Below are positions 1-55,578 of a stretch of 55,578 nucleotides of DNA, in pieces. A program made the translations under genes and the position numbers. Position 1 is the first letter of the stretch. The number at the start of each line of letters is the position of its first letter. The notes beneath the pieces are model-generated. The model saw only the letters and a list, made by a program, of their open reading frames with translations. It was not told where the DNA came from and searched no databases. This stretch comes from Cyanobacteria bacterium SIG27 (GTDB lineage Bacteria > Cyanobacteriota > Vampirovibrionia > Gastranaerophilales > Gastranaerophilaceae), in NCBI GenBank assembly GCA_015152565.1, contig SUTT01000010.1:1-55578 (forward strand), in the 5' to 3' direction.

Positions 1-170
1 TACCTGCGCAAAGCGAATTGTGGCGAGACTTCGCCCAATGAGCAAAGCGCAGGCATAAGGATGTTGAGCGCTTGCACGGCACGGATGACGTGGCGGGCTT
101 GCGCGAATACTGGACTATGGCGACGTAGAAATCTTTGATTTCACAGGAGCAAACAGGCGCAAAGCCAGCG
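1..170. repeat. GC-rich structured intergenic segment at window edge
   Basis: This stretch is much richer in G and C than the flanking genes and has no convincing reading frame. It contains nested inverted repeats: CCTGCGC (3-9) with GCGCAGG (47-53), enclosing GGCGA/TCGCC around 22-35. CAGGAGCAA at 144-152 recurs twice in the repeat at 21.95-22.15 kb, and TGCGCAAAGC resembles segments at 22.03 and 55.47 kb. It is probably part of a dispersed structured repeat cut by the window edge. The remaining bases to 229 show nothing recognisable. Confidence 0.4.
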
Positions 171-229
171 CACAAACGAGCTTTCTATTTTTCATAAGCA
201 AAGTTCTAAAACGACAACAATAAACAATA

Positions 230-1117
230 TTAGCTTAATTTCATTGCCAATTTAATAGCTTCAATCATGCTATCAGGATTAGCTACTCCTTTTCCTGCAA
301 TATCATAAGCAGTGCCTGATGAGGGTGAAGTTCTTATGATGTTAAGTCCAATTGTTGTATTAATCGCATTATCAAACGCTAGCGCTTTAATCGGGCAAAG
401 TCCTTGATCATGGTAGCAAGCTAAAATTGCGTCATAGCTTAATTTTTCTTTGTTTAAATATTCTTTTCCAACTCGAGCAAATAATGCATCCGCACTAATT
501 GGCTTTGTTATTGAAATTCCTTTTTGATTTAAAATTTCAACCGCAGGGTTTAAAATTTCTATTTCTTCCATGCCTAAAATCCCCCCTTCTCCGCAGTGCG
601 GATTGAAAGCACAAAGAGCAATTTTAGGAGTTTTTATATTATATTTTTCAATTAAAAAATTGTTTAAAATTTCAGCTTGATAAACAACATTTTCAATCGT
701 TAATTTTACTTCATTTAGCGCACAATGACGAGTTAAAAGCATAACTTTTAATTCATCTGCAATAAAAATCATCTGTGCTTTTTGATTATCTTTAGCCAAT
801 AATTTTTCAATGATTTCTGTTTGACCATTGAACTTATAACCTGATTTATGAAGCTCAAATTTTGAAACGGGAGAAGTTACAAGCCCTTTAACTGCGCCTT
901 TTTTAGCTAAATTGCAAGCATATTCAAGAGATTTATAACAAAAAGCACCATTTTGAGGTTCATCTATTTCAGCAAAATCATAATCAACATCTATTTTTTC
1001 ACCAATAATCAAGATATCTTCTTTATCGGGTTTTAAAAAATCTAGCGCTTTTTTGGTGATTTCTTTACCAATTCCAAATTTATCACCTGTTGTAATTGCA
1101 ATTTTATAAGTTTTCAT
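230..1117 (-). CDS. PdxA-family 4-phospho-sugar-acid dehydrogenase (PdxA2-like)
   Basis: Family members are metal- and NAD-dependent dehydrogenases that oxidise and decarboxylate 4-phosphohydroxy-L-threonine (PdxA, vitamin B6) or D-threonate/D-erythronate 4-phosphate (PdxA2). The 295 residues are shorter than the usual ~330. Visible motifs are FNPHCGEGG (His174), ACYHDQG (His236) and IRTSPSSGTAYDIAGKG. In canonical PdxA the last motif reads D-H-G-T-A and supplies the third metal His; here Ser267 stands there. The substrate-site G-H-T-E motif is GQTE (Gln99). The gene overlaps the upstream DUF1537 kinase by 14 bases, a pairing known for acid-sugar catabolism (dtnK/otnK with pdxA2), so that role is favoured over B6 synthesis. 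The altered ligands leave the substrate, and even activity, uncertain. Confidence 0.82.
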   Translation of the reverse strand: MKTYKIAITTGDKFGIGKEITKKALDFLKPDKEDILIIGEKIDVDYDFAEIDEPQNGAFCYKSLEYACNLAKKGAVKGLVTSPVSKFELHKSGYKFNGQTEIIEKLLAKDNQKAQMIFIADELKVMLLTRHCALNEVKLTIENVVYQAEILNNFLIEKYNIKTPKIALCAFNPHCGEGGILGMEEIEILNPAVEILNQKGISITKPISADALFARVGKEYLNKEKLSYDAILACYHDQGLCPIKALAFDNAINTTIGLNIIRTSPSSGTAYDIAGKGVANPDSMIEAIKLAMKLS

Positions 1118-2411
1118 TTTTGTTAAAATAATCTATTATTTCGCTTAAAGTATTAACTGTACCAAAATTACCTGATTTTGTCACAATATATTTTCCATTT
1201 TTGCTTTTGCATAGTGGCACAGCAGGTAAAATCGCATCTAAAACATCTAAGTAACTAGAATTAATTTTATATGCACATTTATATGAAGTTTCTCCGCCAA
1301 CCAATATTAAAACAAAATCGCATAGTTCATTTATTTCATCAACAAGCTGAGCAAGAAAATCTGTAATTTTTCCAATAAATTCGTCTTTTGCAATCCCTGC
1401 GTCAATTAATTGGTTTAAATCATTTTCATCTAAAATTTCTTTGTTTATATATGAAGAATGAATTGCTACATTTTGCCCATTTTGCAATTTTTCAATTATT
1501 TTTTTGAAAACATCTTCATCTAAACCATTAATTATGTCTTTAATTTCTAAATCAATGAAGAAAATATCAGCTTTATCTTCTTTTAATTTTGCAATTTGTT
1601 TAAGTGTTAATTGGGTAGCTGAACCTGAAACAATGAATTTTGCAAGTTTTGGTAGTGATATTAAAGGTTTTAATTCTTCATTTTCACCTTCAATTTTATT
1701 AATTGCATTAGCTAAGCCCGCACTTCCACAAGGAAGAATATCAAAATTACTTTTAGAAATCGCAAGGGCAATTTGCTCTAAATCAGCACTAGACATAGCG
1801 TCAACTACAATTATTTTTTTACCATTTTGAACTAACTCATTAATTTTAAGTGCAATTGGACCTGCTCCTTTTGTTACGACGTTTAAGCCAATAGTGTCAA
1901 TAATATTATGATATTGAGGATTTAAATCTTTTTTTAAAATATCAGGAATATATGATTCATAAATTGGCGCTTTAGGATCTAGTGCACATTGTGTTCTTTC
2001 GATTGCAACACCATTTAAAAGCTGATAGCCACCAATTGTGGTTCTATTTTCTTCAATATAAGCAGGAGCAACAATTGCAACTTCTTTTTGTGTTGCTTCA
2101 AGCATTGCCAAAATTTCAACTCCGACATTTCCCCTCAAAGTCGAGTCGATTTTTTTATAAAAATTTTCAATTGATAAGTTATTTCTGAGCTTTTGAGCAA
2201 CTTCGTTTACTCTTTTAAAGGCAATTTCTTTATCAATATTTCTGCTTTCAGTTGAAATTGACCAAACATCCGTTTTTTCAATTTCATGGAAATCTTGGTT
2301 GCAATCAATGATAATTTTAGCGCTGTTGCCTTTTTTAAAAAATTGTAAAGCAGTGTCGTTAGCGCCTGTTAAATCGTCAGCAATTATAACCGTTGAATCA
2401 ATTAAAGCCAT
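1104..2411 (-). CDS. Four-carbon acid sugar kinase (DUF1537 family)
   Basis: A 435-residue member of the DUF1537 family, whose characterised proteins phosphorylate D-threonate, L-threonate or D-erythronate at O4 using ATP. The N-terminal motif IIADDLTGANDTALQF is diagnostic, with KIDSTLRGNVGVE near residue 90; the C-terminal nucleotide-binding half has VSGSATQLT and LILVGGETS. The kinase product is the expected substrate of the PdxA-like dehydrogenase encoded immediately downstream (14-base overlap), giving a two-step route to dihydroxyacetone phosphate plus CO2. No aldolase or isomerase accompanies it. It starts six bases after ssb, so it is probably transcribed from the ssb promoter. The exact sugar acid cannot be told from sequence. 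Confidence 0.88.
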   Translation of the reverse strand: MALIDSTVIIADDLTGANDTALQFFKKGNSAKIIIDCNQDFHEIEKTDVWSISTESRNIDKEIAFKRVNEVAQKLRNNLSIENFYKKIDSTLRGNVGVEILAMLEATQKEVAIVAPAYIEENRTTIGGYQLLNGVAIERTQCALDPKAPIYESYIPDILKKDLNPQYHNIIDTIGLNVVTKGAGPIALKINELVQNGKKIIVVDAMSSADLEQIALAISKSNFDILPCGSAGLANAINKIEGENEELKPLISLPKLAKFIVSGSATQLTLKQIAKLKEDKADIFFIDLEIKDIINGLDEDVFKKIIEKLQNGQNVAIHSSYINKEILDENDLNQLIDAGIAKDEFIGKITDFLAQLVDEINELCDFVLILVGGETSYKCAYKINSSYLDVLDAILPAVPLCKSKNGKYIVTKSGNFGTVNTLSEIIDYFNKNENL

Positions 2412-2417
2412 AATAAA

Positions 2418-2750
2418 TTACTCTGCTTGAGAATCCCTTTTGCTTCCAACAAAGCTATAGTCTGTTGCGTTGATTAAATATCTTTCAACCATTTCGCCAT
2501 CTGGAGCTTGCCATTTTGAAACCATAATTTTGCCTTCAATGGCAACCATAGAACCTTTTTTAACCCATTCTGCTGCAGATTCAGCTTTTTTATCCCAAAG
2601 TTGAATATTAAACCAGTCGGCTTCTCTTTGCTTTGTTTTTGGGTTCCATCTATCTACTGCGATTGAAAAAGTTGTTTTACTTTTTCCGCTTTCAAAATAT
2701 TTGATTTCTGGGTCTTGTCCAACACGACCAACTAAAATTGCACTGTTCAT
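2418..2750 (-). CDS. ssb: Single-stranded DNA-binding protein
   Basis: A 110-residue OB-fold SSB. It begins MNSAILVGRVGQDPEIKYFE, followed by the family patterns TTFSIAVDRW, DWFNIQLWDKKAE and GSMVAIEGKI. It covers the DNA-binding domain but is short: it ends SKRDSQAE and has no glycine-rich linker or acidic DDDIPF-like tip that normally recruits partner proteins. Such tail-less SSBs occur in cyanobacteria-related lineages and some bacteria with a second SSB. The ribosome site AAAGGA lies just upstream. It heads a minus-strand run with the DUF1537 kinase and the PdxA-like gene. Confidence 0.93.
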   Translation of the reverse strand: MNSAILVGRVGQDPEIKYFESGKSKTTFSIAVDRWNPKTKQREADWFNIQLWDKKAESAAEWVKKGSMVAIEGKIMVSKWQAPDGEMVERYLINATDYSFVGSKRDSQAE

Positions 2751-2832
2751 CCTGATATCCTTTTTTAACTTTATTTAGATTATATTATGCAAATTTTTGT
2801 TTGGCAAATGGGAGAATTTTGTGAATTGAAGC

Positions 2833-2860
2833 TTGAAAAAGTTAAAATGTGGTATATAAT
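2833..2860 (+). promoter_or_regulatory. Promoter of antisense RNA, copy 1
   Basis: TTGAAA (2833-2838) and TATAAT (2855-2860) are spaced by 16 bases, with TGTGG just before the -10 element. The predicted start is near 2867. The element is repeated nearly base for base at 3087-3114. It points toward the peptide gene encoded on the other strand. Confidence 0.75.
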
Positions 2861-2866
2861 AAAAGT

Positions 2867-2914
2867 ATAGGGAAAAGGCTCAAAGAGCCGCATACTCTTC
2901 AAGCCTTTCTTAAC
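2867..2914 (+). ncRNA. Short antisense RNA, candidate type I antitoxin, copy 1
   Basis: The predicted transcript of about 45 bases runs from the promoter into a hairpin (2875-2907) followed by TTCTTAAC. It is fully complementary to the 3' untranslated end of the convergent toxin mRNA. The tail TTCTTAAC (2907-2914) occurs again in the plus strand at 3024-3031, so the RNA could also pair with the toxin mRNA 13 bases upstream of its ribosome site. This is the logic of the Fst/par RNA II antitoxin. The exact 3' end is inferred. Confidence 0.6.
2875..2907. terminator. Bidirectional terminator, copy 1
   Basis: AAGGCT-CA-AAGAG pairs with CTCTT-CA-AGCCTT around the seven-base loop CCGCATA. A T-rich run follows on the plus strand (TTCTT) and on the minus strand (TTTTCCC). 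It would end both the antisense RNA and the toxin mRNA. The copy at 3129-3161 has the same stem and a different loop. Confidence 0.7.
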
Positions 2915-2918
2915 TTCC

Positions 2919-2996
2919 CTATTTTACGAAATGATAAAGTGCTATAATTATCAATAAGATAAGAAGTAGCGCTTTTTCTGATATACAGAATTTCAC
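2919..2996 (-). CDS. Small hydrophobic peptide, candidate type I toxin, copy 1 (25 aa)
   Basis: A GTG-started, 25-codon frame. The peptide begins MKFCISEKALL, continues as one uninterrupted run of Leu/Ile/Ala of membrane-spanning length, and ends with YHFVK. The Shine-Dalgarno sequence AAAGGAGGTGA (3001-3011, minus strand) is close to perfect and far stronger than those of neighbouring genes. Upstream in the same mRNA, CCTCC and CCTG (within 3041-3052) can pair with the Shine-Dalgarno and the CAGG just before it, which would mask translation. Small size, one membrane helix, strong but masked ribosome site and a convergent antisense RNA are the hallmarks of Fst/Ldr-type toxins. The sequence itself matches no family I recognise. 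Confidence 0.68.
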   Translation of the reverse strand: MKFCISEKALLLILLIIIALYHFVK

Positions 2997-3086
2997 CTCT
3001 TCACCTCCTTTCCTGTCAATTTCTTCTTAACAAGTCTGTGCAGGGGGAGGAGCAAATAGGTTAGCTTACCCTTAGAATTATTGTAC

Positions 3087-3114
3087 TTGAAAAAGTTGAA
3101 ATGTGGTATATAAT
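3087..3114 (+). promoter_or_regulatory. Promoter of antisense RNA, copy 2
   Basis: TTGAAA (3087-3092) and TATAAT (3109-3114) with a 16-base spacer; one base differs from copy 1 in the spacer region (AAGTTG instead of AAGTTA). The predicted start is near 3121. Confidence 0.75.
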
Positions 3115-3120
3115 AAAAGT

Positions 3121-3168
3121 ATAGGGAAAAGGCTCAAAGAGCCGTGAACTCTTCAAGCCTTTCTTCGT
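3121..3168 (+). ncRNA. Short antisense RNA, candidate type I antitoxin, copy 2
   Basis: It has the same organisation as copy 1: start at ATAGGGAAAAGG, hairpin 3129-3161, tail TTCTTCGT (3161-3168). The tail sequence differs from copy 1, and the matching second site in this unit has changed with it: TTCTTCGT also occurs at 3267-3274, upstream of the toxin 2 ribosome site. Each antisense RNA therefore seems tuned to its own toxin mRNA. Confidence 0.6.
3129..3161. terminator. Bidirectional terminator, copy 2
   Basis: The stem is identical to that at 2875-2907 but the loop is CCGTGAA. It serves the convergent antisense RNA and toxin 2 mRNA. Confidence 0.7.
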
Positions 3169-3171
3169 TCC

Positions 3172-3246
3172 CTATAAGAACAATAAAATGAAATTCAAAA
3201 TCGCTATTATTGCCGTAATGGCGATTTTTATTATTAAATTGTTCAT
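3172..3246 (-). CDS. Small hydrophobic peptide, candidate type I toxin, copy 2 (24 aa)
   Basis: An ATG-started, 24-codon frame. It starts MNNLIIKIAI and ends NFILLFL, almost all Ile/Leu/Ala/Phe with one Lys. The ribosome site AAAGGAGGGG (minus strand, 3249-3258) sits right before the start. In the 5' leader, CTAGC plus CTC (within 3285-3296) can pair with GCTAG and GAG around the ribosome site, parallel to copy 1 but with different bases. It shares almost no residues with copy 1, yet length, position and hydrophobic profile are kept. The upstream AbrB-like gene ends 63 bases before this start, so the two may be co-transcribed. Confidence 0.65.
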   Translation of the reverse strand: MNNLIIKIAITAIIAILNFILLFL

Positions 3247-3309
3247 TTCCCCTCCTTTCTAGCCAATTCTTCGTAATTGTCTGTGCTAGCGGAGAGTTAG
3301 GAACTTACC

Positions 3310-3486
3310 CTATTGTGCGTTTTTTTCAATTTTTTTATCACTTTTAGTGATAATTAATTTATCATTTTCAATAACGTATTTTACCATATTAACTTCAGGG
3401 TCAACATCCAAAAAACCAAGTATAGTAGAATTTATACTAAGCGCCCAGCCATTTCCATTTCTCATTAACTTTCTATCAACCGACAT
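3310..3486 (-). CDS. AbrB/MazE-like small DNA-binding protein (58 aa)
   Basis: A 58-residue protein starting MSVDRKLMRNGNGWALSINS, then TILGFLDVDPEVNMVKYVIE and ending in LIITKSDKKIE. The pattern K-x-x-x-x-G-N-x-x-A-L-x-I followed by LGFLDVDPE is that of swapped-hairpin AbrB/SpoVT/MazE domains, which act as transition-state regulators or antitoxin operator binders. The ribosome site GGAG lies seven bases before the ATG. Its stop codon lies at the very start of the conserved leader of toxin 2, so it may share a transcript with, or regulate, the downstream peptide locus. No MazF-like partner is adjacent. The plus-strand frame over this stretch is a shadow. Confidence 0.65.
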   Translation of the reverse strand: MSVDRKLMRNGNGWALSINSTILGFLDVDPEVNMVKYVIENDKLIITKSDKKIEKNAQ

Positions 3487-3563
3487 AATTTCTCCAATTT
3501 CAAAATCTATTAAAATAATAGTTTTTGGATGTATTTATGAATAATATGATATTGTATGTTTAT

Positions 3564-3750
3564 ATGTCAGTACGTTTTTTATTGCTCTTACTTATTATTA
3601 GTTTGTCGTTTTCAAACTGCTTCTTTTGAATTTAGGGGGATTGATAAATATTCAAGAGTTTTAGGAATATTATATTTTGATGATACCAATATCAATCAAA
3701 AATTGATTGATGAAAAATATTGCAAGGTTTATAAGTATAAAGAAAAGTAA
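3564..3750 (+). pseudogene. Decayed thermonuclease-family gene (internal deletion and frame change)
   Basis: A signal-peptide-like start, MSVRFLLLLLIISLSFSNC, is followed after a frame change by the last ~43 residues of a staphylococcal-nuclease-like protein (GIDKYSRVLGILYFDD to KYKEK). That tail is nearly the same as the end of the intact gene at 30472-30894. The middle part with the catalytic Arg and Glu region is missing, so the copy is almost certainly inactive. It is best explained as a duplicate of the 30-kb gene, or its relative, that lost about 60 codons. Confidence 0.75.
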
Positions 3751-3751
3751 T

Positions 3752-4351
3752 CTACAATGCCACTTTAGCCATTGCACACTTTGTATCATCCAAAGTTGAA
3801 TAAACAATTCTAATCAAACTATCAGACAAAATATCTACTCTTGAATATATGATTTCATTTCCTTTTTTATCAACATCGTCGAATTTGGTTAATTTCAACA
3901 TACCATATTCTTTATACCCCTGATAAAACATTAGCATAGGCTGATTATCGACTAATTTTTCTTGAATTTTATAATTTCCCAAAGGAATAATTTGATTATT
4001 TTCACCAACAATCGAAGCAACAAGTTTGATATATTGAATGCCATTTTTCATATCTTGAATAGCTTTTCTCTCACCACCAATATCAACTTGGACTTCTTCT
4101 TGGACTGGTGGTTGGTTTTCAACTCCATATTTTCTTCCAAAAAGAAAAGCTTTTAATCTGCCACCAAAAGTGTTTTCAACAGGCTGAGGAGTCAATTTGT
4201 TAATTGTGTCGTTAAATTGCTTATCAGTGATTGGCTGAATGCCATCAAAAGCTGTATCTATAAAATTATAGTCAACATCAATCATTTCAGCAGATTTTGC
4301 TGGAATAATCAACGAAACCATGGCAAACATAATAATAAAGATTTTTTTCAT
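3752..4351 (-). CDS. Secreted/periplasmic protein of unknown function
   Basis: A 199-residue protein that I do not recognise. A clear signal peptide (MKKIFIIMFAMVSLIIPAKS, cleavage after AKSA) points to export. The mature part has a short proline-rich stretch (residues ~70-90, QPPVQEEVQ) and a probably beta-rich C-terminal half with regularly spaced aromatic and charged residues; a single Cys lies near the end. It stands alone on the minus strand, divergent from the TPR gene at 4443, with its start about 90 bases away. Confidence 0.65.
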   Translation of the reverse strand: MKKIFIIMFAMVSLIIPAKSAEMIDVDYNFIDTAFDGIQPITDKQFNDTINKLTPQPVENTFGGRLKAFLFGRKYGVENQPPVQEEVQVDIGGERKAIQDMKNGIQYIKLVASIVGENNQIIPLGNYKIQEKLVDNQPMLMFYQGYKEYGMLKLTKFDDVDKKGNEIIYSRVDILSDSLIRIVYSTLDDTKCAMAKVAL

Positions 4352-4408
4352 AATAACATTTTAATGTTTTTTTGACTTGTGTAAAGAAAAATACTGAATT
4401 TGCTCTAG

Positions 4409-4436
4409 TTTACTATTTTTTGAACAATAGTATAAT
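4409..4436 (+). promoter_or_regulatory. Promoter of the TPR gene; possibly leaderless mRNA
   Basis: TTTACT (4409-4414) and TATAAT (4431-4436) are spaced by 16 bases. Only six bases separate the -10 element from the ATG at 4443 and no Shine-Dalgarno sequence is visible, so transcription would begin at or next to the start codon. Confidence 0.5.
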
Positions 4437-4442
4437 TTTATT

Positions 4443-6245
4443 ATGAATATTCTTCTTATTTTAGGATTAGTATTATTTATCGGAACAATAATGTGGTTAT
4501 ATTTTCTTTTTATAACCAATACCGTTACGCAACAAGAACCAGTTAAAGAAGTTGCAAAAGAACCTGTTTATACTGACGTAATGGAGCGCTGCCATAGTTT
4601 ATATGAACAGGGTTTGCATAGCGAACTTCAAAGATATGCTCAAAGAGAACTATCTAAAAACTTTGGAGATGTTGATTTAAGAAGAATTTTAGCTCAATCT
4701 TTAATGGAAACAGGAAACGAAGAAATGGCAATAATGCACTATGAAGCATTATTGAGCATTAATTCTTATGATATTGAAACACAAGAAATTTTAGCACGCT
4801 ATTACAGCGAAAATGGTCCTAAATCTCGTGCAATTGAACACTACGAACAAATTTTAATGTATGATAGCGGAAACATCAACGCTGTTGAAACATTGGCAAA
4901 ACTATACGAAGAAATTCAAGAATATGAAAAATCAATTGAAATGTATCAAATGATTTTGGAAGCAGAGCTGGACGAGACAAGAATTGTCGAGCTTCGCTAT
5001 ATTTTAGCTGATTTATATTTAAAAATAAATAACACTGAAAAGTCATTTGAAATATATGAAAAAATACACCACAATGACGAAGAAAATCTCGAAGTTTTAA
5101 TTTTACTTGCAGATTTAGCATACAAAAACAAATACTGGCAAGATTGCTTAAAATATTACAAAAAAATCATCGCTATTGTTGGAGATGATTTTGAAATATT
5201 AGAAAAAATTGCACACTTATACACTACTCTCGAAGATTGGGATAGTGCAATTGAAGCGTTTAAGAAAATCCTAAGCTTAGAAGACAATTCAAGCGCTAAT
5301 TTCTTATATCACCAAAACGAATTATGCAACGCCATGATTAAATCAGGAAGATGTAAAGAAGCAATTAGCCTTTTAAAAGATTTATTGACCCAAAACCCAA
5401 AAGAAACGTCTTTTGCTTTCACTTTAGCTCAGGCATATACAATTATGGGCGAATTTCAAATTGGGGTTAATTTATACAATAAGCTTCTAGACGAGCTTCC
5501 ATCCGAACAAAGTGAAATCATCATTAAATATATTTCAAACTTAATTTGTGCATGGGCGCAAGATTTATTCAAAAAAGGCGAATACAACCAAGCTTTTGAT
5601 AAATTCTTTGAAGCACTAAAATATAACGAAGAAAACGACGAAGTTTATTTCCAACTTGGAAGATGTAACTATCAAATTAAGAGCTTCCAAGATTCAATTG
5701 CTCACTTTAAAAGAGCAATTTCAATTAAGCCCCAAGAATCAATGTATTATTTTGGTTTAGGTTGTGCTTATGATGAATCAGGCTCAACAAAACTAGCTAA
5801 AGCTGCATTTCAAGACGCAATCAACATTAACCCAATGAATGTTCAAGCTAGAATTGCTTATGCAATTTCATTAACAAAAGAACTTGAATATGCTCAAAGT
5901 ATCGAACAATTTAACAATGTTTTAAAATATATACCAAATAATTCCGATACTTTATACAACCTTGCTTTGGCTTATGAATTAGTTGGCGATTCAGAAAGAG
6001 CAATAAAATACTATAAACAAGCAATTGATAACGACTTAAATCACAAAGAAGCAAAACACAACTTAGAACTTCTTTTAGGTGAGCCTTATAATCCTGAAGC
6101 ACCTATTGAATATATTGACGATGAAGTTATTGAAGAAAAAACTATTGCGCAAACCAAAGAAACCCAAAACGAAGAAGAATTTGACTTTGATGCTCCGCTT
6201 GAACAAAATAATTCTAATGAAGATTTTGGAAGTATGTTTAGCTAA
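4443..6245 (+). CDS. Membrane-anchored TPR-repeat protein
   Basis: A 600-residue protein with one N-terminal membrane segment (residues ~3-25) and then about fourteen 34-residue tetratricopeptide-type repeats. Clear units include MAIMHYEALLSINSYDIETQ, IYEKIHHNDEENLEVLILLA and the canonical pair near 430-500 (SMYYFGLGCAYDESG, NMNVQ-type turns). The last 60 residues are acidic and low in complexity. TPR arrays are protein-binding scaffolds; the topology suggests an inner-membrane anchor with the array in the cytoplasm or periplasm. The partner is unknown. It converges with ilvD, with three bases between the stops. Confidence 0.85.
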   Translation: MNILLILGLVLFIGTIMWLYFLFITNTVTQQEPVKEVAKEPVYTDVMERCHSLYEQGLHSELQRYAQRELSKNFGDVDLRRILAQSLMETGNEEMAIMHYEALLSINSYDIETQEILARYYSENGPKSRAIEHYEQILMYDSGNINAVETLAKLYEEIQEYEKSIEMYQMILEAELDETRIVELRYILADLYLKINNTEKSFEIYEKIHHNDEENLEVLILLADLAYKNKYWQDCLKYYKKIIAIVGDDFEILEKIAHLYTTLEDWDSAIEAFKKILSLEDNSSANFLYHQNELCNAMIKSGRCKEAISLLKDLLTQNPKETSFAFTLAQAYTIMGEFQIGVNLYNKLLDELPSEQSEIIIKYISNLICAWAQDLFKKGEYNQAFDKFFEALKYNEENDEVYFQLGRCNYQIKSFQDSIAHFKRAISIKPQESMYYFGLGCAYDESGSTKLAKAAFQDAININPMNVQARIAYAISLTKELEYAQSIEQFNNVLKYIPNNSDTLYNLALAYELVGDSERAIKYYKQAIDNDLNHKEAKHNLELLLGEPYNPEAPIEYIDDEVIEEKTIAQTKETQNEEEFDFDAPLEQNNSNEDFGSMFS

Positions 6246-6248
6246 GTT

Positions 6249-7907
6249 CTACTCTGCTAAAGCACCTTTATTTGCTTGAGAAACGTTTCTTTGATATTTA
6301 GATAAATATCCACGTTTTACTTCGTTAACATAAGGTTTAAAGTTTTCTTTTCTTTTTGCTAATTCTTCATCGCTTACACAAAGATTGATGGTTCTGTCAT
6401 TAATATTGATTTCAATTGTATCGCCATCTTCAATTAAACCAATAACTCCACCTAACGCTGCTTCTGGTGCAATGTGACCGATACAAAGTCCACGAGTTCC
6501 GCCAGAAAATCTGCCATCAGTTATAAGAGCACATTTTTTACCTAAACCTTTACCTACTAAAAGCGCAGTTGGAGCTAACATTTCTCTCATGCCAGGACCA
6601 CCTTTTGGTCCTTCATAGCGTATAACAACGACATCACCTGCAACAACTACATCATCTGTTATTGCTTTCATAGCGTCTTCTTCATGGTTAAAGACTTTAG
6701 CAGTTCCCTTAAATTCAAATACATCTTTTTCAACGCCTGAAATTTTAACTACAGCACCATCAGGAGCGATATTACCGTGCAAAATTGCTAACCCTGGGTT
6801 AGATGTAATTGGATCATTTAAAGGTCTAATAACTTCATTATTTACCCAAGCAGAATTTGCAATTTCTTCCACACTTTGACCAATTAAATTTTTAGTATTT
6901 TTTAATTCAGGAGTATTGCCCCACAATGTTTTAAATACGCCTGAAATACCGCCTGCATTATCTAAATCTGTCATTGTTAAAGTGCTTGATGGGTCAAGTT
7001 TAATTATTTGAGGAATTTTTTTAGATAATTCTTCAAAATCATCTAGCGATAAATCAATATCAGCACTGTTTGCAATAGCTAACAGGTGAAGAATTGAATT
7101 AGTTGAACCACCTAAGGTTAAATCAGCAACAATAGCATTTCTTAAAGAGTCTTTTGTTACGATATCTCTTGGTAAAACGTTATTTCGTACTAAATCGCAA
7201 ACAACATAGCCTGAATCAAAAGCAATTCTTCTTTTTTTAGATGAAACAGCAGCAGCTGTAGCGCACCCTGGGAGGCTCATACCCATAACTTCTGTTAAAC
7301 AAGCTAAAGTATTTGCTGTGTATAAACCCTGACATGAACCAATAGTAGGACATGCGCAATGTTCCATTTCATTTAATTTATTTTCAGTTATTTCACCTAT
7401 TCGATATTTTCCAATAGCTTCATAAGAACCACGAATAAATGTTAAAGTTTCGCCTTTGCAGCTTCCTTCTAAAGATGGACCAGCTGTAACTATAATACAA
7501 GGAATATTAAGGCGAAGTGCAGCTATTAACATGCCTGGAGTGATTTTATCGCAATTTGTTAATAATACAAGCCCATCAAGCTGATGTGCACTTGCAACTG
7601 ACTCAACGCAATCTGCAATTAAATCACGAGATGGTAAAGAATAGCGCATTCCGCAATGACCCATTGCAATTCCATCACAAACAGCAGGAACGCCAAAAAT
7701 AAACGCTTGACCGCCGTTAGAATGAATTCCTTTTTCAATTTGTCTTTCTAAATCTCTCATTCCAACATGCCCTGGAACAAGGTCAGTAAATGAACTTGCA
7801 ATACCAATAAAAGGTTTTTCTATATTTTTATCTGATAAACCGCCTGCATATAATAATGCTCTATGTGGTGCATGGTCAATTCCTTTTTTAATGATATCGC
7901 TTTTCAT
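6249..7907 (-). CDS. ilvD: Dihydroxy-acid dehydratase
   Basis: IlvD dehydrates 2,3-dihydroxy-isovalerate and 2,3-dihydroxy-3-methylvalerate to the keto acid precursors of valine and isoleucine, using an iron-sulfur cluster and Mg2+. The 552 residues match the family. Family motifs are present: [38 protein letters not shown] (cluster Cys and Mg site) and [17 protein letters not shown]; the C-terminal part has [18 protein letters not shown]-like sequence with the catalytic Ser. No other branched-chain genes lie nearby, so it appears to be a stand-alone gene. Confidence 0.97.
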
Positions 7908-8029
7908 TTTATTTTCCTTATAAATTCCTATTTTAGTTTAATTAAAACATTATTTTTAATATTGAGCAACTTTGAGCAAAAAATATTTTTCACAAGTTTT
8001 CAATAAACAAAAGCAAAAAAGGAAACAAA

Positions 8030-8926
8030 ATGAGAGTTCAAGCTATCACATTTCAAAATCAAAATTTAAAATCAAATAAAACATCTAAAACGCAAAAACA
8101 ACAAAACACTATCCAAAACCAAAATTTAGCAAACTTTGAAGCAACAATACCTCTTAAAAATCAAATTTTATTTACAGGTTTTGCTAAAAAAGATGAAAAA
8201 CCTGTTCAAATTGACCCTGTTAGAGCATATAAGCTTCAAGAGTTTCAAGAAAGAAATAAATGTTACTTTTCAAATCCTGAATTATTAAATCAAGCTTGCG
8301 TACACCACAGTGTTATTGATGCAATGGACATTACTCCAACAGCAAAATTCGACAACAAAAGAATGGCTTATGTTGGCAAAAATATGTTAATGCTTGCTAT
8401 TGGAAATATGATTTATAAAGAAAAAGATGATGTTGACCAAACAAGAATGATAGAGATATCCAAAAAAGTTTTATCTGATGAAAACATAAGAGATAAAGCA
8501 GACAGTCTTGGTTTAAGCGAGCTGCTTTTAATTGATGAAAATTATTTAAGAGGAAGAGTTCCTAAAAAACCTTATGTTGAAATGTTTAATGCTTTAATTG
8601 GTGCAATGATAGCAGATGATGATTCAACAGATTTTGATAATACGTATGCTTTTATTGAAAGATTATTTATTGACGAAATTAAAAAAGAATGTTCTGATAT
8701 TCCTCAAAATCCAATTATTGAACTAATGGAATATGTTGCTCAAAAAGGCTATAACCCGTCTAAAATCAGATTTCAAACTGTTATGAAAGATAATGGTTAT
8801 GCTTCAAGAGTTTATTATGATAGAAAATATTTAGATACAGCTTTTAATAATTACAAAGAACCAGCAGAACAAGAAGCAGCAAAAAATGCGCTTCGTTCGC
8901 TTAAAAATGGTTTTGTTAAACTTTAA
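8030..8926 (+). CDS. RNase III-like protein with lost catalytic residues
   Basis: A 298-residue protein with three parts. Residues 1-60 are a Gln/Asn-rich extension ending in ILFTGF. Residues ~75-215 follow the RNase III fold pattern: FSNPELLNQACVHHS, NKRMAYVGK (109-117) and EMFNALIGA (184-192). Residues ~226-297 look like a double-stranded RNA-binding domain (NPIIELMEYVAQKGYNPSKI, then an AEQEAAKNAL helix). In active enzymes the signature is N-E-R-L-E-F-L-G-D and D-A-F-E-A-L-I-G-A. Here the metal-binding Glu and Asp of the first are Ala113 and Lys117, and of the second Glu184 and Asn187. It is probably a non-cleaving RNA-binding paralogue. Ribosome site AAAGGAAAC precedes the ATG. Confidence 0.7.
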   Translation: MRVQAITFQNQNLKSNKTSKTQKQQNTIQNQNLANFEATIPLKNQILFTGFAKKDEKPVQIDPVRAYKLQEFQERNKCYFSNPELLNQACVHHSVIDAMDITPTAKFDNKRMAYVGKNMLMLAIGNMIYKEKDDVDQTRMIEISKKVLSDENIRDKADSLGLSELLLIDENYLRGRVPKKPYVEMFNALIGAMIADDDSTDFDNTYAFIERLFIDEIKKECSDIPQNPIIELMEYVAQKGYNPSKIRFQTVMKDNGYASRVYYDRKYLDTAFNNYKEPAEQEAAKNALRSLKNGFVKL

Positions 8927-8966
8927 TTCCCTTGTGTTAAAATTATCTTAAATAAAGGAAAAGATA

Positions 8967-10229
8967 ATGATAGACACTAAATTAAAAGCAAATGAAATTG
9001 TAGATAAAGCTCATACATCACTATTTGATATTTTTAATAATATTGATGAAATAGCAGAATATAACCAAAAGAAAGTTCTTGAAGCTTTTTACAATAATAA
9101 AATTGGAGAAGAACATTTTTACACTGTAACTGGTTATGGTCATGACGATATGGGACGTGAAGCACTAGATAAGGTATTTGCGGATACTTTTAAAACAGAA
9201 GCTGCAATCGTTAGACCCCATTTTGTTTCTGGAACCCATACTCTAGCTTGCGCTTTATTTGGTGTTTTAAGATATGGCGATAGATTGGTTTCTATTGCAG
9301 GTGAACCTTATGATACTATGCAACAAATTATTGGTTCTCGCCCTAATTGCGATGATTTTTCTTCAAGCTTAATGGGTCATGGGGTAAAATACTCAGAAGT
9401 TCCGCTAAAAAATGGGCTTGAAGTGGACTTTGAAAATATTGAAAAATATCTTTTAGATGATACTAAAATGGTTTTAATTCAACGTTCTCGTGGATATTCG
9501 CTTAGAAAACCATTATCAATAGCTGACATTGAAAAAATAGTAAAAATTGTTAAAGCAAAAAATCCTGAAATATGCTGTTTTGTAGATAATTGCTATGGTG
9601 AATTTGTTGAAAAACTAGAACCCACTGAAGTTGGCGCTGATTTAATTGCAGGAAGTTTAATTAAAAATGCAGGTGGCGGAATAGTTGAAGCTGGCGGATA
9701 TATTGCAGGTAAAAAGAAATATGTCGATTTAGCAGCACGCCGTTTGACTGCCCCAGGAATTGGTTCAGAGGGTGGTGCTATGCACAATCAAACTCGAATT
9801 ATGCTTCAAGGTTTCTTTATGGCTCCATCAATCGTTGCAGGAGCTCATAAAGGAGCGATTTTAGCTGCTAAAGTGTTTGAAGATATGGGATTTACCACTT
9901 TCCCATCATCAAACTCAAAAAGAACGGATTTAATTCAAACAATTCAATTTAACTGCGTTGAAGAGCAACAAGATTTTTGTTCTATGATACAAAGATTTTC
10001 TCCAGTTGAAAGTTACTTGACTCCAATACCTGATACAGTTCCAGGGTATGATTGTAATCTTTTAATGGCAGGAGGAAGTTTTATAGAGGGTTCAACCATT
10101 GAACTATCAGCAGATGGACCAACTCGTGCGCCTTATGCAATTTATATGCAAGGCGGATTAAGCTATTATCACGTTAAAATTGCGCTAAAAGGTGTCGTTG
10201 AAAAGCTATTAGATAGAACTATTTCATAG
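8967..10229 (+). CDS. Methionine gamma-lyase family (aluminium-resistance-type) PLP enzyme
   Basis: A 420-residue fold-type I PLP protein of the family once annotated as aluminium resistance protein. Typical stretches are YTVTGYGHDDMGREALD, RPHFVSGTHTLACALFG, CCFVDNCYGEFVE (cofactor Asp) and DLIAGSLIKNAGGGI (Schiff-base Lys), followed by GGYIAGKKKYVDLAARRLTAPGIG. Family members cleave C-S bonds of sulfur amino acids, but the substrate is uncertain. Ribosome site AAAGGAAAAG lies seven bases upstream. It converges with, and overlaps by 11 bases, the methyltransferase gene on the other strand. Confidence 0.85.
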   Translation: MIDTKLKANEIVDKAHTSLFDIFNNIDEIAEYNQKKVLEAFYNNKIGEEHFYTVTGYGHDDMGREALDKVFADTFKTEAAIVRPHFVSGTHTLACALFGVLRYGDRLVSIAGEPYDTMQQIIGSRPNCDDFSSSLMGHGVKYSEVPLKNGLEVDFENIEKYLLDDTKMVLIQRSRGYSLRKPLSIADIEKIVKIVKAKNPEICCFVDNCYGEFVEKLEPTEVGADLIAGSLIKNAGGGIVEAGGYIAGKKKYVDLAARRLTAPGIGSEGGAMHNQTRIMLQGFFMAPSIVAGAHKGAILAAKVFEDMGFTTFPSSNSKRTDLIQTIQFNCVEEQQDFCSMIQRFSPVESYLTPIPDTVPGYDCNLLMAGGSFIEGSTIELSADGPTRAPYAIYMQGGLSYYHVKIALKGVVEKLLDRTIS

Positions 10230-11085
10230 CTTTAATTAATGCAGTATTAGATGAAACTGAGATTTCAGTGTTTGCTAGTGCATTTTGAACTTCTGAAATA
10301 AAGTTATCAACTTTCTTTTCTTCAAAATATTCTAAAAATCTTTCTTTCATGGTTTTTTGATCAGGAGCAGGAGGAGCAATAAACCAGCTTAAAATCGCTT
10401 CAGATGATGGAGTATAGTTTGAAGCAACTTTTTGAACTTGAACAATAACATCGCTAAAACCAGCTTCTGTCATATTTTTATCCAAACTATGAGCGCTAAA
10501 ATTAACCAATGGGTCGTTTGGATTTTCCATAAATTCTTTTTCAGCAGCAGCAAAATCGCTATAATCGCTTATTTGTTGTGGGTTAACAAGTTCATAATAT
10601 CTTGTATTTTCAGATATTATTGGCTCAAACGCGCAATAATACCCTTGCGGTTTCAAAACCCTGTAAAGTTCATTAAATACAGGCTGTTTTTCTTTAACAT
10701 GAACTAAAACAGAACGAGTTAGCGCTCTATCAAGGTAATTATTTTCTAATTTAATATCTGAAATATCGCTTTGCAAAAACCTTGCATTATGTGCAACTGG
10801 AGTTTGAGAGAGAATTTTTTGACATTCATCAAGGCAATCTTGAAATTTATCAGAAAAAATAAGTTCTACTTTATCTTCAAATTTTTCTAAAACGCCAAAA
10901 GCCAATAAACCAGAGCCACAGCCAAAATCCGCAACCTTATAACCATTTTTAATATCAGCCAATAACAAAACTTGGTCACGAATTGCATTAAGCCAATTAA
11001 TGGTTTGCTCTTTTTGAGCTTCATTCATATATGAAAATCTTGTTTGTTTTAGCCAAGTTGACCAGTTTTTGCATATTTCGCTCAT
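10219..11085 (-). CDS. Class I SAM-dependent methyltransferase
   Basis: A 288-residue protein with a Rossmann-type methyltransferase domain. Motif I, KVADFGCGSGLLAFGVL, binds the methionine part of SAM; an acidic residue follows strand 2 (LIFSDKFQD), and motif IV/post-motif sequence YLDRALTRSVLVHVKEKQPVFNELYRVLKPQGYY is of the Methyltransf_11 type. The C-terminal third is not recognised. Substrate cannot be assigned; small-molecule substrates are usual for this type. A ribosome site GAGG lies before the start. Divergent from the GGDEF gene with 73 bases between starts. Confidence 0.85.
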   Translation of the reverse strand: MSEICKNWSTWLKQTRFSYMNEAQKEQTINWLNAIRDQVLLLADIKNGYKVADFGCGSGLLAFGVLEKFEDKVELIFSDKFQDCLDECQKILSQTPVAHNARFLQSDISDIKLENNYLDRALTRSVLVHVKEKQPVFNELYRVLKPQGYYCAFEPIISENTRYYELVNPQQISDYSDFAAAEKEFMENPNDPLVNFSAHSLDKNMTEAGFSDVIVQVQKVASNYTPSSEAILSWFIAPPAPDQKTMKERFLEYFEEKKVDNFISEVQNALANTEISVSSNTALIKAMK

Positions 11086-11158
11086 TTTTCCTCCAAACGT
11101 TGTATTTAAGCTTGCATTCAGTGATTTTTGATAATTTAAGAACTATAATTATTTTATT

Positions 11159-12802
11159 ATGTCAGAGTATCAAAATTCGTCTTTAGAAAACAACATAAAA
11201 CATCTTAACATGATGTTTGAAATTAGCACAATTGCTAATCAAACAGATGATGTACGTGAACTTTTAGCAAAATTGAAATCCCATTGCGCTAATATTATTA
11301 ATTCGCAAGATATTACTTTTTATCTTCTTGAAAATCAGCGCTATAAATGCATTTTAACAGATAATAACAACTTGAGGAATTCCGAATTTGTTGAGGGCGA
11401 TGAAGCAAATGCTGCTTTTTGGGACGCTGTCAATAAAGCGAAAATAATTTCGATGAAAGACGAAAATGGCGCTCATTTATTCAAAAGTTTTTTAGAAAAA
11501 AATAATATTTTAATATTAAATCCAAGCCATGTTAGAGTATTTTTCTCTAACCAAGTGCCAATTTGTTTTTGCTTTATAAAAGAAGATGAGCAAACTCCAA
11601 TTGAAAGCGAAACAATTGCAAATTTAAATAAAATTTTCGATTATATTGAACCTATCATCGCAAAATATCATAAAAGAATTAAAAAAGACGAAGAAATGCT
11701 TGAATTGCAACGCTCTTTGCATAATATTTCAATACTTTATAACATTTCTCAAGCAGTTAACTTTATTGATGATTTAAAAAGACTTTTACAAGTAATTATT
11801 CAAAAAGCCTTAATTACGCTTGATGCTGAAAAAGGCTCATTGATGCTTTATGATTACACCCTAAACGCTCTGCAAGTTAGAATTGTTTCAGGTTTACAAG
11901 ATAAAAAACTTGAAGAAGCGATTAACAACGGTGCTGTTCAATGTGCCAAAATCGGCATAGGCGAAGGTATTGCAGGGACAGTATTTTTAGAGCGTAAACC
12001 AATCATTACAAACCTTGGTTCAGCTGACCCTCGTTTTATTGTAAAAGAAGTTTTATCTAACACTAAATCTTTGCTTTGTGTGCCATTGGTTGCAAAAGGC
12101 GAAGTTATTGGTGTAATCAACATTACAAATAAAAAACACGATAAATTATTCAACCAAAAAGATTTAGAATTTATTACTTCTTTAGCAAACCAAGCAGCAA
12201 TTGCGATTGATAACGCTAAATTATATGAATTAGCTACAAAAGATGGTATGACTAAACTTTATATCTATCGTCACTTCTATACGCTTTTAGAAAATGAAAT
12301 GCGTCGTTGCGCAAGATATAAGAGAAATATGTCTTTAATTATCATGGATATTGATAATTTCAAACGAATTAACGATACTTATGGTCACTTAACAGGCGAC
12401 ACGATTTTAAAACGCCTTGCTGCAGTTTTACAAGAAACAGTTAGGAAAATTGATATTCCGGCTCGTTACGGCGGAGAAGAATTTGTTGTAATCTTACCTG
12501 AAACAGATAAAAAAGATGCTTGTGTTATTGCAGAACGCATTAGAAAAAATATTTCTCAAATTGAAGTTAAAATTAACGAAACAGAAACTTTATCTCCAAC
12601 TGTTTCAATTGGTATAGCTCAATATACAACAGATGGTCAAGAAGCAAAAGAATTAATTAATGCAGCTGATACTGCGCTATATTTTTCAAAACACAATGGC
12701 AAAAACATGGTTGCCACTTATGAAAAAGATGGTTGCAAAAAAGCTGAACTCGAAACTTTTGAACAAAGCATTCAACAAAATAACGGCGAAGTATCATTTT
12801 AG
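11159..12802 (+). CDS. GAF-domain diguanylate cyclase
   Basis: A 547-residue cytoplasmic signalling protein. Residues ~1-175 form an N-terminal sensor-like region that may be a degenerate GAF. Residues ~195-360 are a GAF domain (AEKGSLMLYDYTLNALQVR, SLLCVPLVAKGEVIGVINIT). Residues ~370-525 are a GGDEF domain with IMDIDNFKRINDTYGH and the active site RYGGEEF. RKID, five residues before GGEEF, matches the inhibitory I-site, so the enzyme should make c-di-GMP from GTP and be feedback-inhibited. TATAAT at 11144-11149 sits close to the ATG, leaving little leader. A strong terminator follows. Confidence 0.92.
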   Translation: MSEYQNSSLENNIKHLNMMFEISTIANQTDDVRELLAKLKSHCANIINSQDITFYLLENQRYKCILTDNNNLRNSEFVEGDEANAAFWDAVNKAKIISMKDENGAHLFKSFLEKNNILILNPSHVRVFFSNQVPICFCFIKEDEQTPIESETIANLNKIFDYIEPIIAKYHKRIKKDEEMLELQRSLHNISILYNISQAVNFIDDLKRLLQVIIQKALITLDAEKGSLMLYDYTLNALQVRIVSGLQDKKLEEAINNGAVQCAKIGIGEGIAGTVFLERKPIITNLGSADPRFIVKEVLSNTKSLLCVPLVAKGEVIGVINITNKKHDKLFNQKDLEFITSLANQAAIAIDNAKLYELATKDGMTKLYIYRHFYTLLENEMRRCARYKRNMSLIIMDIDNFKRINDTYGHLTGDTILKRLAAVLQETVRKIDIPARYGGEEFVVILPETDKKDACVIAERIRKNISQIEVKINETETLSPTVSIGIAQYTTDGQEAKELINAADTALYFSKHNGKNMVATYEKDGCKKAELETFEQSIQQNNGEVSF

Positions 12803-12822
12803 CTAATAAGTTTCATAATTAA

Positions 12823-12857
12823 ACAGTAATATGAATAAAACTCATATTACTGTTTTT
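12823..12857 (+). terminator. Rho-independent terminator after the GGDEF gene
   Basis: ACAGTAATATGA pairs perfectly with TCATATTACTGT over a seven-base loop, followed by TTTTT. Confidence 0.9.
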
Positions 12858-13006
12858 ATATTTACTTTTAAATAAAAATCATTAAAACATTACTGCTTCC
12901 CTAATTTTATGTCTTATAACTACACTAATTGGTTGATTTTTAAAAATTTAATTTAATTTTAACGCTTAAAAGTCGTCCGATTAAACAAAGGGGATATAGG
13001 TAAATA

Positions 13007-13672
13007 ATGTTTAGTCCACAAATTCAAAACTACATTAATTCATCTTCTCAAGCTGCTGCGTTTAATAGAATTAACGAGCTTGATAACTATATCAATTCAA
13101 TTTACCCAAAAAATGAACCAGTAACGCAAAACAAAGAACTTAGTGCCTTTCAAGAAATTTTAGCTGAGTCAAAAAAAGAAGATAAAACACCAAGCATTTT
13201 TAACCTTGATTTACCCCCAAATTTAGATACTAAAAAAATTACTCCAATGCCTTTTGGCTCTTTAACAAAACTAGATACAAAACCAACTTCAAAATCAAAA
13301 GAAGCAATTTTAGGCTATATTAAAGACGCAAGCGAAAAATATGGCGTTGAAGAAAAATTAATTCAAGCAGTAGTAAAACAAGAATCAGGTTATAATCCCG
13401 ATGCAATATCACACGTTGGAGCACAAGGCTTAATGCAATTAATGCCCGCAACGGCTAAAGATTTAGGGGTTAAAGACGCATTTAACCCAAAAGAAAACAT
13501 CGATGGTGGAGTTAAATATCTAAGAAAAATGTTAGATAAATACCATGGAAATAAAATCCTAGCTCTTGCTGCATATAACGCAGGTCCTGGGGCAGTTGAT
13601 AAATATGACGGAGTTCCGCCATATAAAGAAACGCAAAACTACGTTAAATCAATATTGGCACAATATCTATAA
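13007..13672 (+). CDS. Soluble lytic murein transglycosylase (SLT domain)
   Basis: A 221-residue protein whose last ~120 residues form an SLT lysozyme-like domain: KYGVEEKLIQAVVKQESGYN contains the catalytic Glu (in QES), followed by GLMQLMPATAKDLGV and ALAAYNAGPGAVDKY. The first ~100 residues are a low-complexity, Lys/Asn-rich region without a signal peptide, so export may go through the flagellar apparatus encoded next to it. It is the first gene of the fliE-fliF-fliH-flhA run, ten bases from fliE, and probably opens the peptidoglycan for the basal body, like the muramidase part of FlgJ. CCGATTAA at 12977-12984 weakly resembles a sigma-28 -10 box. Confidence 0.88.
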   Translation: MFSPQIQNYINSSSQAAAFNRINELDNYINSIYPKNEPVTQNKELSAFQEILAESKKEDKTPSIFNLDLPPNLDTKKITPMPFGSLTKLDTKPTSKSKEAILGYIKDASEKYGVEEKLIQAVVKQESGYNPDAISHVGAQGLMQLMPATAKDLGVKDAFNPKENIDGGVKYLRKMLDKYHGNKILALAAYNAGPGAVDKYDGVPPYKETQNYVKSILAQYL

Positions 13673-13682
13673 AGGATAAATT

Positions 13683-14006
13683 ATGAACCACATTAATCAA
13701 GTAAATTTCTTTAAAATGAAAGATTTAGACTCAATTCCATCAATGAATTTAAGCGGAAATATTTCCCTAAATTCTGATGAAATGAATGTTAAATCTTTTA
13801 AAGATGTTATGGGCGATATGATGGTTCAAATTAACGAAGTAACTAATAAACCAGAACAAATGGCGGCAGCTGCAATGCAAGGAAAAGCTGATATCCATGA
13901 AGTTATGAGTGCAATTGCTCAAAGCGAATTAACAGTTCAAGCAGCAACCACAATAACAGGTAAAATCCTACAAACGTATGAAAAAATCATGCAAATTCAG
14001 ATTTAA
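13683..14006 (+). CDS. fliE: Flagellar hook-basal body protein FliE
   Basis: A 107-residue protein matching FliE, the adaptor between the MS ring and the proximal rod. The N-terminal ~40 residues are variable; the conserved part runs from SFKDVMGDMMVQINEV through KADIHEVMSAIAQSELTVQA to KILQTYEKIMQIQI, the amphipathic C-terminal helix typical of the family. Its position between a transglycosylase and fliF fits. Ribosome site AAAGGA precedes the start. Confidence 0.88.
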   Translation: MNHINQVNFFKMKDLDSIPSMNLSGNISLNSDEMNVKSFKDVMGDMMVQINEVTNKPEQMAAAAMQGKADIHEVMSAIAQSELTVQAATTITGKILQTYEKIMQIQI

Positions 14007-14060
14007 TTAAAAATAAATCAATTATGATAGTATAATTTAAAGTATAGAACATCACAAAAT

Positions 14061-15770
14061 ATGGAAAAATTTGACCTAAAACAGATAATGGAAAATAAAC
14101 CACTTTTCTACACAATAATAATTTGTGTAGGAATTGCTGTTATTATGCTAATTATCATGATTGCTACAATTGCAAGCGTAAATGCTGGCGGTGGCGCTAA
14201 AGGACAAAACGGTCAAGTTAAAGTTGAAAAAATAATTAAAAATGACCCAGTCACATTGTTCACCACAGAAAACCCTGGTAAAGCCCTTGAAGTTCAAGCG
14301 CTTTTAGCTCGTGAACAAATTGTTGCTACAAAAGTTGACAACGGTTCAAAAACAAGTTTAGTTTTAAGAGAATACACAAAAGATCAAAGAGATAGAGCAC
14401 TTTTGGCAATCGTTAAAAGCGGACTTTTAGACGAACACACAGGACTTGAAATATTCGATAAAGGCGATTTTACATCTACTAAAGATGATAAAAAAATTAG
14501 ATTAATCAGAGCTATAAATGGCGAATTGGCAAGATTAATCAGAAAAATCCCCCCAATTGAAAATGCGCAAGTATTTATTTCAATTCCAGAACAAACTTTC
14601 TTTGCACAAAATCAAAAACCAATAACGGCAACTGTTCAAATCACTATGCCATCAGGCGAAAGATTGGATAATATGAAAGTTAAAGCAATTTCCAATCTTT
14701 TATTAGGCGCTGTTCATGGACTTGAATCAGATAACATTTCAATTACAGATACAAATGGAACTGTTTATAATTCAATCATTGGAGCATCTGACGATGCGAT
14801 TGCAAAAATTGAAGAAAATGATAAATACATGCAATCCAAAGTTAATGCTCAATTAGATAAGCTTTTAGGAAAAGGTAACTACATTGCTACTGTTTCAACA
14901 TTTTTAACCCAAGCTCCTGTTGAAAAATCAAGCATTTTATATGACCCTGAACAAAAAACATCAGTTTCAGAACAAGAGTTTAGAGAAAATCTTGGAGATA
15001 ACAATGACAATTCAACAAGCTCAGGCATGAATCCTGTTAGCGTTTATGTTCCATCTGGCGTTAAAACTTCAATTCAGACAGGAAGTTCTTCTCAAGATAG
15101 ACAATATTCAAGAACTGCAACCGAAACTCAATATGGCGTTTCTAAAACTCAAATAAATGAATATATGCAAGCAGGAATTATCGAAGAAATTTCTGTTGCT
15201 GTTTCAATTGAAGAAACCGCAATTCCAACAAACATGAGCTTATATGAACTAAAAACTTTAATTGCACATGCTGCAAGCCCAAAAGTTGACCCTGAAAACG
15301 TTTCAATTGCTTTTGTTGAATCAACAAGCTTAATTTTAGCTCCTGATAAAGAAAACGAACTTCCTAAAGTTGAAGAATCTGGCAATCCTTGGTGGGTTGT
15401 TGGGGCAATGCTTTTGATTGGTCTTGTATTTGGCTTAGGTCATATTGGCAAAAAAGTTAAAAATGAAGCTAAAAAACAAGAAGAAGAACTTGAAAATTTA
15501 AGACAAATTGCAGCAAGCCAAGAACAACAATTAAAAAATGTGACTGCTCAAGCAAGTTCTTTAATCGCCCAACAAGAACAAATGGCTCAAAATTTCATTG
15601 AACAAAAAAATCAATACGCTCTAGCTTTAGAACAAGCAAAATCAATGGCAGCAGCCCAAAGACCAAGAAACGGTCTAAATGAAGCGATTGATGAACTAGA
15701 GTCTGATTTAAATTCAATGGATGAAACAGAAGCTATAGAAAAAATCAAAAACTGGATTGAAAGTGCATAA
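14061..15770 (+). CDS. fliF: Flagellar M-ring protein FliF
   Basis: FliF (569 residues, family usual ~550) forms the MS ring in the inner membrane. There are membrane segments at ~15-40 and ~444-464 (WWVVGAMLLIGLVFGLGHIG). Between them lie the ring-building domains: DPVTLFTTENPGKALEVQAL, ALNGELARLIRKIPPIENAQ-type sequence, TATVQITMPSGERL, and the serine-rich loop YDPEQKTSVSEQE. A coiled-coil cytoplasmic tail (residues ~470-535) is longer and more Gln-rich than usual; the last ~30 residues would contact the switch protein. Its own TATAAT lies at 14030-14035, so a promoter inside the operon is possible. Confidence 0.93.
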   Translation: MEKFDLKQIMENKPLFYTIIICVGIAVIMLIIMIATIASVNAGGGAKGQNGQVKVEKIIKNDPVTLFTTENPGKALEVQALLAREQIVATKVDNGSKTSLVLREYTKDQRDRALLAIVKSGLLDEHTGLEIFDKGDFTSTKDDKKIRLIRAINGELARLIRKIPPIENAQVFISIPEQTFFAQNQKPITATVQITMPSGERLDNMKVKAISNLLLGAVHGLESDNISITDTNGTVYNSIIGASDDAIAKIEENDKYMQSKVNAQLDKLLGKGNYIATVSTFLTQAPVEKSSILYDPEQKTSVSEQEFRENLGDNNDNSTSSGMNPVSVYVPSGVKTSIQTGSSSQDRQYSRTATETQYGVSKTQINEYMQAGIIEEISVAVSIEETAIPTNMSLYELKTLIAHAASPKVDPENVSIAFVESTSLILAPDKENELPKVEESGNPWWVVGAMLLIGLVFGLGHIGKKVKNEAKKQEEELENLRQIAASQEQQLKNVTAQASSLIAQQEQMAQNFIEQKNQYALALEQAKSMAAAQRPRNGLNEAIDELESDLNSMDETEAIEKIKNWIESA

Positions 15771-15790
15771 ATCAAGGTTAAAGGGGAGAG

Positions 15791-16744
15791 ATGGCAGAAA
15801 CTGATTTAAAAACTTTCAATTGTGACGCTTTTGCAAAAGACTTAGCAGGACAAGCAAGTCAGGTTATCCCTGCTGACGTTAACAATGAAGACAAAGAATT
15901 TATAGTTAACATCATCTTTCGTTTTTGTAAAATGGCTGGAGATGCACTTGTTGGCGAACAAAATTCAAAGTTAAATGCTCAACAGGCAAGCTTAATTACA
16001 CAATTTATTGGCGAATGGATTTTTCACAAATCTGTAGATATTATAAGAGCAGGCATTGAGCCGAAATTTAGAGAAGGAATTTTACAAAAAATTGCTTTCA
16101 CTGTTTTTGATATTGCAAAAAAAGCAGTTGAGCGTGATATGCCACAAGAGCAATTAATCTCTCTTGTTGAAGCACAAGTTAAAAAATGTTTTGAAAAAAC
16201 AATAGATGAACTAAAACAAAAAGGTCTTTTAAACGAACAAACAACACAAAACGCACTTTCGCAGTCTAACATCGATACTATGGCTGTTGAACAGGTTGAA
16301 GCAGAAACCGCAGCAGATATCGCTATTATGAGCGATGAAAAAATAATTAAACTCGCTTCTTTAGCCGTTTTAATCAAAAATTTCCCAACAGAAAAATTAA
16401 AAAACATTCTTCAAAAATTCAATAAACCAGAACGTGATGTTTTAATGAAATATTTAAAAATGCCGGATTTAGAAGAAAAACTAGACATGGGTGCAACCAT
16501 GCGCTGTTTGGAAGAAATGAAAAGCGCACTGCCTGAGGCTGTTGTTGTAAGTTATGATAGAGCTTACAAAAAAATGTGTAAAATTGTTAAAAATTCGTCT
16601 AAAGAAGCTATTTTTAATATCATTAATAATGAAAGACCTTTAATTAAAGAGTTTGTTGATGCTTGCTACACAAAAAGAAAAGCAAAAGTTCCTGCTTATA
16701 TCGCAGATGTTATATCTAAATATTTAGAAGAAAATGTTTCATGA
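15791..16744 (+). CDS. Diverged FliG-like flagellar switch protein (putative)
   Basis: A 317-residue protein in the exact place where fliG lies in other genomes, between fliF and fliH. The sequence is far from ordinary FliG: I see no clear E-H-P-Q motif and no obvious charged torque helix. Two stretches still resemble FliG repeats: LASLAVLIKNFPTEKLKNIL followed by NKPERDVLMKYLKM (middle domain) and IFNIINNERPLIKEFVDACY with ADVISKYLEE (C-terminal armadillo-like part). The first ~170 residues are helical and unassigned. Its stop overlaps the fliH start (ATGA). FliG-like is an inference from position and weak pattern. Confidence 0.5.
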   Translation: MAETDLKTFNCDAFAKDLAGQASQVIPADVNNEDKEFIVNIIFRFCKMAGDALVGEQNSKLNAQQASLITQFIGEWIFHKSVDIIRAGIEPKFREGILQKIAFTVFDIAKKAVERDMPQEQLISLVEAQVKKCFEKTIDELKQKGLLNEQTTQNALSQSNIDTMAVEQVEAETAADIAIMSDEKIIKLASLAVLIKNFPTEKLKNILQKFNKPERDVLMKYLKMPDLEEKLDMGATMRCLEEMKSALPEAVVVSYDRAYKKMCKIVKNSSKEAIFNIINNERPLIKEFVDACYTKRKAKVPAYIADVISKYLEENVS

Positions 16745-17550
16745 TAATTAGAAAAAAGAACATTCCAAATAAAAAATCGCAATCTTCAATTGTTGCTCCA
16801 AGAGGAAGTATAATCAAAAAAGAAGATTTAATTTTGAATGTCGATAATGCAAAAAACACTAACGAAACAAACACATCTCCCTTGCCGAGCGAAATAGAAG
16901 AAAAACCCGTTGAAAAAGCCTCTGAGCTTGAAGATTTTGAAAAAATAGACATTTCTTTAATTGAATTTAAAGAAAGGGTTGAAAGAAGAAGAGGAGATAG
17001 AAGAAGAGGCTATCGCCGAATTGATGAAAGGTCTTTAGTTTCTCGTGCTCAGCAAGAAGCTCATACCATTAAAGAACTAGCTGCAAAAGAGGGTTATAAA
17101 AATGGTTTTTTAGAAGCTCAAAACCAACTAGATGCAATTAAAAAAGATTTAATTGAATTTTTAGCTATGAAAGATGAAATGTATGAAGAGTTTTATCCTC
17201 ATATTATGGAAATAGCTTTTGAAATAGCTAAAAAAATCATTAAAAAAGAAACAACCATGAATGATGAAATTTTAAAAGAAATTTTCTCTTCCGTTATGGA
17301 TGAATTTAACTCTGAAACTCAAAGACTAGAAGTTAAAGTTAATCCTGCTGACGTTGAATTTGCTAATATTTCATTACCAGAGGTTTTAAAAGAAAAAAAT
17401 ATTAATGCAAGAATTATAATCACCCAAGATGAAAGCGTAGATAAAGGAAGTTGTATTGTAGTTGCTAATAATGGTGTAATTGATGCAAACTTCAAAAGCC
17501 AATTGGCAGTTTTACAAAACACATTTGGAATTTACAAAGGAGGGCTATAG
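16741..17550 (+). CDS. fliH: Flagellar assembly protein FliH
   Basis: FliH is the peripheral stalk of the export ATPase. The 269-residue protein has a disordered N-terminal ~70 residues, an Arg-rich helix (ERVERRRGDRRRGYRR, residues ~78-95), a long helical region (SRAQQEAHTIKELAAKEGYK), and the conserved C-terminal domain from EIAFEIAKKIIKKE to RIIITQDESVDKGSCIV and NGVIDANFKSQLAVL. Translationally coupled to the upstream gene by an ATGA overlap. The ATPase gene fliI, which normally follows, is absent; flhA comes next after three bases. Confidence 0.85.
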   Translation: MIIRKKNIPNKKSQSSIVAPRGSIIKKEDLILNVDNAKNTNETNTSPLPSEIEEKPVEKASELEDFEKIDISLIEFKERVERRRGDRRRGYRRIDERSLVSRAQQEAHTIKELAAKEGYKNGFLEAQNQLDAIKKDLIEFLAMKDEMYEEFYPHIMEIAFEIAKKIIKKETTMNDEILKEIFSSVMDEFNSETQRLEVKVNPADVEFANISLPEVLKEKNINARIIITQDESVDKGSCIVVANNGVIDANFKSQLAVLQNTFGIYKGGL

Positions 17551-17553
17551 CCT

Positions 17554-19638
17554 ATGGCTGCTCCAAAAGGGGGTTCTAATCCATTATCAGAAATTGCATT
17601 AGCTGCTTTTGTTATTGTGGCGATTTTAATTTTGTTATTAGAAATGCCCAATTGGGTTGTTAACTTTTCAATCAGTTTTAATATAACTCTTGGTATCGTT
17701 CTATTGATGATATCATTATATGTTAACAAACCTCTTGAATTGGCTGCATTTCCATCCATTCTTCTTATCGGTACGGTTTTTAGATTGGTTTTATCCATTG
17801 CTTCCACTCGTTTGATTTTGTCCAAGGGCGACGCTGGGCAAGTTGTTGAAGCTTTCGGAAATTTCGTAACCGGCGGAAATATGGTTGTTGGTGGTGTAAT
17901 TTTCTTAATTATCACTGTTGTTCAATTTATGGTAATTACAAAAGGTGCTGAACGTATCGCTGAGGTTAGTGCTCGTTTTGCACTTGATGCCATGCCTGGT
18001 AAACAAATGACAATTGACGCCGACTTTAACGCTGGATTAATTTCACCAGAAGAAGCGGTTAAGCGAAGAGAAGACTTGCAAAGAGAATCAAGCTTATACG
18101 GTTCAATGGATGGTGCGATGAAATTCGTTAAAGGTGATACTATCGCAGGTATCATTATTACTTTAATTAACATCATTGGCGGTTTGATTATCGGTATTTT
18201 ATTAAACGGAATGCAGCCAGCGGACGCTGTTGCAAAATATACAATTTTAACAATTGGTGACGGTTTAGCTGCCCAAGTTCCCTCACTTTTAATGGCAATT
18301 TCATCCGGTATCGTGATGACACGTGCAACAGGAGGCGGAGTTGCATTGGGTTCTGATTTAGCAGTTCAAATCTTATCAAAACCAACAAGTTTATTTCTAG
18401 CGGCAGGCTTTTTACTTTTAATCGCTGTTACATCAGGGGTTACTGGCTTACCTTGGTTCCCTTTCGTAATTTTTGCTTCTATTTTGATTTTAGGCGGTTT
18501 ATCTGTTTTAGTTAATCAAGATGTTCAACAACAATTAGGTCAATTAGACGCAGTTAAACAAAACATGCAAGACCTTGTTAACCCAAATAAAATGTATGAA
18601 CGCCTTGGGGTTGATGTTTTATCCTTGCAAGTTGGAGCAGGATTATTAGTTATTGCAGACCCTGAGCAAGACGGACAACTACTGGCAAAAATTGCAGCTT
18701 TAAGACAAAGAGTAACAGATGATTTAGGCTACATTATTCCAAACATAAGAATTATGGATTCATCCGCCATTGGCGATAACGAATATTTAATTTCAATTCG
18801 TGGAAACCCTGTTGCAACAGGAACGGTTTATCCTGGTAAAATGATGGTTATAGCTGATCAATATGAAGCATTAGGAAAAAAACTTCCTGATAATGCTATT
18901 GTTTCAATTGAACCGACTTTTCAATCACAAGCTTATTGGTTAAACCCTCAACATATCGGCAAAAATGATAAAATCCAAGCAGTTGACGCTGTGGATGTTA
19001 TTGTTACGCACTTACAAGAATGTGTTAGAAAATATGTTGATGAAGTAATGACTAAAACTGACGTATTAAAATTAATGGAACTTGTTAAATCGCAAGACCC
19101 AACACTTGTTAATGACCTTGTTCCAACAATTATTTCAACATCAGATTTAAGAAAGATTTTTGTTAATTTAATTAGAGAAAAAGTTTCAATTAAAGACGTT
19201 ATTTTCATTTTTGAAAGACTTTGCGATTATGCTCGTTTTTCAAAAGAACCGGATATTCTATCTGAACGTTTAAGAGCAGCACTGGGTCGTCAAATTTGTT
19301 TATCTAATTCTAATAAAGATAAGGTTTTATACGCTTTAACGCTATCTTCTGAATGGGAAAAAATTCTTGATGACTCTTGCCAAAGAACAGAACTAGGAAC
19401 AATGTTCCTATTAAATCCAATGCAAGTACAAGAATTGATTGAAACAACAGCAACTACCTTAATGCGCTCTCAAAGCGCCGTTGGAGTTCAGCCTGTTATT
19501 CTTTGTTCTCCAAGAATTAGATTACCATTATATCAAATGTTAGAGCGCCATATTCCAACAATTGTCGTTATTTCTTATTCTGAATTAATCACAGATATCA
19601 GAGTTGAAGCAATTGACACAATTGGCGAGGGGTATTAA
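17554..19638 (+). CDS. flhA: Flagellar export gate protein FlhA
   Basis: FlhA (694 residues, normal length) is the large export-gate subunit that uses proton motive force and docks substrate-chaperone complexes. The N-terminal half has about eight membrane segments and the family motifs FPSILLIGTVFRLVLSIAST, ERIAEVSARFALDAMPGKQM and DADFNAGLISPEEAVKRRE. The soluble C-terminal half carries DPTLVNDLVPTIISTSDLRK, FLLNPMQVQELIETT and a final RLPLYQMLERHIP segment. The ribosome site AAAGGAGGG lies inside the last codons of fliH. It is the last flagellar gene in the cluster. Confidence 0.96.
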   Translation: MAAPKGGSNPLSEIALAAFVIVAILILLLEMPNWVVNFSISFNITLGIVLLMISLYVNKPLELAAFPSILLIGTVFRLVLSIASTRLILSKGDAGQVVEAFGNFVTGGNMVVGGVIFLIITVVQFMVITKGAERIAEVSARFALDAMPGKQMTIDADFNAGLISPEEAVKRREDLQRESSLYGSMDGAMKFVKGDTIAGIIITLINIIGGLIIGILLNGMQPADAVAKYTILTIGDGLAAQVPSLLMAISSGIVMTRATGGGVALGSDLAVQILSKPTSLFLAAGFLLLIAVTSGVTGLPWFPFVIFASILILGGLSVLVNQDVQQQLGQLDAVKQNMQDLVNPNKMYERLGVDVLSLQVGAGLLVIADPEQDGQLLAKIAALRQRVTDDLGYIIPNIRIMDSSAIGDNEYLISIRGNPVATGTVYPGKMMVIADQYEALGKKLPDNAIVSIEPTFQSQAYWLNPQHIGKNDKIQAVDAVDVIVTHLQECVRKYVDEVMTKTDVLKLMELVKSQDPTLVNDLVPTIISTSDLRKIFVNLIREKVSIKDVIFIFERLCDYARFSKEPDILSERLRAALGRQICLSNSNKDKVLYALTLSSEWEKILDDSCQRTELGTMFLLNPMQVQELIETTATTLMRSQSAVGVQPVILCSPRIRLPLYQMLERHIPTIVVISYSELITDIRVEAIDTIGEGY

Positions 19639-19672
19639 TTTAGCCCTTTAATTTTAGTGCATAAATCTTTTA

Positions 19673-19706
19673 TTGATAAACGCTAAGTTTTATTATAAAA
19701 TTTAGC
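19673..19706 (+). promoter_or_regulatory. Promoter of pnp, overlapping an inverted repeat
   Basis: TTGATA (19673-19678) and TAAAAT (19696-19701) with a 17-base spacer. An 11-pair inverted repeat (19682-19706) overlaps the spacer and -10 box, so it is more likely an operator or the end of the flhA transcript than a leader hairpin. Confidence 0.5.
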
Positions 19707-19744
19707 TATAAACGTATGTATAACGTAAAAGAAAGAAGAAAAAG

Positions 19745-21886
19745 ATGATTAAACCAGAAAGCAAAAAAATGGTACTTACGGTTGGTGGGAAAACCGTAGA
19801 AATTGAAACAGGAAAATACGCTAAACAAGCAACTTCTTCTGTAACAGTAAAATGTGGCGGAACAATGTTATTCATCCACGCTACAGTTTCAAAAGAACCT
19901 AGAGTGGGAATAGATTTCTTCCCTTTACTAATCGATTACGAAGAAAGAATGTCTGCAATCGGTAAAATCCCAGGTGGATATACAAGAACTGAAGGCAGAA
20001 GCTCAGAAAAAGCAATTCTTATTTCAAGATTAATTGATAGACCAATTAGACCATTATGGCCTAAAGGATATAGAAACGACGTTCAAATTGTTTCTCAATT
20101 ATTTGCATACGACCAAGAAGAACAACCAGATATTTTATCAATCATTGGTGCTTCAACTGCATTGATGTTATCAGGCGCACCTTTCGAAGGACCTGTTGGC
20201 GCAGTTAGAGTTGGAAGAATTGATGGTCAATTCATCGCAAACCCAACACATAGCCAAGATTTAAAATCTGATATGAATATCGTTATTGCTGGTACTAAAG
20301 AATCAGTTATCATGGTTGAAGCTGGTTGCGATTTCGTTACAGAAGACGATATTATGGCAGCTGTTGAATTTGCACAAGTGGAAATTGCAAAACAATGCGA
20401 CGCTCAAATAGCATTTGCTAATGAATGTGGCGTAGTTCGTCAAGAATTTGTTAACCCACATGATACAACAGAATTGGCTAATATTATTCGTGAAACTGCT
20501 TATGATGCTGTAGTTGACGCTTATCATACAACAGATAGAGATGCTAGAAGCGAAAAATTAGACGCTATTAAAACTGTTGTTAAAGAAAAAATTGAAGCGC
20601 TAGGTGATGAACACCCTATTGCTAAAATGATTGAAGAAACAGGAATTGACTTCGTTGCTGAAGAATTCAAAGCTCTTGAAAAGAAAATCATGAGAGCAAT
20701 GATTAAAAACGAAGGTATTAGAGCTGACGGTAGAAAAACCTTTGAAGTTCGCCCAATTTGGTGCGAAGTTGGAGTTCTTCCAGGAGTTCATGGAAGTGCC
20801 GTATTTACTCGTGGACAAACTCAAATTTTATCAGTTGCAACTCTAGCTGGCCCAGGTATGGCACAAGAACTTGATGGCGTTGACCCTGTTAAATCGAAAG
20901 ATTATATGCATAAATACATCTTCCCAGGTTTCTCTGTTGGTGAAGTTAAACCACTTAGAGGTCCAGGACGTCGTGAAGTAGGTCACGGCAACTTAGCAGA
21001 AAGAGCTAATGTACCAGCTCTTCCATCTAAAGACGATTTCCCTTATGCAATTAGAGTAACATCAGATGTTTTAGAATCAAACGGTTCAACTTCAATGGGC
21101 TCAACTTGTGCTTCATCTATGGCTTTAATGGACGCTGGTGTACCTGTTAAATGTATGATTGGTGGCGTTGCAATGGGTTTAATCCACGAAGATGACGCTG
21201 ATATCGTATTAACAGATATTCAAGGTATTGAAGACTTCTTAGGTGATATGGACTTTAAAGTTACTGGTAACTCAGAAGGTATCACTGCACTTCAAATGGA
21301 TATGAAAATTAAAGGTATTTCTAATCCAACACTAAGAAGAGCATTAGCACAAGCAAAAGACGGTAGATTATATATCATGGAATGCATGAAAGAAGCAATC
21401 AGCGCTCCAAGAGCTGAAATTTCTCCTAATGCTCCTAGATTATTATCAATGACAATACCTCAAGAAGATATCGGAACAGTAATTGGACCTGGCGGTAAAA
21501 CAATCAGAGGTATCATTGAAGCAACTGGTGCTGAAATCGATATTCAAGATGATGGCAAAGTTACAATTACATCAAATGATAAAGATGGCGCTGAGCTAGC
21601 TCAAAAAATGATTAAAGATTTAACATTTAAAGCTGAAGTTGGAATGATTTGCAAAGGTAAAGTAGTAAGAATTATTCCTATCGGTGCTTTTGTTGAATTA
21701 GCTCCAGGTAAAGACGGTATGGTTCACATTTCTCAAATCTGCAACGAAAGAATTGAAACAATCGAACCGCACTTAACTATTGGTCAAGAAGTAGTTGTTA
21801 AAGTTCAAAAAATCGACGATAAAGGTAGAGTGAACTTAACAATTAAAGGTTTGACTGAAGAGGAAAAAGCGCAAGCCGGAGTGTAG
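19745..21886 (+). CDS. pnp: Polyribonucleotide nucleotidyltransferase (PNPase)
   Basis: PNPase degrades RNA from the 3' end using phosphate and can add tails. The 713 residues show two RNase PH domains joined by a helical domain, with KIPGGYTRTEGRSSEKAILI and RLIDRPIRPLWPKGY in the first, and FPGFSVGEVKPLRGPGRREVGHGNLAERA and STCASSMALMDAGVPVK plus GDMDFKVTGNSEGITALQMD (catalytic Asp) in the second. A KH domain (IGTVIGPGGKTIRGI) and an S1 domain (GKVVRIIPIGAFVELAPGKDGMVHIS) follow. It has its own promoter and a terminator right after the stop. Confidence 0.98.
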   Translation: MIKPESKKMVLTVGGKTVEIETGKYAKQATSSVTVKCGGTMLFIHATVSKEPRVGIDFFPLLIDYEERMSAIGKIPGGYTRTEGRSSEKAILISRLIDRPIRPLWPKGYRNDVQIVSQLFAYDQEEQPDILSIIGASTALMLSGAPFEGPVGAVRVGRIDGQFIANPTHSQDLKSDMNIVIAGTKESVIMVEAGCDFVTEDDIMAAVEFAQVEIAKQCDAQIAFANECGVVRQEFVNPHDTTELANIIRETAYDAVVDAYHTTDRDARSEKLDAIKTVVKEKIEALGDEHPIAKMIEETGIDFVAEEFKALEKKIMRAMIKNEGIRADGRKTFEVRPIWCEVGVLPGVHGSAVFTRGQTQILSVATLAGPGMAQELDGVDPVKSKDYMHKYIFPGFSVGEVKPLRGPGRREVGHGNLAERANVPALPSKDDFPYAIRVTSDVLESNGSTSMGSTCASSMALMDAGVPVKCMIGGVAMGLIHEDDADIVLTDIQGIEDFLGDMDFKVTGNSEGITALQMDMKIKGISNPTLRRALAQAKDGRLYIMECMKEAISAPRAEISPNAPRLLSMTIPQEDIGTVIGPGGKTIRGIIEATGAEIDIQDDGKVTITSNDKDGAELAQKMIKDLTFKAEVGMICKGKVVRIIPIGAFVELAPGKDGMVHISQICNERIETIEPHLTIGQEVVVKVQKIDDKGRVNLTIKGLTEEEKAQAGV

Positions 21887-21894
21887 CCGTTAAG

Positions 21895-21927
21895 AAAACG
21901 ACAAATCATTGAGATTTGGCGTTTTTA
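21895..21927 (+). terminator. Rho-independent terminator of pnp
   Basis: AAAACGACAAATC pairs with GATTTGGCGTTTT (one A-G mismatch) around ATTGA, and ends in TTTTT. Confidence 0.85.
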
Positions 21928-21948
21928 GGCGAAACTATCGATGAGCGT

Positions 21949-22151
21949 CGTGGGACGAAGTCCCTCAGGAGCAATCCCAAGTCTAGTGAGCTTAGCCAGA
22001 CTTGGCTTAGCGAACGACGACGAGGGCAAAGGTGTGTAAAGCTCGTGACGGCAGACCGATGAGGTCTGGCGGACAGAGCGGATACCGTACCAATGCGACG
22101 TGGGACGAAGTCCCTCAGGAGCAATCCCAAGTCTAGTGAGCTTAGCCAGAC
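21949..22151. repeat. 53-bp direct repeats flanking a 97-bp structured insert
   Basis: The same 53 bases occur at 21949-22001 and 22099-22151 without a mismatch. Each copy has a GGGAC-GAA-GTCCC hairpin and the motif CAGGAGCAA. Between them is a 97-base segment with the core AAGGTGTGTAAA (22029-22040), a hairpin CAGACC-GATGA-GGTCTG, and ACCGTACCAA (22084-22093). The same core order, at almost the same distances from flanking direct repeats, is seen at 28026-28167. The segment is GC-rich and the open frame across it on the minus strand is just the translated repeat. Confidence 0.7.
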
Positions 22152-22202
22152 ATAATTCGCAAAATATAATTTAATAAAAACGCTTCTTTTCAAGAAGTGT
22201 TT

Positions 22203-22478
22203 TTATTTTTTATTTTTTTTAAATTTTTCTACATAAAAAATATAATGCTTTTGCTTAATCTTTTCTTTTTCCAAAAAATCCAATAATTCCTTTACTTCTT
22301 TTAATGTATAAAATTTTTCTTTAGTTAAAAAAAGAATAAAACATATTTTATTTAAATCTTTAATACTATACAATTTAAGATTTTTTACCTCGCAAGGTTT
22401 TATTAATCCATATTTTACATATCTTTTGACTGTATTTGGATGAACATTAACATAAAGGGTCAGAACACCCAACGTCAT
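22203..22478 (-). CDS. MerR-like small transcription regulator
   Basis: The protein begins MTLGVLTLYVNVHPNTVKRY and goes on VKYGLIKPCE, a MerR-type winged helix-turn-helix (V-H-P-N-T-V-K-R-Y matches the recognition helix). A Lys-rich C-terminal helix (LKEVKELLDFLEKEKIKQK) could be a short dimerisation coil; there is no effector domain. The ATG at 22478 was chosen because the fold starts there; a TTG at 22502 would add eight residues. It is divergent from the XRE gene at 22563 and both may share the CTAGTA boxes. GTATAAT lies only a few bases before the ATG. Confidence 0.7.
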   Translation of the reverse strand: MTLGVLTLYVNVHPNTVKRYVKYGLIKPCEVKNLKLYSIKDLNKICFILFLTKEKFYTLKEVKELLDFLEKEKIKQKHYIFYVEKFKKNKK

Positions 22479-22514
22479 TATAGGCGTATTATACACAGAC
22501 AAAATCCCATCTTG

Positions 22515-22545
22515 CTAGTAGTACTAGTTGTAGTCACTGCTAGTA
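22515..22545. promoter_or_regulatory. Operator-like boxes before the first XRE gene
   Basis: A palindrome CTAGTA-G-TACTAG (22515-22527) and a further CTAGTA (22540-22545), 48 and 23 bases before the ATG at 22563. Boxes at the same two distances precede the second XRE gene, which suggests autoregulation. Confidence 0.55.
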
Positions 22546-22562
22546 TAGCTAACAATTAAAAA

Positions 22563-22775
22563 ATGAACAAGGATTTTTTAAACAAACTTGGAAATCATAT
22601 TAAAAAAATACGCAAGGCACGCAAAATGACACAAGACGATGTAGGAATAAACGGAATATCTCGTCAAATGGTAAGTTTAATCGAATTAGCAAGAACGGAT
22701 ATCACCGCCAGCAAGCTAAAAGTTATTGCCGATAATTTAAAAGTCAAAGTTAAAGACTTGTTTGATTTTGAATAA
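22563..22775 (+). CDS. Small XRE-family HTH regulator (doublet A, first copy)
   Basis: A 70-residue single-domain Cro/CI-type protein: LGNHIKKIRKARKMTQDDVG, ISRQMVSLIELARTDITASK and LKVIADNLKVKVKDLFDFE cover the five helices of the fold, with no extra domain. The second gene, 58 bases downstream, codes for a close paralogue with the same ending KDLFDFE. Each gene carries its own CTAGTA boxes. The doublet lies in an accessory stretch and probably forms a small self-controlled switch, perhaps also acting on the divergent MerR-like gene. The ribosome site is weak. Confidence 0.85.
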   Translation: MNKDFLNKLGNHIKKIRKARKMTQDDVGINGISRQMVSLIELARTDITASKLKVIADNLKVKVKDLFDFE

Positions 22776-22784
22776 TTTAAAATT

Positions 22785-22816
22785 GCTAGTGCTACTAATT
22801 GTGAAATTAGCTAGTA
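22785..22816. promoter_or_regulatory. Operator-like boxes before the second XRE gene
   Basis: CTAGTGCTACTA (22786-22797) and CTAGTA (22811-22816) stand 48 and 23 bases before the ATG at 22834, the same spacing as in the first gene. Both leaders also share the run GCTAACAATTAAAA just before the start. Confidence 0.55.
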
Positions 22817-22833
22817 ACGCTAACAATTAAAAT

Positions 22834-23046
22834 ATGAATAAAGACTATTTACTTTTATTTGGAAAACATTTAAAAAGTCTTAGAGAAACAAAAAAATTAA
22901 CCCAAGATGACATTGGGATAAATGGTGTTTCTCGTTCAATGATTAGTCTTTTAGAAACAGCAGCAACTGACGTTACAATTACAAAATTAAAAATTATTGC
23001 CGAAAATTTAGGTGTTAAAATTAAAGATTTATTTGACTTTGAATAA
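22834..23046 (+). CDS. Small XRE-family HTH regulator (doublet A, second copy)
   Basis: A 70-residue paralogue of the preceding gene: FGKHLKSLRETKKLTQDDIG, VSRSMISLLETAATDVTITK and LKIIAENLGVKIKDLFDFE. The recognition helix keeps S-R-x-M-x-S-L, so both copies may bind the same site; residues on the flanks differ. The tandem pair with cloned operators looks like a local gene duplication that included the control region. Confidence 0.85.
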   Translation: MNKDYLLLFGKHLKSLRETKKLTQDDIGINGVSRSMISLLETAATDVTITKLKIIAENLGVKIKDLFDFE

Positions 23047-23085
23047 AAATCAAACCTTATTTACACTCAAGCAACAAACTAACAA

Positions 23086-23113
23086 TCGTCATTTTGAGCG
23101 AAGCGAAAAATCT
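23086..23113. repeat. Dispersed GAGCGAAGCGA-type repeat
   Basis: CGTCATTTTGAGCGAAGCGA followed by AAAATC is one unit of a short repeat (GTCATTCTGAGCGAAGCG and variants) found scattered in many bacterial genomes. Only one copy was seen in this window. Confidence 0.5.
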
Positions 23114-23390
23114 TTTTATTAATGGTTTGATTAATATACTTTTATAAAACCCATCCAATTTTTCAAAAGGCATGCCCCAAATTGGCAAAATAAACGTATA
23201 ATTTACAATTGTTTACACCTTTATCTTTTTTAACAAATACTTGTTTCATGCATTTAGCATGGGTTTTGGATTTTAGACATGTCTTAAATCATGTCATATC
23301 ATGCATCTTAGACTTTGCGAAGCCTTGAAACACAAGCATGGTAGGCGTTATCATGATTGTAAATTCCCGTAATAATTGGCGAAAAATTGC
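23114..23390. other. Non-coding stretch with a cluster of CATG sites
   Basis: No gene is visible here. Between 23247 and 23355 the tetramer CATG occurs seven times, including the palindrome GACATGTC (23276-23283) and ATGCAT twice. This could be an operator array or an RNA with several small hairpins; I cannot assign it. Confidence 0.3.
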
Positions 23391-23418
23391 TTGATAATTG
23401 AAACTGAAAAGATATAAT
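23391..23418 (+). promoter_or_regulatory. Promoter of the Cys-rich protein gene
   Basis: TTGATA (23391-23396) and TATAAT (23413-23418), spacer 16 bases. The ~64-base leader has AAGGG and CCCTT that could form a small hairpin before the ribosome site GGGAGAG. Confidence 0.65.
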
Positions 23419-23488
23419 TAAATTAAAGCCAAGGGGGACAAGGCAAAAACACCCTTTGCAAACTAGATTTTTTGGGAGAGTTTATAAA

Positions 23489-23710
23489 GTGTTAAAGAGT
23501 AGAGATTTTGGAAGAGCTACTGCAGTGAGAAGATGGACGCAAACTGCAATTGAATGCTACAAAAGAGGTTGCAATTGCGAAGGTTGTTTTTATACCGACT
23601 TTTTCAACAATTCAAGTCAAAAATGCCAAATGAAAGCTTCAGTTCTTGAATTAGTAAGAGTATTAGGCAAACCAGACATTGAATTAAAACAAGTTTTAAC
23701 AGACGATTAA
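23489..23710 (+). CDS. Small cysteine-rich protein of unknown function (73 aa)
   Basis: The chosen start is GTG at 23489, with the ribosome site GGGAGAG eight bases before it; a TTG 33 bases upstream lacks one. The protein is basic at its N terminus (LKSRDFGRATAVRRW) and has a compact Cys group, ECYKRGCNCEGCFY, plus a further Cys in QKCQMK: five Cys within ~25 residues, suited to zinc or an iron-sulfur cluster. The end, ASVLELVRVLGKPDIELKQV, is helical. I do not recognise a characterised family. It has its own promoter and terminator and so is a free-standing gene. Confidence 0.7.
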   Translation: MLKSRDFGRATAVRRWTQTAIECYKRGCNCEGCFYTDFFNNSSQKCQMKASVLELVRVLGKPDIELKQVLTDD

Positions 23711-23731
23711 TTTAATTAATCGTCTTTTTTT
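23701..23731 (+). terminator. Rho-independent terminator
   Basis: AGACGATTAA and TTAATCGTCT pair over TTTAA, followed by TTTTT. It spans the stop codon of the Cys-rich gene and ends next to the cdd stop. Confidence 0.85.
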
Positions 23732-24134
23732 ATTCTTCTAAAGTAAATCTGTAAGGAAAAATTTCTTCTAGTGATAAAACCAAAATTTTATCGTTTTCGT
23801 CTTCTAAAATAATTTTTGTTTCGTTTTTATCTAGCGCAAATTCGCTCATCCATTGTCTGCAAGCGCCACAAGGCATACATCTTTTTTGTTTTGGAGAATA
23901 TATTGCAACAGCTTTTATTTTTGACTTTTCTCCATTTGAAATAGCGCTTGATATCGCATTTCTTTCAGCACATATAGCAAGTCCATAGCTCGCATTTTCA
24001 ACGTTACAACCTAAATATTTATTTCCATTTTCATATAAAACACACGCTCCAACAGGAAAAGTTGAATATGGAGAATATGAATTTTTGCTAGCTTTTTTTG
24101 CTTCCTCTAATAATTCTTGATAATTTTTTTCCAT
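23730..24134 (-). CDS. cdd: Cytidine deaminase
   Basis: A 134-residue homotetrameric-type cytidine deaminase of pyrimidine salvage. The motifs are YSPYSTFPVGACVL, NVENASYGLAICAERNAI (zinc-binding Cys and the proton-shuttling Glu of C-A-E-R) and MPCGACRQWMSEF (the P-C-x-x-C zinc site). The ATG at 24134 was chosen because the family starts right there and GAGG lies upstream; the frame is open for a further 45 codons, but those run back through the divergent promoter and resemble no deaminase. Confidence 0.95.
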   Translation of the reverse strand: MEKNYQELLEEAKKASKNSYSPYSTFPVGACVLYENGNKYLGCNVENASYGLAICAERNAISSAISNGEKSKIKAVAIYSPKQKRCMPCGACRQWMSEFALDKNETKIILEDENDKILVLSLEEIFPYRFTLEE

Positions 24135-24258
24135 TTTTAACCTCGAATTATACGCTGTATTTAATATTATACCCCCAACAGGCTTAATTTCACATGTTAT
24201 TTTTGAATGATTTTGGGGAATAAAATACATGACGAACCGAAGGATATCAAAGGCAACT

Positions 24259-24744
24259 ATGTCAATCAACGCAATTAGTAGTGTTTCCCTATACGAATAT
24301 TATTATCAAATCAACAAAGATGAGCAAAAGAAAAAAGAATCGCCTCTTGTTGAAGAAATGCGTCGCTATGGCTTAGTTCCAACTGATAACGAACAGTTAA
24401 ACATTCAACTTCTTAAAAACGCAAAAGAAGCAAAAGAAAGTCAAAACTCCCCAAAAGAAATACCATATTCAGATAGACCTTGGGCAGATTTGATGTATCA
24501 ATTAGATATTCAATTTAATCCTGATCCTAAAGATGATATTGAAGATATCAAAGAAGAATTAGCAAAATTAACTTTAGGAATGGACGATGAAGAATTAGCT
24601 AAAGAAGTGAATGATTTAAGAAATTATGTTGAAAATATGTATTTAAACTTCCAAACAAATAACGTTGGAAATTCAAGATACACAACAACATTAAACGCAC
24701 AGTTAAACAATCTTGCGATGGTAAATCAAGCAAGTTTATTATAA
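24259..24744 (+). CDS. Hypothetical protein, acidic and helical
   Basis: A 161-residue protein of unknown function. It starts MSINAISSVSLYEYYYQINK; the ATG at 24259 has AAAGG five bases before it, better than the ATG at 24229. A charged linker (DEQKKKESPLVEE) is followed by a short conserved-looking block (YSDRPWADLMYQLDIQFNPD) and an acidic helical part (DIEDIKEELAKLTLGMDDEE). The tail is Asn/Thr-rich. No signal peptide or membrane segment. It is alone, between cdd and the lpt genes, and followed by a terminator. Confidence 0.65.
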   Translation: MSINAISSVSLYEYYYQINKDEQKKKESPLVEEMRRYGLVPTDNEQLNIQLLKNAKEAKESQNSPKEIPYSDRPWADLMYQLDIQFNPDPKDDIEDIKEELAKLTLGMDDEELAKEVNDLRNYVENMYLNFQTNNVGNSRYTTTLNAQLNNLAMVNQASLL

Positions 24745-24785
24745 AAATTATATTCCACCTTTCAGAGTTTCGATGTTACTTACAT

Positions 24786-24812
24786 AAAAAAGTCCCTTTT
24801 GAGGACTTTTTT
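24786..24812 (+). terminator. Rho-independent terminator
   Basis: AAAAAAGTCC pairs with GGACTTTTTT over a seven-base loop. Confidence 0.85.
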
Positions 24813-24886
24813 ATTGCTTTTATAATGTAAAATCTTTTTCATTTTCCTCTTTTATACTATAATTTAGATAAAAAGAGAGAAAAATT

Positions 24887-25627
24887 ATGAAAATTATTGC
24901 TAAAAATCTTGTAAAAATATATGGTGATAGATCAGTTGTAAACGACGTTTCTTTTGACGTTAATAAAGGCGAAGTCGTTGGTTTATTAGGTCCTAATGGC
25001 GCTGGTAAAACCACAACTTTTTATATGGTTGTAGGGCTTGTTAGAGCAAATTCTGGTCAAGTTTTAATCGAAGAAGATGATGGAAATATCATCGATGTAA
25101 CCAATTTGCCGATGAACGAAAGAGCCAAGCTTGGAATTGGCTATCTTCCGCAAGAAACTTCAATTTTTAGAAAACTAAACGTTGAAGATAATTTAAAACT
25201 TGTTCTTGAAATGAACGACAAATTAAACAAAGAACAAAAAGACGAACTATTAGAAAGCTTATTAACAGAATTTGGTGTTGCAAAACTAAGAAAAGCAGCT
25301 TCTGTAGCACTATCTGGAGGCGAAAGAAGAAGAGTTGAAATCGCAAGAGCATTAGCCGCAACACCATCATTCATTCTTCTTGATGAACCTTTCACAGGGA
25401 TTGACCCTATTGCAATTGGCGAAATCAAAGAAAACATTCATAAATTAGCCAAAGAAAAAAATATCGGCATTTTAATCACTGACCACAACCCAAAAGCAAC
25501 ACTATCAATCACTGATAGAGCAAATGTAATTTTTGATGGTAAAATCAAAATTTCAGGAAAAAGCACAGATGTTGCAGTTGACCCTGTTGCAAAAGAGTTT
25601 TATTTAGGAAAAGATTTCGTACTATAA
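24887..25627 (+). CDS. lptB: LPS export ABC transporter ATPase LptB
   Basis: LptB powers extraction of lipopolysaccharide from the inner membrane. The 246-residue protein has Walker A (LLGPNGAGKTTTFYMV), the Q-loop LPQETSIFRKLNVEDNL typical of LptB, the signature LSGGERRRVEIARALA and Walker B FILLDEPFTGIDP, and the switch His in LITDHN. The stop codon overlaps the start of the permease gene by one base (TAATG), supporting a joint transporter. Ribosome site AAAGAGAG lies upstream with a TATAAT at 24858-24863. Confidence 0.95.
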   Translation: MKIIAKNLVKIYGDRSVVNDVSFDVNKGEVVGLLGPNGAGKTTTFYMVVGLVRANSGQVLIEEDDGNIIDVTNLPMNERAKLGIGYLPQETSIFRKLNVEDNLKLVLEMNDKLNKEQKDELLESLLTEFGVAKLRKAASVALSGGERRRVEIARALAATPSFILLDEPFTGIDPIAIGEIKENIHKLAKEKNIGILITDHNPKATLSITDRANVIFDGKIKISGKSTDVAVDPVAKEFYLGKDFVL

Positions 25628-26778
25628 TGCAAAACATTATTTCTAAAATAAAAGATTTTAAATTTCCAAAAGATAAAATGAAAATCACACTTTTAGATAA
25701 ATTCATTTTATCTCAGGTTTTTGGCGCAACATTAGTTTGCTTAATTCTTTTTATTATTGTTTGGATTGCTCCTGAAACGCTTTTTAAAATCATTAAAAAG
25801 CTCCTAGAAGACGAATTAACAGGCTATGGCGCAATAAGAAAATTAATTCTTGAAATTCCAAAAGTTTTAGCTAAAGCAATTCCTGTTGGAATTTTATTAG
25901 GTTCAATTTTCACTTTCGATAGACTTTCTAAAAACTCTGAATTGTCCATTTTAAGAGGAATTGGGCTTTCTTTTAATCGAATTATGACTCCTGTTATTAT
26001 TTTTGGAGCAATTTTAAGCATATTTTGCTATACGGTAAATGATAAACTTGTTCCGATTGCTTCTCATAAACTTGGTGAAAGCAAAGGGGGCGGAAGTCAT
26101 TTTGTTTATATCGTTGAAAATCCTGATAAAACTCCAAAACAAAATATTATTGTTTCAAATTTTACCCCTGAAAAAATCCACAACATTACAGTTATGAATT
26201 TTTCTCACGAAAAATATGACGACGCTGTGATGTTTAGAAGCATTATTTTTGCTCCTTATGCGCTTAAACTACAAGACTGCTGGCTACTCAAAAATGCTTT
26301 AATTTATGATATTGATGAAAATGGGGTTTATAAAAAAGTTTCTCAACTAGAAAACTATAAAATTTTAACCCAAGGAAAACAAGCTCAGGAAGTTTATGAC
26401 TTGATGATTAACAACACAAGAAAAGAAAGAGTATTTACTAATCATCAAATTAAAAAATATACCAAACTTCTAAAAAGAGCTAATTTTTCCGATGAATACA
26501 GATATTTTAAAGCAAAACTATACCAAAGATACTTACATCCTCTAACTTGCATTCTTTTTGCAATAATTGGCTGTTTGCTTGGTTTTGCACCGCCTCGTTC
26601 TCAAAGGTTGATTGGCTTTACAATTGCAGTTGGTATGATTTTTGCATACTATATCACTTTACCATTTTTTGATTTACTAGCTCAAAAGTCAATCCTGCCG
26701 CCGTTTATTGCTGCGGTTTTCCCAATAATATTATTCATAATTTCAATTTTTATAATTAAAAAAGTAAAGGATTTATAA
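25627..26778 (+). CDS. LPS export permease, LptF/LptG family
   Basis: A 383-residue YjgP/YjgQ-family protein. The first membrane segment comes after LLDKFILSQVFGATLVCLIL, two more lie at ~70-130 (KAIPVGILLGSIFTFDRLSK is the family hallmark), and three at the C terminus (HPLTCILFAIIGCLLGFAPP and onward). The ~170-residue periplasmic part between them fits the beta-jellyroll that passes LPS to LptC/LptA. Only one permease gene is present here, so the partner must lie elsewhere or the protein acts as a homodimer. Overlaps its neighbours on both sides by one base. Confidence 0.9.
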   Translation: MQNIISKIKDFKFPKDKMKITLLDKFILSQVFGATLVCLILFIIVWIAPETLFKIIKKLLEDELTGYGAIRKLILEIPKVLAKAIPVGILLGSIFTFDRLSKNSELSILRGIGLSFNRIMTPVIIFGAILSIFCYTVNDKLVPIASHKLGESKGGGSHFVYIVENPDKTPKQNIIVSNFTPEKIHNITVMNFSHEKYDDAVMFRSIIFAPYALKLQDCWLLKNALIYDIDENGVYKKVSQLENYKILTQGKQAQEVYDLMINNTRKERVFTNHQIKKYTKLLKRANFSDEYRYFKAKLYQRYLHPLTCILFAIIGCLLGFAPPRSQRLIGFTIAVGMIFAYYITLPFFDLLAQKSILPPFIAAVFPIILFIISIFIIKKVKDL

Positions 26779-27581
26779 TGAAAAATAAAATTCTTTTAAT
26801 TGTACTGTCTTTAATATTAAGCTTTTGTCCTACTTTTGCAAAAGAAAAAATAGAAGCAATTCACAACAGCGCAGGAATTTATATTTTTAAAATCGATACT
26901 AAAAAATATGGCGCAAAAATTAAACCATACATGACAAAAAACCTCACAACACCTCAAAAAGTATACGAGGATGAATGCTTTGATTTAGTTGTAAATGGCG
27001 GTTTTTTTGATGTTAAAACAGGAAAAAGCGTTTCTTATGTAACCATTGACAATGAACTTGTTGCAGATGTTCAAGATAATATTAAATTAGTAAATGAACT
27101 AAATAAAGAAAATAGACTAGAAAAAGTTCTATCTAGAAGCGAATTTAGAATTTTAGAAAATAAAAAAGGCAAATTAAAATTTGATATAGCGCTTCACAGT
27201 ACACCAATTAAGAAAAATTATCGCCTAAAACACGCTCTTCAAGCAGGTCCAATGTTATTACCTACAATGGATTTAGTTCAAGAGGGGTTTGTAGTTAAAG
27301 AAGATGATATAGTAAAATCTCAAAGTGTAGATATTTTAAAAAGAAGAGAAAGAACGGTCCTTGGTTTAAAAGGAAAATATTTGTACATTGTTCTATTCAC
27401 AAAAGACCACAAAGTTGACGCTTTTGAAATGCAACAATATATGCAAAAAACTCTAAAAGTTAAAAAAGCAATGGCATTAGATGGTGGTTTATCAACTGCA
27501 CTAAACTATCGAAATATCACAATCAATTCTTTTGGAAAATATCAAAGAAGAGTTAAATCATTCTTAGTTGTTGAAAGGTAA
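26778..27581 (+). CDS. Secreted phosphodiester glycosidase-family protein (NAGPA/DUF2233)
   Basis: A 267-residue protein with a signal peptide (MKNKILLIVLSLILSFCPTF). The mature part has the family features VVNGGFFDVKTGKSVSY, LQAGPMLL, ERTVLGLKGKYLYIVL and the C-terminal MALDGGLSTALNY. The fold was first seen in the human uncovering enzyme, and bacterial members are periplasmic or surface enzymes of poorly known specificity. Translational coupling with the LPS permease suggests a role in envelope glycan processing, which is inference. Confidence 0.88.
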   Translation: MKNKILLIVLSLILSFCPTFAKEKIEAIHNSAGIYIFKIDTKKYGAKIKPYMTKNLTTPQKVYEDECFDLVVNGGFFDVKTGKSVSYVTIDNELVADVQDNIKLVNELNKENRLEKVLSRSEFRILENKKGKLKFDIALHSTPIKKNYRLKHALQAGPMLLPTMDLVQEGFVVKEDDIVKSQSVDILKRRERTVLGLKGKYLYIVLFTKDHKVDAFEMQQYMQKTLKVKKAMALDGGLSTALNYRNITINSFGKYQRRVKSFLVVER

Positions 27582-27584
27582 AAT

Positions 27585-28049
27585 ATGAAATTAGGAAAAA
27601 TTGATTTCTGTAAAATTCAAAAAATGACTGCAATAGAGATTGTCGTTCTTGTTTTAGTCTTTTTTGCAATCGGAATATACTATTCGCCTAATTTTATGCA
27701 CAAAAAAGATGTCATGATGGCAGCTAAAATCAAAGCAGATAACGCTATATTTACCGCAAAAGCACTGGAAGAATTTGCCCAAGATAAAAACGCTAAAGCG
27801 TCAACTATCGCAAAAAAAGTAGCTGATGAATTAAACGTTACAACAAAAAATCCTTACGACAAAAAGCAAGACGCTTATTCTTTTAATGAAGAATGCAAAA
27901 GCTGCAACAACGTTAGCTATGACGACAACAATGAAATGATTATTCTTACAACTTTTAATAAAAAAGGCGAATTAATCGCAAGAACGGTTATCAAACCGCC
28001 ATCTTTTGTTGTGTATAGTATCGAGGATGATAAAAAATCCAAAAAATGA
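27585..28049 (+). CDS. Pilin-like membrane protein without a canonical prepilin site
   Basis: A 154-residue protein with a single membrane segment near residues 16-38 (TAIEIVVLVLVFFAIGIYYS). The order T-x-x-E, a hydrophobic run, PNFM, then AAKIKADNAIFTAKALEEFA is that of type IV pilins and pseudopilins, including Glu5. The usual Gly-Phe cleavage site is replaced by Lys-Met (QKMTAIE), so prepilin peptidase processing is doubtful. The soluble part has a Cys pair (ECKSC) and is predicted to be small and mixed. It follows the glycosidase gene by three bases and ends inside a repeat unit (DDKKSKK). Confidence 0.6.
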   Translation: MKLGKIDFCKIQKMTAIEIVVLVLVFFAIGIYYSPNFMHKKDVMMAAKIKADNAIFTAKALEEFAQDKNAKASTIAKKVADELNVTTKNPYDKKQDAYSFNEECKSCNNVSYDDNNEMIILTTFNKKGELIARTVIKPPSFVVYSIEDDKKSKK

Positions 28050-28167
28050 CAATTTTTTGAGATTTTTTGAATCCGAGCCAAGGTGTGTGAAACTAATCCT
28101 GTATGCGAGAGAGCATACAGGATTAGTTGAAACCGTACCAACAAAGATGATAAAAAATCCAAAAAAT
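28026..28167. repeat. 22-bp direct repeats flanking a 98-bp structured insert
   Basis: The same 22 bases lie at 28026-28047 and 28146-28167; the first copy covers the end of the pilin-like gene. The 98 bases between them hold AAGGTGTGTGAA (28080-28091), a perfect 16-pair hairpin (28091-28128, loop GAGAGA) and ACCGTACCAA (28132-28141). The core is 33 bases from the left repeat and four from the right, against 27 and five in the element at 21949-22151. The repeats differ in sequence between the two loci, the core does not. Confidence 0.7.
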
Positions 28168-28178
28168 AGATATAGATT

Positions 28179-28210
28179 AAGCCTGCATGCAAGATAACAT
28201 GCAGGCTTTA
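28179..28210. terminator. Bidirectional terminator between the pilin-like gene and rsfS
   Basis: AAGCCTGCATG pairs with CATGCAGGCTT around CAAGATAA, with T/A runs on both sides. Its stem and loop closely resemble the hairpin inside the insert just upstream. Confidence 0.8.
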
Positions 28211-28225
28211 AAAATTCTAAAACAA

Positions 28226-28624
28226 TTATTCTTCGTATTGAGCAAATTCTTTAGATAATTCTTCCCAAGTTTCTTGTTCAAGTGTCAGTGCATGTGACCA
28301 GAATTTTTCAATTTTATAGATATCTCTTTGCTCTTGATTCATAATATGAACCACAACTTCGCCATAATCAAGCAAATTCCACTTGCTCATTCTTTCAGTT
28401 TCCTCGCCTAGTGGAAGTCTTTTAAAAATATCTTTAATTTTTTTTCTAACATTTTCTGTTAGTGCTCTAATATGCGGAGTAGAAGAGCCTGTTGCAATTA
28501 TAAAAAAGTCAGATAATGATGAAACATTTGCAACGTTTAAAATTACAATATCTTTAGCTTTATTATCGTCTAAAAAACGAGCAATTGCAGAAGCGAATTT
28601 TTCACTTGTGATGTTATTTTCCAT
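28226..28624 (-). CDS. rsfS: Ribosomal silencing factor RsfS
   Basis: RsfS (DUF143/Iojap) binds ribosomal protein L14 and blocks 50S-30S joining when nutrients are low. The 132-residue protein has the motifs DIVILNVANVSSLSDFFIIAT, the ST-P-H-I-R-A-L block, and WNLLDYGEVVVHIMNQEQRDIYKIEKFW. It lies nine bases downstream of ricT on the minus strand and is probably co-transcribed. The ribosome site before ATG is GGAAT-like and weak. Confidence 0.95.
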   Translation of the reverse strand: MENNITSEKFASAIARFLDDNKAKDIVILNVANVSSLSDFFIIATGSSTPHIRALTENVRKKIKDIFKRLPLGEETERMSKWNLLDYGEVVVHIMNQEQRDIYKIEKFWSHALTLEQETWEELSKEFAQYEE

Positions 28625-28633
28625 TCCTATTCC

Positions 28634-29548
28634 TTATATATTTCCAGTTGATGAGTTTTTATCATCTTCCAATGATTTAATATCAACGACTTCATCTTCT
28701 TGATAGTTCAAATTATTGTTAATATCAATATCAATATTAACTTCGCCATCTATCATTTCGATTTCATCTTTTCGATATTCTTTAATTTTGCCGTCTTCAA
28801 GTTTAACGTTAACAGTTTTCTTCAAGAAATTAACCATAAATACTTTAGCAACACCCTCTGGTGTCATTACGCCGGAACCAACAGGAGGAAGCGTTCTTGC
28901 TGCGTCAATGTAGTTTTTATATTCATAATTTAAACAACATAATAATCTTCCGCAAGCGCCCGTGATTTTCCCTGGGGTGATTGGTATTCCTTGGTCTTTA
29001 GCTAGTTTTGTATTTACTTGTTCAAATTTCTTTAAGAATTTACAGCAACAATAGTCTTGACCGCAAATTCCTTGTCCTTGAAGAATTGAAGTTTCATCCC
29101 TTACGCCAATGTGTCTTAAATCAATTCTAACTCTTTTAAATTCTTGGGTTAAATCTTTTAAAAGTTCCCTAAAATCAACTCTTTCCGGAGCTGTGTAATA
29201 AAATGTGATTTTCTTTCTATCAAAAGTGTATCTTGCTTGGGTAAACTTCATCACAAGACCACGCTTTTGTGCTAAATCACGACATTTATAAAAAGCTTTA
29301 ACTTCAAGTTCTTTTTGCTCTTTATATACTTCCATATCTTCATCAGTCATTATTCTAACAACTGACAATGGTTCAGCCTTGTGTTTTTCCCAAATGCGCT
29401 GAATTTCAGGATTAACCAAAAAAACTTGAAAAACCTCTTCGCCTTTATCAGTTCTAACTAAAACATATTGTCCATGTTTAATATTAGCGTTATCAGGCAC
29501 TTTTAAAGGATGAAATTGATTTTTAATTATACGAATTGCAAACTTCAT
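28634..29548 (-). CDS. ricT: PSP1-domain protein, RicT/YaaT family
   Basis: RicT (YaaT) carries iron-sulfur clusters with RicA/RicF in Bacillus and affects RNase Y processing, competence and biofilm formation; whether those partners exist here is unknown. The 304-residue protein has a PSP1 C-terminal domain with LRHIGVRDETSILQGQGICG, CCCKFLKKFE and GACGRLLCCLNYEY, supplying the clustered cysteines. The last ~40 residues are an acidic Asn/Asp-rich tail (NIDIDINNNLN). It is followed by rsfS. Confidence 0.93.
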   Translation of the reverse strand: MKFAIRIIKNQFHPLKVPDNANIKHGQYVLVRTDKGEEVFQVFLVNPEIQRIWEKHKAEPLSVVRIMTDEDMEVYKEQKELEVKAFYKCRDLAQKRGLVMKFTQARYTFDRKKITFYYTAPERVDFRELLKDLTQEFKRVRIDLRHIGVRDETSILQGQGICGQDYCCCKFLKKFEQVNTKLAKDQGIPITPGKITGACGRLLCCLNYEYKNYIDAARTLPPVGSGVMTPEGVAKVFMVNFLKKTVNVKLEDGKIKEYRKDEIEMIDGEVNIDIDINNNLNYQEDEVVDIKSLEDDKNSSTGNI

Positions 29549-29588
29549 AGGTTTAATTATAGCGAAAAATTGCTATTGTTGCAAAATA

Positions 29589-30419
29589 TTATAGATAAAC
29601 AAGCTCGTTTCGCTCTAGCTTAATTTTTTTATGGTTAATTTCGCTCAACTGCACTCCCTGTGCATCAAAAATACCATACTTTTTATCTTTTTTAACTAAA
29701 ATATATTCGCCAAGTTTTTTAATTTCGTCAAAATCAGGAGTTAAAATTGTATTCCCCCTAAAATCAACTAAGCCAAATTTCCCAGCTTTTTTGGTTACAT
29801 AAGTATCATAAAGCGGTTTAATCTTGTCAAACTCTGGTTTTAAAAGAATATTTCCCTCACTATCCACAAGTCCAAAGTAGCCGTTTAGCTTGGTTTTGAA
29901 AAGATTAGAGCTTAACTGCTCAAAAGATTTATATTTAATTGGAACAATGATATTTTCGTTTATATCAATTACTCCATACATCTTATTTACGCTAACAAGG
30001 ATTTTATCTTGGCTAATTAAATTAGCATAAGAATATTTTCTTTTTGAAATTTCAATTCCATTTTCGTCTAAAATTTGGTAATATTTGCCAATTTTTGCAA
30101 TGAAAAAGTGTTTTTTGCCTTGAACAACGTGCCTTAAATTATAACAATTTGAAATTAAAGTTGTCCCATCTTCGTTAATTACGCTATAAGTTTTAAAACT
30201 TCTTTTTGCTCCGTTAGAATAATAGTTAACTGTTGTATCAACTAAAGCATAATGTCTATCGCAATTTAGAAATTTTTCTTCGTGTTGAAAATTTTCGCTT
30301 CTAATCACATAAACACAATTAGAACAACCACTATGATAGTAATAACCATGTGGATGAGCCATTGCTATTGTTGAACTTAAAATAAAGCCTAAAGATAAAA
30401 CCAAACACAACTTTTTCAT
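29589..30419 (-). CDS. Secreted WG-repeat protein
   Basis: A 276-residue protein with a signal peptide (MKKLCLVLSLGFILSSTIAM) followed by His/Tyr-rich residues and a Cys pair (CSNC). The C-terminal half consists of about five WG/KWG-type repeats: KYYQILDENGIEIS, MYGVIDINENIIVPIKY, YFGLVDSEGNILLKPEFD, KFGLVDFRGNTILTPDFD and KYGIFDAQG. Such repeats form extracytoplasmic beta-structures of unknown ligand. It is a single gene on the minus strand between ricT and the nuclease. Confidence 0.85.
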   Translation of the reverse strand: MKKLCLVLSLGFILSSTIAMAHPHGYYYHSGCSNCVYVIRSENFQHEEKFLNCDRHYALVDTTVNYYSNGAKRSFKTYSVINEDGTTLISNCYNLRHVVQGKKHFFIAKIGKYYQILDENGIEISKRKYSYANLISQDKILVSVNKMYGVIDINENIIVPIKYKSFEQLSSNLFKTKLNGYFGLVDSEGNILLKPEFDKIKPLYDTYVTKKAGKFGLVDFRGNTILTPDFDEIKKLGEYILVKKDKKYGIFDAQGVQLSEINHKKIKLERNELVYL

Positions 30420-30471
30420 GCTTTTACTCCTTATTTTTTAAAACGAAAAAATTGAAGAAAAGTTCATTTTA

Positions 30472-30894
30472 TCATTTTTCAATATAATGAAAAACCTTGC
30501 AATAGCCTTTATCAATTAATTTTTGATTAATATTAATATTATCGAAATATAATATTCCTAAAACTCTTGAATATTTATCAATTCCTTTAAAATCAAAAGA
30601 AGAAGTTTTTGCATTATTTTTTAGTTTTTTAAGATATTCTCTTGATTCTTTTCCTTTTTTTAAAACTTCCTTGGCTGTAATATTGTTTTCATTTGCTTGT
30701 AATTCAACCCTATGGTTATTATATGCCTCAAAACAATCTATTCCAATTAAACGAAGTGAAAATCTATTCCCACTTTGCATTTTTACTTCAGCCGTGTCGC
30801 CATCTATAATTTCAACGACTTCAACAGGAATACTCTCAGCAAAAACAAAACTAGACAATAAAAATAAAGAAATGACTAATAAAATAATTTTCAT
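30472..30894 (-). CDS. Secreted thermonuclease (SNase-like) protein
   Basis: A 140-residue exported protein with signal peptide (cleavage after FVFA) and an SNase OB-fold: VEVVEIIDGDTAEVKMQ, FSLRLIGIDCFEAYNNHR and DKYSRVLGILYFDNININQK. In staphylococcal nuclease the catalytic residues are Arg35, Glu43 and Arg87; here the R-L-I-G-I-D-x-x-E block gives Arg and Glu, and the SR of DKYSR the second Arg. The domain is short. A decayed relative with almost the same C terminus lies at 3564-3750. It is divergent from the XRE gene at 30948. Confidence 0.88.
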   Translation of the reverse strand: MKIILLVISLFLLSSFVFAESIPVEVVEIIDGDTAEVKMQSGNRFSLRLIGIDCFEAYNNHRVELQANENNITAKEVLKKGKESREYLKKLKNNAKTSSFDFKGIDKYSRVLGILYFDNININQKLIDKGYCKVFHYIEK

Positions 30895-30904
30895 TTTGAT
30901 ACCA

Positions 30905-30934
30905 ATATTAGAACGTATGTTTCAATTTTAGAAC
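30905..30934. promoter_or_regulatory. Operator-like boxes before XRE gene of doublet B, copy 1
   Basis: ATATTAGAAC (30905-30914) and ATTTTAGAAC (30925-30934) are direct repeats 20 bases apart. The first lies 43 bases before the ATG at 30948, as does the matching box in copy 2. Confidence 0.5.
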
Positions 30935-30947
30935 TTAAAATGTAAAA

Positions 30948-31220
30948 ATGCAAGATAAATTTGAAGAATCGAAACAACTTCTAAAAAATGCCTTAGCAAA
31001 TGTTGTAAAAAAACACAGGAAAAAACAGAAAAAATCACTAAGCAAAATCTCTGCTGAAATTATGATGACTAAGTCCATGTGGCAGACATTAGAAAAAGGC
31101 AAAAAGGACCCTCAATATTCAACAATATGGAGAGTAGCACAAGCTCTAAATCTTACAGTAGAGGATTTAAGTAAAGAAGTAACGCAACTTCTCGGTGACG
31201 ATTTTTCACTTATTGATTAG
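30948..31220 (+). CDS. Small XRE-family HTH regulator (doublet B, first copy)
   Basis: A 90-residue single-domain HTH protein: LANVVKKHRKKQKKSLSKIS, AEIMMTKSMWQTLEKGKKDP and YSTIWRVAQALNLTVEDLSK form the fold, with a short acidic tail LLGDDFSLID. It has a longer N-terminal helix and different recognition residues (T-K-S-M-W-Q-T-L-E-K-G) from the doublet at 22.6 kb. The second copy follows after 49 bases. The 44 bases at 31039-31082, coding for the recognition region, are the same in both genes. Confidence 0.85.
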   Translation: MQDKFEESKQLLKNALANVVKKHRKKQKKSLSKISAEIMMTKSMWQTLEKGKKDPQYSTIWRVAQALNLTVEDLSKEVTQLLGDDFSLID

Positions 31221-31226
31221 GTACTA

Positions 31227-31256
31227 ATATTAGAACTCTTTATTCAAATACTAGAA
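31227..31256. promoter_or_regulatory. Operator-like boxes before XRE gene of doublet B, copy 2
   Basis: ATATTAGAAC (31227-31236) and ATACTAGAA (31248-31256), the first again 43 bases from the ATG at 31270. TATAAT at 31261-31266 is only three bases from the ATG. Confidence 0.5.
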
Positions 31257-31269
31257 TTAATATAATTTT

Positions 31270-31545
31270 ATGAAAGAAAAATATTTAGCTTCTAAACAAA
31301 AATTACAAAATATTTTAGCTAAATATGTCAGAGAAAAAAGATTAGAACAAAATAAGTCTTTAAGCAAAATCTCTGCTGAAATTATGATGACTAAGTCCAT
31401 GTGGTTAGATTTAGAAAAAGGAATTAAAGATCCGCAATTAACTACGCTTTGGAGAGTGAGCGAAGCTTTGGACATTCCTCTTGAAACGCTAATTAAAGAA
31501 ATTAAACATCGTTTAGGTGAGAATTTCAGCTTAATTGATTATTAA
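31270..31545 (+). CDS. Small XRE-family HTH regulator (doublet B, second copy)
   Basis: A 91-residue paralogue of the preceding gene, with ILAKYVREKRLEQNKSLSKI, the shared block SAEIMMTKSMW and TTLWRVSEALDIPLETLIKE. About half of the residues agree overall, yet 44 bases (31361-31404) are identical at the DNA level, which points to gene conversion or strict codon constraint. It likely binds the same TAGAAC boxes. Confidence 0.85.
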   Translation: MKEKYLASKQKLQNILAKYVREKRLEQNKSLSKISAEIMMTKSMWLDLEKGIKDPQLTTLWRVSEALDIPLETLIKEIKHRLGENFSLIDY

Positions 31546-31709
31546 AAATTATATATTCTAACTAATTTTTACAAAACATTTGCATAAATTGATATTTTTT
31601 TATAGAATAGTGGTATATTTTAATAGTGAGAAGAGTGTATTTATATTGCCTATTAAATTAATTTCATTTTAAGGATGGGAATAATTAAAATAGTAGAAAG
31701 ATTATCCTA

Positions 31710-32480
31710 ATGTATACAAACAAATGCATTAAATGTGGTAAAGAATTTGAAACTAAAAACCCAAAAAGGGTGATTTGTCCTGAGTGTTTATATCCTGAAA
31801 GAACTACAACAGACACAGTTAATCCTGTGGATGAAAATGGCGTAGCTCAAGATTTTTCAAGAGGTTATAGTGCTGGTTCAGGCAACCCAGAGGGATATCA
31901 AAGAAGATATAATCAAAAACCCCAAAACAACCAAAATGGCGGTTATAATAGACCTAGAAATAATTTCCAAAAAAACAATAACCAAGGTGGATTTAACAAC
32001 AGACGCCCACAAAGACCTGGCGGATTTAACAAAGGTGGATTTAACAACAGACGTCCGCAAAGACCTAAAAACAAACCGCTTTTAATCAATAAAGAACAAT
32101 TAGCTGTTATTGAAGAAATGTATAAAAAAATGCTTCCTCTTCCAAACCCTGATGCACACGAAGTAATTGCAGCAGCAGTGGAATTGGAACCAAAAAAAGT
32201 ATTTTTTGGAATTAATTTAGTTCGTCAAAAAATGATGTTACCTAAAATCCAATTCCCAAAAAGAAAATTGGCTATCACTCCAGACCAAATGATGGCAATT
32301 AAAAATCTTTATGAACCATTATTGCCATTACCTCCAATTGGTTGCCACAAAATCCTTGCAGCCCAATTGAAGATGGATGAATGGAGAGTTCACGTTGGTA
32401 TCGGACTTGTTAGAAAACAAATGGGTCTTGATAGATGGAACGAAGATAGAGAAGATAGACCAGCTGAATTTAAATCATAA
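31710..32480 (+). CDS. Zinc-ribbon protein with Gly/Asn/Arg-rich linker and twin C-terminal repeat
   Basis: A 256-residue protein with three parts. The N-terminal ribbon has C-x2-C (NKCIKCGKEF) and C-x2-C (VICPECLYP). Residues ~55-115 are a disordered G/N/R/Q-rich stretch with repeated FNNRRPQRP and GGFN, like RNA-binding RGG regions. The rest has two similar ~55-residue units, one beginning INKEQLAVIEEMYKKMLPLP and ending GINLVRQKMMLP, the other beginning ITPDQMMAIKNLYEPLLPLP and ending GIGLVRKQMGLD. The make-up suggests an RNA-associated protein; this is inference and I know no characterised homologue. A possible promoter is TTGATA/TATATT (31589-31619), giving a leader of ~85 bases. Confidence 0.7.
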   Translation: MYTNKCIKCGKEFETKNPKRVICPECLYPERTTTDTVNPVDENGVAQDFSRGYSAGSGNPEGYQRRYNQKPQNNQNGGYNRPRNNFQKNNNQGGFNNRRPQRPGGFNKGGFNNRRPQRPKNKPLLINKEQLAVIEEMYKKMLPLPNPDAHEVIAAAVELEPKKVFFGINLVRQKMMLPKIQFPKRKLAITPDQMMAIKNLYEPLLPLPPIGCHKILAAQLKMDEWRVHVGIGLVRKQMGLDRWNEDREDRPAEFKS

Positions 32481-32498
32481 AAAATGTTTATAATCAAA

Positions 32499-32527
32499 AA
32501 GCCAATGCAAAAACATTGGCTTTTTTA
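32499..32527 (+). terminator. Rho-independent terminator
   Basis: AAGCCAATG pairs with CATTGGCTT over CAAAAA, followed by TTTT. Confidence 0.9.
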
Positions 32528-32551
32528 GTGTTTTTTTTGTTAAATATCTTT

Positions 32552-33919
32552 ATGGATTTTATAAATAAATTAAAAAAAATAACTTCTGATGTTCTTCTTA
32601 AAAAAGAAGAATTATACGTCTATGCTTATGATACTTCTCAAAACCCAGATAAACTTATTTTGCCTTTAGCTGTTGTTTTTCCAAAAAATACAGAAGAAGT
32701 TTCAAAAATTGCGAAATTATGCAATGAATATAAAATCTCAATTGTTCCTCGTGCGCAAGGCACAAACCACTGCGGCGGAACAAGACCAGTGGAAAATTGT
32801 ATAATAATGCATTTTTCCAAAATGAATAAGATAATTAATATCGATAGTGAAAATTTGATTGCCATTGTTGAACCTAACGTTGTTATAGGTAATTTAAATA
32901 AAGAATTAGATAAATTAAACCTTTTCTTCCCTCCTGACCCATCAAACTTAGCTGTTTCAACTGTTGCAGGGGCGGTTTCGCTTTGCGCAGGAGGTCCAAG
33001 AACCTTTAAATATGGAAATACTAAAGATTACGTTATCAATTTAGAAGTTGTTTTAGCGGATGGAACAATAATAGAAACTTCAAAAAATATCGCTAAAAAC
33101 GTATCAGGCTACAATTTAACAAGCCTTTTTGTAGGAAGCGAAGGAACACTTGGAATAATCACCAAAGCCACCTTAAAACTCATTCCAAAGCCACAAACAA
33201 GGCTTTTAACAATGTGTTATTTTGATAGTTTAATTGATGCAACAAAATGCGTAAATAACGTGATAAATAGCGGTTTTATACCTTCAACACTAGATTTAAT
33301 CGACAAATTTACTATTCAAACAATAGAAAAATTCAATCCTTGCGGACTTTTAGTTGATAAAGAAGCAATGCTTTTAATTGAATTAGATGGTTTTGAAGCT
33401 TGCGTAAAATATGAACTTGAAATTTTAAAAAAAATCTTAGAAAAAAGTGGCGCAAGTGCTATTATTCAAGCAAAAAATGACATTGAAAACGAAAACATTT
33501 GGCGTGCTCGAAGAAGTGCTTTTTCTGCTCTATCACAACTAAAACCAAACGTTATAACAGAAGATATCGTCGTTCCAAAATCAAAAATAGTTGATTTTGT
33601 AATCAAAACACAAGAATTAGCAAAAAAATATTCCATAATTACGGCCATAATGGGTCATGCCGGAGATGGTAACATTCATCCGAATTTTGCGCTAGATTTA
33701 GAAAATATTGAAGAAAAAGAAAACTTCAAAAAATTAAAAGATGAGCTTTTTTCTTATGCGATTTCTATTGGCGCAGCACCCTCAGGAGAGCACGGCATAG
33801 GCACACAAAAACAAAAATATTTGTCATTAGCACTTGATAAAAATTCGCACGAATTAATGAAAAAAATTAAGCATTTACTAGACACTAACAACATCTTAAA
33901 CACAGGAAAATCACTTTAA
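32552..33919 (+). CDS. FAD-linked oxidase, GlcD/lactate dehydrogenase type
   Basis: A 455-residue flavoprotein of the GlcD family, which oxidises 2-hydroxy acids such as glycolate or D-lactate. The PP-loop FAD domain shows VVFPKNTEEVSKIAKLCNEY, PRAQGTNHCGGTRPVENCII and DPSNLAVSTVAGAVSLCAGG, followed by KDYVINLEVVLADGTIIETS. The C-terminal cap has AIMGHAGDGNIHPNFALD and the final GEHGIGTQKQKYL. The ATG at 32552 is used; a TTG further up lies in the preceding terminator. It is alone with the MATE gene, one base apart, and has no GlcE/GlcF neighbours. Confidence 0.88.
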   Translation: MDFINKLKKITSDVLLKKEELYVYAYDTSQNPDKLILPLAVVFPKNTEEVSKIAKLCNEYKISIVPRAQGTNHCGGTRPVENCIIMHFSKMNKIINIDSENLIAIVEPNVVIGNLNKELDKLNLFFPPDPSNLAVSTVAGAVSLCAGGPRTFKYGNTKDYVINLEVVLADGTIIETSKNIAKNVSGYNLTSLFVGSEGTLGIITKATLKLIPKPQTRLLTMCYFDSLIDATKCVNNVINSGFIPSTLDLIDKFTIQTIEKFNPCGLLVDKEAMLLIELDGFEACVKYELEILKKILEKSGASAIIQAKNDIENENIWRARRSAFSALSQLKPNVITEDIVVPKSKIVDFVIKTQELAKKYSIITAIMGHAGDGNIHPNFALDLENIEEKENFKKLKDELFSYAISIGAAPSGEHGIGTQKQKYLSLALDKNSHELMKKIKHLLDTNNILNTGKSL

Positions 33920-33920
33920 A

Positions 33921-35240
33921 ATGAATAAATTAAAAGAATATAAAGAAATTATTTTAAATTTAATTAAACTTTCCCTGCCAATTTTAGGCGGAAATATTTC
34001 ACAAATTTTAATTAGTTTTGCTGATAATGCGGTAGCTGGAAGATATTCTACAGTTGCACTTGGAGCAATAAGTGTTGCAAGTGCTATTGTAATGACAATT
34101 ACTATTGGAGCTATCGGATTAATTTTAAGTGTAAGCCCAGTAATATCAAACTTTAGGGGACAAAACATTCCATCTAAAAAATATTTTAAGCTTACAATTT
34201 TATTTTCATTTTTAGTTTCAATTCCTTTCTTTTTAATTTTAGAGTTAATTTTAAAACACATTGATTTAATTGGGCTTAGTCCTGATATGGTTAATTATGT
34301 TAAAGAATATATTGCAATTTGCGCTTGGACAATATTTCCTGTTGCAATTTTTGTTGCTATAAAAGAATTTTTACAAGCTTATGAAAAAGTTGTTTTTGCA
34401 AATGTCGTTATGCTTTCAATGGTTGTAGTTAATTTAATTTTAAATATTGTTTTAACTTTTGGCTTCAATTTTCATTCAATAATCATTCCTGCAATGGGAG
34501 TTAAAGGGCTTGCAATTTCAACTTTAATATCTAAAACTTTAGCAACGGTTTTGATTTTACTTTATTGCATTCCTTTATTTAAAACTTCTTTTGAAGTTTC
34601 AAAAAAATATTTAAAAGATTTATTCAAAGTTGGAACGCCAATTTCTGCTGCAATATTTTTTGAATTTTTAGGCTTTAATTTAACCGCTGTTTTAATTGGA
34701 AAATTCTCTTCTTTATTTGCGGCAGTTCATAACATCATTCTTTGTATTGCAAATTGCACTTTTATGATTGTTTTATCCGTTTCTAACGCAACAAGTATAA
34801 AAGTTGGTTATTATAACGGCAAAAAAGACAAAGAAAACATTATTAAATATTCAATAGCAAATATTTTTATCGTTCTTTTAATATGTGTGGTTTCATTTTT
34901 AATTTTAGGATTTTTCTCTGAAAATGTTATTTCGATATTCTCAAATGATATTGAAGTTATTGAACTGTCTAAAAAAATTCTCGTTTTTGCTATGGCATTT
35001 TTATTCTTCGATGGAGTTCAAGGCAGCTGCGTTGGTATTTTAAAAGGTCTGAAAGACACTAAAATCATAGCTTTTACTATGCTTGGAGGATATTTATTAA
35101 TTGCAATTCCTATTGGAATTTATTTAGCATACCAAAAAGGCATTGTTTTAGAGGGTTTTTGGATGGGGTTATCTCTAGCACTGGCTTTTGCTGCCATTGT
35201 CACATCTTCAAGAGTAATATATAATATTAAGAAAATGTAA
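33921..35240 (+). CDS. MATE-family multidrug/metabolite efflux transporter
   Basis: A 439-residue membrane protein of the MATE family with about twelve membrane segments in two halves. The family start LIKLSLPILGGNISQILISF, FADNAVAGRYSTVALGAISV and the second half's FKVGTPISAAIFFEFLGFN are typical. MATE proteins export cationic drugs or secondary metabolites using Na+ or H+. The start lies one base after the oxidase stop, so the two are co-transcribed; the oxidised acid or a related compound may be the substrate, but nothing shows this directly. Confidence 0.88.
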   Translation: MNKLKEYKEIILNLIKLSLPILGGNISQILISFADNAVAGRYSTVALGAISVASAIVMTITIGAIGLILSVSPVISNFRGQNIPSKKYFKLTILFSFLVSIPFFLILELILKHIDLIGLSPDMVNYVKEYIAICAWTIFPVAIFVAIKEFLQAYEKVVFANVVMLSMVVVNLILNIVLTFGFNFHSIIIPAMGVKGLAISTLISKTLATVLILLYCIPLFKTSFEVSKKYLKDLFKVGTPISAAIFFEFLGFNLTAVLIGKFSSLFAAVHNIILCIANCTFMIVLSVSNATSIKVGYYNGKKDKENIIKYSIANIFIVLLICVVSFLILGFFSENVISIFSNDIEVIELSKKILVFAMAFLFFDGVQGSCVGILKGLKDTKIIAFTMLGGYLLIAIPIGIYLAYQKGIVLEGFWMGLSLALAFAAIVTSSRVIYNIKKM

Positions 35241-35305
35241 CATAAAATTAAAGTTTTTGAATTTTATGCCGATACATGAACTTGAAACAAAAGAGGATTT
35301 AAGTA

Positions 35306-36418
35306 GTGTTAAACGTTCAAAATAGCCAAAGTGACTATATTTTAGAGAGTGTTGGAGATTTAATCGGCGCAACAAATGTGCACAATGAGCACACAATTTT
35401 AATTGTTGACGATGAAATCAACAATCTTCAACTTCTAAAAAGAACTTTTAGAGGAAAATATCGCATTTTGACTGCTTCAAACGGACTCGAAGGCTTAGAA
35501 ACTCTTAAAAACAACCTTGAAGATATCTGTCTTATTGTTTCAGACCATAAAATGCCTATTATGGAGGGAACAAAATTTTTAGAAGAAGCTAATATCATAG
35601 CTCCCGATGTAATTAAAATTTTACTAACAGGTTTTTCAGATATTGAAATTATTACTGATGCAGTTAATAAGTGTAATTTATTTCAATACATTTTAAAACC
35701 ATTTAACCCTGAAGAACTGCAAGAAGTTGTTAGAAACGGTTTAGATAAATTTGACCTTGCAAGTTCAAAATCTTTAATTTTAAAAGATTTAAAAGAATTA
35801 TTCTATAAAACAATTAAATCAATCTCGTCTGCGCTTGACGCTAAAGACCCATACACTCACGGGCATTCAATGAGAGTTACACTATATTCAATTATTTTGG
35901 CTAAAGAATTAAATCTTGATGATAGCCAACTAGAAACGATTGAAACAGCAGGTTTATTACACGATATTGGTAAAATTGCCATTCCTCAGGCAATTTTATG
36001 CAAACCGGGAAGATTAACTGATGATGAATTTGTCATTATGAAATCTCACCCTGCAAATTCTGAAAGATTAATTGCAAGTATTAAAAAATTAAATGAAGTG
36101 GCAGATGGTGTTAAACACCATCATGAAAGATGGGATGGCAACGGCTATCCTGATAGATTATCAGGAGAAAATATTCCATATTCAGCTAGAATTATTGCAA
36201 TTGCAGACACTTATGACGCTATGACTTCTACTCGCTCATATCGTAAAGCACTTGATCATGAAATTGCAATAGACGAAATTGAAAAATGCGCTGGTGGTCA
36301 GTTTGACCCTGTTTTAGCAAAAAAATTCGTAGAAATTCAAAACATCATTAAAGCAGCCAAAGATAACCCCGAAGAATTTTATATACAATATTCTATGCTT
36401 TATAAAGAACTAAATTAA
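35306..36418 (+). CDS. Response regulator with HD-GYP c-di-GMP phosphodiesterase
   Basis: A 370-residue protein: a receiver domain (residues ~28-150; TILIVDDEINNLQLLKR with the acid pair, phospho-acceptor Asp in SDHKMP, Lys in LKPF) and an HD-GYP domain (~170-350). The catalytic features are THGHSMRV, LLHDIGKIAIP, HHERWDGNGYPDRL and IADTYDAMTSTRSYR. This class hydrolyses c-di-GMP to pGpG or GMP, opposing the GGDEF protein at 11159. GTG is the start, with AGAGG about ten bases upstream. No kinase is adjacent. Its stop overlaps the convergent gene by four bases. Confidence 0.93.
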   Translation: MLNVQNSQSDYILESVGDLIGATNVHNEHTILIVDDEINNLQLLKRTFRGKYRILTASNGLEGLETLKNNLEDICLIVSDHKMPIMEGTKFLEEANIIAPDVIKILLTGFSDIEIITDAVNKCNLFQYILKPFNPEELQEVVRNGLDKFDLASSKSLILKDLKELFYKTIKSISSALDAKDPYTHGHSMRVTLYSIILAKELNLDDSQLETIETAGLLHDIGKIAIPQAILCKPGRLTDDEFVIMKSHPANSERLIASIKKLNEVADGVKHHHERWDGNGYPDRLSGENIPYSARIIAIADTYDAMTSTRSYRKALDHEIAIDEIEKCAGGQFDPVLAKKFVEIQNIIKAAKDNPEEFYIQYSMLYKELN

Positions 36419-37728
36419 CAAACAACTTCATCAAGTGTTAGCGCATAGTCTTTGGTTAATTTTGAAAGAAATTTTTCATGGTTTTTAATTTGCCATTCTT
36501 GTGTTTCCCTTGAAAGTTTATTAAAATCTTCCCTTGTTTTAGGGTCTTGATATTGATAATCCATCCAACCAATAACACCATTAATTGCTTCCATGATATC
36601 TAAGCAATCTTTAAAATAAATTCCAAGTTCTAAATTTTTTGTTTTTTCATGCATTTCATTAAAAAATCGATTTGCTTCTCTAACATATTGTTCAATTTGC
36701 CTTGGGTTAATTTTATGATTAGCTCCGGCAAATTGACTTTGAAAATAAACAAAACCCGCAAGTTGCATTTTAATTGCTTCCGCTTTAATAATTTCTTCGC
36801 TATAATAACCTTTTTCGATTGTTCTTAAAGTTTTAGAATGCACTAATTCTTTTTTCATCATTTTATTAAGTTCATCTTTTGTTTCGCCAGGATAATCTAA
36901 TCCAAAATATTCTAAATTCTCTAATTCATAACTCTCTGAAGAATAAAATTTGGCTCTTTTAAAATGATAATCTGCTTTTATTTTTAAATAATCAATAAAC
37001 AATTGCCTTGCTTCTTCTTTTGAAAGATTTTTTAAATAAGACATTAAAGTTCGGTATTCAAAATTTCTAAGATTTGAAACAACCCCAGGAATATCTGATA
37101 TTTCACATAATGTGCTATAGCACCTGCCCATTTTCATTTGTTCGTAAAGTGGCGATAAATCAACACTACCCATATATTCAAAATCAAAAATACCACCCTC
37201 ATTTTGAGTAACATTTAGATTGCCATAAGATAAATCATAATGAATTAAAGTGCTATAAGGAAACAAGCCTTTCGAATTTCTAACAGGAATATCAAGTTCA
37301 GCAATTGCACCAACCAAAGAAGTCAAATTTTCATTATTAAACTTGTTTTCAATAAAATTAGGAGCTTCACCTTGAATTTTTGTTGAAACAAGATATGTTT
37401 GATTAAAAGGAGTAGTGAATGCAAATTCTCCTTGTTGAATTTGAGAAGAAGAAATACCTTTTTCATATAACGTATCAAGAGCTCTAATTTCTCTTTGAGG
37501 GTCATAATTTAGTGCTTCTTTTTTACTTTTATATTTTTTAACAACTAAATCTTGCCCATAAAAATATGCTCTTCCGTTTAAACCGCTATGAGCTTTATTG
37601 TTTTTTGTGGCAATTATTGCTTCTTTAATATCGCCACTCGTTGGATTTTTTGATATTGGAATAATTTGAAATCCAAATTTAGTTTTGTATGGTTTTTCTA
37701 TACCTTTAAAAGAAATACTGTTTATCAT
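36415..37728 (-). CDS. Protein/small-molecule kinase-fold protein with F-x-G N-terminal motif
   Basis: A 437-residue protein. Residues ~50-240 follow the aminoglycoside phosphotransferase/eukaryotic-like kinase pattern: a glycine-containing start, LVVKKYKSKKEA (Lys), QREIRALDTLYE (Glu), the catalytic loop IHYDLSYGNLNV (H-x-D-x4-N) and metal-binding FDFEYMG. The rest (~240-437) is helical and unassigned. The start MINSISFKG is like the ILFTGF near the N terminus of the RNase III-like protein, and F-x-G starts recur in this lineage. Substrate unknown; it may phosphorylate a protein or a small molecule. Confidence 0.65.
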   Translation of the reverse strand: MINSISFKGIEKPYKTKFGFQIIPISKNPTSGDIKEAIIATKNNKAHSGLNGRAYFYGQDLVVKKYKSKKEALNYDPQREIRALDTLYEKGISSSQIQQGEFAFTTPFNQTYLVSTKIQGEAPNFIENKFNNENLTSLVGAIAELDIPVRNSKGLFPYSTLIHYDLSYGNLNVTQNEGGIFDFEYMGSVDLSPLYEQMKMGRCYSTLCEISDIPGVVSNLRNFEYRTLMSYLKNLSKEEARQLFIDYLKIKADYHFKRAKFYSSESYELENLEYFGLDYPGETKDELNKMMKKELVHSKTLRTIEKGYYSEEIIKAEAIKMQLAGFVYFQSQFAGANHKINPRQIEQYVREANRFFNEMHEKTKNLELGIYFKDCLDIMEAINGVIGWMDYQYQDPKTREDFNKLSRETQEWQIKNHEKFLSKLTKDYALTLDEVVC

Positions 37729-37779
37729 TTTGCACCTACAGTATTTTAAAACTCCTAAAAGTAAGTTTTTGCCAAAATA

Positions 37780-37805
37780 AAAGGCTCTTTTTATAGAGCC
37801 TTTTT
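37780..37805. terminator. Terminator at the end of the dxs-type gene
   Basis: AAAGGCTCT pairs with AGAGCCTTT over TTTTT/TTTAT, with T or A runs on both sides; usable in both directions. It overlaps the stop of the minus-strand gene. Confidence 0.85.
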
Positions 37806-39539
37806 AATATCTTCTATGATTAATTCGTTATGTAATCGATATTTTGTATAAAGTTCATCTAATGGAACTCTATCTGAAAATTCTTTTAATGAACCATAAT
37901 TTAAAACTTTCATTTCACTTGCACCAAAATATCTTGCGATTTTTTCGCCCCAACCGCCATCAAGTTCGCCATCTTCAAGCGTTACTACGACTTTGTGGTT
38001 TTTCTTTAATTCTTCCATTAATTCTTTATCAACTCCTGTTATGAATTTTGGATTAATTACAGTTGCACTAATTCCGACATTATCTAAAAGATTTGCAATT
38101 TCAAGTGCTTTAAAATAGAAATTTCCAAGCCCTAAAAGTGCTACTGTATCACCCTTTTTAGTTACTTGATATTTGTTTATTTTTGAATAATCTGTTTTAT
38201 CTTCAACTCCACTAGATTTTAATTCAACAGCAGGAACCCTGATTGCAACAGGATATTCTTTTTGTTCAACCGACCAATCAAGCATTGCAAGATATTCTTC
38301 TTTTGTTGTCGGAGCTAAATAAACCAAATTTGGAATATTGCACATTAAAGAAATATCAAAAGTTGTTAAATGAGTGGCGTCAGCTTCTGTTATTGCTCCC
38401 CAATAAACAAGAATAGTTGCAGGATTAGAATTTAAACATAAATCCTGAGATAATTGGTCATAAGTTCTTTGAATAAAAGAACTCATTACGCAAAACACTG
38501 GTTTTGCACCATTTTTCGCCAACCCTGAAGCCATAGCAATAGCATGTTCTTCAGCGATTGCAACATCAATATATTGATTACCTAAAGTTTCACGAACTTT
38601 CGAATTTAGCCCAAAAACCCCTGGAGTAGCAGCGTTCATCACAACAAAACTTGAATCATTTTTAGCTTTATTTAAAAAATAATCAACAGTAATTGTTGTA
38701 TAATCTTCATTTTGTGCTATTGCTGGCGTTTCATCTAAAACATTTGGCATAACCCAGTGAAATTTTTCTTTATTATCAACTGCTTGAGCTAAACCATGAC
38801 CTTTTTCAGTCACTAAATGAACAACAAGCGGATGTTTTATATCTTTAATCTTTTTAAATTCTTCAATTAATTTTTCAATATCGTTTCCATTTTCAATATA
38901 ACAATAATCATAGCCTAAAGTTTTAAAGAAATTATTCTCAGCCTGACCTTTAGTTTCCCTTAAAATTGCAAGATTATCATATAAGCCACCATAATTTTGA
39001 GCGATAGACATTTGATTATCGTTTACGATAATTATAAAATTAGAGTTTAATTTTGAAGCAAAATTAAGCCCTTCAAGCGCTTCTCCGCCCGATAGTGAAC
39101 CATCTCCAATTAAAGCAATAACATTATAATTTTCGTTTCTTAAATCTCTTGCTTTTGCAAGTCCACAAGCTAAAGAAATTGAAGTTGAAGTATGCCCTAT
39201 TTTAAATAAATCGTGTTCGGATTCTTCAGGTGCAGTGTAGCCAGTATATTTTAAATAATCTTCCTCTTTAAGAAAACCTTCTTTTCTTCCTGTTAAAATT
39301 TTATGAGGATAGCATTGATGAGAAACATCAAAAACAAATTTATCAACAGGTGAATTAAAAACATAATGAAGAGCAATTGTTGCCTCTAAAATGCCAAGAT
39401 TAGGTGCCATATGACCACCTGTCACATTAACTTTTTTAATTATTAATTCTCGCATTTCATTAGCTAAAGTATTCATCTCGCCTAACGACAAGGATTTCAA
39501 ATCTTGTGGCGAATTTATTTTATCTAAAATCATGTTCAC
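37791..39539 (-). CDS. dxs: 1-deoxy-D-xylulose-5-phosphate synthase-type enzyme
   Basis: Dxs joins pyruvate and glyceraldehyde 3-phosphate with thiamine diphosphate at the start of the non-mevalonate isoprenoid pathway. The 582 residues are shorter than the common ~620-640 form. Motifs: GGHMAPNLGILEATIALHYV, DVSHQCYPHKILTGR, ESEHDLFKIGHTSTSISLAC, and the thiamine site GDGSLSGGEALEGLNFASKL ending in NDNQMSIA. The pyrimidine-half motif has AIAEEHAIAMASGLA. The short form may be a second Dxs-like gene in genomes that have two; here I see just one. The final ribosome site is GAGG. Confidence 0.88.
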   Translation of the reverse strand: MNMILDKINSPQDLKSLSLGEMNTLANEMRELIIKKVNVTGGHMAPNLGILEATIALHYVFNSPVDKFVFDVSHQCYPHKILTGRKEGFLKEEDYLKYTGYTAPEESEHDLFKIGHTSTSISLACGLAKARDLRNENYNVIALIGDGSLSGGEALEGLNFASKLNSNFIIIVNDNQMSIAQNYGGLYDNLAILRETKGQAENNFFKTLGYDYCYIENGNDIEKLIEEFKKIKDIKHPLVVHLVTEKGHGLAQAVDNKEKFHWVMPNVLDETPAIAQNEDYTTITVDYFLNKAKNDSSFVVMNAATPGVFGLNSKVRETLGNQYIDVAIAEEHAIAMASGLAKNGAKPVFCVMSSFIQRTYDQLSQDLCLNSNPATILVYWGAITEADATHLTTFDISLMCNIPNLVYLAPTTKEEYLAMLDWSVEQKEYPVAIRVPAVELKSSGVEDKTDYSKINKYQVTKKGDTVALLGLGNFYFKALEIANLLDNVGISATVINPKFITGVDKELMEELKKNHKVVVTLEDGELDGGWGEKIARYFGASEMKVLNYGSLKEFSDRVPLDELYTKYRLHNELIIEDIKKAL

Positions 39540-39619
39540 CTCTAAAACAAATTAATGAAAATATTATAACAAATTTTTTTTATTACGTGCATTGTATATA
39601 CGAAATATTAATAAAAACC

Positions 39620-39648
39620 TTGCATGCTCTTGTTTTAGCATGTAAAAT
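39620..39648 (+). promoter_or_regulatory. Promoter of the SLH gene
   Basis: TTGCAT (39620-39625) and TAAAAT (39643-39648), spacer 17 bases. The following leader has GGAGC before the ATG. Confidence 0.55.
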
Positions 39649-39679
39649 TAATTTATTAAGAATGGAGCAAAGTGTATAA

Positions 39680-40888
39680 ATGAAAAAATTATTTTTAAAT
39701 GTTATCGCCACAATTGCATTAGCTCTTTTTGCAACACCAGCTATGGCGAAATATGTTTTAGAACAAGGACCAGACAGCTATCCTGACCTTCCAAGCTCTC
39801 ACTGGGCTTATGAAGCAGTTACTTTTTTAACTGATAAACAAGTTGTTGTCGGATATCCTGATGGGCTTTATAGACCTGACCAAAAAGTTACCAGAGGTGA
39901 GTTTGCAACAATGGTAATTAAAGCGTTAGGAATTTATGAAAAGGATATTCCTTTAATTTTCAATTATTCTGATACAAAAACTCACTGGGCAGACAGAAAC
40001 ATCCAAGTTGCTTCTTATTATGGCTTAGTTAAAGGATATGGCAACGGCACATTCAAACCAAACGAATTTGTTACCAGAATGGAAGCACTAAATATCATCT
40101 TAAATGCACTAGCACCACAAAACATGGATACAGAAGAAGCAAAACACTTTGTTTCAATCTATAGCGATTATTCTGAAATTCCAGATTGGGCATTAATTGC
40201 AGCAGGCAAATGTCAAATGCTTGGTTTAGTTTATAACGTTCCAGGTCATGAAACTACATTAGAACCAAACAGACACGCTCTTCGTGGTGAATTAGCAAGA
40301 TTTTTATTCAACATGGTTGAAGCTGTAAAAGTTATGCCAAATGACAAATTAAAAGAAGAAGCTCCAAAGAAAAAATACGCAGAGCCTAAAAAAGCAAACG
40401 GCTATGTTTTAGATAATGTTTATTATGATGAAGAATATGCAGTTATTCCAGAAGGTACAATTTTACCTATGACTGTTCAAAAATGTATTAACGCAAAAAC
40501 TGCAAAAGAGGGTGAAACTTTAACTGTTAGAACTCCATACAACTTCGTTACAAGAGAAAAATATATCGTTATTCCAATTGGAGTTGATATCGCAACTAAA
40601 ATCCACAAAGTTGAAAGACCACATAGATTTTTCCAAAATGGCTATATGGCTTTAACAACTTCTAATGTTCTAACTGAAATCAAAGGTAATCCTGATATGA
40701 AAATCGTTGCTTCTCTTGGCGAAAGAGATGCTGATATGAGAATTATCAGAAACGACCCTTATTTAACAAGAACAAGATACAACGTTGTTAAAGGTCAAAA
40801 CGAATATATCCACAAAGGTCAAAGAATGGATTTCGTTTTACTTGAACCTTTAAGAGTTAAAATCTTCAACGTTGAAGAAGAAATTTAA
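39680..40888 (+). CDS. SLH-domain envelope protein
   Basis: A 402-residue exported protein (signal peptide ending ATPAMA). Three S-layer homology motifs follow: residues ~33-95 (SSHWAYEAVTFLTDKQVVVG, PDQKVTRGEFATMVIKAL), ~98-160 (THWADRNIQVASYYGLVKGY, FVTRMEALNIILN) and a weaker one at ~165-225 (PDWALIAAGKCQMLGLV, ALRGELARFLFNM). The C-terminal ~160 residues, after a Lys/Pro-rich linker, are unassigned and beta-rich. SLH domains bind pyruvylated cell-wall polymers; cyanobacterial relatives also sit on porins, but no porin barrel is seen here. Confidence 0.88.
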   Translation: MKKLFLNVIATIALALFATPAMAKYVLEQGPDSYPDLPSSHWAYEAVTFLTDKQVVVGYPDGLYRPDQKVTRGEFATMVIKALGIYEKDIPLIFNYSDTKTHWADRNIQVASYYGLVKGYGNGTFKPNEFVTRMEALNIILNALAPQNMDTEEAKHFVSIYSDYSEIPDWALIAAGKCQMLGLVYNVPGHETTLEPNRHALRGELARFLFNMVEAVKVMPNDKLKEEAPKKKYAEPKKANGYVLDNVYYDEEYAVIPEGTILPMTVQKCINAKTAKEGETLTVRTPYNFVTREKYIVIPIGVDIATKIHKVERPHRFFQNGYMALTTSNVLTEIKGNPDMKIVASLGERDADMRIIRNDPYLTRTRYNVVKGQNEYIHKGQRMDFVLLEPLRVKIFNVEEEI

Positions 40889-40915
40889 TTTATAGGTCAA
40901 ACTTATAAACACGAA

Positions 40916-40950
40916 GAAGCTTCTCTAATTTAGAGAAGCTTTCTTTTTTA
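40916..40950. terminator. Bidirectional terminator
   Basis: GAAGCTTCTCTA pairs with TAGAGAAGCTTT over ATT, followed by TTTTTT. It serves the SLH gene and the GIY-YIG gene, whose stop lies inside it. Confidence 0.9.
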
Positions 40951-41227
40951 AATCGTTTAACATTTTTTCTGTTTTTAATTTATTTTTTTCAATTAATTCT
41001 AATTTTTCTTTTCTTGCTAAAGTCTTTTTAATTCGATATTCTTCCTTGCTTGCTAATGATTTATCCTCAAAAATATCAACATAAACAATGCTCTGGGGTT
41101 TATGAGAGCGAGTATATTTCGCTCCTTTTCCCGTTTTGTGCTCTTCAAAGCGAGCTAAAACATCACGAGCTATTCCGCAATATAGCGTATTATCCACCGT
41201 TTTTAAGATATAAAGATAATATTTCAT
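40925..41227 (-). CDS. GIY-YIG domain protein (UPF0213/YhbQ type)
   Basis: A 100-residue protein consisting of a GIY-YIG nuclease-type domain: KYYLYILKTVDNTLYCGIAR (the Y-Y-L/Y-C-G core), followed by RFEEHKTGKGAKYTRSH and IFEDKSLASKEEYRIKK with the catalytic Glu position. Functions of this small family are poorly known (DNA repair or nicking). Its ATG overlaps the end of dus by 38 bases in another frame, so both are read from one transcript; the domain starts right at the first Met, which excludes a shorter start. Confidence 0.88.
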   Translation of the reverse strand: MKYYLYILKTVDNTLYCGIARDVLARFEEHKTGKGAKYTRSHKPQSIVYVDIFEDKSLASKEEYRIKKTLARKEKLELIEKNKLKTEKMLNDLKKKASLN

Positions 41228-42170
41228 CTAAAACTTTAATAATTTCTTTTTCTTTATCCAATGTAACCAATGCACTTCGATATTTTGAAGCATTTCTGGT
41301 TGATGAAATATAATAGTTATAAAATTTTCTCATAAATTTTATACCATTAATTTCACCCATGTTTTTAACTTCAAGACGGAGGTGCTCTTTTAGCATTTCA
41401 ATTCGAGCGCTCAAATCAGGCTCAGGAATAATTGTTCCATCTTCAATATATTTTTCAATTCGATATGGCAAAGTAAAATCACCCATTATTCCTCTACCGA
41501 TTGAAACTCCTTTAGCGCCTGTTAAGGTTAAACAATCTTTTGCATCTTGAATTGTTTTAATATCGCCATTAGCATAAACCGGAATTTTTAGCTCATCTAC
41601 TAAAAGCTTAATTTTATTCCAATCGGCGCATCCAGAATACATTTGAGAACGAGTTCTACCATGGAGCGTTACGAAAGATGCTCCAGCGCACTCTAATGCT
41701 TTACCAAATTCAATATAATTTTCTTCATCGTGCGTCCAACCAAGACGAAATTTAGCACTAACAGGTAAACCTGTTTCTTCTTTAATTCTAGATAATATTT
41801 CGCAAGCTAACTCAGGAGTTTTCATCATAGCTGAACCATCTCCTGAAACTACCACTTTTTTAACAGGACAACCACAGTTAATATCAATCATACTTGCATA
41901 AGGCGCTAAAATTTTTGCAGCTTTCACCATTTTATCAACTTTATGACCAACAAGCTGAAAAGCTAGAGGATATTCAAACTCTTCAAATTGAATAATTCTA
42001 GGATTTGGATTATTACAAAGCATTTCAGATGAAATCATCTCTGTTGTCATAAGGCATTTTGAGTTATGCTTTCTAATTAATCCCCTAAAAACAACATCAG
42101 AAATTCCTGCTAATGGCGCTTGAATAACTTTTATATCTTCAATATTAATCTTTTTATTTTTTATTTCCAT
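41190..42170 (-). CDS. dus: tRNA-dihydrouridine synthase
   Basis: A flavin enzyme that reduces uridines in tRNA to dihydrouridine. The 326 residues have the TIM-barrel motifs APLAGISDVVFRGLIRKHNS, MIDINCGCPVKKVVVSGDGS (catalytic Cys in NCGCP), VSAKFRLGWTHDEENY, THLGRT-like LHGRTRSQMYSG, PVYANGDIKTIQDA and GVSIGRGIMGDF. The C-terminal helical domain is normal. It is of the DusB type, often near nifR3-like genes. The start overlaps the end of the upstream TPR gene by 17 bases. Confidence 0.95.
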   Translation of the reverse strand: MEIKNKKINIEDIKVIQAPLAGISDVVFRGLIRKHNSKCLMTTEMISSEMLCNNPNPRIIQFEEFEYPLAFQLVGHKVDKMVKAAKILAPYASMIDINCGCPVKKVVVSGDGSAMMKTPELACEILSRIKEETGLPVSAKFRLGWTHDEENYIEFGKALECAGASFVTLHGRTRSQMYSGCADWNKIKLLVDELKIPVYANGDIKTIQDAKDCLTLTGAKGVSIGRGIMGDFTLPYRIEKYIEDGTIIPEPDLSARIEMLKEHLRLEVKNMGEINGIKFMRKFYNYYISSTRNASKYRSALVTLDKEKEIIKVLDEILSLYLKNGG

Positions 42171-44313
42171 TTACTTGAGCTAAATATTCTTTTAATTCCT
42201 TAATTCGACCAATAGCAAAATTAGTCATATCGTCTTTTTCGCTGCCTTTTAGGGAAACAAATTTTTCATAATTTTTAACAGCTTCATCATATTTTTCATC
42301 ATTATCTAATACAACAGCTAATGAATAATATGCTGGAGCAAAAGTAGAATCTTTTGAAATTAAAGTCTTATATTGTTTAATAGCGTCATTTGGTTTTTTC
42401 AACTCTTCAAGATTTAAACCTTTATAATACATTGCATATAAGTCATTTGGTTTTTTTGCAAGATATTTATCTATCAAAGCTAAAGACTTATTAAAATCGC
42501 CTTGCTCATATAAGTTTAGCGCCTCTTGAAGTTGAGTTGAATATTCACTTTCATAAATACTACTTAAAAGCTCATTTGCAGTTTTGTTTGTTTTATCCAG
42601 CGCTAAAATCTTATTTGCAGTTAATTTTGCGTTATTATAATCATTCATTGAATAATACGCCCAAGCACTATTTGCCAATGCTTCAAGGTTATTTGGTTCT
42701 TTAGCTAAAACTTGAAGATAATATTCATTGGCTTTTTTATAATTCAACATTTGCCAATAACAACTAGCAATTGCAAGGTTAACTTCTTTTGTTTTATTTT
42801 GAATTTCTAAATATTGCTTTAGCGCTTTATCGTATTGTTTTTCATCATACAACTTGCTTGCAGCGATATATTGAGAACTAGCATTGTAATTTTTAACATC
42901 TGCTAAATATGATTTTAATTTTTCACTTGATGGCAGCACCAATAAGCCTTTTTGGCAAATTTCATTTGCAGCAGAATAGTTTTTATCTTCAATATAAATT
43001 TGAGCTAAGTTTAAATAAACTTCTTCTTTTGTTGGGTTTAGTTCAAGCGCTTTTTTATAATATTGAATTGCTGAAGTATAGTTTTTGTTTTTATGAAGCT
43101 CTAGCGCATAGTTAAATTGAGCTTCATAGCTATTTTGAGAACTTGCAGCTTTTTGAGCTAAATATTTTTGCAATTTTTCACCAGAAAAATTATTCATAAC
43201 AATATTTTCAATATTTGATTTTGCTGTAGAACTATCAGGATTTAGAGCTAAAATTTGTTCATAAGTTTTAAGCGCTTCATCGTATCTCATTAATTCTTTT
43301 AGAGCAATTGCTTTATATTCTAAAACCTCAATTTTAGATGGATTTTTAGCTAAGATTTTATCGTAAACTTCAACTGCTTTTTGATAATTTTTTTCTTGAA
43401 CATATAAAGAAGCTAGGTTATACATAATTACTTCATCATTAGGATTTAGCTGATATGCTTTTTGATATTGCGCACGAGCTGCTTCAAAATTTCCTTGTTT
43501 TTGAAAAATGGCGCCAAGATTAATGTAGCCTTGAGCATCAGTTGGATTGTTTACAATATTTTGAGTCCATTTATTTTCTAATACTTCAACAAGTTCAGGG
43601 CTTTTATCGCCATATTGAAGTGCAAGGTTATATTGTTCCATACTTGCTTCATAATTTTTTGCACTATCAAGCATAACACCATATAAAAAATGCAATTTGC
43701 CATTTTTTGGGTTTAAATCAATTGCTTCTTTCATATAGTCCATACCCATTGAAAGATTATTTAAATTTTTATATATGTTTCCTAAATTTTCATAAGCAGA
43801 ACTAGAAAATTCACCATTTTTCAACTGCTGAAAGTCATATCCTGCTGCTGCAAGCTCCCCTTGAGCTCTTAGAGCTCTTGCATTATTATAGCGAGCTTGT
43901 GGGGTTGAATTAATTGCTAATCTTTTTTCAAAATCGTTTATATCTTTTAAACAAGCGCTAGCTAGTGAATTTAAACTATCTGATATTTGATTATTCCAAT
44001 ATTTAGCGTAAAAATATGCACTCTTACAATCAACTAAAGCTTTTTTAATTTCTTTTGTGGTCGAGCGATAATATTGAGCTCTAGCATAATATGCGCTAGC
44101 TAACGCTTGTTGGATGGTTAAATCATAAGGAGAAAACCTTAAAACTTTTTTAAATTCAACAATAGCAGAACTAAACTGTTGATTTTTTAGATATTGCATA
44201 CCATTTGAATAATATGCACTATATCTTTGCGCATCTTGTTGCGAAACTTCTGCATTTGCATAGTTAAATAAAAATAAAGTAACGGCTAATGCAACTATAA
44301 TTCTTTTTTTCAT
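42154..44313 (-). CDS. Exported TPR-repeat protein
   Basis: A 719-residue protein with a signal peptide (cleavage near NYANA) and tetratricopeptide repeats almost end to end, roughly sixteen units. Well-formed examples are QGYINLGAIFQKQGNFEAAR, VIMYNLASLYVQEKNYQKAV and AQFNYALELHKNKNYTSAIQ. No enzyme domain is present. Its place in the periplasm suggests an assembly or scaffolding role, perhaps for envelope polymers. Overlap with dus by 17 bases shows a common transcript. A second TPR protein, with a membrane anchor, lies at 4443; the two are not close copies. Confidence 0.88.
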   Translation of the reverse strand: MKKRIIVALAVTLFLFNYANAEVSQQDAQRYSAYYSNGMQYLKNQQFSSAIVEFKKVLRFSPYDLTIQQALASAYYARAQYYRSTTKEIKKALVDCKSAYFYAKYWNNQISDSLNSLASACLKDINDFEKRLAINSTPQARYNNARALRAQGELAAAGYDFQQLKNGEFSSSAYENLGNIYKNLNNLSMGMDYMKEAIDLNPKNGKLHFLYGVMLDSAKNYEASMEQYNLALQYGDKSPELVEVLENKWTQNIVNNPTDAQGYINLGAIFQKQGNFEAARAQYQKAYQLNPNDEVIMYNLASLYVQEKNYQKAVEVYDKILAKNPSKIEVLEYKAIALKELMRYDEALKTYEQILALNPDSSTAKSNIENIVMNNFSGEKLQKYLAQKAASSQNSYEAQFNYALELHKNKNYTSAIQYYKKALELNPTKEEVYLNLAQIYIEDKNYSAANEICQKGLLVLPSSEKLKSYLADVKNYNASSQYIAASKLYDEKQYDKALKQYLEIQNKTKEVNLAIASCYWQMLNYKKANEYYLQVLAKEPNNLEALANSAWAYYSMNDYNNAKLTANKILALDKTNKTANELLSSIYESEYSTQLQEALNLYEQGDFNKSLALIDKYLAKKPNDLYAMYYKGLNLEELKKPNDAIKQYKTLISKDSTFAPAYYSLAVVLDNDEKYDEAVKNYEKFVSLKGSEKDDMTNFAIGRIKELKEYLAQVNGNKK

Positions 44314-44398
44314 TAATTTTCCCCAATTTTATGTTTAATTATTATACAACAATTAAAAAATTTATAATAGCACGCTAGATTGATTTATATGATAAAAT

Positions 44399-44481
44399 AA
44401 AAAAAAGAGCACAAGTGTGCTCCAGACATGTTTTTGGTTTATTAATTAAAATTTAATTTATATTTTCATGTACAAATATAT
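44399..44481 (-). ncRNA. Candidate small RNA between the TPR gene and yajQ
   Basis: On the minus strand, a near-consensus promoter (44488-44516) is followed after ~60 bases of AT-rich sequence by a perfect hairpin, GAGCACA-CT-TGTGCTC (44407-44422), and eight T residues. The predicted RNA is ~83 bases and ends 85 bases before the TPR gene. It has no ribosome site or likely frame. Alternatives are an attenuated leader for the TPR gene. Confidence 0.5.
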
Positions 44482-44487
44482 TTATAT

Positions 44488-44516
44488 ATATTAACTTTAA
44501 ATTAACATAATGTCAA
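44488..44516 (-). promoter_or_regulatory. Promoter of the candidate small RNA
   Basis: On the minus strand TTGACA (44511-44516) and TAATAT (44488-44493) with a 17-base spacer, one of the best matches to a housekeeping promoter in the window. Confidence 0.65.
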
Positions 44517-44561
44517 ATATTATAATTTGTGTTATATTAGTGTTTATAATAGGAGGATGTT

Positions 44562-45062
44562 ATGGCAAAAGATGCTAGTTTTGATATTGTGTCAGAGTTT
44601 GATAAACAAGAACTGGTTAATGCAATAGACCAAGTTAAAAGAGAATTAACTACAAGATTTGATTTAAAAGATTCAAATTCAAATATTGAAATCATTGAAG
44701 ATAAAGCAATTAATATCACAACAAATGATGAAATGAAATTAAAAAATATCTATGATATTTTGCAGTCTAAACTAGTTAAAAGAAATTTAAGCCTTAAAAT
44801 TTTAGATCCTCAAAAAGTTGAAAACGCTCTTGGCGGAAATGTTAAACAAGAAATCAAACTTAAAAAAGGTTTAACAACAGAGCTTGCTAAAAAAATTGTA
44901 GCTATGATTAAAGATACAAAATTAAAAGTGCAAGCTTCAATTCAAGGCGACAGTGTTAGAGTTACTGGCAAATCTCGTGATGATTTGCAAGACGTTATTA
45001 AAGCTGTGCGCTCAAAAGAAGATACTATTGACGCACCACTCCAATTCACAAATTATCGTTAA
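44562..45062 (+). CDS. yajQ: YajQ-family nucleotide-binding protein
   Basis: A 166-residue YajQ/UPF0234 protein; some members bind c-di-GMP (Xanthomonas, Pseudomonas) and change transcription. Motifs: MAKDASFDIVSEFDKQELVN, RELTTRFDLKDSNSNIEI and VRVTGKSRDDLQDVI. The full-length two-domain fold is present. Ribosome site AGGAGG is strong. With the GGDEF and HD-GYP proteins in this window it could complete a c-di-GMP signalling set, which is inference. It is followed after 14 bases by a glycosyltransferase. Confidence 0.93.
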   Translation: MAKDASFDIVSEFDKQELVNAIDQVKRELTTRFDLKDSNSNIEIIEDKAINITTNDEMKLKNIYDILQSKLVKRNLSLKILDPQKVENALGGNVKQEIKLKKGLTTELAKKIVAMIKDTKLKVQASIQGDSVRVTGKSRDDLQDVIKAVRSKEDTIDAPLQFTNYR

Positions 45063-45076
45063 TTAAGGCAATATAA

Positions 45077-46387
45077 ATGAAAGAGCGAATATTACTTTTA
45101 ATTATAATTACATCACTGCTTGCTTTTTTAATAGTTTTTCAAAACTATTTTAATACTATGTGGGCAATTATTTTTCTTGTTGGCTTTATGGCGTTGTATT
45201 CAATTTATATGTGGATTGCAACAAAATATCGCAAAAGAAAATTAAGAAAAAATCCTCCAATAGTTAATTATGATTTTCATCCTTTTGTTTCAATTTTAGT
45301 ACCATGTCACAACGAACACGAAGTAATTGAAAAAACCGCTCTTAACATTTTAAACATTGATTATTCTGATTTTGAAATAATTTTAATTGATGATAGAAGC
45401 GACGATAATACTGCTGAAATTATCAAAAATTTAGAAAAAAAATATGATAAAATTACAGCTCTAATTAGAGAAAAGGACGCAATTGCAGGAAAATCTGCCG
45501 TTTTAAATGACGCAATGAAATTAGCTAAGGGTGACGCTATTTTAGTATTTGACGCTGACGCTAAAGTTGAAGCTGATTTTCTAAATAAAATGATTTTAAA
45601 GCTAGAACCAGCCGACGTTGGTGCTGTTCAAGCTCAAAAAGTTATAATTAACGCTAAACAAAACTTTTTAACTCAATGCCAATATAACGAATATATTCTA
45701 GATACTCATTTGCAAATTGGTCGTGACGCTGTTCGAGGAGCAGTTGAGTTAAGAGGAAATGGCGAATTAATCAAACGCCAAGCGCTAAAAAGCATTGATG
45801 GCTGGAACGAACAAACAATTGTAGATGACCTTGATATGTCTACAAGGCTTCATATTAAAGGTTGGGATATTCGTTTTTGCCCTGAAGCTAAAGTATATGA
45901 AGAAGGCGTTATCACATTCGGCGCTTTAATTAAACAAAGAAGAAGATGGGTTGAAGGCTCAATTAGAAGATATTTAGAATACGCAGGACAAGTTTTCACA
46001 TCTGAAGATATGTCACTTAGAGTTGGATTTGACCTGATTGCATATATAAGCGAATTTTTACTTCCATTTTGGTTAATTGCTGAAATTTTCATTCAAGCAC
46101 TTCACTTCATCAAAGGTGACTCTAATGGAATTTTAACTTCTGCAATTTTAGTTACTACAACAGCATTTTTCTTTATAATTAGCTTTATTTATGCACTTAG
46201 AAAATATGCAAACTTAAACTTCATAAAATCACTTTACCAAGCAATAGTAACTTCAATTTATTTTCTTACAATTTGGTTTCCTATTGCAATGTTTATTATT
46301 TTTAAAATTGTATTCACTAAAAAAACAATGGATTGGGGCAAAACTCAACACGGCGTTGCAATTATAAGCGAAAGCGAGCTTCAATAA
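45077..46387 (+). CDS. Membrane processive glycosyltransferase, family 2
   Basis: A 436-residue GT2 protein with two N-terminal membrane segments, a cytoplasmic catalytic domain and about four C-terminal segments. Catalytic features: SILVPCHNEHEVIEKTALNI, LIDDRSDDNTAE, VFDADAKVEADF (D-x-D), VDDLDMSTRL (base Asp) and QRRRWVEG (Q-x-x-R-W, a processive enzyme). This is the layout of PgaC/hyaluronan/cellulose synthase-type enzymes that extrude a polysaccharide; the sugar is unknown. Its stop overlaps the murC start by one base, and its position after yajQ hints at c-di-GMP-linked exopolysaccharide. Confidence 0.85.
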   Translation: MKERILLLIIITSLLAFLIVFQNYFNTMWAIIFLVGFMALYSIYMWIATKYRKRKLRKNPPIVNYDFHPFVSILVPCHNEHEVIEKTALNILNIDYSDFEIILIDDRSDDNTAEIIKNLEKKYDKITALIREKDAIAGKSAVLNDAMKLAKGDAILVFDADAKVEADFLNKMILKLEPADVGAVQAQKVIINAKQNFLTQCQYNEYILDTHLQIGRDAVRGAVELRGNGELIKRQALKSIDGWNEQTIVDDLDMSTRLHIKGWDIRFCPEAKVYEEGVITFGALIKQRRRWVEGSIRRYLEYAGQVFTSEDMSLRVGFDLIAYISEFLLPFWLIAEIFIQALHFIKGDSNGILTSAILVTTTAFFFIISFIYALRKYANLNFIKSLYQAIVTSIYFLTIWFPIAMFIIFKIVFTKKTMDWGKTQHGVAIISESELQ

Positions 46388-47754
46388 TGTCTGATTTTCA
46401 TTTTATTGCTATTGGTGGCGTAGGGCAAAGCGCACTGGCAAAAATTCTTCTGTGTCTTGGCTATAGCGTTTCAGGGTCTGATATAGCTGAGAGTAAATAT
46501 ACAAAGCTTGTTTCATCTCTTGGTGCTAAAGTTTTTATTGGACACGATGAAAAAAATATTCAAGGTAATCCTAAAGTTGTTGTGTCATCTGCTATTAAAG
46601 AAGACAACCCTGAAATAATCAAAGCTCGTAAATTGGGCTTAGAAATTATACATAGAAGCGATTGCCTAAAATATATTTCAGAACTTTTTCCAATGTTTAT
46701 AGGGCTTGCTGGAACTCACGGAAAAACAACAACTTCAGGTCTTTTAAGCTTTATTTTAGAAAGATTGGAAACAAAACCAAGTTATGCTATCGGTGGAATT
46801 ATTCCAAAATTAAATATAAATGCTGCTGCTGATAAAAATTCAAAATATTTTATAGCTGAGCTTGACGAATCAGATGGAACAATTCAAAAATATAGCCCAA
46901 ATTTACTTGTAATCAATAATCTTGAAGCAGACCATTTGGATTATTATAAAAACGGTTTAGATGATATCCTTTTAACTTTTGAAAAGTTGATTAATAAAAT
47001 GGATGAAAAGTCTAAAATATTGATTAATATTGATAACGATGGCAATAATAAATTTATAGCTCAAACAAAATATAAAAATTTTATTACTTATTCAATTAAT
47101 AATAATGCTGATTATCAAGCTAGAAACATCGTTTTTAATGAGCTAAATTCTTCTTTTGAAGTTTATAAAAAAGAAGAATTATTGGGTAAAATTAACCTTA
47201 TAATCCCAGGTTTGCACAATGTTTATAATGCATTAGCAATTGTTAGCGTTTTAGATGAGCTTGGTTTTAAATTTAGTGATTATGCACCTTATTTTAGCGA
47301 ATTTTCAGGGATGGGAAGAAGATTTCAACTTGTTGCTGATGTTAATAATATTAAAATTATTGATGATTATGCTCATCATCCACAAGAAATTAAATCAACT
47401 CTTAGTGCTATTAAAGATTTAAAAAGAAGAAAAATAGCCATCTTCCAACCTCATAGATATACAAGATTAAAAGGTTTGTGGAATGAATTTTTAGAAAGTT
47501 TTGATTGTTTAGACGAACTTTTTGTAGTTGAAACATTCAATGCTGGTGATAAATTTGATGAAACATATAATTCATCTAATTTTGCAAAAGAAATCACTAA
47601 AAAAGGCGTAAAAGCAACTTATATCAATGGAACAATGGAAGTTGCAGGAAAAAAAATTGCCCCACAATTAAAACAAGGAGATATTGTTTTAACTCTTGGA
47701 GCAGGTGATATTACTAAAATTGGCGAGGTATTAAATGGTTTGCTCGCAAATTAA
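46387..47754 (+). CDS. murC: UDP-N-acetylmuramate-L-alanine ligase
   Basis: MurC adds L-alanine to UDP-MurNAc. The 455-residue protein starts MSDFHFIAIGGVGQSALAKI (Rossmann-type nucleotide site), then GLAGTHGKTTTSGLLSFILE (ATP P-loop), AELDESDGTIQKYSPNLLVI and the C-terminal IDDYAHHPQEIKSTLSAIKD. ATG at 46387 is chosen because it overlaps the stop of the glycosyltransferase (TAATG) and matches the family start; an earlier in-frame start reads out of the preceding gene. It overlaps murB by 20 bases. Confidence 0.96.
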   Translation: MSDFHFIAIGGVGQSALAKILLCLGYSVSGSDIAESKYTKLVSSLGAKVFIGHDEKNIQGNPKVVVSSAIKEDNPEIIKARKLGLEIIHRSDCLKYISELFPMFIGLAGTHGKTTTSGLLSFILERLETKPSYAIGGIIPKLNINAAADKNSKYFIAELDESDGTIQKYSPNLLVINNLEADHLDYYKNGLDDILLTFEKLINKMDEKSKILINIDNDGNNKFIAQTKYKNFITYSINNNADYQARNIVFNELNSSFEVYKKEELLGKINLIIPGLHNVYNALAIVSVLDELGFKFSDYAPYFSEFSGMGRRFQLVADVNNIKIIDDYAHHPQEIKSTLSAIKDLKRRKIAIFQPHRYTRLKGLWNEFLESFDCLDELFVVETFNAGDKFDETYNSSNFAKEITKKGVKATYINGTMEVAGKKIAPQLKQGDIVLTLGAGDITKIGEVLNGLLAN

Positions 47755-48664
47755 AATAAAACATTACGACAATTTTCAATTGACCAATTTTAATACATTG
47801 AGAATTAAATCAATTGCAAAACAATTCTGGCTTCCTGATAATTCAGGTGAATTGGTTTCTTTATTGAAAAAATTTAAAGACAAAAACCCGATTGTAATTG
47901 GCAATGGCTCTAATATTTTATTTTCTTCAAAAGGAATTGATGAGCCAATAATTCACACAGGAAACATTAAAGATTCTCTTGTTTTTGGGGAAACGATTGA
48001 TGTTGAAGCAGGAATTAAAACTCAAACGTTATCAAAACTAGCTTATGATAAAGGATTGTCCGGCTTTGAATTTTTAATCGGCATACCAGCTTCCCTAGGT
48101 GGCGCAATTTATATGAACGCAGGAGCTCACGGACAAACAATTAGTGATTGTTTAATTAGTGCTAAAGTTTATGATTATAAAGAAAATAAAACCCTAACCC
48201 TAACAAACGAAGAGCTTGGTTTTTCATATCGTCATTCAATTTTAAAAGAAAAACCATACGTTGTTTTAAGCGCAAAATTTGAGCTTGAAAAGAAAAATAA
48301 AGCTGAAATCAAAGCACGAATGGATGAAAATTTGATATTCAGAAAAAATCGCCAACCAAATTTAACTCTTCCAAACGCTGGTTCAGTATTTAAAAATCCA
48401 GTTGATTGCGAACTATCAGCAGGTGCGCTAATAGACAAATGCGGGCTTCGTGGCTTTAGAATTGGCGATTGCGAAGTTTATCAAAATCATTGCAATTTTA
48501 TAATCAACAAAGGTTCAGCAACCAGCATTGATTATACAAATATTGTTTTTGAAATTTATACAAAAGTAAAAGAAAAGTTCAATGTAGAATTAACTCCTGA
48601 AATAATCTACATTGGAAAAATGACAAAGGACGAAAAAGAAAAATGGAAAATATTGAAAAAATAA
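47735..48664 (+). CDS. murB: UDP-N-acetylenolpyruvoylglucosamine reductase
   Basis: MurB reduces the enolpyruvyl group to make UDP-MurNAc, with FAD and NADPH. The 309-residue protein has FNTLRIKSIAKQFWLPDN, VIGNGSNILFSSKGIDE, the FAD site LSGFEFLIGIPASLGGAIYM followed by NAGAHGQ, and SVFKNPVDCELSAGALIDKC. It is the short type II form lacking the Tyr loop. Overlaps murC (20 bases) and ddl (22 bases), so tight translational coupling of the cell-wall run is likely. Confidence 0.96.
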   Translation: MVCSQIKIKHYDNFQLTNFNTLRIKSIAKQFWLPDNSGELVSLLKKFKDKNPIVIGNGSNILFSSKGIDEPIIHTGNIKDSLVFGETIDVEAGIKTQTLSKLAYDKGLSGFEFLIGIPASLGGAIYMNAGAHGQTISDCLISAKVYDYKENKTLTLTNEELGFSYRHSILKEKPYVVLSAKFELEKKNKAEIKARMDENLIFRKNRQPNLTLPNAGSVFKNPVDCELSAGALIDKCGLRGFRIGDCEVYQNHCNFIINKGSATSIDYTNIVFEIYTKVKEKFNVELTPEIIYIGKMTKDEKEKWKILKK

Positions 48665-49602
48665 CAAAATTAAATAAAAATTCACGCATTGGCGTACTTT
48701 GCGGTGGACTTTCAAACGAAAGAGAAGTTTCGCTTCGCTCCGGAAGAAATGTTTTTAGAGCATTAATTGAACTAGGATATAAAGATGTCACATTGGTTGA
48801 TGTAGATAGAAACATTGCTTCTGTTTTAGTTGAAAATAAAATTGAATACGCAATTAATGTTCTTCATGGAAGATATGGTGAAGATGGCTGCATTCAAGGG
48901 GTTTTAGAATTTTTAAATATTAAATATTCAGGTTGCGGCGTTAAAGCAAGCTCAATTTGCATGGATAAAATCATGACAAAAAGAGTGCTTGAAACAGCAA
49001 ATATTCCTCTAATTAAATCCGTAAACGTAACAAAAGATAATTACAAAGAAGAAGTTAAAAAACTAAATTATCCAATTATGATAAAACCTGCTTGTGAGGG
49101 TTCATCAATTGGAATGACAAAAGTGGATAGTGAAAACGAACTTGATAGTGCAATTAATGAAGCTCTAAAATGCGATAGCGAAATATTAATTGAAGAATAT
49201 TTAGTGGGAGAATCGGCAACAGTTGGTGTATTAGAACGAGAAGCTGATGGAAAAATTGAAACTTTTGCAACCCCAATTCTTGGTTTTAAAACAAAAACCC
49301 AATGGTATGATTACGAAGCAAAATATACAAAAGGTTTAACAGAGTTCATTTTACCTGCAAATTTTGATGAAGAATTAACTCAAAAAATCAAAGATTTAGC
49401 GGTTTTAGCTCATAAAACTTGCGCTTGCAGGGGAGTTTCACGTGTTGACTTTTTAGTACATAATAACATACCATATATATTAGAAATTAATACTAACCCA
49501 GGAATGACAGATACATCGGATTTACCTGCACAAAGCGCAGCTATGGGCATTAACTATAATGAATTAGTAGATATCATTTTAAAATCTGCAGATTTAAAAT
49601 AG
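48643..49602 (+). CDS. ddl: D-alanine-D-alanine ligase
   Basis: Ddl makes the D-Ala-D-Ala dipeptide of peptidoglycan. The 319-residue ATP-grasp protein has IGVLCGGLSNEREVSLRSGR, LHGRYGEDGCIQGVLEFLNI, SGCGVKASSICMDKIMTKRV, PIMIKPACEGSSIGMTKV and the metal-site LEINTNPGMTDTSDLPAQSA. The Tyr of the SY-x loop typical of Ddl (not van ligases) could not be traced with certainty. It is followed after seven bases by ftsQ. Confidence 0.95.
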   Translation: MENIEKITKLNKNSRIGVLCGGLSNEREVSLRSGRNVFRALIELGYKDVTLVDVDRNIASVLVENKIEYAINVLHGRYGEDGCIQGVLEFLNIKYSGCGVKASSICMDKIMTKRVLETANIPLIKSVNVTKDNYKEEVKKLNYPIMIKPACEGSSIGMTKVDSENELDSAINEALKCDSEILIEEYLVGESATVGVLEREADGKIETFATPILGFKTKTQWYDYEAKYTKGLTEFILPANFDEELTQKIKDLAVLAHKTCACRGVSRVDFLVHNNIPYILEINTNPGMTDTSDLPAQSAAMGINYNELVDIILKSADLK

Positions 49603-49609
49603 GAACAAA

Positions 49610-50635
49610 ATGGGCTTACTTTATCAAAAGAGAAGACTAAAAGTAAATAAAATTAAAAGACAAATTGCAGCAAATAGGCTCTTATTACAACGCCTAAGAA
49701 TGCTTTTATCTTTATTTTTAATAGTTGGAATAGTAGTTTTTTGTTATTGGGTGATTAAACTTCCTCAATGGTATATAAATTCGCAAAAACTATCAAAAGC
49801 AAGCTCTGATGTTTTGAAAATTCAAGGAAATATTATCACTCCTGATTATAAAATCATTAACATGGTGCGCCAAACTCAATTGCCATATACTCAAATTTTC
49901 AGACTTGATACAACAGAATTAGAAAATAATATTTCTCAATTAACACCAATTAAAAAAGTTTACGTTAGAAGATATTGGTTTCCAGCAAGACTGGTAATTA
50001 ACGTTGATGAAAGAACTCCAGCGTTTTTATTGGCACCAAACCTTGAATCAGAACCAAATTCAGCTTTAACTGTTGATGGTGTATTAATTGACCATGATTA
50101 TCTTCCTCTAAATCCATCAATTAAAACCAAAAAGCTTTTGACTTATGGCGTCAAAGACGGTCTTGATGAAGTTTGGGATAAAAAAAGAGTAGAAGAAATT
50201 TTAAAATTAATTAAAGCAATCGAAGGTTACTCTAATCAAGAAGTTAAATATATTGATTTAAGAAATCAAAAAGATGTTTATATTATGCTTGAAGAAAATT
50301 TAGTTAGAATAGGCGAAATTAACGAAAAAACAATTTCTCGAGCAAAATGGATTGCAACAATTTTGCCTGAAGCTAAAAAATATAATCAAAAAATAAAATA
50401 TATTGATTTAAGATGGGATGACTCTTATTATCTTCGTTTAAAAGAATCAAAAGAAGAAATTAAGAAAAAAGAAGAAGCAAAAAAACTTGAAGAACAAAAA
50501 ACTCAAGAAAATCAAATAAAAAATGAGGAGCAAAAACAAGAGCAAAAACAAGAGCCAATACAGCAAGCAGCGCAAGCGGCAAAAATCCCACAAGAAAATC
50601 AAGAAGAAAAGAAAATTACAATTGATATAAATTAA
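49610..50635 (+). CDS. ftsQ: Cell division protein FtsQ/DivIB
   Basis: FtsQ links FtsK to FtsL/FtsB and the septal synthase. The 341-residue protein has a short cytoplasmic N terminus, one membrane segment at ~32-50, a POTRA-like domain (ALKIQGNIITPDYKIIN-type sequence, then TPIKKVYVRRYWFPARLVIN and ERTPAF), and the beta domain ending in KYIDLRWDDSYYLRLKES. The last ~55 residues are a Glu/Lys/Gln-rich tail not common in FtsQ. The genes for FtsA and FtsZ do not follow; the wall-division run stops here with a terminator. Confidence 0.9.
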   Translation: MGLLYQKRRLKVNKIKRQIAANRLLLQRLRMLLSLFLIVGIVVFCYWVIKLPQWYINSQKLSKASSDVLKIQGNIITPDYKIINMVRQTQLPYTQIFRLDTTELENNISQLTPIKKVYVRRYWFPARLVINVDERTPAFLLAPNLESEPNSALTVDGVLIDHDYLPLNPSIKTKKLLTYGVKDGLDEVWDKKRVEEILKLIKAIEGYSNQEVKYIDLRNQKDVYIMLEENLVRIGEINEKTISRAKWIATILPEAKKYNQKIKYIDLRWDDSYYLRLKESKEEIKKKEEAKKLEEQKTQENQIKNEEQKQEQKQEPIQQAAQAAKIPQENQEEKKITIDIN

Positions 50636-50660
50636 AAGCCACTTTATTAAGTGGCTTTTA
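50633..50660. terminator. Bidirectional terminator between ftsQ and recA
   Basis: TAAAAGCCACTT pairs with AAGTGGCTTTTA over TATT; ends with T or A runs on both strands. It includes the ftsQ stop codon. Confidence 0.9.
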
Positions 50661-50663
50661 ATT

Positions 50664-51722
50664 TTAGTCTTGTTTTGTTTCGGTTGGTTTATTTTTAGAA
50701 GCAATTTTTTCTCTAACTTGAGCTTCAATTGCAGCTAAAATATCAGGATTTTGTTCTAAAAATTCTTTAGCTTTTTCTCTTCCTTGTCCTAATTTTTCAT
50801 CGTTATAACTAAACCAAGCACCCGCTTTTTTAATAACATTAAAGTTAACTGCAACATCAATAATGTTACCTAGCGCACAAATACCTTTTCCGTAAATAAT
50901 ATCAAATTCACAAACTTTAAAAGGAGGTGCAACTTTATTTTTAGCTACTTTAACACGAACTCTATTTCCGATATCTTCATTATCTTTATTTTTAACGCTA
51001 TCACAACGTCTAATATCAAGTCTAACAGATGAATAATATTTTAGTGCTTGACCACCTGTTGTTGTTTCAGGGTTTCCAAACATAATACCAATTTTTTGTC
51101 TTAATTGGTTAATGAAAATTACTGTTGTATTAGTTTTTGCTACAATTGCAGTTAGTTTTCTTAAACCCTTTGACATCAAACGAGCTTGAAGACCCATTTG
51201 TTGTTCATCCATTGCTTTTTCAATTTCTGCTTTAGGAACTAATGCAGCTACAGAGTCAATTACTACAACATCAATTGCGCCAGAACGAACCAATTCTTCT
51301 GCGATTTCTAGCGCTTGTTCACCTGTATCAGGTTGAGAAATTAAAAGTTGGTCAATATCAACCCCTAAATTTCTAGCATATTCAGGATCAAGCGCATGTT
51401 CTGCGTCAATATAAGCTGCAATTCCGCCTTTTTTTTGAGCATTTGCAACAATATGCTGAGCTAAAGTAGTTTTACCTGAAGCTTCAGGTCCGTAAATTTC
51501 GATAATTCTTCCTCTTGGAACACCACCTATTCCAAGTGCAAGATCAAGCGCTAAAGCGCCTGTTGGAATGCATTCGCAATCAACACTTGTTTTATCACCA
51601 AGGCGCATAATTGAGCCTTTACCGAAATCTTTTTCAATTTTATCTAGAGCTAATTTTAGTGCCTTATTTTTACCTTCTTGGATGGCTTGCAATTCTTTAT
51701 CATCAACTTCCTTAGCACACAT
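50664..51722 (-). CDS. recA: Recombinase RecA
   Basis: RecA catalyses strand exchange and activates the SOS response. The 352-residue protein has [20 protein letters not shown], Walker [53 protein letters not shown] and loop L2 with [20 protein letters not shown]. The ATG at 51722 was chosen: GAGGAAA precedes it, and the GTG twelve bases further upstream has a poorer site. No LexA-type operator was recognised upstream; the region to kdsA is short and AT-rich. Confidence 0.98.
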
Positions 51723-51770
51723 AAATTTCCTCACTTCCCTATTTATAATAATTATTATATAATAAAATCT

Positions 51771-52586
51771 ATGAAAACTATAAAACTTAACAATTTTGAA
51801 ATAGGTGGGGATAAGTTAACAATTTTAGCAGGTCCTTGCGCTATGGAATCAGAAGAAATTTCATTTCAAACTGCTAAAAAATTAAAAGAAGTCTGTGAAA
51901 AATTAGACATCAATTTTGTTTTTAAAACATCTTTTGATAAAGCTAATCGCTCTTCGCTAAATTCATATCGTGGTTTAGGTATGGATAAAGGTTTAGAAAT
52001 TCTAGCTAAAGTTAAAAAAGAATTAAATGTTCCAATTGTAACTGATATCCACGAAGCTTGGCAGGCGCAACCAACAGCTCATGTTGCCGATATTGTTCAA
52101 ATTCCAGCTTTTTTATGCAGACAAACAGATTTATTAGTTGCTGCTGCTAAAACCGGAAAAATTATAAACATTAAAAAAGGACAATTTTTATCGCCATATC
52201 AAATGAAATCAATCGCTAAAAAAATTATTGATAGTGGAAACGATAAAATCATAATTACAGATAGGGGCACAAGCTTTGGCTACAACAATTTAGTTGTTGA
52301 TATGCGCTCTATTCCAATTACACAAGATGATTTAGGTTATCCTTTATGTTTCGATGCTACTCATAGCGTACAAATTCCAGGAGGTCACGGCACATCATCT
52401 TCTGGCGAAAGACGCTTTGTCACAACTTTAGCTAAATCTGCTGTTGCAGCAGGCGCTAAAGTGTTATTTTTTGAAATCCATCCAAACCCTGAAACTGCGC
52501 TTTGCGATGGAGATAATATGTTGCCATTAGATAGTTGCGAAGAAACATTTGAAATTTGTAATAAAATTTTTAAATTAGTTAATTAA
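51771..52586 (+). CDS. kdsA: 2-dehydro-3-deoxyphosphooctonate aldolase (Kdo-8-P synthase)
   Basis: KdsA condenses arabinose 5-phosphate and phosphoenolpyruvate to Kdo 8-phosphate, the first committed Kdo step. The 271-residue protein begins [20 protein letters not shown] and has [48 protein letters not shown], and [13 protein letters not shown]. The Cys of GPCA and C-D of PLDSCEE suggest a possible metal site. TATAAT (51758-51763) lies only seven bases before the ATG and no ribosome site is visible, so the mRNA may be leaderless. Divergent from recA. Together with lptB it shows that the cell makes LPS. Confidence 0.95.
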
Positions 52587-52589
52587 TTT

Positions 52590-54587
52590 ATGGAAGATGA
52601 TTTAATCTTAAAAAATGAAAACGCTGTTGCAGTAAGAAAAAAATTTACCCTTAAAAAACGAAGCAGCGTTTCTAATTATAAAATTAATTATGAAGACGAG
52701 CTAAATTCTGCTCAACTAGAAGCTGTTAAAACTCATATTGGTCCAATTTTAGTTGTTGCAGGAGCAGGGACAGGTAAAACTAAAACACTGACTTATCGTT
52801 GCGCAAGATTAATTGAAGATGGAATTAATCCAGAGAATATCTTACTTTTAACTTTCACTAAAAAAGCAGCTAAAGAAATGCTTAATCGTGCAAGTTTAAT
52901 TTTAGATGAAAGATGCGACAAAGTTGCTGGCGGAACTTTTCATAGTTTTTCTAATTTAATTCTAAGAAAATATAGCGCACTTTTAGGGCTTAAAAATAAT
53001 TTTACTATTATGGATAGTGCTGATGCGCAAGATGTTATAGCGCACATAACTAATACATTATTTCCTAAAAAAGAAAAAAGATTTCCTAAAAAATCAACCA
53101 TTCTTGAAATTTATTCTAAATCAGTAAATAAAGAAACTCCCGTTAAAGAAATTATTGATAAAGAATTTTGGAATTTTAAAGATGTTGAAGACAAAATAAT
53201 TGAAATTCACAAAGGTTATGTTAAATATAAGCGTGAAAATTCGATTTTAGATTATGATGATTTACTTTTGTATTTAAAATTTTTACTAACTGACCACGAA
53301 AATATAAGAAAAAAATTATCCAACCAATATAAATATATCATGGTTGATGAATATCAAGATACTAATACTTTACAAGCAGATATTATAAAACTACTTGCAA
53401 GTGAACATAATAACATTATGGCGGTAGGGGATGATGCACAAAGCATTTATGCTTTTCGTGGCGCAAATTATAAAAATATTTTAGATTTCCCATCTATTTT
53501 TCCAAATACAAAAATAATTAAACTAGAACAAAATTATAGAAGCAGTCAAAATATTCTTAATTTAACAAATAAAATAATATCAAGTGCAACTCAAGGATAT
53601 AAAAAAGAATTATTTTCTGAAATTCAAAATCCAATAAAACCAGCACTAATTAGAGCTATTAATTCCCAAATGGAAGCAGAATTTATCTGCCAACAAGTTT
53701 TAGAATTATTAGATGAAGATATTGAACTAGGCGACATTTGTGTGCTTGCTCGAAACGCAAGAATGAGTTATAACCTTGAAATTGAGCTTGCTAAATATAA
53801 TATTCCATTTCAAAAGTTTGGCGGTCCAAAATTTATGGAAGCAGCACATATTAAAGATATTATTGCTCATTTAAGAGTTATTTTAAATCCAAATGATACG
53901 ATTAGTTTAAATCGAATTTTAATGCTTTTAAAAGGAATTGGCGCTAAAGCAGTTACTCAAATTATTCCTTTTATGCAACAAAAAAACTATAATCAAAAGC
54001 TTTTACCAAGCAAATATTCTTTTTCGTTATCACCATTATTTAAATTATTGGTTAAAAACGATGAATCTAATTGGTCTTTGCAAGATTTAGTTGATGAAAT
54101 TTTGAAATATTATAAACCGATTTTAAAAGATAAATATGACGATTGGCAAAAAAGAGAAAAAGACCTTGAACATTTTCAATATCTTTCAACTCAATATAAA
54201 AAACTTGATAATTTTTTATCTGATTTAGCACTAGAACCTCCAGAAGCCTCAGTCGAGGGAATGTATAAAAGAAACATTAAAGATGATTGTTTGACAATTT
54301 CAACTATTCATAGTGCAAAAGGACTTGAATGGGATAGTGTTTTTATAATTGGTGCGGTTGATGGAAGATTTCCAAGCGCATATTCATTTAATTCAGTTGA
54401 TGAAATGGAAGAAGAGTTAAGATTAATGTATGTTGCAACAACAAGGGCAAAATCAAGACTTTTTATTAGCTATCCAATTGATATGTATGATTACGCTACA
54501 CAGATGATTTTAACTAAACCATCAAGATTTTTAGATAATTTAGACGAAGAATTGATTGAACCCTGGGATATTGAAGAAGAAAAATAA
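52590..54587 (+). CDS. UvrD/PcrA-type superfamily 1 DNA helicase
   Basis: A 665-residue 3'-5' helicase of the UvrD/Rep/PcrA class, active in repair and in clearing proteins from DNA. Helicase motifs: Q motif LNSAQLEAV, Walker A VVAGAGTGKTKTL, Ia LLLTFTKKAAKEM, II VDEYQDTN, III AVGDDAQSIYAFRGA, IV LEQNYRSS, V ISTIHSAKGLEWDSVFI and VI EELRLMYVATTRAKSRL. The N-terminal 40 residues are a basic extension (KKFTLKKRSSVSNYK). It is shorter than classical UvrD (~720) and lacks the C-terminal tail. Starts four bases after kdsA. Confidence 0.92.
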   Translation: MEDDLILKNENAVAVRKKFTLKKRSSVSNYKINYEDELNSAQLEAVKTHIGPILVVAGAGTGKTKTLTYRCARLIEDGINPENILLLTFTKKAAKEMLNRASLILDERCDKVAGGTFHSFSNLILRKYSALLGLKNNFTIMDSADAQDVIAHITNTLFPKKEKRFPKKSTILEIYSKSVNKETPVKEIIDKEFWNFKDVEDKIIEIHKGYVKYKRENSILDYDDLLLYLKFLLTDHENIRKKLSNQYKYIMVDEYQDTNTLQADIIKLLASEHNNIMAVGDDAQSIYAFRGANYKNILDFPSIFPNTKIIKLEQNYRSSQNILNLTNKIISSATQGYKKELFSEIQNPIKPALIRAINSQMEAEFICQQVLELLDEDIELGDICVLARNARMSYNLEIELAKYNIPFQKFGGPKFMEAAHIKDIIAHLRVILNPNDTISLNRILMLLKGIGAKAVTQIIPFMQQKNYNQKLLPSKYSFSLSPLFKLLVKNDESNWSLQDLVDEILKYYKPILKDKYDDWQKREKDLEHFQYLSTQYKKLDNFLSDLALEPPEASVEGMYKRNIKDDCLTISTIHSAKGLEWDSVFIIGAVDGRFPSAYSFNSVDEMEEELRLMYVATTRAKSRLFISYPIDMYDYATQMILTKPSRFLDNLDEELIEPWDIEEEK

Positions 54588-54632
54588 TTAAAAAATATGC
54601 TAAAATGTAGAAGAAAAGTTTAAGAGGAAAAT

Positions 54633-55022
54633 ATGAAATTTCTACATTCAATGATTAGAGTAAAAGACGAAGAGAAATCAATTCGCTTTTATTGTGACCT
54701 TTTAGGTCTTAAAAAAGGAAAAAGAATTCGCCTTGAAGATTGTTATTTGCAATATCTTGTGGATGAAAATACAGGAGTTGAAATCGAATTAACAATCAAC
54801 GATGAAATTCCGCAAGATGGATATTCGCAAGGAAGAACATTTGGGCACTTTGCATTTGAGTGCGAAGACTTAGATGAGATAGATAAAAAAATAAAAGAAA
54901 TGGGATATAATTGGGAAATAGAACCTTTTTATATGCCAGAAGTCAAGACAAGAATATCATTCTTGCTTGACCCTGACAACAACGAGATAGAACTAATTGA
55001 AAAATTAGTCTTGCTCGCCTAA
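54633..55022 (+). CDS. Glyoxalase/VOC-superfamily protein
   Basis: A 129-residue protein of two VOC motifs: MKFLHSMIRVKDEEKSIRFY, LGLKKGKRIRLEDCYLQYL, EIELTINDE, then FGHFAFECEDLDEIDKKI and the final FLLDPDNNEIELIEKL. His5, Glu in VEIEL, His in FGHFAF and Glu in NEIELIE fit the four metal ligands of lactoylglutathione lyase (GloA). Glutathione use in this lineage is unknown, so another thiol or a different VOC reaction is possible. Ribosome site AGAGGAA is good. Converges with the next gene and overlaps it by 18 bases. Confidence 0.88.
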   Translation: MKFLHSMIRVKDEEKSIRFYCDLLGLKKGKRIRLEDCYLQYLVDENTGVEIELTINDEIPQDGYSQGRTFGHFAFECEDLDEIDKKIKEMGYNWEIEPFYMPEVKTRISFLLDPDNNEIELIEKLVLLA

Positions 55023-55307
55023 TAAGATTCTAGGTTCCACTCCTAAAACCTCTCCAATACGATTTAATTCTGCAACAGTTAAAGTTGCAAGTTCATTTAC
55101 TTCAAATTCTTCAACAAAAGCTAAAATTTCATCTTCGCTCATTGTCATAATTGGCGAAATATAGGGCTGTTTAGCTGTTGAAATATATTCAAAGCCTTGT
55201 AAATCTTTTTGTTTTGGTGATGCTTTAACTTCGCTACTTTTCAAAAGCTCGTTTCTTAAAAAAGAAGCAAGTTGAGTTTCATCAAATGTTGTTTTCCCAC
55301 GTTTCAT
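55005..55307 (-). CDS. Hypothetical small protein (100 aa)
   Basis: A 100-residue protein I do not recognise. It starts MKRGKTTFDETQLASFLRNE, has a Lys/Ser-rich linker and ends in a helical region (SEDEILAFVEEFEVNELATL, then LNRIGEVLGVEPRILLGE). The ending resembles the helix-turn pattern of small regulatory or antitoxin proteins, but no clear DNA-binding motif is seen. Ribosome site AAAGGTG. No membrane segments. Confidence 0.55.
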   Translation of the reverse strand: MKRGKTTFDETQLASFLRNELLKSSEVKASPKQKDLQGFEYISTAKQPYISPIMTMSEDEILAFVEEFEVNELATLTVAELNRIGEVLGVEPRILLGEQD

Positions 55308-55404
55308 AACTTATATACACCTTTCTGCCTTAATTAATTTGTCGGCAGTATTGGTTAGAAGTTTAGGGCTTTTATTATTTTTGTTACAAAAGTTAATATG
55401 TTGT

Positions 55405-55430
55405 TAAAAAAACGAGGACTTTCGTCCTCG
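55405..55430 (-). terminator. Terminator for a minus-strand transcript entering from the right
   Basis: On the minus strand CGAGGAC-GAAA-GTCCTCG is followed by TTTTTTT. The gene it ends lies beyond the window. Confidence 0.75.
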
Positions 55431-55454
55431 GCTAAAAAATTTGCGTAATTTAAA

Positions 55455-55578
55455 ATGCGTAAGCCGGTGCGCAAGCGAACTTTCGTTGAGAAAGTGAAGC
55501 TAGCGCAGTCGATAGCCACCGTAGGACGCCCAAAATTTTCTTAACGAACATTAGTGAGTTTAGAAAATGGAAGTGCCC
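55455..55578. repeat. GC-rich structured intergenic segment at the right edge
   Basis: It contains GGTGCGCAAGC, a hairpin ACTTTC-GTTGA-GAAAGT, AAGCTAGCGCAG, and GATAGCCACCGTA: the same order of motifs as in the cores at 22.03 and 28.08 kb, with changed bases. Further on, ATTTTC and GAAAAT enclose CTTAACGAAC and TAGTGAGTTTAG, which resemble stretches of the 53-bp repeat at 21.95 kb. No gene is visible. It may be an RNA end or a dispersed repeat. Confidence 0.4.

Follow-up and report, generated by a model that had tools for sequence, protein, structure and literature searches.

A two-hairpin repeat of Gastranaerophilales that is probably a small non-autonomous mobile element and duplicates long target stretches of variable length

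The window, a stretch of 55,578 nucleotides, is contig C7 of a 1.84-Mb genome (G000) from Candidatus Gastranaerophilales, an uncultured gut bacterium. It carries two copies of an element of about 100-150 bp that consists of two adjacent hairpins, D1 and D2, sometimes joined by a third hairpin, D3. On the forward strand right behind pnp lies a repeated hairpin module (21884-21944), which has relatives at G000:C24 and after pnp in the congener G012. It is followed by a left D3 module, GCGTCGTGGGACGAAGTCCCTCAGGAGCA (21945-21973; one mismatch to the D3 pattern), a CCC/GGG-closed D1 hairpin predicted by folding, whose family recurs elsewhere (21976-22027), the D2 core hairpin GGTGTG...ACCGTACC, recognized by motif and covariance model (22031-22091), a right D3 module (22095-22123), and, once more, the 5' half of D1 (22124-22151). 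As an earlier note on this DNA had described, two perfect 53-mers, at 21949-22001 and 22099-22151, bracket 97 bases (22002-22098), and the second D1 5' half forms the right end of this repeat. A repeat search returned direct copies of 57 nt with one mismatch (21945-22001 and 22095-22151), in which the last 53 nt are identical; their start-to-start spacing of 150 yields the insert length of 97 nt. Beyond the right repeat, on the same strand, follows a likely transcription terminator hairpin with 16-nt arms and a T run (22173-22207). The earlier note had placed the repeats just after the pnp terminator, but the hairpin at about 21887-21930 is a repeated module that recurs at other loci, and the hairpin at 22173-22207, 3' of the right repeat, is the likely terminator.

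Within the 53-mer, 25 nt belong to D3 and the other 28 nt comprise AT and the D1 5' half; both parts recur elsewhere together with the element. Since it is thus wholly element-family sequence, the copy at 22 kb does not by itself prove target duplication; its repeats may represent the target duplication of an older copy or the remnant of a tandem array. In most other congeners pnp is followed by a plain terminator, and in G012 by a different module and then a degenerate repetition of the end of pnp. Other hairpin modules and a tandem array duplicating the pnp end were observed behind the gene in G003 and G024 (L243 and L263), which makes the 3' end of pnp a recurrent landing site within the genus.

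The second copy follows a gene encoding 154 amino acids. On the forward strand, the native 3' end of this gene (DDKKSKK) forms the left target duplication (28026-28047), followed by a 98-bp insert (28048-28145) composed of the 3' arm of D1, D2 (28082-28139), and AACAAA, and by the right target duplication (28146-28167), in which the reading frame would end with TAG. A terminator-like hairpin lies behind it (28180-28209). The bracketing 22-mers are identical to each other and unrelated to the 53-mers at 22 kb, in agreement with the earlier note, which had also pointed to the similar layout of the two copies. Indeed, the inserts measure 98 and 97 nt, and both copies show the order hairpin, AAGGTGTGTRAA, hairpin, ACCGTACCAA, 4-5 nt, right-hand repeat, with CCAA separated from the right repeat by 5 nt at 22 kb and 4 nt at 28 kb. 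Both form the same two hairpins from differing sequences (folding z of -4.8 and -10.4). Orthologs of the 154-amino-acid gene were found in all 27 congeners, and the element follows the gene in none of them. The DDKKSKK tail is considered native because the orthologs end in related tails, such as DEDKKNN. No homolog of the next gene downstream was found beside these orthologs, so only one side of this empty site is anchored. The 28-kb copy is a better example of target duplication than the 22-kb copy.

Across its copies, the D2 core is a hairpin of 52-62 nt in which GGTGTG/CGTACC closes a variable double stem. D1, a hairpin of about 50 nt just 5' of D2, exists in several sequence families, including CCCGAG...GAGGGC forms and an A/T-rich form. 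D3 (GCGACGT...CAGG) was found 3' of D2 at 19 loci, and a stricter D3 pattern occurs 16 times in G000; a solo D3 module, GCGACGTAGAAATCTTTGATTTCACAGGAGCA, is located at positions 120-151, near the left end of the window. The outer helix of D2 is invariant and thus uninformative by itself. In the variable helices, covariation reached 0.311 versus 0.111 in shuffled alignments (0/500), with all slid controls far lower. Among 46 distinct D2 cores, 90.6% of cells pair (31-56% in slid controls), and 80 cells are changed on both sides, versus 26 in shuffles. At an orthologous intergenic site of G000 and G012, whose flanks are about 78-83% identical, six base pairs differ at both positions, 29 are the same, two carry one-sided changes, and three are broken. 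The six compensatory changes imply that the structure appears to have been kept after insertion. Reading of the sequences revealed no terminal inverted repeats; at locus L070, for example, CCCGAGC... at one end is not the inverse of ...ACCGTACCAC at the other. An interpretation of the D1 3' arm as a locus-specific inverted copy of the target was clear in two of five AT-rich copies and is kept as a lead only, with L002 and L133 no better than cross-pairs and L017 marginal.

The element is dispersed. A genome-wide search with the motif proposed in the earlier note gave six matches in G000 and none to a reversed-pattern control, so the shared layout is not due to chance. A slightly relaxed motif detected 17 copies in G000 and was present in 21 of 28 congeners. 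With a covariance model of the core, 38 matches were obtained in G000, and matches were found in 25 of 117 genomes of the family, being multicopy in several other genera, with some weak single matches. The element is therefore common in the genus and patchy across the family. Contig ends hold many copies, and the element accounts for the breaks that these assemblies show at multicopy repeats. Six pattern matches in viral contigs were dismissed as chance because none has the hairpin when the sequence is read; the two longest are identical and sit inside a phage coding gene. An Rfam scan of the window retrieved no family at gathering score, the element region gave weak chance-level matches only, and matches within 16 element-bearing loci were confined to tRNA, tmRNA, and RNase P. 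Our literature search found no paper on such repeats in Gastranaerophilales or Vampirovibrionia.

Matching left and right flanks, defined as a direct repeat scoring at least 15, were present at 58 of 99 distinct loci, compared to 7.0% of mispaired controls, in which left and right flanks of different loci were combined. As the similarity of mispaired flanks is partly the D1 family itself, the excess of matching flanks is locus-specific. Chance motif matches in other phyla had a flank repeat in 0 of 53 cases. No clear repeat was detected at 41 of the 99 loci; these may be old copies, may lie at contig ends, or may have originated in another way. Clean target duplications vary in length from 22 to 44 bp. 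Many flanking repeats, the 53-mer included, are built of the element's own D1 and D3 modules, which counts against target duplication.

The cleanest cases are tRNA genes, at which an element of about 115 bp lies between two copies of the leader and the first 10-15 nt of the tRNA. At L070, tRNA-Pro(tgg) is followed by a perfect 37-bp repeat (leader plus CGGGATGTAGCGCA), an element of about 115 bp, and the second repeat copy, leading into an intact tRNA-Pro(cgg). At L019, involving another tRNA, the repeat is 44 bp long, and another core end stands ahead of its left copy. Similar duplications were found at tRNA-Ala and tRNA-Leu, and element copies also adjoin RNase P RNA, tmRNA, tRNA-Lys, and tRNA-Phe. 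The tRNA-Pro locus was extracted from 28 congeners for a comparison between species, not strains. At least 10 sites have a second leader and tRNA 5' part upstream, around various inserts; in this comparison, repeat scores of exactly 15 at distance 30 are an overlap artifact. Many congeners possess a single leader copy, i.e., an empty site, and the spacer between two tRNA-Pro genes, about 20 bp at L066, is filled at L070. None of the empty sites examined held both repeats.

Insertions are biased in orientation. An ORF ends within 150 bp upstream of the element at 31 loci, and 27 of these are co-directional according to a simple ORF caller, with long spurious ORFs crossing some GC-rich copies. 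The core typically lies some 50-60 nt behind the stop codon, where the loci form a cluster; D1 accordingly starts near the stop codon. At the tRNA sites examined, the tRNA lies downstream of the element on the same strand.

Because host-sequence copies as long as 22-44 bases stand on both sides of the element at tRNA genes and gene ends, we favor as the probable explanation a small non-autonomous structured mobile element that generates long, variable target duplications. The suggestion of the earlier note that the element enters with, or causes, duplication of the site is supported for the family, given the locus-specific repeats, the host sequence duplicated at tRNA genes and at 28 kb, and the single-copy tRNA-Pro sites. 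It is weaker for the 22-kb copy, since a 53-mer made of element modules could equally reflect a tandem-array arrangement. The element would insert co-directionally into transcribed sites, just past stop codons and, in tRNA genes, within the D-arm region. We infer that each strand of the target is nicked once, the two nicks lying about 22-44 nt from each other, that the element is joined to one end, and that repair of the gap copies the overhang and so produces the direct duplication; an enzyme would be supplied in trans, and the element would be recognized via its hairpins. Tandem arrays, and probably also the 53-bp repeat at 22 kb, might result when a later insertion hits an existing copy, or from unequal recombination between repeats. 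No mobilizing enzyme was found among the 28 congeners, where reverse transcriptase (RT) and Y1 transposase (Y1_Tnp) were both rejected as candidates, as the distribution of neither follows that of the element.

It is less likely, in our estimate rather unlikely, that the element is a SINE-like retroelement, in which target-primed reverse transcription, by an RT provided in trans, would write a two-hairpin RNA into a nicked target. Long variable duplications, lack of terminal inverted repeats, a conserved 3' hairpin combined with a variable 5' part, and co-directional insertion into transcribed sites are consistent with such a mode, and RVT_1 (RT) domains are encoded in 12 of 28 congeners, G000 among them. 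However, near-complete element-bearing genomes such as G001, G023, and G027 gave no RT match, the RTs present are apparently of retron, DGR, or defense types rather than group II or LINE-like, and an autonomous partner was not found. One RT of G000 (L272, G000:C10:830-1462) is, by eye, fused to an AlbA/Schlafen-like domain (NSNSGGTLLLGVED) and is probably a defense RT. With similarly low probability, one may speculate about a bacterial SINE-like element whose two-hairpin RNA would undergo RNA-based or RNA-guided integration at tRNA genes and gene ends, yielding 20-45-bp duplications with the help of an unrecognized trans-acting enzyme and with target-complementary segments as a guide.

Just as doubtful is a resident structured RNA or 3'-end module that spread by recombination and slippage and left the repeats as tandem-array remnants. 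In line with this, the 22-kb 53-mer consists wholly of D3 and D1, many loci have the arrangement D1-D2-D1, tandem arrays with units of 106-114 bp occur, and the compensatory changes between the two species at one orthologous site are consistent with constraint. Such spreading leaves unexplained why tRNA leader and 5' part, or the gene end at 28 kb, are duplicated around single copies, and why empty sites exist. Very improbable and disfavored is mobilization of a single-stranded-DNA hairpin by an HUH-type transposase, in the way that RAYTs move REPs: strong hairpins, intergenic location, and REP/BIME-like tandem arrays would fit, but Y1_Tnp (PF01797) was detected in one of 28 congeners and is absent from G000, and IS200/IS605-type insertion is not known to leave a target duplication.

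Returning to the favored small mobile element, several known systems share part of its properties. REP/BIME sequences with RAYT (GTAG REPs; PMC3733652) are likewise small, structured, multicopy intergenic repeats with tandem combinations and proposed mobilization in trans; in contrast, our element has a larger two-hairpin unit and long target duplications, and Y1 transposase is almost absent. Neither the GTAG nor the CGTC tag that accompanies the 20-40-bp palindrome of a REP was found among its conserved positions. Bacterial MITEs are similarly short, non-coding, dispersed, and flanked by target duplications, but the element lacks terminal inverted repeats and its duplications are variable (22-44 bp) instead of short and fixed. 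Eukaryotic SINEs and target-primed retroelements resemble it in their structured RNA-like sequence, variable duplications of tens of bp, and association with tRNA genes; unlike in SINEs, the tRNA is here the target and not part of the element, and no suitable RT or autonomous partner was found. The very small mobile repeated elements of cyanobacteria (Elhai et al. 2008, as cited in PMC3733652) are, as far as the citation tells, also very small, repeated, and from the same broad phylum. The element acts like a small non-autonomous mobile element but departs from the REP/RAYT and MITE definitions tested, which makes it a variant of small non-autonomous repeats. We could not match it to any known element type, and its insertion signature may constitute a class of its own. 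Long variable duplications without inverted repeats are unusual among bacterial mobile elements and suggest a different insertion chemistry, insertion into tRNA genes that are restored by the duplication would illustrate a way for such an element to exploit essential sites, and the element provides an anchor for finding the missing enzyme.

Further observations concern the tRNA sites. After tRNA-Lys (L161, G000:C42), an apparent decayed tRNA-Lys copy lies downstream of the element. At several of the sites L022, L029, L145, L189, L066, L114, and L134, the post-core segment is complementary to the target (GATGTGG/CCACATC, CTGTGG/CCACAG, GCGCAGCTTG/CAAGCTGCGC), and might serve as a guide or form a compensating stem. 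Another compact hairpin insert (AGGGACCCC...TGGGGGTGCGCAAATCCCGAGAG) occurs at the same tRNA site upstream of tRNA-Pro in L288, L292, L294, L300, L303, and L305; it is also flanked by leader and tRNA 5' duplications in several genomes, and there is complementarity between the insert's 3' end and the 5' end of the tRNA (CGGGAT/ATCCCG).
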